Positions 1 through 35,919 of a stretch of DNA of 35,919 bases are shown here, piece by piece (position 1 is the stretch's first letter; the number at the start of each line of letters is the position of its first letter). Source of the DNA: Deferribacteraceae bacterium (GTDB lineage: Bacteria; Chrysiogenota; Deferribacteres; Deferribacterales; JAISNW01); NCBI GenBank assembly GCA_031256375.1, contig JAIRQX010000052.1, positions 1 through 35,919 on the forward strand, written 5' to 3'. The position numbers and the translations under genes were made by a program. The notes beneath the pieces were generated by a model. It was not told where the DNA came from and made no database searches. It saw only the letters and a program-made list of their open reading frames with translations.

Positions 1-186
1 GATTCATCCATAACTGCCTCATAATTAATAAAAACTACCGCATAAATGCTCTGAAGTCGGTTAATCTAACAATAGTAAGTTTATTTGAGAAGTGCAAATT
101 TCGCAAGGGATATTTCATATTTTTGCTGCGGGTAATCTCTTTCTTGATTAATTCGGACTAAAATGTTACATATAGTCCGGCTTATT

Positions 187-1134
187 ATGAAAACTGTTTT
201 AGTAACCGGAGGCGCAGGTTTTTTAGGTTCTCATCTATGCAAAAAACTGATCGACTGTAATTATAAAGTTTTATGCGTTGATAATAACTACACCGGTTCT
301 TTAAAAAATTTGGAATCGGTGATAAACCATCATAACTTCAATTTTATAGAGCATGACATAATTAATCCGCTGACGGTTAATGAAAAGATTGATGAGATAT
401 ATAATCTGGCAACCCCCGCTTCACCTGTGCATTATCAGGGTAAGGCAGCTCTCTTTACCATTAAAACGTGCGTGCATGGAAGCATAAATATGCTTGAACT
501 TGCAAAAAAACACAGAGCAAAGATTCTTCAGACTTCAACATCAGAAATTTACGGTGAACCGCTGGAACAGCCCCAGAAAGAAAACTACAGAGGAAACGTT
601 AACCCTATCGGGATAAGGGCGTGTTACGATGAAGGCAAACGTCTGGCGGAAACGCTTTTTTTTGAATACCACCGTCAGGAAAGTATTAAAATAAAAGTCG
701 TCAGGATTTTTAATACTTACGGTCCGTACATGAACCCCGAGGACGGCAGAGTGGTAAGTAACTTTATTTGTCAGGCGCTTCGCGGCGACGCTATTACTAT
801 TTACGGAGACGGCAGTCAGACGCGCTCTTTCTGCTATGCGGACGATATGATTGAAGCGGTTTTTCGTATGATGAACAGCCCTGATAATTTCACAGGACCT
901 GTAAATATCGGCAACCCGCACGAATTTACAGTAAAAGAGCTGGCTGAAAAGGTGTTAAAATTAACAGGCGGCAAATCCGCGGTAATATATATGCCGCTCC
1001 CGCTTGATGATCCGTCCCGGCGCCGACCTGATATTACGCTGGCTAAAAATGTACTTGGCTGGGAACCCTCCGTTCAACTGGAAGAAGGGCTCATGCGCAC
1101 TGTGGAATATTTCAAGCGTGTACTTAAAGCGTGA
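187..1134 (+). CDS. UDP-glucuronate decarboxylase-type SDR (UDP-xylose synthase family)
   Basis: This is a 315-residue extended short-chain dehydrogenase/reductase that probably converts UDP-glucuronate to UDP-xylose in the cytoplasm, using bound NAD. The sequence shows the Rossmann glycine motif TGGAGFLG (residues 7-14), a TSTSE segment around residues 116-120, and the catalytic pair Y147/K151 in YDEGK. Known UXS proteins have the same STSE glutamate and the NTYGP segment that follows in this protein. I chose the ATG at 187 because the family begins at MKTVLVTG; an in-frame ATG at 163 adds eight residues, and neither has a clear ribosome site. The gene ends directly against the convergent galE. 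It could also be another NDP-sugar epimerase or dehydratase of the same fold, but the STSE/YDEGK set favours UXS. Confidence 0.8.
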
Positions 1135-2112
1135 TTAATATTTTCTATTCCTTTCCCAGTTCCATGCGGTGCGTATTATATCTTTAATATCAGTATATTT
1201 TGGTTCCCAGCCTAATAAATCTCTTGCCACACAGTTTGACGCCACAAGGGACGCAGGATCCCCCTCTCTTCTGGCAGTTACCTTATACGGCGCCCTCTTT
1301 CCCGCAACGCTTTCACATACGCTAATAATCTCTTTTACAGAGTGACCTTTTCCTGTTCCAAGGTTAATTACCTCACTGCCTTTGTTATTCATTAAATGTT
1401 CAACGGCAAGCCTGTGCGCGTCCGCAAGATCATTGACATGGATATAATCCCGTATGCACGTGCCGTCAGGAGTATCGTAGTCATCCCCGAATATATCAAT
1501 ACACTGTTTTTTACCGGTTAATGTCTGTAAAACCAATGGTATCAAATGTGTTTCCGTATTGTGGCTTTCTCCTATTTCAGCGCTTTCGCGCGCCCCCGCA
1601 GCGTTAAAATATCTTAACGCGATATATTTTAAACCATACGCTTTTTTATAATCCGCAAGCATCTTTTCTATTATATATTTAGTATTTCCATAAGGATTAA
1701 CCGGAGATTGCGGGTGTTTTTCATCTATCGGCGTATAAACGGGGTTACCATAGATTGCGCATGTTGAAGAGAAAACTATGTTATGAACATTATTTTCCAA
1801 CATTGCGTTCAGAAGGTTAAAAGTACATAAAACATTGTTCTGATAATATTTTCGCGGATTTATTACCGATTCGCCGACATAGGCATAAGCGGCAAAGTGC
1901 ATAACGGCGTCTATATTATATTTTTTAAAGATGTTGTTTAACCCCTCCGTATCCGCCAGATCAATATTTTCCAAAACGCCGCCGCATAAAGCCTCCAGAT
2001 GACCTTCAGACAAATTATCAAGCGCTACGGTATTGTATTTACGTTCTTTGAGATCCCGCAGCGTGTGCGAACCTATATATCCGGCTGCGCCGACAACTAA
2101 TATTGTATTCAT
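1135..2112 (-). CDS. galE: UDP-glucose 4-epimerase
   Basis: GalE interconverts UDP-glucose and UDP-galactose, and in some bacteria the N-acetyl forms, by transient oxidation at C4 with bound NAD. The protein has the N-terminal glycine motif GAAGYIGSH, the SSTCAIYG serine segment, the catalytic YGNTK (YxxxK) and the RYFNAAGA signature, at about 325 residues, normal for the family. I placed the start at 2112 because GAG lies eight bases upstream of that ATG; an in-frame ATG at 2118 is too close to it. The gene converges with the UXS-type gene with no bases between the stop codons. Both probably feed the nucleotide-sugar pool used by the STT3 glycosylation genes further along, although they are not in one operon. 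Confidence 0.92.
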   Translation of the reverse strand: MNTILVVGAAGYIGSHTLRDLKERKYNTVALDNLSEGHLEALCGGVLENIDLADTEGLNNIFKKYNIDAVMHFAAYAYVGESVINPRKYYQNNVLCTFNLLNAMLENNVHNIVFSSTCAIYGNPVYTPIDEKHPQSPVNPYGNTKYIIEKMLADYKKAYGLKYIALRYFNAAGARESAEIGESHNTETHLIPLVLQTLTGKKQCIDIFGDDYDTPDGTCIRDYIHVNDLADAHRLAVEHLMNNKGSEVINLGTGKGHSVKEIISVCESVAGKRAPYKVTARREGDPASLVASNCVARDLLGWEPKYTDIKDIIRTAWNWERNRKY

Positions 2113-2226
2113 TAGCATATCTCTGAGATTTTATAAACTGTTATACATAAAAACGGTCAAACAGTCGCTTTGTTTTTTACGAACATATAACAAGTAAAAG
2201 ATTTACTGTCAACATATTTCCGCGTC

Positions 2227-2246
2227 TTAACAATGATTAACAATGA
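2227..2246. repeat. 10-bp tandem duplication upstream of accA
   Basis: TTAACAATGA occurs twice head to tail, spaced exactly one helical turn apart. It lies between galE and accA, about 45 bases upstream of the proposed accA -35 box. A 10-bp-phased repeat in this position could be an operator, but nothing shows which protein would bind it. Confidence 0.4.
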
Positions 2247-2292
2247 TTTTAATGGCGAGATGCTTTTGGCTCAGTATTATCAATCCATATTC

Positions 2293-2328
2293 TTTACTTT
2301 TGCCTAAAAATATTGTATTATTAAAATA
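2293..2328 (+). promoter_or_regulatory. Putative sigma-70 promoter giving a leaderless accA transcript
   Basis: A -35-like TTTACT (2293-2298) and a -10-like TATTAT (2316-2321) are 17 bases apart. The -10 ends six bases before 2328, so the predicted +1 is the A of the accA ATG. No Shine-Dalgarno sequence precedes that ATG, which agrees with a leaderless message. This is consensus matching by eye. Confidence 0.45.
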
Positions 2329-3134
2329 TGAACGGTATCCCGCCTTTAGATTTTGAAGTTCCTATACTGGAGCTTGAAGCAAAGATAGAAGAGCTGAAGC
2401 GGATGGACATACTGACGGGGGAAAGCTCTCTTAACGCCATAAATAAACTGCAAAATCGGCTAAAAACAGCAAAAGCTGAGATATACGGTAAACTCACCCC
2501 TTCACAAAAAGTTCAGGTTGCGCGGCATCCTAACCGCCCATATACTATGGACTATATAAGTCATATATTCACGGATTTTTTTGAGCTGCATGGAGACAGA
2601 GCTTTCGGAGATGATCAAGCCATAGTTGGCGGAATCGCCAAACTGGACGGTGAGCCTGTTATGGTGATCGGACATCAGAAAGGTCGTAACACTAAGGAAA
2701 ATATCGCCCGCTGTTTCGGTATGGCTAACCCTGAAGGGTATCGCAAAGCTGTGCGGCTTTTTAAAATAGCGGAAACGTTTAACCGCCCCTTAATAACATT
2801 TGTTGATACGCCCGGAGCTTATCCCGGTATAGGAGCGGAAGAACGCGGTCAGGCGGAAGCTATTGCCGGAGCGCTTTTTGAAATGGCTCAGTTAAAAATC
2901 CCGATGATTACATTCATCATAGGGGAGGGCGGTTCCGGCGGCGCGTTGGGAATAGCCATGGGAAACAGGGTTATTATGCTGGAACACTCCATATACGCGG
3001 TAATAAGCCCCGAAGGGTGCGCCTCAATATTGTGGAATGACCCGTCTTTTGCGGATAAAGCTGCGGACGCGCTTAAATTAACCGCTACAGACCTTATAAA
3101 GTTCGGAATAATAGATGAAATATTTATTGTTTAG
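2328..3134 (+). CDS. accA: Acetyl-CoA carboxylase carboxyltransferase subunit alpha, interrupted by tandem stops
   Basis: AccA pairs with AccD to transfer the carboxyl group from biotinyl-BCCP to acetyl-CoA, making malonyl-CoA for fatty acid synthesis. The open frame covers 268 residues with the family's core: the helical N-terminus, [52 protein letters not shown] and [14 protein letters not shown]. It stops with TAG TGA at 3132-3137, where AccA normally continues with a segment like IPEPLGG. The conserved C-terminal 50 or so residues follow in the same frame up to 3290, so the full frame would be 320 codons, the usual AccA length. Either this gene is truncated or broken, or the stops are read through, or they are sequence errors. 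mutL and miaA follow closely on the same strand. Confidence 0.9.
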
Positions 3135-3290
3135 TGAGGCGGCGACCACCGTGATCATAAAGCTGTAGCCGAAAGCGTACGCGCTTCATTAGTTAAAAAC
3201 CTCCGCGTTCTGAAAACTCTTTCGGGCGAGCAACTTTTAGAAGACAGATATAAAAAATACAGGACAATGGGGATATTTTCTGATATTTAA
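3135..3290 (+). pseudogene. accA: Conserved accA C-terminus stranded behind two in-frame stops
   Basis: Read in the accA frame, the codons after TAG TGA give GGDHRDHKAVAESV and, further on, GEQLLEDRYKKYRTMG, ending at a TAA at 3288-3290. These match the AccA C-terminal pattern GGAHRD...LL..RY.KFR.MG. There is no ATG, GTG or TTG early in this stretch that would allow re-initiation. The preserved coding pattern suggests that the stops are recent, erroneous or tolerated. Confidence 0.8.
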
Positions 3291-3307
3291 GACCACCCCC
3301 GCATAAT

Positions 3308-5101
3308 ATGTCGGAAATAAAAAAACTTGATTCTCTCACAGCGTCAAAGATTGCCGCCGGTGAAGTGGTTGACAAACCGGTAAATGTGGTAAAAGAGCTT
3401 ATAGAAAACGCTCTTGATGCCGGAGCCGCGAAGATTACCGTAGAGATATCGGGCGGCGGAGCGGAATATATACGCGTTACGGATAACGGCAGGGGTATTA
3501 AATCCGATGACCTTCCCCTTACGGTTGAACGCTTTGCTACCAGCAAAATATCATCCGCTGAAGAGGTTTACAGTGTCAACACCTTCGGATTCAGAGGGGA
3601 AGCGCTTGCCGCAATAAGTTCCGTAAGTTGTTTTTCAATAAAAAGCATACGCGAAGGAGATAAACCTCTTGAGCTTTCCGCCCGTTACGGAGGACATCCG
3701 GAAATCCGCCCGTCTCCTATATCAAAAGGAACACAGGTTACAGTATCAAAACTTTTTGAAAATCTGCCCGTGCGTAAAAAATTTCTTAAAAGCCCGCGCG
3801 GAAACGATGCAGAGATGCTTCGCTTCATAAAACACCTTTCCGCTGTGAACGCCGGAATAGAAATAATAGTTATTTCTGACGGTAATGAAGTTTTCCGGTC
3901 ATACCCTTCAGATACAATTACCGATCTGGCAAAATCTGTATTTAACGAAGATCAGGTGCGTCTAGGCGAAGCAAGGAACGGTTCCCTTGAAATCCGCGTA
4001 TGCGCAACACACCCGTCAATTCAGCGAAGACGCAGAGATTCTATATTTATAGGGGTTAACGGTAGAGTTATAAGAGACCAATCGCTCATTCAGGCGGTGG
4101 CGCAGGCTTATCACAGAGTTATGCCGCCCAATACATATCCCGCCGCTGTTGTTGATATACGCATGGACCCGGCGGAACTGGATGTGAATATACATCCGGC
4201 AAAACTGGAAGTGCGTTTTGAATCTCCGTCACATCTTTTTACGTATGTGCAGAATGCCGCGCAAGCCGCCCTCGCCGGTTTTACACCGGCAGTTTACGCA
4301 AAACCGGAAAATATATCTTCTGATATGCAAACAGAGGCGCGGGAGAAAACAGCGACGCCGCTGTTTAAAACAAACTTTATTCCCGGGGCACTTGCGTTTC
4401 CTATTCAGGATAGTTTTGCGCATCAAAACCGATCCATATACGAAGAAACGCCTGATTCATCTTCCGCCGCCACGCCTGTAAAAAATAGCGGCGCTTTTAT
4501 GCCTGAGCTTGAAAATGCCGCGAATTTGGGTGATACAACGCATGAGTTTAATGTTATCGGACAGCTTGCGGATATGTACATATTGTGCGGTACGCCGGGC
4601 GGGGATCTGATGATTATAGACCAGCATATAGCGCATGAACGGGCGCTGTATGAAAAATACCGCGCTCTGGCATCTGAAGCGCTGCCCTCCCTGACTCTTT
4701 TTGAACCGGTGGTAGTGAAATTTGATAATGAGGAGCTTGATTTTCTTCCGTCCATAGCTGATGATCTCGCCTCTTTCGGCTACAATTTTGAGCTCTTTGG
4801 CGGCGGAGAGGTTAAGATAACCCGCGCTCCGGTGGATGTATTAAAAAGGGATATCGGCGGTGAATTCTCGGAAATTGTACACGATGCGATGAATCTGCGT
4901 AAATCAGCGTTAAGGGATCGCACAACGCTTGTAATGTCGTGCAGAAATGCGGTAAAAGCCGGTGACAAGCTGGATATTGATACTATGCGGCATCTGACGG
5001 ACGCCCTCTTTAAGACGAAAAACCCACATACATGCCCGCACGGACGTCCTATCATATATCTTTTGCCGGCGGCTGATCTGGCAAAAAAATTTCACAGATA
5101 A
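3308..5101 (+). CDS. mutL: DNA mismatch repair protein MutL
   Basis: MutL couples MutS mismatch recognition to downstream strand processing. The N-terminal GHKL ATPase has ENALDAGA (residues 33-40, catalytic Glu at about 30), DNGRGI, ATSKI and GFRGEALAAISSV. An acidic, poorly conserved linker lies at about residues 330-410. The C-terminal dimerisation domain has DQHIAHERALYE, SCRNAVKAGD and CPHGRPI, which correspond to the metal-binding endonuclease motifs of non-methyl-directed MutL proteins, with Ile in place of the usual Ala in DQHA. At 597 residues the length is typical. It starts 17 bases after the restored accA end and ends two bases before miaA, so accA-mutL-miaA is probably one transcript. 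No clear ribosome site precedes the ATG. Confidence 0.95.
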   Translation: MSEIKKLDSLTASKIAAGEVVDKPVNVVKELIENALDAGAAKITVEISGGGAEYIRVTDNGRGIKSDDLPLTVERFATSKISSAEEVYSVNTFGFRGEALAAISSVSCFSIKSIREGDKPLELSARYGGHPEIRPSPISKGTQVTVSKLFENLPVRKKFLKSPRGNDAEMLRFIKHLSAVNAGIEIIVISDGNEVFRSYPSDTITDLAKSVFNEDQVRLGEARNGSLEIRVCATHPSIQRRRRDSIFIGVNGRVIRDQSLIQAVAQAYHRVMPPNTYPAAVVDIRMDPAELDVNIHPAKLEVRFESPSHLFTYVQNAAQAALAGFTPAVYAKPENISSDMQTEAREKTATPLFKTNFIPGALAFPIQDSFAHQNRSIYEETPDSSSAATPVKNSGAFMPELENAANLGDTTHEFNVIGQLADMYILCGTPGGDLMIIDQHIAHERALYEKYRALASEALPSLTLFEPVVVKFDNEELDFLPSIADDLASFGYNFELFGGGEVKITRAPVDVLKRDIGGEFSEIVHDAMNLRKSALRDRTTLVMSCRNAVKAGDKLDIDTMRHLTDALFKTKNPHTCPHGRPIIYLLPAADLAKKFHR

Positions 5102-5103
5102 CC

Positions 5104-6051
5104 ATGTGCGCAATCCTCAGGAATAACTTTTATGATGACGTCAGTATCCCTGTAATAACCGGAGCTACAGCATCCGGTAAATCAGAGATTATAACCGCGC
5201 TGGCGGATGAAGGGGTCTCTTTTGAAGTGGTAAACGCCGATGCTTTTCAGGTCTATAAGTTTCTGGATATCGGTACCGCCAAACCTGACCCTGAGTTCAG
5301 AAAGAGAGTCCCGCATCATCTCATAGACATAACGCCTCCTGACAGGGCTTATACTGCCGGAGATTTTGTAACGCATGCGGAAATTGCTATAAAAGATATA
5401 ATTTCACGGGGAAAACTGCCTTTGGTGACAGGCGGAACAGGGATGTACATTCAGGCGCTCCGTGACGGGATTTTTGAAACCCCGCCGACTGATGAACCGT
5501 TGAGGAACGAATTAAAACGGCGGGCGGAGACAGAAGGAAAAGCGGCTCTTCATGAAGAGCTGAAAAAGATAGACGCTGACGCGGCTGAGAGGATACACCC
5601 AAACGACCTTACGCGGATTATACGCGCGCTGGAAGTTTGGAAAACCACCGGCGTACCGATTACCCGCGCGCATCATATATTTAGAAAAGCTCCGGCGTTT
5701 AGTTATAATATTATGGTTTTATACCGCGAGCGCGGCGATTTATACCGCGATATAAACGACCGTGTCGGGAAAATGCTTGACAGCGGCTGGCTGACGGAGG
5801 TTGAGACGCTTCTTGGTAAAGGTTACACAATCTCCATGCCGTCATTCCGTGCGATAGGATATAGGGAGCTTGCGGCTGTAGTTACGGGAGATATGACATT
5901 GGATTCAGCGTCAGAGCTTACGGAGCGGAAAACCAGAAATTATGCAAAACGCCAGATGACGTGGTTCAGGGGGATGAATAACGTAACCTTTATGACAGCG
6001 GAGATGATCCGTCATACATTAAAACAATTTGTAATTTCATCAAATTTGTAA
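5104..6051 (+). CDS. miaA: tRNA dimethylallyltransferase
   Basis: MiaA adds a dimethylallyl group to N6 of A37 in tRNAs that read codons beginning with U, the first step toward ms2i6A. The protein has the P-loop GATASGKS (residues 20-27), the following NADAFQVY and IGTAKP segments, PHHLID, GGTGMYIQAL and the C-terminal RNYAKRQMTWFR, at 315 residues, normal for the family. The start ATG lies two bases after the mutL stop, and the mutL-miaA pairing is common in bacteria. Its last 40 bases overlap the 3' end of the convergent formyltransferase-like gene, so the two opposing transcripts must overlap here. Confidence 0.95.
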   Translation: MCAILRNNFYDDVSIPVITGATASGKSEIITALADEGVSFEVVNADAFQVYKFLDIGTAKPDPEFRKRVPHHLIDITPPDRAYTAGDFVTHAEIAIKDIISRGKLPLVTGGTGMYIQALRDGIFETPPTDEPLRNELKRRAETEGKAALHEELKKIDADAAERIHPNDLTRIIRALEVWKTTGVPITRAHHIFRKAPAFSYNIMVLYRERGDLYRDINDRVGKMLDSGWLTEVETLLGKGYTISMPSFRAIGYRELAAVVTGDMTLDSASELTERKTRNYAKRQMTWFRGMNNVTFMTAEMIRHTLKQFVISSNL

Positions 6052-6884
6052 ACCGTTCCGTTGATCTCAGCTTCCGTCAGAACAACGCTTCCTTCTCCGC
6101 ACGCTATCTCGACGCCGTGATGCGTCTGTCCCAATATCTCTCCCGGACGACCTTGCATCCCAGCCCATTTATCGCATTTAGCATTCCACACTGTTATTTT
6201 TTTGCCGTTATGATAGAAATAACTGCCGAAATACGGCTTTGAATAAGCACGGACTGTATTATAAACATATAACGCACAGGCATTCAGATCAAGCATCCCT
6301 GTGTGCCGTCTGCGCCGCTGAACATAAAATCCATCTGTCTCATCCTGCGCTTTCAGTTCAGGTTCTGCGCCGTCAGCAAGCTCTGAAATCCATACCTGAG
6401 CTTCTTTTACACACGCACGGATATATTCTTCCGTTGTATGATCGTGTTCTATACGAATTTCACACTGATACGCCACAGGTCCGGCGTCAATATGCCCGTT
6501 TTCCCTGTACAGCGTTACGCCCGCCAAAGAAACGCCGCGCAGAAACTGCTCGCTAACAGCTCCATACCCCCTGTAACGGGGTAAAAGCGAAAAATGGAGG
6601 TGGTAAACAGGCGCGCCGGGATCTGTGTTGTGAAAAAAATCTTTCGTCCATTCCGCGCAGATTATCAGATCGCCGCTTCGCACATTAACTTTAGAACTGT
6701 CAAAAGAACGCTCGTGAATGTATTTATATGGGTAACCTTCCCGCAAATATGCCTGATCGGAAATTCTCCGCGTGGCGTTTAAAGCGTAAGTATATATAAC
6801 AGGGGTTATTCCCCGTTCTTTTAACGCATTACAAAGCAGTTCCCCTGCAAACCCTTGGGTAAAAAGCAGCAGACGCCTTTTCAT
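6012..6884 (-). CDS. Formyltransferase-family protein (Fmt/ArnA-like), substrate unknown
   Basis: This 290-residue protein resembles folate-dependent formyltransferases. The segment HLHFSLLPRYRG matches the active-site NxHxSLLPRxRG, then GVTLYRENGHIDAGPV matches the GVTL...D.G segment with the catalytic Asp. A C-terminal OB-like region with KPYFGSYFYHNGKKITVW follows. The catalytic His and Asp are kept, but the usual Asn two residues before the His is His here. The start overlaps the stop of the STT3 gene by four bases, so the two are translationally coupled. That linkage suggests a role in modifying an amino sugar for a glycan, as in ArnA-type sugar formyltransferases, rather than being the cell's Met-tRNA formyltransferase. 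The substrate is inference, and loss of the Asn could also mean low or altered activity. Confidence 0.65.
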   Translation of the reverse strand: MKRRLLLFTQGFAGELLCNALKERGITPVIYTYALNATRRISDQAYLREGYPYKYIHERSFDSSKVNVRSGDLIICAEWTKDFFHNTDPGAPVYHLHFSLLPRYRGYGAVSEQFLRGVSLAGVTLYRENGHIDAGPVAYQCEIRIEHDHTTEEYIRACVKEAQVWISELADGAEPELKAQDETDGFYVQRRRRHTGMLDLNACALYVYNTVRAYSKPYFGSYFYHNGKKITVWNAKCDKWAGMQGRPGEILGQTHHGVEIACGEGSVVLTEAEINGTVYKFDEITNCFNV

Positions 6885-8944
6885 TGCGCCGTATGTCTGC
6901 TTTTTACATGAAAAACACGCACAAGGGGATATATGTTTATTACCTCTTCATAAAAAGCGGGATCATATACGCCAAGCAGATAAAGCTGTACAAACGCGCT
7001 TCGGTACTCCTTTTCATTCATTATCAACAGCGCGTAGCTTTTGCCTGCGCTTTGCAGCAACACCGCATACAGAGATGAGGCAAAATCAGTTTCCTGTTCT
7101 TTTACCAGATAACCGCCTTCCACATAATCAATCTTTTTGAGAGGGACGGAGGAGTTCATTACGCCGAGCATAGCGTCTATATTCAAACCTCCGCATGAAA
7201 TTACCCTGCCGTTGTCGGCGGTACACTGGCGAATATCCAGCATACCTCCCCTTGCGCCCTGACTGGAATTAATTATATCCCAATCCCCTATCTCTTTAAT
7301 AGCTCCGTACTTCCATATCATATCATCTGTAAAAGATATGTATATCTTGTCATTTTTTAGCGGCTCATCGTAATTTTCCACATCTTTTAATACTTCCGCC
7401 GCCGTTATCCGCCTTTTTCGCCGTTTCTCTTCAATAGCGCCGGTACCGTTATTGGTAATATACGATATATATCTGACAGTCTCTTCGGGGGGGGCAAGCA
7501 TACTGCGGGCTATAAGCCATGTTTTGGACGTGTTCTGACACATCCCGTCATGGAATGTGGCAAGCCCTGCCTGAGCCTCAATCGCAAGCCCGTAGTCCCA
7601 CCATGTGTAAACTGCGGATCCTTGCGGCAGAGTTTCCCTTAAAAGATTAAATGTCCTATACATATTCGTTGGTATGGAAGGCGGCGGGGTTGCATAAAAC
7701 GGCAACTTTTTCCCCTGCTGGTTGAATGACATTATGAATCCTTGAGGTGTAGGCATTATTGCAATCACAAGTATAAACAAACCGACAGCGCCGTAAGCGA
7801 CCAGCGCTTTAACCCATTCCCGGCTTATTAAGGTTGATGGGATTTTGGTGACGGCGTAATTAAGCAGATAACCTATCCCCGCGCCTAAAAACGGGACAAG
7901 GAATATAACAAAACGTCCGGATGATTTGAATATCAAAAGACCTATTACAAGTATAGGTAAAAGGGGAAACACTCTTTTTGGGCTGCGTACCGCCATGACA
8001 ATAAACGCGCCTAATGCGAAAAACACAAAGACAGGATGTATAAAAACACCTTCCAAAATCTGTCCTATAGGGACTTTTGCTTCGCTTACCGTTTGATAAA
8101 CGTTAGGAAAACCGTCGGAGAATGAAACCGGTGAAAACAGATAGCTGTTTAAAATCGAGTACAGATTTAAGAGCGAGTCTTTAATAAAGAGCGGGTTTGA
8201 AAAAATAATGTAAACGCCGGCGGCTACAGCGATATTTTTTGTTTTATGACCGCAAATAATCAGCGTAAGTACGAGAACACCACCAAAGACCAATATGAAA
8301 GCGGGATGAAAATACCACCATGTGAAAAAAAGCTGCGTCAGCCCTGCGGCTGCAGAAAATGCCCACACTTCTTTATTTTTCTTCTTCTCTGAAGCAATCA
8401 TTATGAAAAGAGCCGTTAAAAACAGGAAAAACAGTGTCAGGCAGTCGGTTTTAGTGCGTCCCGCAAGGGTACGCCCATAGTATGTACTGGCAAATGTTCC
8501 GCAGAACGCGCCCAATATCCCCGCGGCAGGGTAGCCAAGCCTGTAAAAGTAAATACAGAACGGAAATATAAAAAGTCCCGCCAAAAAAGGGATCAGGCGC
8601 AATCCCGCCTCGTAAAGATTGCCGTCAAAAAAGTATGACAATTTAGCCAGCATAACAGGTAGCAACGGTACGGGCGTATCCCGCTGCCAGCCGTCTGGAA
8701 AGTACATAAGACTGTCTTTTTCAGAGGCAATATATTCCCCTTTCCGGAACTCTTCCCCTATTCTGATCCACTTATAGGCGTCAAGTGTCGTTACCATTGG
8801 AATATTATCCACATAATATTGCTCCGGATAGGTATTCCAGCCTTTTGTTATCTGCATTAGTCTGGACGTGGTTGACGCTACGTAAACAGCAAGTAAAATC
8901 AAAATAAAAATAATTAACTTTGCATATTTAGAAATATTAAACAT
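6881..8944 (-). CDS. STT3/PglB-type oligosaccharyltransferase
   Basis: This 687-residue membrane enzyme probably transfers a lipid-linked oligosaccharide to asparagine on exported proteins. About a dozen hydrophobic segments occupy residues 8-400, followed by a soluble C-terminal domain. Visible motifs are an acidic residue in the first periplasmic loop (D55 in LDAYKW), a degenerate second acidic motif (RTKTD, about 163-167, where PglB has DTD), TVSE at 285-288 in the place of the catalytic Glu loop, and WWDYG at 448-452. A DDMIWK segment may serve as the MI motif. It starts seven bases after the pepA stop, with GAGGT overlapping that stop, and ends overlapping the formyltransferase-like gene. 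The fold is clear; the acceptor sequence and glycan are not known. No other pgl genes lie in the window. Confidence 0.88.
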   Translation of the reverse strand: MFNISKYAKLIIFILILLAVYVASTTSRLMQITKGWNTYPEQYYVDNIPMVTTLDAYKWIRIGEEFRKGEYIASEKDSLMYFPDGWQRDTPVPLLPVMLAKLSYFFDGNLYEAGLRLIPFLAGLFIFPFCIYFYRLGYPAAGILGAFCGTFASTYYGRTLAGRTKTDCLTLFFLFLTALFIMIASEKKKNKEVWAFSAAAGLTQLFFTWWYFHPAFILVFGGVLVLTLIICGHKTKNIAVAAGVYIIFSNPLFIKDSLLNLYSILNSYLFSPVSFSDGFPNVYQTVSEAKVPIGQILEGVFIHPVFVFFALGAFIVMAVRSPKRVFPLLPILVIGLLIFKSSGRFVIFLVPFLGAGIGYLLNYAVTKIPSTLISREWVKALVAYGAVGLFILVIAIMPTPQGFIMSFNQQGKKLPFYATPPPSIPTNMYRTFNLLRETLPQGSAVYTWWDYGLAIEAQAGLATFHDGMCQNTSKTWLIARSMLAPPEETVRYISYITNNGTGAIEEKRRKRRITAAEVLKDVENYDEPLKNDKIYISFTDDMIWKYGAIKEIGDWDIINSSQGARGGMLDIRQCTADNGRVISCGGLNIDAMLGVMNSSVPLKKIDYVEGGYLVKEQETDFASSLYAVLLQSAGKSYALLIMNEKEYRSAFVQLYLLGVYDPAFYEEVINIYPLVRVFHVKSRHTAQ

Positions 8945-8951
8945 ACTGACC

Positions 8952-10448
8952 TCAGTTCAGATAATGTGTTTTAATAAACTGATATATAAGACGCACTCCG
9001 AAACCGGTTGCCTGAGCGCCGAAAACAGGGTGTTTTGACTCAATAAACGCGGTTCCGGCAATATCAAGGTGTATCCATGGATAATTCTCCACAAACTCTT
9101 TCAAAAACAGGGCAGCTATGATTGATCCGCCATATTTAGGTCCCGATGCAATATTTCTTATATCAGCATTTTTACTTTTCAGCTTTTCCGAGTACCCTTC
9201 ATAAAGCGGCAGTTCCCAAACATCTTCGCCTACTTTATATGCCGCGTCCGATATATACTTGCTTAAAAATTTACGGTTTGAAAAAAGTCCGGCGCAGAAC
9301 TCTCCCAGCGCAATTACACAAGCGCCGGTTAATGTCGCTATGTCAATTATAATTTCAGGATCAGTTTTTGTCGCAAGAGAGATAGCATCTGCGAGGATTA
9401 GACGCCCCTCCGCGTCAGTGTTCATTATTTCCACACTTTTACCGGAAAATGATTTTATAATATCCCCCGGACGCAGGGCATTGCTCCCTATTATATTTTC
9501 AACAAGCGGGATATACGCATGAATATTGACAGGCAACGACTGCAAAGCGGCAAGGTTAATAACGGCATAGACCGCCGCTGCCCCGCCCATATCAGATTTC
9601 ATCTTTTCAAGGGATTCAGTGGGTTTGAGGTTTGTCCCGCCTGAATCAAACGTAACCCCCTTTCCTACGAGGGCAATATTTTTGGTCTTTCCGGGAAACC
9701 CTTCGTAATACAGATGTATGAAACGCGGCGGGTTCGCGCTCCCCTGTCCAACGCTTTTAACAAGATTAAGCCCGTTTGCGGCTATCTCTTTTTCATCCCA
9801 TATATCTTTTTTTATATTCGGCAGGGTATGTTCCTCCGCGTAATCCGCAAACCCCGCGGGGGTAAGGATATTAGGCGGCGTATTCACAAGGTCCCGCGCC
9901 ATAGCGACATAAGTAAATATTGAGTTCCATTCAGACATATTATTGTCTATATAAGTTTTAAGGCGGTTAACATTGGTTATTATCTCCACCTCCTCAAGCG
10001 CGTTTGCGTCTTTTTTGGTTTTGTACGCATCAAAGGAGTAGAGGCTGAACATCACCCCTTCCATAAAGGCTGTGGTACATACAAAATCCTTCTTTTTATT
10101 GTAAACATCTTCAAAAGCTATTAGAGAAAAAGAACAGATTTTATCCTCGCCAAGGATTCCGGCTGTTTTTGCCCCCATTTCCCTGTAAATCTTCGCGTCG
10201 TTAATCTCTTTTGGGGTATGGATTATATAGATTTTCTTGAGTTTTTTATTGATTTCCGCATAGAAACTTTTTATCTCTTTTTCGTCAAAATTAAAATAGT
10301 CGGAATCAAGGACAGCGCGTAATTCATCATCTATTTTTTTACCTGTTATGGTACGCAGCGGAGGGATATTTTTGTAAACAGGAATGATAATCGCGTCTTT
10401 GCGCGAATTCAAAGCCAATTTTTTGCGGCATGATATTTTTATCTTCAT
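8952..10448 (-). CDS. pepA: Leucyl aminopeptidase (M17 family)
   Basis: This 498-residue cytosolic aminopeptidase probably removes N-terminal residues from peptides using two metal ions. The C-terminal catalytic domain shows GKGVTFDSGGTNLKP, MKSDMGGAAAV and the hallmark NTDAEGRLILADA, which supply the metal ligands, active Lys and active Arg. The N-terminal part is divergent, as in many M17 proteins. I chose the ATG at 10448 because GAGG lies seven bases upstream; a longer in-frame start at 10475 has no such site. It is the first gene of the pepA-STT3-formyltransferase run. The insert carrying the EcoRV-type genes lies just upstream of it. Confidence 0.92.
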   Translation of the reverse strand: MKIKISCRKKLALNSRKDAIIIPVYKNIPPLRTITGKKIDDELRAVLDSDYFNFDEKEIKSFYAEINKKLKKIYIIHTPKEINDAKIYREMGAKTAGILGEDKICSFSLIAFEDVYNKKKDFVCTTAFMEGVMFSLYSFDAYKTKKDANALEEVEIITNVNRLKTYIDNNMSEWNSIFTYVAMARDLVNTPPNILTPAGFADYAEEHTLPNIKKDIWDEKEIAANGLNLVKSVGQGSANPPRFIHLYYEGFPGKTKNIALVGKGVTFDSGGTNLKPTESLEKMKSDMGGAAAVYAVINLAALQSLPVNIHAYIPLVENIIGSNALRPGDIIKSFSGKSVEIMNTDAEGRLILADAISLATKTDPEIIIDIATLTGACVIALGEFCAGLFSNRKFLSKYISDAAYKVGEDVWELPLYEGYSEKLKSKNADIRNIASGPKYGGSIIAALFLKEFVENYPWIHLDIAGTAFIESKHPVFGAQATGFGVRLIYQFIKTHYLN

Positions 10449-10583
10449 ATTATATCCTCTGAAATCAGTTATCACTAATTAAACTATATCTGAAATGATA
10501 TTACTACAACTGCTTTATTCACCTGCGCCTCCGCCCGTTACAATAGGGAATTATATCGTTGACTTCCCAGTTACCCATAAACA

Positions 10584-11483
10584 TTAACTACTGTGCAAAA
10601 ACTGATCTATATTTTGCACTACTAGGTTGTAATCGCTTTGGTAATTTTTTAATGTCTGGAAGTTGGTTATCAGCGCTTCTATCACTTCACTACGATTGTT
10701 TTCGCTTGCGCCTAAATGGTAGAAATGATTTTTGGTATCCACATTAAATTTATTCCATAATAAATCTATATACTTATTATGACGATACTTATTATGATGC
10801 CATGTAGATAATATGAATCTTGCTTTTTTCTTGCTCAATATCTCAAATAATCGTTGTTCATTAGATTCAGTCCAAGAATTAAAATAATCAGAATATCTGT
10901 CTATATATGGTGGATCGCAATATATCAAATCTGTCGGTGTCGCTTTTATTATAATATTCTCACAACTATCACAGACAAAAGACCAATCGTTCAACTGGAT
11001 GAGAACAGATATATTTTTAACTTGATTGGTAATTTTTGTAATATATGCTTGTGCAAATCTATTTGGTTTTTTGCAAAAGGGAACGTTGAAACCACCTTTT
11101 CCATTGAATCTAATCATACCATTAAAACAACTTCTATTTAGAAATAAAAAATCCAATGTATTTGGTTTTTCGTTAAATCTTTCCCGAACCTGTTTATAAT
11201 AATGTTCACCCAATTCAAATAATTTTTCCCCTTCATAAACAAGGAATTGTTTTACTTTTTCATGATTTATAATGCCATTTTTAATGTCATTATAAAAATT
11301 TATTAAATGCGGATTTGTGTCGCTAAATACAGCTTTTTTAGGTTGAATGTTAAATCCAACTACGCCAGAACCCATAAATGGCTCATACCAAATGTCATAA
11401 TTATTTGGTACTTTTTGATATATCCAAGCAACAAGTTTTGACTTTATTCCTTGACATTTAATAGGTGGGATAATTATATTCAT
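10584..11483 (-). CDS. Adenine-specific DNA methyltransferase, M.EcoRV type
   Basis: This 299-residue protein is an alpha-class (Dam-like) N6-adenine methyltransferase. It has the SAM motif FMGSG (36-40), the catalytic DPPY (190-193) and long stretches resembling M.EcoRV as I remember it, such as [39 protein letters not shown] and [10 protein letters not shown].EcoRV modifies GATATC, so this protein probably does too. The ATG follows the endonuclease stop codon directly, which points to coupled translation. The DNA is much richer in A+T than the flanking genes (one 60-base line sampled is 30 percent G+C), a sign of horizontal acquisition. It has the full length expected and no visible damage, so it is probably an active, now solitary, methylase. 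Confidence 0.93.
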
Positions 11484-12005
11484 TTATTTAATGCCACGAT
11501 ATTTTAAAAAATTGCCCAACTTGGTTATCTTTTTAGTCTTGCCAGTTTCATCAGTAATAGTTATTTTTCCGTAATTCATCCAATCGTTATATGGAAACTG
11601 TATATTTTTCTTGGATTCTCTGTTAATAAAATATTCTCCATGAGAGCCTAAAGTAAATCCATTGCAATAATCAGGACGTGTTGGGTTTACATAAGTCGTT
11701 TTTATATCAACAGCATATTTTATCTTTTTATTTTTTCTATAAACAAATGACATATCAGGATAATAATTCTGGTGATCTGTTAAAACGATATCAAAACCTA
11801 ATTTATCTGCGAACTCTATTATTTTTGGGAAAATATGAATTTCAAGAATTTTCGATACGATTTTTGTATCACTGGATATGGTAAATATCTTTTGATTTAC
11901 ATCTATAAAGCCCTTAACTGCCCATTCACCAGCATTATCAGACACATATTTTTGCAATTCTTTGCAAAATTGAGAAAACTCATTTTCAAATACAGTTTTA
12001 TTCAT
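11484..12005 (-). CDS. EcoRV-type restriction endonuclease with a probable internal deletion
   Basis: The 173-residue product resembles R.EcoRV at both ends. The N-terminal part has GFIDVNQKIF, SSDTKIVSKILEI, YYPD (D84) and DIKTTY (D100, K102), the catalytic PD...DIK set, then GEYFINRESKKNIQFPY. The C-terminal NDWMNYGKITI...NFLKYRGIK resembles the end of R.EcoRV (DYWRNYE...WIYRGRK). The roughly 80-90 residues normally between these parts, which hold the DNA recognition loop, are absent, and the frame is intact across the junction. R.EcoRV has 245 residues. I placed the start at 12005 (ATG) because TAGGG lies eight bases upstream. The product is probably inactive. This comparison is from memory of R.EcoRV, not a computed alignment. 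Confidence 0.82.
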   Translation of the reverse strand: MNKTVFENEFSQFCKELQKYVSDNAGEWAVKGFIDVNQKIFTISSDTKIVSKILEIHIFPKIIEFADKLGFDIVLTDHQNYYPDMSFVYRKNKKIKYAVDIKTTYVNPTRPDYCNGFTLGSHGEYFINRESKKNIQFPYNDWMNYGKITITDETGKTKKITKLGNFLKYRGIK

Positions 12006-12055
12006 TCTGACTACCCTAAACTGTGTCATTATAAGGAAAAAATAAAATAAATCAA

Positions 12056-12065
12056 TCACAATTCC
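12056..12065. repeat. Left copy of 10-bp target site duplication
   Basis: TCACAATTCC sits immediately outside the left terminal inverted repeat of the MITE-like element and is repeated exactly at 12193-12202. This is the expected mark of transposition into a 10-bp staggered cut. Confidence 0.75.
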
Positions 12066-12192
12066 CACGCCCGTTTCATAAATTTTTTGAGAACTGCGTA
12101 AAATCAGCATTTACGCAAGACAAACATAAAAAATCTATACAGCTACAAATAGCGTATTTATGCGGCTTACGGAAGTTTATGAAACGGGCGTG
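12066..12192. mobile_element. MITE-like non-autonomous element (127 bp)
   Basis: The element is bounded by perfect 17-bp inverted repeats, CACGCCCGTTTCATAAA at 12066-12082 and its reverse complement at 12176-12192. A 10-bp direct repeat flanks it exactly on both sides. It is too short to encode a transposase and contains an internal hairpin, GCGTAAA (12096-12102) with TTTACGC (12110-12116). It sits about 60 bases upstream of the EcoRV-type endonuclease start. Ends plus target duplication are strong evidence of transposition. A 10-bp duplication is known for some IS4-group elements, but the parent family cannot be named from this alone. Confidence 0.8.
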
Positions 12193-12202
12193 TCACAATT
12201 CC
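12193..12202. repeat. Right copy of 10-bp target site duplication
   Basis: TCACAATTCC abuts the right terminal inverted repeat and is identical to 12056-12065. Confidence 0.75.
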
Positions 12203-12270
12203 ACATGAATCTAATTTGATATTCAAGCTCTTTTGAACATTCATATTCCAAACGCGAGTTTAATAAGAAG

Positions 12271-13368
12271 TCAGCGATATAATTCCCTTACAATATATTC
12301 CCCGACGCGCAGAGGGGTTACCCTGTTCCTATATTCAGGGTTTTTATCTATAAATTTATCTATCTCGTAAAGGGGATAAAGTACCGGTTCGTTGCCAAGC
12401 TGTATTACGCCCAAGTGCATAGGTATGGTTGTTTTTGCTCCTAAATCATCCACAGCCCTGAAAAATTCGCTCACATTCTGGTGTGCGTAATGCATAAACC
12501 ATCTGGGAAGATAAGCGCCGACTCCCAAAAGGGCGTAATCAATGGAAAATTTCTTTCCGAACTCTTTATATCCTACAAAATAACCGCTATCGCCGGAGAA
12601 ATAAATACTGCTACTGCCTTCTATCAAATAACCGCCCCAAAGGGTTGCGCCCGCCGGCTGCCATAAACGCCGCGACCAGTGCTGAGACGGCAGAAATGTG
12701 TACTTTATACCGTCAATTACCTTCTCTTCCCACCAGTCAAGCTCATAAACCCTTTTTGCTCCCAGTTTTATGAGAAAATTCTTCAGTTTCAGCGGAACAA
12801 TAAATACCGCATCCTTTTTGATAAGCTCTTTTACCGAGTATTCGTCAAGGTGGTCGTAATGATTATGGCTTATCAGCGCCACCGGTTTTTCAGGCGTTTT
12901 ATTGAAATCAAAAGCGGTTTTAACCTTTTTTTTCACTATAAGCGCTCTGCCGGAAAAAAACGGATCAGTGAAGATAACGCTGCCGTCCATCTGTATTATG
13001 AATGAAGCGTGCCCCGCAAAGGAAATTCTGTTTCGGGAGTTATCGGAAAGATACTCATAGCTGTTTTCCACAGCTAGGTATTTATCAACCGGAAAATCCG
13101 AAATATTGTCGCGCTGTACGGCTCTTCTACTAAGCGCCTTCAGTATTCCGCTACCAGCCTCTCTGGGCATCCACGGATTAAAGAACAAGCCGTTTTCATC
13201 TGTGTGATCCGCGTAAAGAAGGGAGGCGTCAGCAGACAGAACTTTTTTAGTCCATACATCCTCGTCAAACGGATGTTTAGCACACCCTGTAATAGGGATA
13301 GATACGGCGATCAGAATTAATAGGAGCAAAAGCATAAAATTGAAACGCTCTATTTTATTCAACGACAA
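12271..13368 (-). CDS. Lipoprotein with metallo-beta-lactamase fold (NAPE-PLD/UlaG-like)
   Basis: The product is a predicted lipoprotein of up to 365 residues. A hydrophobic stretch (about residues 12-27) ends in the lipobox ITGC, so Cys29 would be lipidated and the protein anchored in the envelope. The mature part has the metallo-beta-lactamase signature SHNHYDHLD, then QHWSRR and YFSGDSGY, a combination seen in the NAPE-hydrolysing phospholipase D-like group. It is likely a metal-dependent hydrolase; the substrate is unknown. The start is uncertain: TTG at 13368 gives a basic n-region, whereas the first ATG, at 13335, gives a signal peptide with no positive charge. The start overlaps the upstream PPOX-like gene by 14 bases, so both are probably co-transcribed. 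Confidence 0.82.
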   Translation of the reverse strand: MSLNKIERFNFMLLLLLILIAVSIPITGCAKHPFDEDVWTKKVLSADASLLYADHTDENGLFFNPWMPREAGSGILKALSRRAVQRDNISDFPVDKYLAVENSYEYLSDNSRNRISFAGHASFIIQMDGSVIFTDPFFSGRALIVKKKVKTAFDFNKTPEKPVALISHNHYDHLDEYSVKELIKKDAVFIVPLKLKNFLIKLGAKRVYELDWWEEKVIDGIKYTFLPSQHWSRRLWQPAGATLWGGYLIEGSSSIYFSGDSGYFVGYKEFGKKFSIDYALLGVGAYLPRWFMHYAHQNVSEFFRAVDDLGAKTTIPMHLGVIQLGNEPVLYPLYEIDKFIDKNPEYRNRVTPLRVGEYIVRELYR

Positions 13369-13774
13369 AATTTTCCGAGCTGAAGTTAGCGTAATAACGC
13401 CCTGATTGCGCTGTAAATTTTAAAACACAATAATCGGGGTCTGTGACGCCATTAGGATAATACAATGTGTCGCCATCCCGCCAAATCATCTCTTTACTTG
13501 CATCATCCTCTAATACTACCATAGAGCCTATTAACATAACTCCGCTGAAAAATCCGTTATCGTAAAAATAAATAGATGCCTTTGGATTTTCACGGTATTG
13601 CGCTACCCGCATGGAAGATGCGTTTGTCGTAAAAAAGAAGTTTTTTATCCCTTCACGTTTTCTTGGCGGAAGCATTGCTTTCATATTCGGAAATCCATCC
13701 GGATCTACAGAACTTATAAAGGAAACGCCCTGTTTATCAATCAAATTGCCTATAGTCTGTTCTGTATTATTCAT
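13355..13774 (-). CDS. Pyridoxamine 5'-phosphate oxidase-like flavin-binding protein
   Basis: This 139-residue protein looks like the small split-barrel PPOX / general stress protein 26 group, which binds FMN or related cofactors. Supporting segments are GVSFISSVDPDGFPNMKAMLPP at the N-terminus, followed by FFFTTNASSMRVAQYRENPKASIYFYD, the typical strand-helix-strand of this fold. I chose the ATG at 13774, with GGAGG upstream though at a rather long spacing. It overlaps the downstream lipoprotein gene and lies 104 bases after rpsI. It is not PdxH, being too short and lacking its substrate-site motifs. The physiological reaction cannot be told from sequence. Confidence 0.75.
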   Translation of the reverse strand: MNNTEQTIGNLIDKQGVSFISSVDPDGFPNMKAMLPPRKREGIKNFFFTTNASSMRVAQYRENPKASIYFYDNGFFSGVMLIGSMVVLEDDASKEMIWRDGDTLYYPNGVTDPDYCVLKFTAQSGRYYANFSSENFVVE

Positions 13775-13825
13775 TATAATAACAATCCTCCAGCGCCGCA
13801 TACGGCAATCAGCTGCATACGCTTA

Positions 13826-13863
13826 ACTTTTGAAATCATTGTTTTAACAATGACTTCAAAAGT
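13826..13863 (-). terminator. Long hairpin downstream of rpsI
   Basis: ACTTTTGAAATCATTG (13826-13841) pairs with CAATGACTTCAAAAGT (13848-13863), a 16-bp stem with one wobble or mismatch and a six-base loop. It starts 15 bases past the rpsI stop. No U-tract follows on either strand, so it may be a processing or mRNA-stabilising hairpin rather than an intrinsic terminator. Confidence 0.45.
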
Positions 13864-13878
13864 TCGGTTAAAAATAGT

Positions 13879-14268
13879 TTAACGTTTTGAGAACTGAGCG
13901 CTCTTACGCGCTTTAGGTTTCCCGTATTTTTTACGTTCCACCATTCTGGAGTCGCGGGTCATATAACCTGCTGTTTTCATCGGCGCGCGGTATGAAGCAT
14001 CCGCCTGCTCCAGCGCCCTAGCGAGACCGTGACGTACAGCCCCCGCCTGACCGCTTTTCCCGCCGCCTTTCACTGTAACATAAAGATCAAATTTATTCTC
14101 AGCATTCAAAAGCGCAAGCGGCTGCATTACTATCTGACGAGCAGTCGGACGCTCAAAATATTCATCCAGTGATTTTCCGTTGACTGAAACTTTGCCTTTG
14201 CCATATTTGATAAATACGCGGGAAACTGAAGTTTTCCTGCGACCGGTACCGTAAAATAATTCAGCCAT
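13879..14268 (-). CDS. rpsI: Small ribosomal subunit protein uS9
   Basis: uS9 is a 30S head protein whose C-terminal tail reaches the P-site tRNA anticodon stem. The 129-residue product begins [18 protein letters not shown], has [21 protein letters not shown] in the middle and ends in the canonical [11 protein letters not shown] tail. It starts three bases after the rplM stop, with GAGG upstream, the standard rplM-rpsI pairing. Confidence 0.98.
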
Positions 14269-14271
14269 CTG

Positions 14272-14706
14272 TTAAGCCTCCTTTTCAATATTAACAGGTT
14301 TCTGTGCAGCGTGCGGATGTTCCCCCCCCGCATAAATTTTCAGTTTGGAAAGCATTTGTCTGCCCATCTTTGTCTTAGGGAGCATACGCCTGACAGCCAA
14401 ACGGACAACCTCCTCAGGGTCTTTCTCAAGATATTCGCTGAGTGAGCGCTCTTTCAGACCGCCAAGATAGCCGGTATGCCAGTTGTATTTTTTACTCCTT
14501 GCTTTTGTTCCGGTATAACGCACCTTTGCCGCATTCACCACCACTACAAAATCACCGGTATCAATAAACGGCGTGTATATTGGCTTGTGTTTCCCCATTA
14601 ACATCATGGCTATTCTGGATGCCATACGACCCAGCACATAATCTTGCGCGTCTATAAGATACCATTTCTGTTCATAAGTTCCGGGCGTTGCCCATGAAGT
14701 TTTCAT
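14272..14706 (-). CDS. rplM: Large ribosomal subunit protein uL13
   Basis: uL13 is an early-assembling 50S protein. The 144 residues include KWYLIDAQDYVLGRMAS, ALMLMGKHKPIYTPFID-like sequence (here IAMMLMGKHKPIYTPF), GDFVVVVNAAKV, HTGYLGGLK and the C-terminal RMLPKTKMGRQMLSKLKIYAG. It lies 17 bases after rplS and just before rpsI on the same strand, so rplS, rplM and rpsI form one unit. Confidence 0.98.
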   Translation of the reverse strand: MKTSWATPGTYEQKWYLIDAQDYVLGRMASRIAMMLMGKHKPIYTPFIDTGDFVVVVNAAKVRYTGTKARSKKYNWHTGYLGGLKERSLSEYLEKDPEEVVRLAVRRMLPKTKMGRQMLSKLKIYAGGEHPHAAQKPVNIEKEA

Positions 14707-14723
14707 ATTTTTTATATCCTCCG

Positions 14724-15080
14724 TTAAAACCCTTTCTTACGTTCTTTAATACGCGTAGCCTTCCCTCTGAGCTTTCTCATATAATAAAGTTTTGCTCTGC
14801 GTACACGCCCTGTGCGTTTAATCTCCACGCTTTCCACACGGGGGGAATAAAAGGGGAATGTACGCTCAACTCCTATATCCCCCACCATTTTGCGCACTTT
14901 AAATGTACTGCCTATCCCCGCGCGGTGAATAGCGATCACCAGCCCTTCATAAGCCTGAATACGCTCTTTGTTCCCTTCAATAATACGGAAATTCACCTTA
15001 ACAGTGTCTCCCGGGCGGAAAGCGGGAAGAGTTCCTTTCTTATACTCCGCTTCTACCGCCTCAATAATCTTATTCTGCAT
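14724..15080 (-). CDS. rplS: Large ribosomal subunit protein bL19
   Basis: bL19 sits at the 30S-50S interface. The 118-residue product has [32 protein letters not shown], then [13 protein letters not shown] and the C-terminal [20 protein letters not shown], all characteristic. AGGAGG precedes the ATG at 15080. It follows the trmD fusion by 28 bases, in the usual rpsP-rimM-trmD-rplS order. Confidence 0.98.
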
Positions 15081-15108
15081 CTGAATGCCTCCTGATACTT
15101 TATATAAT

Positions 15109-16404
15109 TCAAATCTTACTTTTTGTTATTCTGTCCAACAATATCGCCACCGCGCTGCGTACCGGCAAATGGTTAAAACCACCGACGCCCAGTATCGGTT
15201 CAACCACATAATCAGCCATTTCAAACACTGCCGGAGCAAACCCCCACCCTGTACCAAATAAAAGAAGTACAGGTTTGGTTTCCGCTAATACACCCAACGC
15301 CACGGCTGAGATATTTGAGACTTCTTTTCGTGCAGTTGTAGCTACAAGCAGAGGTCTTTCCCCCCACATATCCTCACACGCCTTAATGGTATAGGGAAGG
15401 CTGTCACACAACTCTGTCCGCAAAAATGCCTCACGCCGGTTTGAATTATATGCTGCCCCAAAACCTTTCATCCAGTGGTCTATCACTTTTTCGGCTATAT
15501 TTCGCTGCGCTTTTATCGGCGTAACGACAAAATATCTTTCCGCGCCGTAAGTAGCCGCTGTCCGGCTGATGTCGTGTAAATCCATATTGGTTATGGATGT
15601 GGTTACTATATCCCCCTGCTTGTCCCGCATAGGGTAGTGCATCAGCGCAACAGCCAGCCTGCATTTTTTAGCCGGCGGAGTGGCAGTGGATTCATATACA
15701 TACTTTCGCATAGTATCGTCCAGATGTTCAAACGGGATTAGATCCGGACGGTATCTCCGCGTCTCTGTAAGCGTTTTCCCTGCGCGCCATTTTAATATAT
15801 CAGCATGGTTGCCGGATACCAGCACATCGGGAACTTTAAGCCCTTCATATTCCTGCGGTCTTGTATAATGAGGGTATTCCAGCGCGCCTGTTGTGAACGA
15901 TTCCTCTTCAACAGAGGAATCATCCCCTAAAACGCCGGGAATAAGCCTCGCCACAGCATCTATAATAAGCATTGCGGCAAGCTCTCCGCCTGTAAGCACA
16001 AAATCACCGACAGAAATTGATTCATCAACCACCAGTTCCCGCACACGCTCGTCAACACCCTCGTAACGACCGCAGATAAATGTCAGACTCTCATACTTTG
16101 CCAACCGTTCCGCTGTTTTCTGGGTAAACTTTTCGCCGCGCGGGTCAAGAAGGATAATCCTTGTTTCCTCCCTCCCTTTTAGCATACGTACAGCCTTTAT
16201 AAGCGGTTCCGGTTTCATCACAAGCCCTACGCCGCCGCCGTACTGGTAATCATCGGTCACTTTATGTCTGCCCTCCGCATAATCCCGCAAATTAACGGCA
16301 TTAACGGCTATCAGACCACTCTCTATAGCTTTGGATATAACCCCTTTATCAAAGGGGGTGTCAAACATCGTAGGGAAGATGGTTATAACGTTATAACGCT
16401 TCAC
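15109..16404 (-). CDS. trmD: TrmD fused to a second SPOUT-type RNA methyltransferase domain
   Basis: The first 240 or so residues are TrmD, which methylates N1 of G37 in tRNAs using SAM. They include [34 protein letters not shown], the knot segment [14 protein letters not shown] and the substrate-binding Asp in the loop before YPHYTRP. After a short linker, residues 248-431 form a second domain with [34 protein letters not shown] and [13 protein letters not shown]. This resembles the stand-alone SAM-dependent RNA methyltransferase next to trmD in some bacteria (Thermotoga TM1570 type). At 431 residues it is far longer than ordinary TrmD (about 240). It starts at GTG, overlapping the rimM stop by four bases. 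The second domain's target is unknown. Confidence 0.93.
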
Positions 16405-16913
16405 CCGGAAGCCACCAACCCTGTACGGTCAACAGTAACCGTTTTGTTTTCCGTCTCTATTAAGAGTACATGATATGGGTTATTGGATATCATGTACTCA
16501 AAACCGTCATCGCCCTCTATTTTAAAAACATCGTGGGAACCGGTCTCAATATATCCGACAAGGGTTCCTACAGAAAAACCTTCCCTGTCTTTGACTCGCG
16601 CGCCCTCAATATCAATCCAGTAAACTTCATCACTTCCGGCGTGGGGGAGAAAACTGTCTGAAACCGTTAGCCTGCAACCTTTATAAGCCATAGACGCTTC
16701 GGGAGTTTCAGTTCCCTCAATCTTTACAAGCCATTCGCCTTTATGACGTTTAGCGCAAAGTATCCGCACCTCTGTTTCATCACCATTTTTATGAACAAAA
16801 ACAGCTTTTTTAATTTTTTTAAAGAGTGAGTCATCCCCTATAAGGGGATGTACTCTAAGATCACCCTTCAGACCAAAAACTCCGGTGACCGCCCCTATGG
16901 AGATCCGGCGCAT
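16401..16913 (-). CDS. rimM: Ribosome maturation factor RimM
   Basis: RimM assists maturation of the 30S head, binding uS19. The 170 residues begin with ISIGAVTGVFGLKGDLRVHP, the RimM N-terminal beta-barrel signature, and the PRC-barrel half has DEVYWIDIEGARV and ETGSHDVFKI ahead of the NPYHVLLI strand. It sits four bases after khpA, and its stop overlaps the GTG start of trmD. Confidence 0.96.
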   Translation of the reverse strand: MRRISIGAVTGVFGLKGDLRVHPLIGDDSLFKKIKKAVFVHKNGDETEVRILCAKRHKGEWLVKIEGTETPEASMAYKGCRLTVSDSFLPHAGSDEVYWIDIEGARVKDREGFSVGTLVGYIETGSHDVFKIEGDDGFEYMISNNPYHVLLIETENKTVTVDRTGLVASG

Positions 16914-16917
16914 ATAA

Positions 16918-17148
16918 TTAGTCTACAATCTCCAGAGTGATCCGTTTCCCTTTGCGAACACTTGCCGCGTTCAGTATGGTGCGGATCGCTTTTGCGGTAC
17001 GCCCCTGCTTGCCTATAACCTTACCAAGATCAGCTTCATTTACGCGCAGCTCTATAACTGTGGAACTTTCGTTCTCCACCTCGCGTATGTCAATCTCTCC
17101 TTGATGATCAACCAATGGTTCTACAATCGCTTTAACAAGTTCTTTCAT
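16918..17148 (-). CDS. khpA: KH-domain RNA-binding protein KhpA
   Basis: This 76-residue single KH-domain protein has the GxxG loop in VIGKQGRTAKAIR, preceded by the typical short N-terminal strand-helix. KhpA forms an RNA chaperone pair with KhpB in other bacteria. The position between rpsP and rimM is the conserved location for this gene. It lies 18 bases after rpsP. Confidence 0.95.
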   Translation of the reverse strand: MKELVKAIVEPLVDHQGEIDIREVENESSTVIELRVNEADLGKVIGKQGRTAKAIRTILNAASVRKGKRITLEIVD

Positions 17149-17166
17149 AAATAGTACTCCTCACTA

Positions 17167-17448
17167 CTAGTTACTTTTTGTTTTTATTTTACTTTCCGTA
17201 TGCTTTCGCATAATGCCCGCTTTAGAGAAAAGATTACGGGTGGTATCGGTGGGGAGAGCGCCCACTCCCAGCCACTTCAAAGCCTTCTCCCCATCAATTT
17301 TAACATCCGCCGGAACTGTAAGCGGATTATAATAACCTAAAATATCCACAAAAGCTCCGTCTCTGCGCGCTTTACTGTCAGCCACCACTATACGGTAAAA
17401 CGGGCGTTTTTTCCGTCCCATCCTCATTAATCTAATCTTCGCTGCCAC
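17167..17448 (-). CDS. rpsP: Small ribosomal subunit protein bS16
   Basis: bS16 stabilises the 5' domain of 16S rRNA. The protein has the N-terminal [23 protein letters not shown] and the LGYYNPL segment, then GALPTDT and a basic tail. It starts at GTG (17448), with GGAGG six or so bases upstream; this start gives 93 residues. It follows ffh by 19 bases. Confidence 0.97.
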
Positions 17449-17467
17449 AAATTACCTCCAATTTATT

Positions 17468-18817
17468 TTAAAACATCTCTTTAAACAGTTTTGACGGGTC
17501 TTTACCCTGTTTTGTCATCTTTGTCATCCTCTTCATCATCTTGTTCATCTGATTGAGATGGTCCATAAGACGGTTTACATCCTGTACAGTGCGCCCGCTT
17601 CCGGCGGCAATGCGTTTTTTCCGGCTGGCGTTTATCACAAGCGGTTTGCGGCGCTCAAGAGGTGTCATACTTAATATAATAGCCTCCATACGCTTAAACA
17701 TCTTATCTTCAGTGGAAATATCTCCAATATTGCCCAACATGGAACCCATTCCCGGAATCATCTTTAAAAGACTGCCCAGAGAGCCCATCCTTTTTATCAT
17801 ACGGAACTGTTTGAGCATATCGTCAAAATTCAGCCCCTGCTTTTTTATCTTTTGCTCCAAATCGGCTGCATCTTCCCCGTCAATCGCTTCCTGCGCTTTT
17901 TCCACAAAAGACACAACATCTCCCATATCAAGAATGCGTCCTGCCATGCGTTCCGGGTGAAACAGCTCAAATTCTTCATTTTTTTCACCTGTACCCGCGA
18001 ATATAAGCGGTTTGCCGGTTACTTTCCGCACGGAAAGCGCCGCCCCGCCACGTGCGTCGCCGTCAGTTTTAGTCAGGATAATGCCTGAAATATCCAGCCT
18101 TTTGTTGAATTCTGCGGCTGAATTAACAGCATCCTGCCCTGTCATGGCGTCAGCAACATAAAATATTTCATGGGGGGTGACGGCGGATTTAATCTTTTCA
18201 AGCTCAGTCATAAGCTCATCGTCTATATGCAGACGACCGGCGCTGTCTATAATCACAATATCTTTAGCCGCTTTTTTGCCAAAAGCCACGCCATCGGAGG
18301 CTATTTTAACCGCATCACGGCTGTTACGGTCGCTGTACACGGCTACGCCGGTTTTCCTGCCAACCGTTTCAAGCTGGTCTATGGCGGCGGGGCGGTAAAT
18401 ATCGCACGCGACAAGGAGCGGTGATTTACCGTTTTTCATAAAATATGCAGCTAGTTTACCGCAGGCAGTGGTTTTGCCCGCCCCCTGAAGACCTGTCATC
18501 AGCGCCACTGTGGGCGGCTGTGAAGAAAGATGTACTTTGGGTAAATAATTCTTACCGCCCAAAATCTCGGTTAGTTCGTCTTTAACTATTTTAATGAACT
18601 GTTGGGAAGGGGTGACGCTTGCGAGAACTTCTTCGCCCAATGCGCGTTTTTCAACTCCGGCGACAAAATCTTTTACTACTTTGTAGTTGACATCCGCCTC
18701 AAGAAGCGCCATACGCACTTCTTTTACAGCAGAGATAACATTACTTTCAGTAATACGGGCATCTCCGCGCAGCTTTTTAAAAACAGCGCCGAGCTTACCG
18801 CTCAAATCCGCAAACAT
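17468..18817 (-). CDS. ffh: Signal recognition particle protein Ffh (SRP54)
   Basis: Ffh binds signal sequences on ribosome-bound nascent chains and delivers them to the membrane with 4.5S RNA and FtsY. The NG domain contains GLQGAGKTT (G1), DSAGR (G3), TKTDGDARGG (G4 region) and FAGTGEKNEEF. The methionine-rich M domain follows from about residue 330, with the MLKQFRMIKRMGSLGSLLKMIPGMG helix-loop and the RNA-binding SGRTVQDVNRLM. The length of 449 is typical. It is the first gene of the ffh-rpsP-khpA-rimM-trmD-rplS-rplM-rpsI run, preceded by a plausible promoter at 18842-18869. Confidence 0.97.
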   Translation of the reverse strand: MFADLSGKLGAVFKKLRGDARITESNVISAVKEVRMALLEADVNYKVVKDFVAGVEKRALGEEVLASVTPSQQFIKIVKDELTEILGGKNYLPKVHLSSQPPTVALMTGLQGAGKTTACGKLAAYFMKNGKSPLLVACDIYRPAAIDQLETVGRKTGVAVYSDRNSRDAVKIASDGVAFGKKAAKDIVIIDSAGRLHIDDELMTELEKIKSAVTPHEIFYVADAMTGQDAVNSAAEFNKRLDISGIILTKTDGDARGGAALSVRKVTGKPLIFAGTGEKNEEFELFHPERMAGRILDMGDVVSFVEKAQEAIDGEDAADLEQKIKKQGLNFDDMLKQFRMIKRMGSLGSLLKMIPGMGSMLGNIGDISTEDKMFKRMEAIILSMTPLERRKPLVINASRKKRIAAGSGRTVQDVNRLMDHLNQMNKMMKRMTKMTKQGKDPSKLFKEMF

Positions 18818-18841
18818 AGGTCAATTCATCCTTTGCGTCTT

Positions 18842-18869
18842 ATTTTATTTTTTACATACGCCATGTCAA
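18842..18869 (-). promoter_or_regulatory. Putative sigma-70 promoter for the ffh operon
   Basis: On the - strand, TTGACA (18864-18869) and TAAAAT (18842-18847) are separated by 16 bases, close to the sigma-70 consensus. The predicted transcript would begin about 18 bases upstream of the ffh ATG, with AAGGA in that leader. The 322-base stretch 18818-19139 between ffh and ricT holds this promoter and no gene that I can support. Confidence 0.6.
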
Positions 18870-19139
18870 AAAAGTTTTTTTGTAAAAATTAATGACTTTT
18901 TCAACGGTCTGCCAACTCTCAAAAGAGTTTTTCAGCACGCTGAACAAATATCAATTATCTGTTTAAAAGTCAAGCGATAACTTTCCCGAATACACACATT
19001 TTTCTTAGATCAATATCTTGACAACTCCGTTGCACTCTTGCGGCAACCGCATTTTTTATTGTACAAAAACTTAAAACAATGATAATTTACATAAGTTATA
19101 CAGTTTTGATTATATACAAGAGCGTCTGGGGTACTATTT

Positions 19140-19871
19140 ATGATTAAAGAGGTTCGCGCGACCGGTGTTAAATTTAAGCGCGCAGGGAAGATATACGACT
19201 ATTTATCAGGTGGTCTTTGTGAGAAGGTTGGCGATATAATTGTAATTGAGGCGGAAAAAGGGGAAGACCTCGCAACCGTGGCTGTGCCTGAGCGTGTGAT
19301 AAATGTTGATGAAGCTCAGGAGATGAAAAAAATTGTTCGGATTGCCACAGAGAAAGATATGGAAACCGCTAAAGCCAACAGGCAGGAAGAGGACGGCGCG
19401 TTTAAAATCTGTGCTGAACTGATTGAAAAACACGAACTTCAGATGAAGCTCCTTTTGGCGGAATACTCTCTCGACAGGGGTAAACTTACATTTTATTATA
19501 CTGCTGAGAATAGAGTTGATTTCCGTCAGCTTGTAAAAAACCTTGCCAAAATATACCGCACTCGCATAGAAATGCGCCAGATAGGGGTGCGTGACGCTAC
19601 AAAGATGCTGGGAGGGTTTGGTATATGCGGCAGAGAGCTGTGTTGCGCTACTTTTCTTCGTAAGTTTGACAATATTTCAATTAAAAGCGCCAAAGACCAG
19701 AATGTAAGTATAAATCCAAGCAAAATATCCGGTATTTGCGGCAGACTGATCTGCTGTCTGGTTTACGACAAAACAAATGATCAGATTAATTCAGAAAACG
19801 CGCAGACAGGCATTAATATTGAAGATATAGGTGAGATTGTTATCGGAGATAAAGCCGAGGGGGATCTGTGA
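19140..19871 (+). CDS. ricT: PSP1-domain regulatory protein RicT (YaaT-like)
   Basis: This 243-residue PSP1-domain protein has the diagnostic LGGFGICGRELCCATFL and SGICGRLICCLVYD cysteine clusters. In Bacillus, RicT (YaaT) with RicA and RicF holds iron-sulfur clusters and influences RNase Y processing. The role in this organism is inferred from the family only. AGGxxGCRELCC-type cysteines are intact. The gene overlaps metG by four bases (GTGA) and heads a ricT-metG-tatD run, an order found in many bacteria. TTTACA and TATATA upstream (19086-19116) are a weak promoter candidate. Confidence 0.9.
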   Translation: MIKEVRATGVKFKRAGKIYDYLSGGLCEKVGDIIVIEAEKGEDLATVAVPERVINVDEAQEMKKIVRIATEKDMETAKANRQEEDGAFKICAELIEKHELQMKLLLAEYSLDRGKLTFYYTAENRVDFRQLVKNLAKIYRTRIEMRQIGVRDATKMLGGFGICGRELCCATFLRKFDNISIKSAKDQNVSINPSKISGICGRLICCLVYDKTNDQINSENAQTGINIEDIGEIVIGDKAEGDL

Positions 19872-21799
19872 ACAGGCGTTTTTATATAACCACACCCATT
19901 TATTACGTAAATGATGTCCCGCATATAGGACATATGTACACAACAATAGCTGCCGACACAATGGCGCGTTTCAAACGTATGTGCGGGTATGACGTATATT
20001 TTCTTACAGGCACGGATGAACACGGTCAGAAAATTGAACAGGCGGCAGCCGAAAAAGGGCTGAAACCAAAAGAACTGGCGGATCAGGTTGTTGACAGATA
20101 CTATAAACTATGGGGAAAACTGGGTATTCAAAACGACAGTTTCATCCGTACTACAGACAACCGGCACTATGCCGCCGTCCAAAATGTTTTTGAAACGCTT
20201 AAAAAGCAGGGCGATATTTACGCCGGTGAGTACGAAGGGTTATACTGCACTCCATGTGAAGCGTTCTGGACTGAATCACAGCTTGGCGATGGTCAGCTTT
20301 GTCCGGATTGCGGTCGTCCCACTGTACGGATGAAAGAACCATCCTATTTTTTCCGTATGTCTAAATACCAAGATATGCTTTTGGAGCATATAGAGAAAAA
20401 TCCTAACTTTATACGACCCGAATCGCGCCGGAATGAAGCGCTTGCTTTCATTAAAGAGGGATTAAAGGACCTTTCTGTCAGCCGTGTAAATTTTTCTTGG
20501 GGGATACCGGTTAAAGATGATCCGGAACATATTGTATATGTTTGGGTGGATGCCCTTGTAAACTATATCTCCGCTTTGGGATATCCGTCTGATGAAGATT
20601 CGTTGTTCAAAAAATATTGGCCGGCAAATTTTCATCTTGTCGGGAAAGATATACTGCGTTTTCATACGGTTTATTGGTCTACAATACTTTTAGCTCTTGG
20701 TCTTGAGCTTCCTCGGTCGGTTTTTGCCCATGGCTGGTGGACTGTTGAGGGGCAAAAGATGTCAAAAACTTTGGGCAATGTTGTTGATCCGTTTTATCTG
20801 ACCGACAAATTCGGTATTGAGCCTGTGCGTTACTTCTTGCTCAGAGAGGTAACATTTGGTCTTGACGGCGATTTTTCTTACAAAGCGCTGATTCATAGAA
20901 TAAACAGCGATCTTGCTAACGATTTCGGAAACCTTGTGACAAGGTCGCTTGGTATGGTGGAAAAGTATTTTGACGGAGTGATTCCCGCCCCTGATATTTT
21001 TAACGGCGACGATGTTCGTATTCATACTCTTATAGCGGAAACAGCCGCGCAATATGTCCGTTTTGTTGATGAAATGTCTTTGAATAGAGCGCTGCTTGCG
21101 GTTTGGGATATTGTTGGAGCATTAAATAAGTATATAGACGAGATGCAGCCGTGGTCTCTTGCAAAAAACCCGACGCTGAAAGGGCGACTTAGCTCTGTTT
21201 TATACACTGTATCAGACGGACTGCTGTCGTTATCAAACTTTATTACCCCATTCATGCCGGAAACAGCTGTAAAACTGCGCAAACAGTTGGGCATGGATGG
21301 TACAGCCTCGTTTAAAGATGAAGAGGAGCTTGGAGTAACCCGCGTTCTCAAACCCGGAGGGAAGTTGGGGGCAGTATCCGCTTTATTTCCACGTCTTGAT
21401 GAAAAAGATATTATGTCATCCATTCATGATTCCGTAAAGGTCTCAGCCGGAAGTCTAAAAACTCAGCCCGCTGCAGAATTTATAGAGTATAAAGATTTTG
21501 AGAAAGTGACTGTTATAGCCGGACACATTGAGGGAGCGGTCAATGTTCCTGACTCTGAAAAACTCCTGAAACTGAGTGTAAATGACGGTAAAGGGGTGCG
21601 CACAATAGTGGCGGGCATTGCGAAAAGCTATACCCCTGAAGAACTTATAGGGAAAAAAATTGCTGTCGTAGAGAATCTGAAACCGGCTAAACTGATGGGG
21701 GTGGAATCAAGAGGAATGGCGCTGGCTGCTTTTGACGGGCAACGCCACCACGTTTTATTTTTGCCGGACTCTGTTCCTGCCGGAACAAGGATAAAATAA
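19868..21799 (+). CDS. metG: Methionyl-tRNA synthetase with C-terminal tRNA-binding domain
   Basis: MetG charges tRNA-Met with methionine. The class I core shows HIGH (residues 19-22) and KMSKT (297-301). The insert between them has two CxxC pairs (CTPC and CPDC) that suit one zinc ion. From about residue 540 there is an appended Trbp111-like OB domain (FEKVTVIAGHIEGAVNVPDSEKLLKL...KPAKLMGVESRGMALAA), which helps bind tRNA and dimerise. At 643 residues the length fits MetG with this appendix. It starts with GTG inside the ricT stop and abuts tatD. Confidence 0.97.
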   Translation: MNRRFYITTPIYYVNDVPHIGHMYTTIAADTMARFKRMCGYDVYFLTGTDEHGQKIEQAAAEKGLKPKELADQVVDRYYKLWGKLGIQNDSFIRTTDNRHYAAVQNVFETLKKQGDIYAGEYEGLYCTPCEAFWTESQLGDGQLCPDCGRPTVRMKEPSYFFRMSKYQDMLLEHIEKNPNFIRPESRRNEALAFIKEGLKDLSVSRVNFSWGIPVKDDPEHIVYVWVDALVNYISALGYPSDEDSLFKKYWPANFHLVGKDILRFHTVYWSTILLALGLELPRSVFAHGWWTVEGQKMSKTLGNVVDPFYLTDKFGIEPVRYFLLREVTFGLDGDFSYKALIHRINSDLANDFGNLVTRSLGMVEKYFDGVIPAPDIFNGDDVRIHTLIAETAAQYVRFVDEMSLNRALLAVWDIVGALNKYIDEMQPWSLAKNPTLKGRLSSVLYTVSDGLLSLSNFITPFMPETAVKLRKQLGMDGTASFKDEEELGVTRVLKPGGKLGAVSALFPRLDEKDIMSSIHDSVKVSAGSLKTQPAAEFIEYKDFEKVTVIAGHIEGAVNVPDSEKLLKLSVNDGKGVRTIVAGIAKSYTPEELIGKKIAVVENLKPAKLMGVESRGMALAAFDGQRHHVLFLPDSVPAGTRIK

Positions 21800-22585
21800 G
21801 TGTTTTTAACAGATACACATGCCCATCTGCATTCGCACCCCTTAAGCTCTCGTGCGGACGAAACAGTCAAAAAGGCGGCGGAGCAAAATGTCCGCCGCAT
21901 GATAACCATAGGGACAGATTTAGATGACAGTGTTCTTGCCCATAGGTTTGCGTCCGCTCATCCCGGCGTTTTCGCGGCGGTGGGGGTACACCCGCATGAT
22001 GCAGAAAACTTCAGAATCGCACAGCTCGGTAAATTTGAACAGCTTCTGTCATATCCGGAAGTTATTGCAGTCGGCGAGGTCGGGCTTGACTTTTACAGAA
22101 ACCGTTCACCAAAAGACAAACAGATAGAGGTATTTTCCATTATGGCTGATATGGCGCTCGGGGCTAATCTGCCGTTAGCGCTGCATACAAGAGACGCTTC
22201 GGAAGATACCGTTGATGTTTTGGAACGTATTGTAGGCGGACGGGAACTCCCGCTTTTGTTCCATTGTTTTAACGGTGATCCTGTTCTGTTAGAGTGGGGG
22301 TTAAAAAGGGAAAAAACATACTTTTCATTTGCCGGAAATGTAACGTACCGTAAAGCGACCCTTTTACATGAAGCGTTAGAGCGGCTGCCGACGGAAAGGC
22401 TTTTTATTGAAACAGACTGCCCTTACCTGACGCCTGAGCCTTTGCGCGGAAAAGAAAATGAACCCGCGTATCTGCATTATACCGCCGAATATGTATCAAA
22501 AGCCAAAAAAATCTCAATGAACGATCTTGCAACGCTACTTGAGGAAAATTTTAAATCATTTTTCAAGAGCGCTCCGGTAGCATAG
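21800..22585 (+). CDS. tatD: TatD-family metal-dependent hydrolase
   Basis: TatD-type enzymes are metal-dependent nucleases of the amidohydrolase fold; E. coli TatD has 3'-5' exonuclease activity. The 261 residues contain the N-terminal DTHAHLHS metal site, GVHPHDAENF, GEVGLDFYRN, HTRDASEDT, FHCFNGDP and the C-terminal ETDCPYLTPEPLRGKENEP. It starts with GTG directly after the metG stop. A GC-rich hairpin begins at its last base. Confidence 0.93.
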   Translation: MFLTDTHAHLHSHPLSSRADETVKKAAEQNVRRMITIGTDLDDSVLAHRFASAHPGVFAAVGVHPHDAENFRIAQLGKFEQLLSYPEVIAVGEVGLDFYRNRSPKDKQIEVFSIMADMALGANLPLALHTRDASEDTVDVLERIVGGRELPLLFHCFNGDPVLLEWGLKREKTYFSFAGNVTYRKATLLHEALERLPTERLFIETDCPYLTPEPLRGKENEPAYLHYTAEYVSKAKKISMNDLATLLEENFKSFFKSAPVA

Positions 22586-22612
22586 ACGGCGCTTTGCGCC
22601 GTCTCATTTAAA
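22585..22612 (+). terminator. Hairpin terminator of the ricT-metG-tatD transcript
   Basis: GACGGCGC and GCGCCGTC (22585-22603) form an 8-bp stem with a three-base loop. The stem starts at the last base of the tatD stop. The following sequence is only weakly T-rich (TCATTTA), so the terminator is plausible but not textbook. It separates tatD from the convergent transporter gene. Confidence 0.6.
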
Positions 22613-22618
22613 AGTTCC

Positions 22619-23791
22619 CTAAAGTTCTTTGCGCAGACGTTCCAGATTCATATAGTATCTGTTTTTTTCGGACAAGAAGTACCACAGAAGCGGCAGACAC
22701 ATAAGGGCAGCGCCGGTGATATAGGCGGTTTCATAGGATGTTTGCTGTATCAGACACCCCGCTCCAAGCGCACCCAACCCCATGCCTACATCCATTGCCG
22801 TGCCTACAGTGGCGTTTGCTTTTCCCCTATTAAACGGTTCAACCACATTCATTGTCATTGTGCTAATTGTGGGCATAACCATTCCGCCTCCGAACCCTGC
22901 CAACGAACCGCTGACGAAAAAAATTGCGGGTGATGTAGCAAACGCCAGCGAGAAACCTCCCGCAGCAAAGCAGAGATAACCGGAAAGCACCAGCGGCGTG
23001 GGACCGCGGAGATCAAGGGTATTGCGTACCAAAAAGCGTGACAGCAATACTCCGGCGGCGTAAAGGATAAAAAATGCGCCGCTGTTATCAATATTGTTCT
23101 TATGCGCGTAAATGGGCAGGAAGGTAATTATGCTGCCGTAAGCAAAGCTGTAACAGAATTGCATAAATGCAAGTCCCGCCGCCCGTTTCTCATACAGAGC
23201 GGGAAACGACAGCGCCAGTTTTTTTTTCGGGCGCACAACTGTAGGCAGTTTTAACAACCCCGCTATTATGAATGAAATCGCACTTAAAAAAACGCTGAAT
23301 ATAAAAACCAACTGAAAGCTGCCGGAAAAATTTAAAATTACAAGCCCTAAAGCGGGACCAATTACCATAGCAAGGGGGATTGTCATGGAAAAGTAGCCTA
23401 TCCCTGCGCCCCGTTTTTCCGCGGGTACTATATCGGCGATAATAGTGGCGGCGCTTGTGGTTAATCCCGCCCAGCTAATCCCGTGCGCCATCCGCACAAG
23501 CAAAAGCATAGCTACTGCAACAGTGAATATATAAGAGGCAAAAGCTCCTGTAAACATGGCAAGAGCTATAAGAAGCGTTATTTTCCGGTTATAATTGTCA
23601 AGCAGATGACCGATAAACGGGCGGCAGAGCAGCGCAGTAAGGGAAAATGCACCCACTACAAGACCGACGCGCCCCTCTTCAAGCCGGACAACTTCTGTTG
23701 CAAATACAGGCAAAACGGGTAGAAGAAGCATAAATGCCGCCGACGCCAAAAAAGACGCCGACAGCAGAAACATATAATTTTTGGTAAACAA
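22619..23791 (-). CDS. MFS transporter (12-TM, DHA1-like)
   Basis: This 390-residue integral membrane protein has about twelve hydrophobic helices and Major Facilitator motifs: RPFIGHLLDNYNRK in the motif A position between helices 2 and 3, RMAHGISWAG around helix 4 and GAGIGYFSMTIPLAMVIGPALG around helix 5. It is most like bacterial drug/metabolite efflux members; the substrate is not predictable. The start is uncertain, either TTG at 23791 or ATG at 23773, and neither has a convincing ribosome site. It lies one base after the lipoprotein stop, so translation is probably coupled. Confidence 0.85.
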   Translation of the reverse strand: MFTKNYMFLLSASFLASAAFMLLLPVLPVFATEVVRLEEGRVGLVVGAFSLTALLCRPFIGHLLDNYNRKITLLIALAMFTGAFASYIFTVAVAMLLLVRMAHGISWAGLTTSAATIIADIVPAEKRGAGIGYFSMTIPLAMVIGPALGLVILNFSGSFQLVFIFSVFLSAISFIIAGLLKLPTVVRPKKKLALSFPALYEKRAAGLAFMQFCYSFAYGSIITFLPIYAHKNNIDNSGAFFILYAAGVLLSRFLVRNTLDLRGPTPLVLSGYLCFAAGGFSLAFATSPAIFFVSGSLAGFGGGMVMPTISTMTMNVVEPFNRGKANATVGTAMDVGMGLGALGAGCLIQQTSYETAYITGAALMCLPLLWYFLSEKNRYYMNLERLRKEL

Positions 23792-23792
23792 T

Positions 23793-24629
23793 TTATTTAA
23801 CTATGCTATCCAAAATGTATAGAGTAACGGGCTCTTCATTAGTATCTTCATCTTCGCCAGTATCTTTTTCCGTATCTGATTGCAGCACCTGATAAACGAT
23901 CCCGACCTCTTTATTACTGTAATTCTTTGTCAGTTCTTCCATCTGATCCGGTTCGCAGTACATTTTATAGGTTTGTCCGTCCAGTTCAAATATACATATC
24001 CCCATCATCTCATCGGAGCCGGTAAATACCGCCGTAGCGTTGACTGTGTCAAAAACGCTGTAACCGTTGCCGTTTCCTTCATTATACAAATCTTCGCCGT
24101 TGTAGTTCTGCATGAATAATGCGGTACGCAATGCGTTGTCAGCATCTATAAGCCATTTCCCACCGGTTTTGTTCAATATCAGCGTTGCTGTCATGGTTTT
24201 TTTAGGAGCATCCGGAGATTTAAGCTCATTAACAAAAATAACGTCTAATTCCTCATCTGAGACATTGTCCGGAGACAACCCTTTACTTTGAAGTTTTTCA
24301 GTCATATTCGTCATAAAATTATGCACTACCTCAACGATATCCACGGCAGAGATATCTACGTTAACCGTAGCTGTAGAGTCGGTTTTCTCCACCACCTTCA
24401 AATTGGCGGTTTTCATAGTACCGAAATAAACTCCCAGCAATTCTCTTTCTGTATCGGCAACATTTTCAAACAAGGGCGCGCTGAGGTACTCGTGAACCTT
24501 ATCATAATTAGCCTTTTTCAGATTTTGAAAAAACGCGTCAACGGTTTTCTCCGGCTTTGAATTTGAAGAAGTACACGCAACAAAACAGACAGTAAGCAGC
24601 AACAATGGTAACAATAAAAATTTTTTCAT
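23793..24629 (-). CDS. Putative lipoprotein, function unknown
   Basis: The protein of about 278 residues has a signal peptide (MKKFLLLPLLLLT) and the lipobox FVAC, so it is probably lipidated at Cys19 and anchored in the envelope. Two similar mixed alpha/beta segments follow, including VDAFFQNLKKANYDKVHEYL and GKWLIDADNALR, the pattern of DUF4878/DUF5105-type lipoproteins with an NTF2-like fold. An acidic stretch (DTEKDTGEDEDTNEEP) precedes the C-terminus. I chose the ATG at 24629 because GGAGAG lies five bases upstream; a longer start at 24665 has no such site. It may be co-transcribed with the MFS transporter. No enzymatic motif is visible. Confidence 0.75.
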   Translation of the reverse strand: MKKFLLLPLLLLTVCFVACTSSNSKPEKTVDAFFQNLKKANYDKVHEYLSAPLFENVADTERELLGVYFGTMKTANLKVVEKTDSTATVNVDISAVDIVEVVHNFMTNMTEKLQSKGLSPDNVSDEELDVIFVNELKSPDAPKKTMTATLILNKTGGKWLIDADNALRTALFMQNYNGEDLYNEGNGNGYSVFDTVNATAVFTGSDEMMGICIFELDGQTYKMYCEPDQMEELTKNYSNKEVGIVYQVLQSDTEKDTGEDEDTNEEPVTLYILDSIVK

Positions 24630-24689
24630 CCAATCTCTCCAAGAAAAATATACGATAGGATACACATTAAATATTGTTTTGGCAAGTAA

Positions 24690-25865
24690 TTAGTTCAGAC
24701 TGTCAAAATAGTCATTTTGCGGATTCAGAAAATCAAAAGATGATTTATCCGGCATATTATTCTGACTCCAGTACGCGCCGTAAATCTTTAATAAAAGCGA
24801 GCTGTTTTTATGTCCCAACATCCGCATCGCTATCCAATTTATAGGTTTATTATTATTCAGCATCATACAGGCAAATGTGTGTCTCATGTGGTAAATATTC
24901 CTATACCTTATACCAAGAGCCTTCAGGCACGGATCCCAATAATACCGGCTTAAATCATCTCCGGTCATATACGGGGTGTCATACTGCGTTAAAAACAGAT
25001 ACTCGCTTTTAACAAAAGTATATTGCCGGTGATCTTTCAGATACGGCATTAGCTGAGGAATAATGTCAATTATTCTGTGACTGCCTGTTTTTGTCATTTC
25101 CACCGCCTCATTACTTGTATGCTGTCTGCAAACCTTAATAGTTTCGCTGTTAAAATCTATGGAAGACCATTTGAGACCTATAATCTCACCTGTCCGCATC
25201 CCCGCGTAAAATCCTATAGCATAAAATGTTACTTTTTCAGGATATTTTTTGCCTATCCAGTTTAAAATTTTAGACACTTCATCCACAGAAAAAGGATCCG
25301 GATCAGGACTGTTTAATTTCGGTAATTTTACCCCCGCGCACGGGTTATCTGTTATCAAATTATCTCTTATCGCGCTCTTAAAAATTGTTGAAAGTGTGCA
25401 TATATGTTCCTTTATAGTTTTCGGGGCAAGTTTTGAGCTTTCCATATCTTTAACCCATTCTCTTATATGATATGCCCTGACATCACACAAGCGCATTTGC
25501 GTAATATAAGATAATTTCTTTATAGTTTGCCGGTATTTTATTACAGTTGTTGACCGAACGCCTGTCAAAGTAGCAAGCCACTGCCATGCATATTGAATAA
25601 CCGTTACATCTTTATCTGACAGATACGCAGTTTCGGCGTGGCGTTCAATGTATTCCCCGGTTTTAAATACATCCGCGTTGGAGTTGTCAACTTTACGCGA
25701 TACTTCCAGTGTCAAATCGCCGGTAACACAATGCTGTTTACAAACGCACCCCTTCTGAGCTTCTTTATGACAATACGCAGACTCCTTAAATGCCTTGTCA
25801 TCAAAACGGAAATAGATATAAAGCCTGTGCTTTTTGTATCGTGAAATTATGTGCGCCATGCCCAT
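24690..25865 (-). CDS. Tyrosine recombinase (phage-type integrase), solitary
   Basis: The 391-residue protein has a central core-binding domain (about residues 90-180) and a C-terminal catalytic domain with the Arg in GMRTGEIIGLKW, a Lys in TKTGSHR, HMRH (HxxR), the His in LGHKNSS and the nucleophile Tyr in KIYGAYW. An N-terminal arm-like region contains a cysteine cluster C-x7-C-x-C-x3-C (CHKEAQKGCVCKQHC) that might bind zinc. No excisionase, phage or plasmid genes lie around it, no tRNA is adjacent, and I found no flanking direct repeats. It may be a remnant of a lost element or a solitary recombinase. The catalytic residues look intact. Confidence 0.88.
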   Translation of the reverse strand: MGMAHIISRYKKHRLYIYFRFDDKAFKESAYCHKEAQKGCVCKQHCVTGDLTLEVSRKVDNSNADVFKTGEYIERHAETAYLSDKDVTVIQYAWQWLATLTGVRSTTVIKYRQTIKKLSYITQMRLCDVRAYHIREWVKDMESSKLAPKTIKEHICTLSTIFKSAIRDNLITDNPCAGVKLPKLNSPDPDPFSVDEVSKILNWIGKKYPEKVTFYAIGFYAGMRTGEIIGLKWSSIDFNSETIKVCRQHTSNEAVEMTKTGSHRIIDIIPQLMPYLKDHRQYTFVKSEYLFLTQYDTPYMTGDDLSRYYWDPCLKALGIRYRNIYHMRHTFACMMLNNNKPINWIAMRMLGHKNSSLLLKIYGAYWSQNNMPDKSSFDFLNPQNDYFDSLN

Positions 25866-25970
25866 AATTAAAACATTTTCTCTTATTTTGCAACCTACAT
25901 TCCAACAATATCATAACAAAAAGCATAATAAGAGGGTAAAAGGCTGAAATACCTAGTAAAAATTGTCACC

Positions 25971-26657
25971 CTACATCTTTTTTATTTTCCAATCCTCGCC
26001 GCTGAGCCGGCGCTGAAGGTCTTTTAATTTCATCTTTTTTACGCGCCAATCCGGCAGTATATTTTCCACAATAGCCCAAAACCGTGCGGAATGATTCATC
26101 TCTTTAATATGCGCAAGTTCATGCACAACAACGTAATCAATTATCTCTTCGTCAGCCATAACCAAACGCCATGAAAAGTTTATATTTCTTCTTACAGAAC
26201 AGCTTCCCCAGCGGGTTTTGGCGCCGTTAATTTTTACAGTTGCCGGATTTACAGCCATACGTTTTGCAAAAGCAAATGTTTTATCAGTAAGAATATGTTT
26301 TGCAAGATTACGGTAAATTTGAACACAAGCGGTCTTAATCTGTTCGGGTGACAAATCAGGCGGCATAAAAAACTGTTTACCGTCAAAACCGCGGAGGTTA
26401 CCCTCTTTTGCCGCTATAAGGTAGAGTTTGCCGCAATAAGTCACATATCCGCCGTAATAAAGACGAAAATTTTTTCGCTGCAACATTTGTTCATTTGAAC
26501 CCGTGAGCTTAATCTCAATCCATCTTTTTTTTGACGCGACAAACCTTTCAATTTCAGCTTTTGATATTTTAAGCGGCGCGCGAACCTCCACCGCGCCGTT
26601 ACGGACGTACAACGCAAGGGTTTTTCGTCTTGCGCGGGTAAGAGTGTAATTAATCAT
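25971..26657 (-). CDS. YgjP/WLM-type zinc metallopeptidase (DUF45)
   Basis: The 228-residue protein carries the zinc-protease signature HELAHIKEMNH (HExxH plus a downstream His) and, before it, KTRWGSCSVRRNINFSWRLV, the conserved segment of the YgjP-like group. Members have been called SprT-like or M48-like hydrolases; no substrate is established. It is transcribed away from the response regulator, with about 70 bases between the two starts. The TAG stop at 25971 is preceded by a basic KIKKM tail. Confidence 0.85.
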   Translation of the reverse strand: MINYTLTRARRKTLALYVRNGAVEVRAPLKISKAEIERFVASKKRWIEIKLTGSNEQMLQRKNFRLYYGGYVTYCGKLYLIAAKEGNLRGFDGKQFFMPPDLSPEQIKTACVQIYRNLAKHILTDKTFAFAKRMAVNPATVKINGAKTRWGSCSVRRNINFSWRLVMADEEIIDYVVVHELAHIKEMNHSARFWAIVENILPDWRVKKMKLKDLQRRLSGEDWKIKKM

Positions 26658-26726
26658 AAATAATAATACATATTCAGGTTATATTTACTACTTGTAATTA
26701 AAATGTTGAATCTTCATAATAACCGC

Positions 26727-27425
26727 ATGAAAGGGTATATACTGGTAATTGATGATGACAAAGAGATATGTGAGCTTGTCAGCCTTTTTCTGAAACTTGA
26801 AGGTTATAATATATTTACCGCGGGTACAGGGCTTGAAGGGTTGTCAGTATTCAGGGAAAAGTGTCCTGATCTGGTTATTCTTGACATCGGTCTGCCGGAT
26901 GTCAGCGGACAGCAGATATGCAGGCTTATCCGCAGTGAAAGTTCAGCGCCTGTTATTATCCTTTCCGCAAAAGACAGTGTTTCTGACAAGGTTATATGCC
27001 TTGATTATGGAGCGGATGATTATATCACAAAACCTTTTGAAAACATAGAACTTCTGGCGCGTATTCACGCTATAGAGAGGCGAACTGAAAAATACCGCGA
27101 ACGTCCGGAAGAAAGCGCCGTCAGTCTGTTCAGCTTTCATCATTTAAAAATAGACGCGGTCAAACGTCAGGTGACAAGCGGGGACAACAAAATAGCGCTT
27201 ACACCGAAAGAGTTTGAGCTTCTTTTTTATCTGAGCAAAAACGCGGGGAAAACGCTCCCCCGTGACAAGATAACCGAAGATCTCTGGGGTAACGATACTC
27301 TTTACCGTTGGTCAAGAAGTCTTGATGTACATATACAGAACCTCCGTCAAAAAATTGAGATAAACCCCAAAAACCCTGAAATAATAAAAACAGTTTCAGG
27401 CATAGGTTATAAGGTTAAAGAATGA
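26727..27425 (+). CDS. OmpR-type response regulator
   Basis: The receiver domain has the acidic DDD near residue 9, the phosphoacceptor D53 in LDIGLPDVSG, ILSAKD with the conserved Ser/Thr-like position, and K102 in GADDYITKPFE. The C-terminal winged helix includes LTPKEFELLFYLSKNAGKTL, then SRSLDVHIQNLRQKI and the GIGYKVKE hairpin. The product is 232 residues. I placed the start at 26727 because the family begins a few residues before ILVIDDD; an in-frame ATG at 26703 adds eight residues. It overlaps the kinase gene by four bases, so both form a two-component pair. Targets are unknown. Confidence 0.93.
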   Translation: MKGYILVIDDDKEICELVSLFLKLEGYNIFTAGTGLEGLSVFREKCPDLVILDIGLPDVSGQQICRLIRSESSAPVIILSAKDSVSDKVICLDYGADDYITKPFENIELLARIHAIERRTEKYRERPEESAVSLFSFHHLKIDAVKRQVTSGDNKIALTPKEFELLFYLSKNAGKTLPRDKITEDLWGNDTLYRWSRSLDVHIQNLRQKIEINPKNPEIIKTVSGIGYKVKE

Positions 27426-28945
27426 AATTGACCGTCAAGGTGGTAGGTCTTCTTACGCTTATGATAATTTTGATAATGATTCCGGCGGTTATTGCGACAT
27501 GGCAAAACCAGCGGAACTCTATTACAGAACAGGCGCGGATACGTGCGCTCACTATCTACCAAATGATAGTCGTAACCCGCCAATGGGTTGCGGAAAATCG
27601 AGACCGCATTGAGCCTGTGCCCGCCCAAGCGACAAAGGAGCTTTCTCAGTATGCGGATTATATGGCTGATTTTAAGTTTCATATCTCAAGCAATATCTTG
27701 GTAAATGAGGAAAATGCCCCCGACTCCTTTGAAATCCGCGCTATAGACGCGCTTAATAACGGCGCCGAAGAATATTCGGAAATATACAACATACCTGATA
27801 TGGGAGATGTTTATAGGTTCGCCGCCTCGCTTACGATAAACAAATCATGCATGCCGTGCCACGCCGGTCAGGGTTACAAAATAGATGATTTCCGCGGTCT
27901 GATTTCGGTAATTATACCACTGGCTGATCTTGAGGAGTCAATAAAAAAAGGGAACCGGACGCTGATTTTTACAGTATTTACCGGACTTGCGGGGATAATA
28001 ATAATCGTATGCCTCCTTTTATATAAACTGGTTCTGTATCCGATCGGTATGCTTACCGATGCGGTCGGCAAAATACGCCGAGGTAACTACAATGTAAAAA
28101 CAGAGATAAAAACAAACGATGAGATTCAGGAGCTGTCCGAGGCTTTTGACACAATGAGCGCACAGATCGCTGAAAATGAAGATACCCTGAAAGCGAAACT
28201 GGATGAGGCTGTAAAAAAATATATAGACCTTGTCGGAGAATTAGAAGAGAAAAACGCTCAACTTGACAGCCTAAACCAACTTAAAACAGACTTTCTGGAT
28301 TCTGTTGCCCATGAGATACGCACGCCATTGACTAAAATCATGTCATACACGGAGCTTTTAAATGATCCCCGTTTGGCGGACGATACCGCTTCCCGCGCTA
28401 AATTTGCGGATTCGCTGAAACGCAATGTGACTTCTATGACAGGGATGTTTAATGACATCATAACAATGAGGAGACTTGAATACGATCAGCATCCTTATCA
28501 CAGAATCCCTGTAGCGCTGAAAGAGATGATAACCGTTATTTTGGATAACTTTGAACGTGAAAGCACGGAAAAACAACTTAAAATTGAAATAAATATAGAT
28601 GAAAACCTGATTGCGCTGGTGGACGGTGAATCGTTCGGATACGCCATGTCAAACATCATTTCCAATGCCGTTAAATATTCTGAAAAGAACGGTAAAATTG
28701 TCATAAAAGCGGCAAAAACAGATGATAAAATCATAATGAGCTGTTGGGACGAAGGGGTAGGGATACCGCAGGAAGACCTTGCTCATGTGTTCAAACGGTT
28801 TCACAGAGGGAGTAATGTGAAACGAGAATATCCCGGCACAGGGCTGGGACTTGCGATAGTTGACAGGGTAATCAATGCCCACGAAGGTAAAATGGAAATC
28901 TTCTCGGAAGAGGGTAAATACACTGAAGTGCGTCTTACTCTATAA
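27422..28945 (+). CDS. Membrane sensor histidine kinase with c-type heme-like motif (DUF3365/Tll0287-like)
   Basis: This 507-residue kinase has one membrane helix at about residues 7-26 and another at about 181-205, enclosing a periplasmic domain of about 155 residues. That domain ends with SCMPCHAGQGY: the CxxCH (143-147) is the covalent heme c attachment motif, and the surrounding sequence resembles DUF3365/Tll0287-like sensor domains. A HAMP domain (about 203-255), a coiled stretch, HisKA with H297 in AHEIRTPL, and HATPase boxes (NIISNAVKYS, DEGVGIP, GTGLGLAI) follow. It probably senses redox state or a small ligand and phosphorylates the adjacent regulator. The ATG overlaps the regulator stop. 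Heme attachment and the signal are inference. Confidence 0.9.
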   Translation: MKLTVKVVGLLTLMIILIMIPAVIATWQNQRNSITEQARIRALTIYQMIVVTRQWVAENRDRIEPVPAQATKELSQYADYMADFKFHISSNILVNEENAPDSFEIRAIDALNNGAEEYSEIYNIPDMGDVYRFAASLTINKSCMPCHAGQGYKIDDFRGLISVIIPLADLEESIKKGNRTLIFTVFTGLAGIIIIVCLLLYKLVLYPIGMLTDAVGKIRRGNYNVKTEIKTNDEIQELSEAFDTMSAQIAENEDTLKAKLDEAVKKYIDLVGELEEKNAQLDSLNQLKTDFLDSVAHEIRTPLTKIMSYTELLNDPRLADDTASRAKFADSLKRNVTSMTGMFNDIITMRRLEYDQHPYHRIPVALKEMITVILDNFERESTEKQLKIEINIDENLIALVDGESFGYAMSNIISNAVKYSEKNGKIVIKAAKTDDKIIMSCWDEGVGIPQEDLAHVFKRFHRGSNVKREYPGTGLGLAIVDRVINAHEGKMEIFSEEGKYTEVRLTL

Positions 28946-29019
28946 CAAACGTCTTGCTCCGGTAAAATAATTGCCCTGAGTATATGAATATATCAGTATA
29001 TGGATATGTCAATTTCTTG

Positions 29020-29751
29020 TCAGAGTGGTAATTCAATAATAAAGATATGTTTACGGGCATTGCCTGTATTGGCGTAAGCGTTAAGAAATCTGTTTCTGCC
29101 CTGAACAGATCCCAAATTTTCACGGTAAACCTTCCCGCGTTTCTGTGTGGTGTTATAGATGTACCAGTCTTTCTCCGATATCCGGATTAAAAGCGCCACA
29201 TGGTAATGTTTTAAAGAAGAAGATCCGCGCTGACCTGACGTTTTGCTGAAACTTACCAGATAAAGATGATTTGAGCGTATTCTGTCAGGCAGTTCCCGCC
29301 ATGTTTCCGGCGCGTGCAGATCAAAGCCGAGAGGCGCCAGCCCGCTGCCGGCGGCAGGATCTGCCCGTACATTCCCGGGCAGAAGCAAAACGCGCTCCAA
29401 CCCCTCGGAAATATTCAGGATCATATCCCAGCCAAAATCCCAGTCCTGCCCTAATGGCGCGCCGGGACCGCTATCTCCCAGACGGTCATTTATTGCAACG
29501 GATAATGGGATATTTCTTTTCAGCAGAATACGGGATGCCTCAAGAACAAACCCGCTGCAGTTAAGTCCGGGGGTTGAAAAAAATTTATCATAGCCTGTAA
29601 ACAAAGTGTATCTGCCCTGTCCGTCAACACAGCCATCCACACGGTAAGGGATACCCAAAAAAACTGCCAGTATCTCTTCAGGACTTTTAACTGTTTGCGC
29701 CGTAACAGGAGTTACCCCAAAAAAAAGTATTAACAATATCCATATTCTCAT
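29020..29751 (-). CDS. Exported NlpC/P60-like putative cysteine peptidase
   Basis: The 243-residue product begins with a signal peptide (RIWILLILFFGVTPVTAQ) with a likely cleavage after TAQ. The mature part has PYRVDG, NCSGFVLEASRILL (candidate nucleophile Cys) and HYHVALLI (candidate His), the arrangement of NlpC/P60 papain-fold peptidases acting on peptidoglycan. A long insertion lies between Cys and His. Assignment rests on the Cys-His pattern alone. It starts four bases inside the alaS stop, so it is the last gene of this operon. Confidence 0.65.
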   Translation of the reverse strand: MRIWILLILFFGVTPVTAQTVKSPEEILAVFLGIPYRVDGCVDGQGRYTLFTGYDKFFSTPGLNCSGFVLEASRILLKRNIPLSVAINDRLGDSGPGAPLGQDWDFGWDMILNISEGLERVLLLPGNVRADPAAGSGLAPLGFDLHAPETWRELPDRIRSNHLYLVSFSKTSGQRGSSSLKHYHVALLIRISEKDWYIYNTTQKRGKVYRENLGSVQGRNRFLNAYANTGNARKHIFIIELPL

Positions 29752-32366
29752 ATAAGGCTATACAACTTTTCCAGCGCCTCATCAATTTTACCTGCATCTT
29801 TTCCGCCCGCCTGAGCCATATCGTCACGTCCGCCGCCTGTGCCGCCCGTAATTCTTGCGGCCTCTTTTATCAGCGCGCCCGCTTTATATCTTCCCGTTAT
29901 ATCAGGGGTCACGCGGCATACAAAGCTGACTTTGCCGTCAAACGCGGAAACTGTTATCACAATCCCTCTCTCTCTTATCTCCCCTGCCGCTATATCCGCC
30001 ATATTTCTGAGCAGAGCGTTATCAGCGTTATTGTCCTTTATCGTGACTATCCTCACACCGTTAATTATTTTAGCGGTTTTTACAGCTTCCAGAGCCTTAT
30101 AAGCCGTCTCTTTCTCTTTATAATCTTTAAGTATCCTGTCACGTTCTTTTATCTGCAACTGAAGTTCCGCTATCTTTTCCGCAACCTCTTCCGCAGTGGC
30201 TTTCAGATCTCGTGAAAGTTTATCCAACGCCGAATTTTTTGAGATGAGGTATAAAAGCGCCGCTCTGCCGGTAATTGCCTCAATCCTGCGTATCCCTGCA
30301 GCGACGCTTCCTTCAGACAGGATAACAAATGCGCATATCTCTGAAGTATTATTTACATGGCAGCCGCCGCAAAGTTCCTGAGAAACTCCTTTTACCTCCA
30401 CCACACGCACCGTGTCACCGTATTTTTCACCAAAAAGAGCAACAGCTCCTTCTTTTACCGCAACTTCACGGCTTTTATACGTTTTGCTCACAGGGTTGCC
30501 CGAAGCGATCATGTTGTTCACAAGCTCATTTATCTCCTTAAGTTTTTCCTGTGTTATCTGTCCTAAATTGTTGAAATCAAAACGCAGCCCGTCAGGTGAA
30601 ACTTGTGATCCCGCCTGATGGATATGCTCCCCTAACGACTGTCTGAGAGCTTTGTGCAGAAGGTGTGTAGCGGTGTGATTTTTCTCGGCGTCACGGCGTT
30701 TATCCGCATTAACAGTCATTTCAGCGCTATCGCCCACGTTGATTTTTCCTCCGGTCAAATCTCCCCTGTGTATTATGGCATCGCCCGCGCGGTAAGTTGT
30801 CTCTATTACCATAAGAGCGTCAGGAAAAAGAACAGAGCCTGAATCCCCTATCTGACCGCCGCCTTCGGGATAAAACGGGGTTTTATCGGTTATTATCTCA
30901 ATCTTCCCCGCGCCGGCGTTTTTTCTCTCCTCGCCGTCCGCGATAATTGCCAGAACTTTTCCTGTATATTTCAGCTCTTCATATCCTATAAATTCGCTTT
31001 TATGTATAGAACCCAGATTTATGGCAGTGTCAGAAACGTCACGCCCCCCGCCTCCCAATCCCGCTTTTTTAGCGCGTTCCTGCTGTCGCGCCATTAACTT
31101 ATCAAAACCTTCCATATCCAGTGTAAGTCCCGCATCTTCTGTTATATCTCTGAATAGGTCAACAGGAAAACCATGCGTGTCATACAGTTTAAATATCATC
31201 TCTCCTGATACCTGAGATTTTTCCGGTAATTTTTCCAGTATATCTTCCTGAATTATCTTTAAACCTGCGTTCAGTGTACGGCTGAACATCTCTTCCTCAG
31301 TCAGAGCTGTCTTTTCTATAAAGGCGCGTTTATCCGTCAGTTCCACATAGTGATCTTTCATAAAATCCACTACAAATGTACATATTTTATTGAAAAAGAT
31401 ACTTTCCATACCGAGCATACTGCCGTGGCGCATAGCGCGGCGCATGATCCTGCGCAGAACGTAACCCTTGCCGTCGTTTGAAGGCAGTACGCCGTCAGCT
31501 ATCAGAAAGGCTGCGCTGCGGGCATGATCCGCCAATACGCGCAGGGAAACGTCCCCCGCATTATCTTCGCCGTACTCCGTTCCAGCAAGTTTTGCAGCAT
31601 AATCTATAATAGGAAGGATAAGGTCAGTGTCATAATTGCTGTGAACCTGCTGAACAACTGATGTTACGCGCTCAAGCCCCATGCCGGTGTCTATGCTGGG
31701 GGCTGGCAGTGTGTGCAGTTTGCCGTTTTCATCCCTGTTATACTGCATAAATACAAGGTTCCATAACTCAAGATGCCGGTCACATTCGCAATCAGGGTTG
31801 CAATCAGGTTTACCACAGCCTGTACCCGGTCCCTGATCAATATATATCTCGCTGCACGGACCGCATGGACCTGTGTCGCCCATCTGCCAGAAGTTGTCTT
31901 TCTCTCCCCTCCGGTAAATTTTATCTTCCGGCAGTCCGACTGTATTACGCCAGAGATTAAACGCTTCGTCATCATCTCTATAAACAGTTACAAACATTTT
32001 ATCCGCCGGCAGCCTTAATACCTGTGTAAGAAAGTTCCATCCGTATGAAATGGCGTCTTTTTTGAAATAGTCGCCGAACGAAAAGTTCCCGAGCATCTCA
32101 AAAAATGTGTGGTGGCGTGATGTACGCCCTACGTTTTCCAGATCGTTGTGTTTGCCTCCCGCGCGCACGACTTTCTGGCAACTTGTCGCTCGATTGTACG
32201 GACGCGCAATCTTTCCCAGAAATATATCTTTAAACTGGTTCATCCCCGCGTTTGCAAAGAGCAGAGTATTGTCATTATGAGGTATAAGGCTCGATGACGC
32301 GACTGTCGTATGACCTTTATCCTCAAAATATTTTAAAAACGCCGCCCTGATTTCACTGCCTTTCAT
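29748..32366 (-). CDS. alaS: Alanyl-tRNA synthetase
   Basis: AlaS charges tRNA-Ala and edits misacylated species. The 872 residues include the class II core (FLKYFEDKGHTTVASSSLIPHND, FANAGMNQFKDIFLG, FEMLGNFSFGDYFK), GMGLERVTSVVQ, the editing-domain zinc ligands HTATHLLH and CGGCHV, and the C-terminal GGRDDMAQAGG of the C-Ala domain. The length is typical. It follows the LplT-like gene by 21 bases and overlaps the exported peptidase gene by four. Confidence 0.98.
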   Translation of the reverse strand: MKGSEIRAAFLKYFEDKGHTTVASSSLIPHNDNTLLFANAGMNQFKDIFLGKIARPYNRATSCQKVVRAGGKHNDLENVGRTSRHHTFFEMLGNFSFGDYFKKDAISYGWNFLTQVLRLPADKMFVTVYRDDDEAFNLWRNTVGLPEDKIYRRGEKDNFWQMGDTGPCGPCSEIYIDQGPGTGCGKPDCNPDCECDRHLELWNLVFMQYNRDENGKLHTLPAPSIDTGMGLERVTSVVQQVHSNYDTDLILPIIDYAAKLAGTEYGEDNAGDVSLRVLADHARSAAFLIADGVLPSNDGKGYVLRRIMRRAMRHGSMLGMESIFFNKICTFVVDFMKDHYVELTDKRAFIEKTALTEEEMFSRTLNAGLKIIQEDILEKLPEKSQVSGEMIFKLYDTHGFPVDLFRDITEDAGLTLDMEGFDKLMARQQERAKKAGLGGGGRDVSDTAINLGSIHKSEFIGYEELKYTGKVLAIIADGEERKNAGAGKIEIITDKTPFYPEGGGQIGDSGSVLFPDALMVIETTYRAGDAIIHRGDLTGGKINVGDSAEMTVNADKRRDAEKNHTATHLLHKALRQSLGEHIHQAGSQVSPDGLRFDFNNLGQITQEKLKEINELVNNMIASGNPVSKTYKSREVAVKEGAVALFGEKYGDTVRVVEVKGVSQELCGGCHVNNTSEICAFVILSEGSVAAGIRRIEAITGRAALLYLISKNSALDKLSRDLKATAEEVAEKIAELQLQIKERDRILKDYKEKETAYKALEAVKTAKIINGVRIVTIKDNNADNALLRNMADIAAGEIRERGIVITVSAFDGKVSFVCRVTPDITGRYKAGALIKEAARITGGTGGGRDDMAQAGGKDAGKIDEALEKLYSLI

Positions 32367-32387
32367 AATAAACTACCCCTTGATTCA

Positions 32388-33644
32388 TTAACCCAAACTA
32401 ATGTGTAAATAAAATGCAATCGCCAGATTTACCGCCGCAAGCAGGATAAATACAGATAATACGCTGAATCCCGCCGTGTATATGCCGATAACTATTATAA
32501 CGGACGCCACCATAAAAAACGAGTTTAATATATTGTTTGCCGCGATAACCCGCGCTATATAATTTTTATCCGCCTCTGTCTGCATAAGGGTGTAAAGAGG
32601 CACCGTATAAATCCCGCCGGAAAACGCTATACCGAATAAAAAGAGCAATGCCGGCAAACGCGCCGCGCTTTGTACAAACAATGTAGCATTATACAATATA
32701 TCCGGCGCGGCGGTAAACCGGCTGAAGACCACAAGCAGACAAGTACACAGCGCCATACCAAAAGCCCCCGCCGGCACAAAACGCAGAGACGGGTTTCCCT
32801 TTGATACTTTGCTGCAAAACACCGAACCCGCCGCTATCCCGACTGAGAAGATTGTCAGGCACATAGTCGTCACCGTTTCATCAGAGTATAAAAACTCCTT
32901 TGAAAATATAGAAATCTGCGCCAGAAATATAGACCCTACAAGCCAAAACCATGATATCAGCAAAAGGTATCTTAATAAATTGCGGTTCTGAGCCGCATAC
33001 CGCACCACATCAAAACTTTCCCTGAATACATTTCCGTTAATTTTCAGTCCGGGAGAACCTCCCGGAGCATACGCAATAAAACGGCTTGAGGTATAACCTA
33101 TAAATGCTGACAGCATCAATATAACGCTTATAAGAAAGACTCCGTTAGCCCGCAAGATCACAAGCCCGCCTATTACGGTTCCCACAAGGATTGAAATAAA
33201 CGTTCCCCCCTCCACATAAGCGTTTCCTGCCATGAGTTCATCACCTTTAAGCTGCTGCGGTAGAAGAGAATATTTTATCGGACCGAAAAATGTGGATTGG
33301 GCGCCCATCGCAAAAAGGATTATCATTAAAAACCATGTATTATTGCGGTAAAAAGCTATCACCGAAAACGCCATCAAAAAAAGTTCCATGATTTTATAAA
33401 AACGGGCAAGCTGCGCGCGGTCATATTTATCAGCAAGCTGTCCGGCTGTGGCGGAAAAGAGAAAATACGGCAGGATAAAAAGCCCTGCCGATAATGTAAC
33501 TAAAAGCCCCGCGCTCTGCGCGTCTTTGGCTATACGATATGTAATCAGTATCGTTACGGCATTTTTTAAAACACTGTCGCTGAAAGCGTTAAAAAATTGG
33601 GTTACAAAAATCGGCAGAAAACGTTGTTTAAATAAGAACGTCAC
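32388..33644 (-). CDS. LplT-like MFS transporter
   Basis: This 418-residue membrane protein has about twelve hydrophobic helices. The N-terminus FLPIFVTQFFNAFSDSVLKNA and the segments GQLADKYDRAQLARF and QSTFFGPIKYSLLPQQL match LplT, the inner-membrane lysophospholipid flippase that supplies the Aas acyltransferase. No Aas is encoded next to it or fused to it here. It starts with GTG (33644) overlapping the stop of the flavoprotein gene, so it lies within the alaS operon. The transport substrate is inferred from resemblance. Confidence 0.83.
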   Translation of the reverse strand: MTFLFKQRFLPIFVTQFFNAFSDSVLKNAVTILITYRIAKDAQSAGLLVTLSAGLFILPYFLFSATAGQLADKYDRAQLARFYKIMELFLMAFSVIAFYRNNTWFLMIILFAMGAQSTFFGPIKYSLLPQQLKGDELMAGNAYVEGGTFISILVGTVIGGLVILRANGVFLISVILMLSAFIGYTSSRFIAYAPGGSPGLKINGNVFRESFDVVRYAAQNRNLLRYLLLISWFWLVGSIFLAQISIFSKEFLYSDETVTTMCLTIFSVGIAAGSVFCSKVSKGNPSLRFVPAGAFGMALCTCLLVVFSRFTAAPDILYNATLFVQSAARLPALLFLFGIAFSGGIYTVPLYTLMQTEADKNYIARVIAANNILNSFFMVASVIIVIGIYTAGFSVLSVFILLAAVNLAIAFYLHISLG

Positions 33645-34219
33645 TTTTCGCCGTGTATTTTTTTAAGAAGCCATGCCATGTTTTGCCCGAGCACATCCAT
33701 GGTATGCTCCCCCTCTTTATCGGAGGTTATTTCGCCGATCTGGCGACCGTACCCCATATTCCAGTAACAGGAAGAAACTATATACACCTGAGAAATCTGA
33801 AAAAAGTGGTTCATAGTGTCAAATGTATGTATCGCTCCGCCTCTGCGCGCTACAGCCACTGAAGCGCCGCATTTGCGCCGGTACATATTATCATTTGCCA
33901 TCCCAACAAAACCGGCTCGGTCTATCAACGCCTTCATCTCAGCCGTGACATCGGCAAAATATGTAGGGCTTGCCAACACTATGCCGTCAGCTTCATCCAT
34001 TTTGGCAATAAGACCGTTCATATCGTCATTAACTGTACACCGCCTGTTTTTTGTATTAAAACATTTGCTGCATGCGGCGCAGCCGTGAAGTTTCAAACCG
34101 CCCATATCTGTTATCTCACTGTCAATGCCTTCAGCGGCAAGAGATTTTGCCAACCAGCCAAGCATAATGTGAGTATTCCCCCCTTTACGGGCGCTGCCGT
34201 TAAACATTGCCACTTTCAT
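33641..34219 (-). CDS. Flavodoxin-family FMN reductase with cysteine cluster
   Basis: The 192-residue protein begins MKVAMFNGSARKGGNT, the FMN phosphate-binding loop of flavodoxin-like NAD(P)H-dependent FMN reductases, and has ASPTYFADVTAEMKALIDR, also typical. CAACSKCFNTKNRRC forms a four-cysteine cluster like that of iron-sulfur flavoproteins, which transfer electrons between ferredoxin and low-potential acceptors. It lies 18 bases after the zinc-ribbon gene and overlaps the LplT-like gene. The electron partner is unknown. Confidence 0.85.
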   Translation of the reverse strand: MKVAMFNGSARKGGNTHIMLGWLAKSLAAEGIDSEITDMGGLKLHGCAACSKCFNTKNRRCTVNDDMNGLIAKMDEADGIVLASPTYFADVTAEMKALIDRAGFVGMANDNMYRRKCGASVAVARRGGAIHTFDTMNHFFQISQVYIVSSCYWNMGYGRQIGEITSDKEGEHTMDVLGQNMAWLLKKIHGEK

Positions 34220-34237
34220 AAAATGTGACCCCCTGTA

Positions 34238-34399
34238 TTATAAAACTTTCCCTTCGTCAAGCAGTTCGCGTATAATCATCTGTGTTCCATCGTCAGGGCA
34301 TTTCGGTATCTCTTCCGCAGGGATATATACTATCTGTATCCTGCCACACTTAGGACAGCGGACTTCAACCGCTTCCCGCCGTTCGTTGTCGTCTGTCAC
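34238..34399 (-). CDS. Small zinc-ribbon protein
   Basis: This 53-residue protein has CPKCG followed by CPDDGTQM, so three cysteines and an acidic or threonine neighbour could form a degenerate zinc ribbon. I placed the start at the GTG at 34399 because GGGAGG lies seven bases upstream; an earlier in-frame codon at 34456 has no ribosome site. It is the first gene of the run toward alaS. The function is unknown. Confidence 0.65.
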   Translation of the reverse strand: MTDDNERREAVEVRCPKCGRIQIVYIPAEEIPKCPDDGTQMIIRELLDEGKVL

Positions 34400-34563
34400 A
34401 GCGCCACCTCCCGCTAATTCAATTATTACTTTATTATTTAATCTTTGATAAAGCAAGAGGTTGGAGTACAGTTTGAGTTTTTAACTCCGTGTCCGTTTTA
34501 TCAGCGCCTTTTGATTTTTGTGACTTTTTGCTTTTCCTTGCATTTTAACTTCGTGGGTAATAA

Positions 34564-34598
34564 TATAATTGTACCCGAATTTTTTAAAAAAAGGGAGG
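34564..34598 (+). promoter_or_regulatory. Promoter -10 and strong ribosome site of the cytoplasmic kinase
   Basis: TATAAT (34564-34569) lies 24 bases before GGGAGG (34593-34598). The -35 is poor: TTGCAT at 34538-34543 is 20 bases away, while at 17 bases only CATTTT is present. A transcript starting near 34576 would have its first coding codon after the ribosome site, which argues against translation from upstream codons such as TTG at 34445. The rest of 34400-34603 holds no supported gene. Confidence 0.45.
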
Positions 34599-34603
34599 GT
34601 AAT

Positions 34604-35431
34604 ATTTTAAATAAACTGCTGAAAATACTTAAAAATAAGCTGATGATATTTAAAAATAAGAAGATCAAAAACCTTCTGGCGGAGGAAACTAAACATCGTA
34701 TGGAGGGTGAACGCCTTCTGATGCAGAGAAATAAGTCATCAGAGATGGGCAACATAATGGATGCAATCATACACCAATGGAAACACCCTCTCTCTACTTT
34801 ATTTTTCGTTGCCGGAATAGTTAAAGACGATTTGGAAAAAGATGAATTTAATCGCGAAGAGCTGCTTTCAAACGTTACGCTTATGTTGGAACAGATTCAA
34901 TTTATGACAGACACAGTAAATATGTTTCAGAATTTTTTCAAAAATAAACAGGATATAGAACGGTTTGATGTTGCCGCCGCTATAAATGATGTACTTTCCA
35001 TGTTTTCCTGTATATTAAAACAAAACAGTATAGATGCGAGGTTTGAAACAAATTTAGAAAAAGATGACCTTATTGTCACGGGAAATCCGAATGAGATACA
35101 GCAAATTGCGTTGAATCTGCTTATGAACTCAAAAGACGCCATACTTAATCGCCGCAAAAACCTGAACAACCAGATTCTTGAAGGGTTAGTAACCATAGAA
35201 ATTAAAAAAGAAGAAAGAAATCTGAATATAATATTTACCGATAACGGTGGCGGTATGCCGAAAAACGTAATCAGCCATATATTTGACCCTTATTTTACCA
35301 CAAAAAACATAGATGGTACAGGTATAGGGCTTTATATATCAAAACAAATAATCTCTAAATATAAAAATGGCGGCATGATTGCGCGGAATACGGAAAATGG
35401 CGCGCAGTTCGTTATTTCTATAGGTTTATAA
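34604..35431 (+). CDS. Cytoplasmic histidine kinase, possibly starting at ATT
   Basis: The predicted protein of about 275 residues has a lysine-rich coiled N-terminus, then the phosphoacceptor region SSEMGNIMDAIIHQWKHPL with the His in IIHQW, and HATPase boxes NEIQQIALNLLMNSKDAI, TDNGGGMP and GTGIGLYISKQI. This HQW type is common in kinases of the same subgroup, which usually carry a sensor domain before it; none is visible here. The only strong ribosome site (GGAGG at 34594-34598) lies five bases before an in-frame ATT at 34604; the first in-frame ATG, at 34643, has none. An ATG-based start would shorten it to 262 residues. No adjacent response regulator is present. Confidence 0.8.
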   Translation: MLNKLLKILKNKLMIFKNKKIKNLLAEETKHRMEGERLLMQRNKSSEMGNIMDAIIHQWKHPLSTLFFVAGIVKDDLEKDEFNREELLSNVTLMLEQIQFMTDTVNMFQNFFKNKQDIERFDVAAAINDVLSMFSCILKQNSIDARFETNLEKDDLIVTGNPNEIQQIALNLLMNSKDAILNRRKNLNNQILEGLVTIEIKKEERNLNIIFTDNGGGMPKNVISHIFDPYFTTKNIDGTGIGLYISKQIISKYKNGGMIARNTENGAQFVISIGL

Positions 35432-35494
35432 TTTTTTTGTAAAGTTTTATTAATTTATGCCGATAATGGTTTGAGAATGGTATGTAAGCAATAC

Positions 35495-35526
35495 AGCCGA
35501 AGGGAAGAACTCTTCGGCTTTTTTTG
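35495..35526 (+). terminator. Rho-independent terminator after the cytoplasmic kinase
   Basis: AGCCGAAG (35495-35502) and CTTCGGCT (35512-35519) form an 8-bp stem with a nine-base loop, followed by eight T residues. It lies 64 bases past the kinase stop and is the clearest intrinsic terminator in the window. The stretch 35527-35667 after it holds no gene that I can support. Confidence 0.85.
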
Positions 35527-35667
35527 TTATATCATTTTATTCTGTATTTAGTGTGGTACATTCCATGATATATGCTTGTAAAAAAACATTTTTGCACAGC
35601 CTATCGTCACTTTACGGAAGTTTATAAAACTTCTGCCAATGATTTTTTGTCTTTTTGCTAAAGTTTT

Positions 35668-35919
35668 TCAGATCTCTGCCGATAACATACCTGTGAAGGA
35701 AAAAGGAATGACAACAATCAGCCGTACACCCTTTGAGTGAGTTAAATCTGAGAAATCGTTATTGAATAATGGTTTCATAACTGCAGGCATGGCGTTACAG
35801 ACGGCGCCGCGCTGAGAAAAATTGAATATGGCAGTATCGAAATAATCGGGCTGACACGCGGTAACATTATCGCTGTCAGCTTTTTGAGTTTCGGCAGGTA
35901 TCGAAATAATCGGGCCGGC
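35668..35919 (-). CDS. Possible C-terminal part of an unrecognised gene, open at the window edge
   Basis: On the - strand a frame is open from the right edge to a TGA at 35668-35670, 83 codons with no stop. Its end reads THSKGVRLIVVIPFSFTG. I recognise no family. An open frame this long in 252 bases is suggestive but not proof. A 17-base direct repeat inside it (35835-35851 and 35899-35915) falls in two different reading frames, which weakens the coding case. It could instead be non-coding repetitive sequence. Confidence 0.25.
   Translation of the reverse strand, partial: AGPIISIPAETQKADSDNVTACQPDYFDTAIFNFSQRGAVCNAMPAVMKPLFNNDFSDLTHSKGVRLIVVIPFSFTGMLSAEI
35835..35915. repeat. 17-bp direct repeat, two copies 64 bp apart
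   Basis: TATCGAAATAATCGGGC occurs at 35835-35851 and again at 35899-35915, exact in all 17 bases. The period is 64 bases, which is not a multiple of three. The window ends four bases later, so more copies may follow outside. Confidence 0.5.

Follow-up and report, generated by a model that had tools for sequence, protein, structure and literature searches.

The ISAs1 family comprises elements with a DDE transposase that carries a PF13808 N-terminal domain. Transposase-less derivatives are described for other families, among them MIC231, the mobile insertion cassette of IS231, which occurs as a group of cassettes in Bacillus. MITE-type elements of Tn3 are termed TIMEs (PMC4133298). For ISAs1 itself, our literature search returned no paper centred on derived MITEs and none giving the length of the target duplication; as no published value was found, we measured this length on plasmid copies. 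An intact ISAs1 element on a Vibrio diabolicus plasmid has the ends CAGGGAAAATTCATGA/CACGGAAAAATCATGA and an exact 10-bp duplication, TGGTGAATAT, and an intact element on a Xenorhabdus bovienii plasmid has the ends CAGGGGTTACGCATGA and likewise an exact 10-bp duplication, GGGAGACACC. ISAs1 copies from Fischerella and E. coli yielded no clean pair of ends with a duplication.

We compared with these elements a short, geneless insertion in the window, that is, the whole 35.9-kb stretch of DNA analysed here, which corresponds to contig C47 of a 1.95-Mb draft genome (128 contigs, 95.6% complete). A preliminary description had proposed a 127-bp MITE with perfect 17-bp terminal inverted repeats and a 10-bp target duplication, and its coordinates proved correct to the base (Table 1). 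The right terminal repeat is the exact reverse complement of the left one (17/17), and TCACAATTCC is repeated without mismatch (10/10) precisely at both outer ends and nowhere else in the window. Searching the window for inverted repeats with at least 14 perfect bases and arms 40–600 bp apart returned only that of the element. When the window was resampled 30 times under an order-1 Markov model, 25 of the resampled sequences lacked such a repeat; the inverted repeat is thus unusual but by itself not decisive. The decisive insertion signal is the exact, window-unique 10-bp repeat at both outer ends, since a flanking repeat of this kind is expected by chance in about 4^-10 of cases per given pair of ends. 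At 127 bp, the element has the size of a MITE and is too short for a transposase; the single listed open reading frame reaching into it extends the neighbouring endonuclease frame upstream. Its perfect ends and perfect duplication, together with dispersed copies on two further contigs, C28 and C39, bear out the proposed MITE-like insertion and its clean target duplication.

Table 1. Features of the element and the adjacent restriction-modification operon in the window.
Feature	Position	Strand	Basis
Left target site duplication TCACAATTCC, 10 bp	12056..12065	.	sequence
Non-autonomous miniature element (MITE), 127 bp, geneless	12066..12192	.	sequence and homologous copies in the same genome
Left terminal inverted repeat CACGCCCGTTTCATAAA, 17 bp	12066..12082	+	comparison with 22 bases of the C2 remnant
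Right terminal inverted repeat, perfect copy of the left	12176..12192	-	sequence
Right target site duplication TCACAATTCC, 10 bp	12193..12202	.	sequence
EcoRV-like restriction endonuclease, internal in-frame deletion	11484..12005	-	Pfam and alignment to the G016 homologue
D12-class adenine-N6 methyltransferase, partner of the endonuclease	10584..11483	-	homology
Promoter-like site of the endonuclease gene, TTGATT, 16 nt, TATAAT	12028..12055	-	10/12 consensus matches and position

The predicted RNA fold of the element is much more stable than that of shuffled sequences (z = -8.7), as expected from its inverted ends, and a strong hairpin is predicted on either strand. Such a fold would also suit a hairpin RNA gene, or another structural element that merely resembles a transposon. 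We regard this as highly improbable, given that an RNA gene would not be expected to have dispersed copies or to be bordered by an exact 10-bp duplication, and that the sole Rfam match, MIR2606, reached 26.1 bits against a cut-off of 139.7 bits, a chance-level score.

A search of the genome for further copies, as the preliminary description had proposed, revealed diverged relatives. Using BLAST, we identified a second copy at C28:36468-36579, upstream of a tRNA-Val gene, which is 74% identical to the window copy over 122 bases and at which no target duplication was seen. With a sequence profile built from the window and C28 copies, a third copy of 77 bp was detected at C39:454-530 (E = 3.7e-6), flanked by its own imperfect direct repeat, CGCGTTATTA/CGCATTATTA (9/10). 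The three copies have inner sequence in common besides their ends, and they are the only clear copies of the subfamily in the draft genome. The 17-bp terminal repeat, allowing at most one mismatch, occurs at 7 sites in the genome, as compared to none for a reversed-pattern control; further matches with 2–3 mismatches are present on C111, C11, C70 and similar contigs. Considering its perfect ends and perfect duplication, the recent origin suggested earlier is plausible for the window copy, which probably represents a fairly recent insertion, while the other copies are old.

BLAST searches with the element in 60 genomes, among them the one that carries it, detected copies in no other genome, and no match was obtained in the phage sequences searched. 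None of the order's 45 further genomes has the locus, and no empty site was seen. Several candidates were discarded: four weak matches in other genomes from a profile search over the order (E = 0.005–0.01), which left the terminal repeats uncovered and were treated as noise; matches to the terminal repeat in genome G001 and in a viral contig, which look like ordinary coding sequence; and plasmid matches to 32 bp in Acinetobacter (E = 0.3).

The ends, which the preliminary description could not assign to a named family, are matched by an ISAs1 remnant in the same genome. The sequence at C2:1156-1172 (CATGCCCGTTTCATAAA), identical to the terminal repeat at 16/17 positions, closes a decayed transposase gene, and the left terminal repeat together with the next five bases agrees with the right end of this remnant at 21/22 positions. 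Pieces of the remnant match the Pfam domain DDE_Tnp_1_assoc (PF13808, E = 2.2e-11) and the NCBIfam ISAs1 model NF033564 (E = 2.1e-4 and 8.9e-4), and in tblastn they share 44% identity with annotated plasmid ISAs1 transposases, with E-values down to about 1e-6. The N-terminal piece also gave a weak NCBIfam match to IS1380 (E = 0.005), with a slightly better score than to ISAs1. Of the 314 positions of the ISAs1 model, the remnant covers only the start, positions 176–229 and positions 282–312, and another ISAs1-like remnant, located on C65, contains a stop; the assembled draft genome accordingly contains no intact ISAs1 transposase. The search proposed earlier for a full insertion sequence with the same ends led to the decayed transposase gene on C2, an intact counterpart being absent from the assembly. 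The left end of the C2 remnant recurs on short elements on C77 (76 bp) and C116 (105 bp), the latter additionally containing an internal ISAs1 fragment, and as single ends on C71 and C63. A scan of genome contigs with the transposase remnant returned one distant match, in a Fibrobacteres MAG, with ends that were not definable.

Beyond about 22 terminal bases, comparison of the element interior with the C2 remnant gave a local score of 20 (shuffle mean 14, maximum 27), and the corresponding profile comparison gave E = 0.06. Because no significant similarity links the interior to the remnant, the case for ISAs1 membership is carried by the ends and by the length of the duplication. The pattern CA.G.......CAT.A is common to the left ends of the Vibrio and Xenorhabdus elements and to the window element, and with end pattern and duplication length both in agreement, the window element is consistent with the ISAs1 family. 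Its dissimilar interior could also point to a MITE moved by a transposase of another family with duplications of about 10 bp, for example an IS231-like IS4 member, comparable to MIC231; IS231-type ends start CATGCCC..., similarly to those of the window element, and are accompanied by duplications of 10–12 bp. However, this very genome has an ISAs1 remnant bordered by the same end, and the intact ISAs1 elements show duplications of exactly 10 bp, making mobilisation by a transposase of another family improbable.

In sum, the element is most likely an ISAs1-family MITE that was mobilised in trans and whose parental copy has decayed or is unassembled. Two ends recognised by the transposase would be retained with no transposase gene between them, and an ISAs1-family transposase would have moved the element in trans, joining it to target ends cut with a ten-base stagger. 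Gap repair by the host should then have produced the 10-bp duplication at the landing site, directly upstream of where the low-GC restriction-modification operon probably has its promoter. The donor copy would since have decayed, or else be absent from the draft assembly. More tentatively, and with a rather low probability, the element may belong to an undescribed ISAs1-derived MITE subfamily that is still mobile in the lineage, despite the recognisable ISAs1 transposases being dead. Ongoing mobility would imply that an active copy escaped assembly or that a different transposase cross-mobilises the element.

The genome holds several decayed IS remnants, and a number of separate observations concern their surroundings. 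At a contig edge on C59 (L022, positions 1-444), an ISAs1-type left end precedes the C-terminal part of an IS630-family transposase (NF033545, E = 3.5e-14). By eye, two similar short sequences on C71 (L018) and C77 (L019) adjoin ISAs1-type ends, with GGATTGCTTCG-type repeats. Also by eye, the contig ends of C44 (L028), C48 (L029), C56 (L030) and C2 (L003, positions 1-466) enter a repeat with an IS110-like reading frame; the C2 piece (1-466) gave no Pfam or NCBIfam match, and CACGCCCGTTTCTTAT is found at the junction of the repeat on C44, C48 and C56. Since some IS110 relatives target transposon ends, ISAs1-type ends may have served as the insertion site of the IS110-like repeat.

As described earlier, the element lies just upstream of the endonuclease gene, at a distance of 60 bp from the start codon at 12005, which is backed by alignment to the homologue in genome G016. 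That homologue, adjoining a different gene, is the only other EcoRV-like gene in the genomes of the order. The endonuclease matches Pfam PF09233 (E = 1.8e-62) and comprises 173 residues vs 259 in G016, the alignment showing one gap of about 88 residues. Residues matching the catalytic PD...DIK motif in the alignment are retained, and the gap takes out the counterpart of the EcoRV stretch GSGNTTNIGS, which we take to be the DNA-recognition loop. Owing to the loss of this segment, the endonuclease is, judging from its sequence, probably inactive, unless the deletion is an assembly error. With the methyltransferase apparently intact, the restriction system is possibly decaying to a lone methyltransferase. 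The GC content of the two genes (29%, compared to 42–43% in adjacent genes) suggests that the operon was horizontally acquired. Elsewhere in the window, at 6881-8944 (- strand), we noted by eye a large membrane protein resembling STT3/PglB-type oligosaccharyltransferases, next to a formyltransferase-like gene.

The preliminary description had further suggested that the element might supply or block a promoter for the restriction genes. The only well-placed promoter-like site for the endonuclease gene is located wholly outside the element, its -35 box abutting the left target duplication; because chance alone predicts 1.9 such sites in the region, this assignment depends chiefly on position. 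Within the element, neither a promoter-like site directed at the endonuclease gene nor a terminator-like site was found. The element sits between the stop of the upstream gene (12271-13368) and the likely promoter of the operon, and this location, with a duplication touching the -35 box and a strong hairpin on either strand, might allow it to alter operon expression, either because upstream control sequence was displaced or because the operon was insulated from readthrough of the upstream gene. We give this possibility little credence: the predicted promoter is intact and outside the element, no site for such an effect was found within it, and one of the two products that would be regulated has probably lost its activity together with its recognition loop. 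With the likely promoter outside the element and the endonuclease probably inactive, a regulatory role in restriction is unlikely, and the earlier notion of a switch for these genes is corrected accordingly. Most likely, the element is neutral at its site, neither gene nor promoter having been broken by the insertion.

The element is an ordinary kind of mobile DNA, and no general principle hangs on it. With it, a little-studied lineage gains a small ISAs1-type MITE family, and the element's clean ends and recent-looking insertion are usable for strain comparison. Compared to the ISAs1 family, the window element has the same 10-bp duplication and end pattern; whereas ISAs1 elements measure about 1.2–1.3 kb and include a transposase, it spans 127 bp, is devoid of a transposase and has an interior not recognisably derived from the remnant. 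Other families likewise have MITEs and mobile insertion cassettes that are short and transposase-less, with inverted ends, a target duplication and several diverged copies, but these differ from the window element in transposase family and end sequence.
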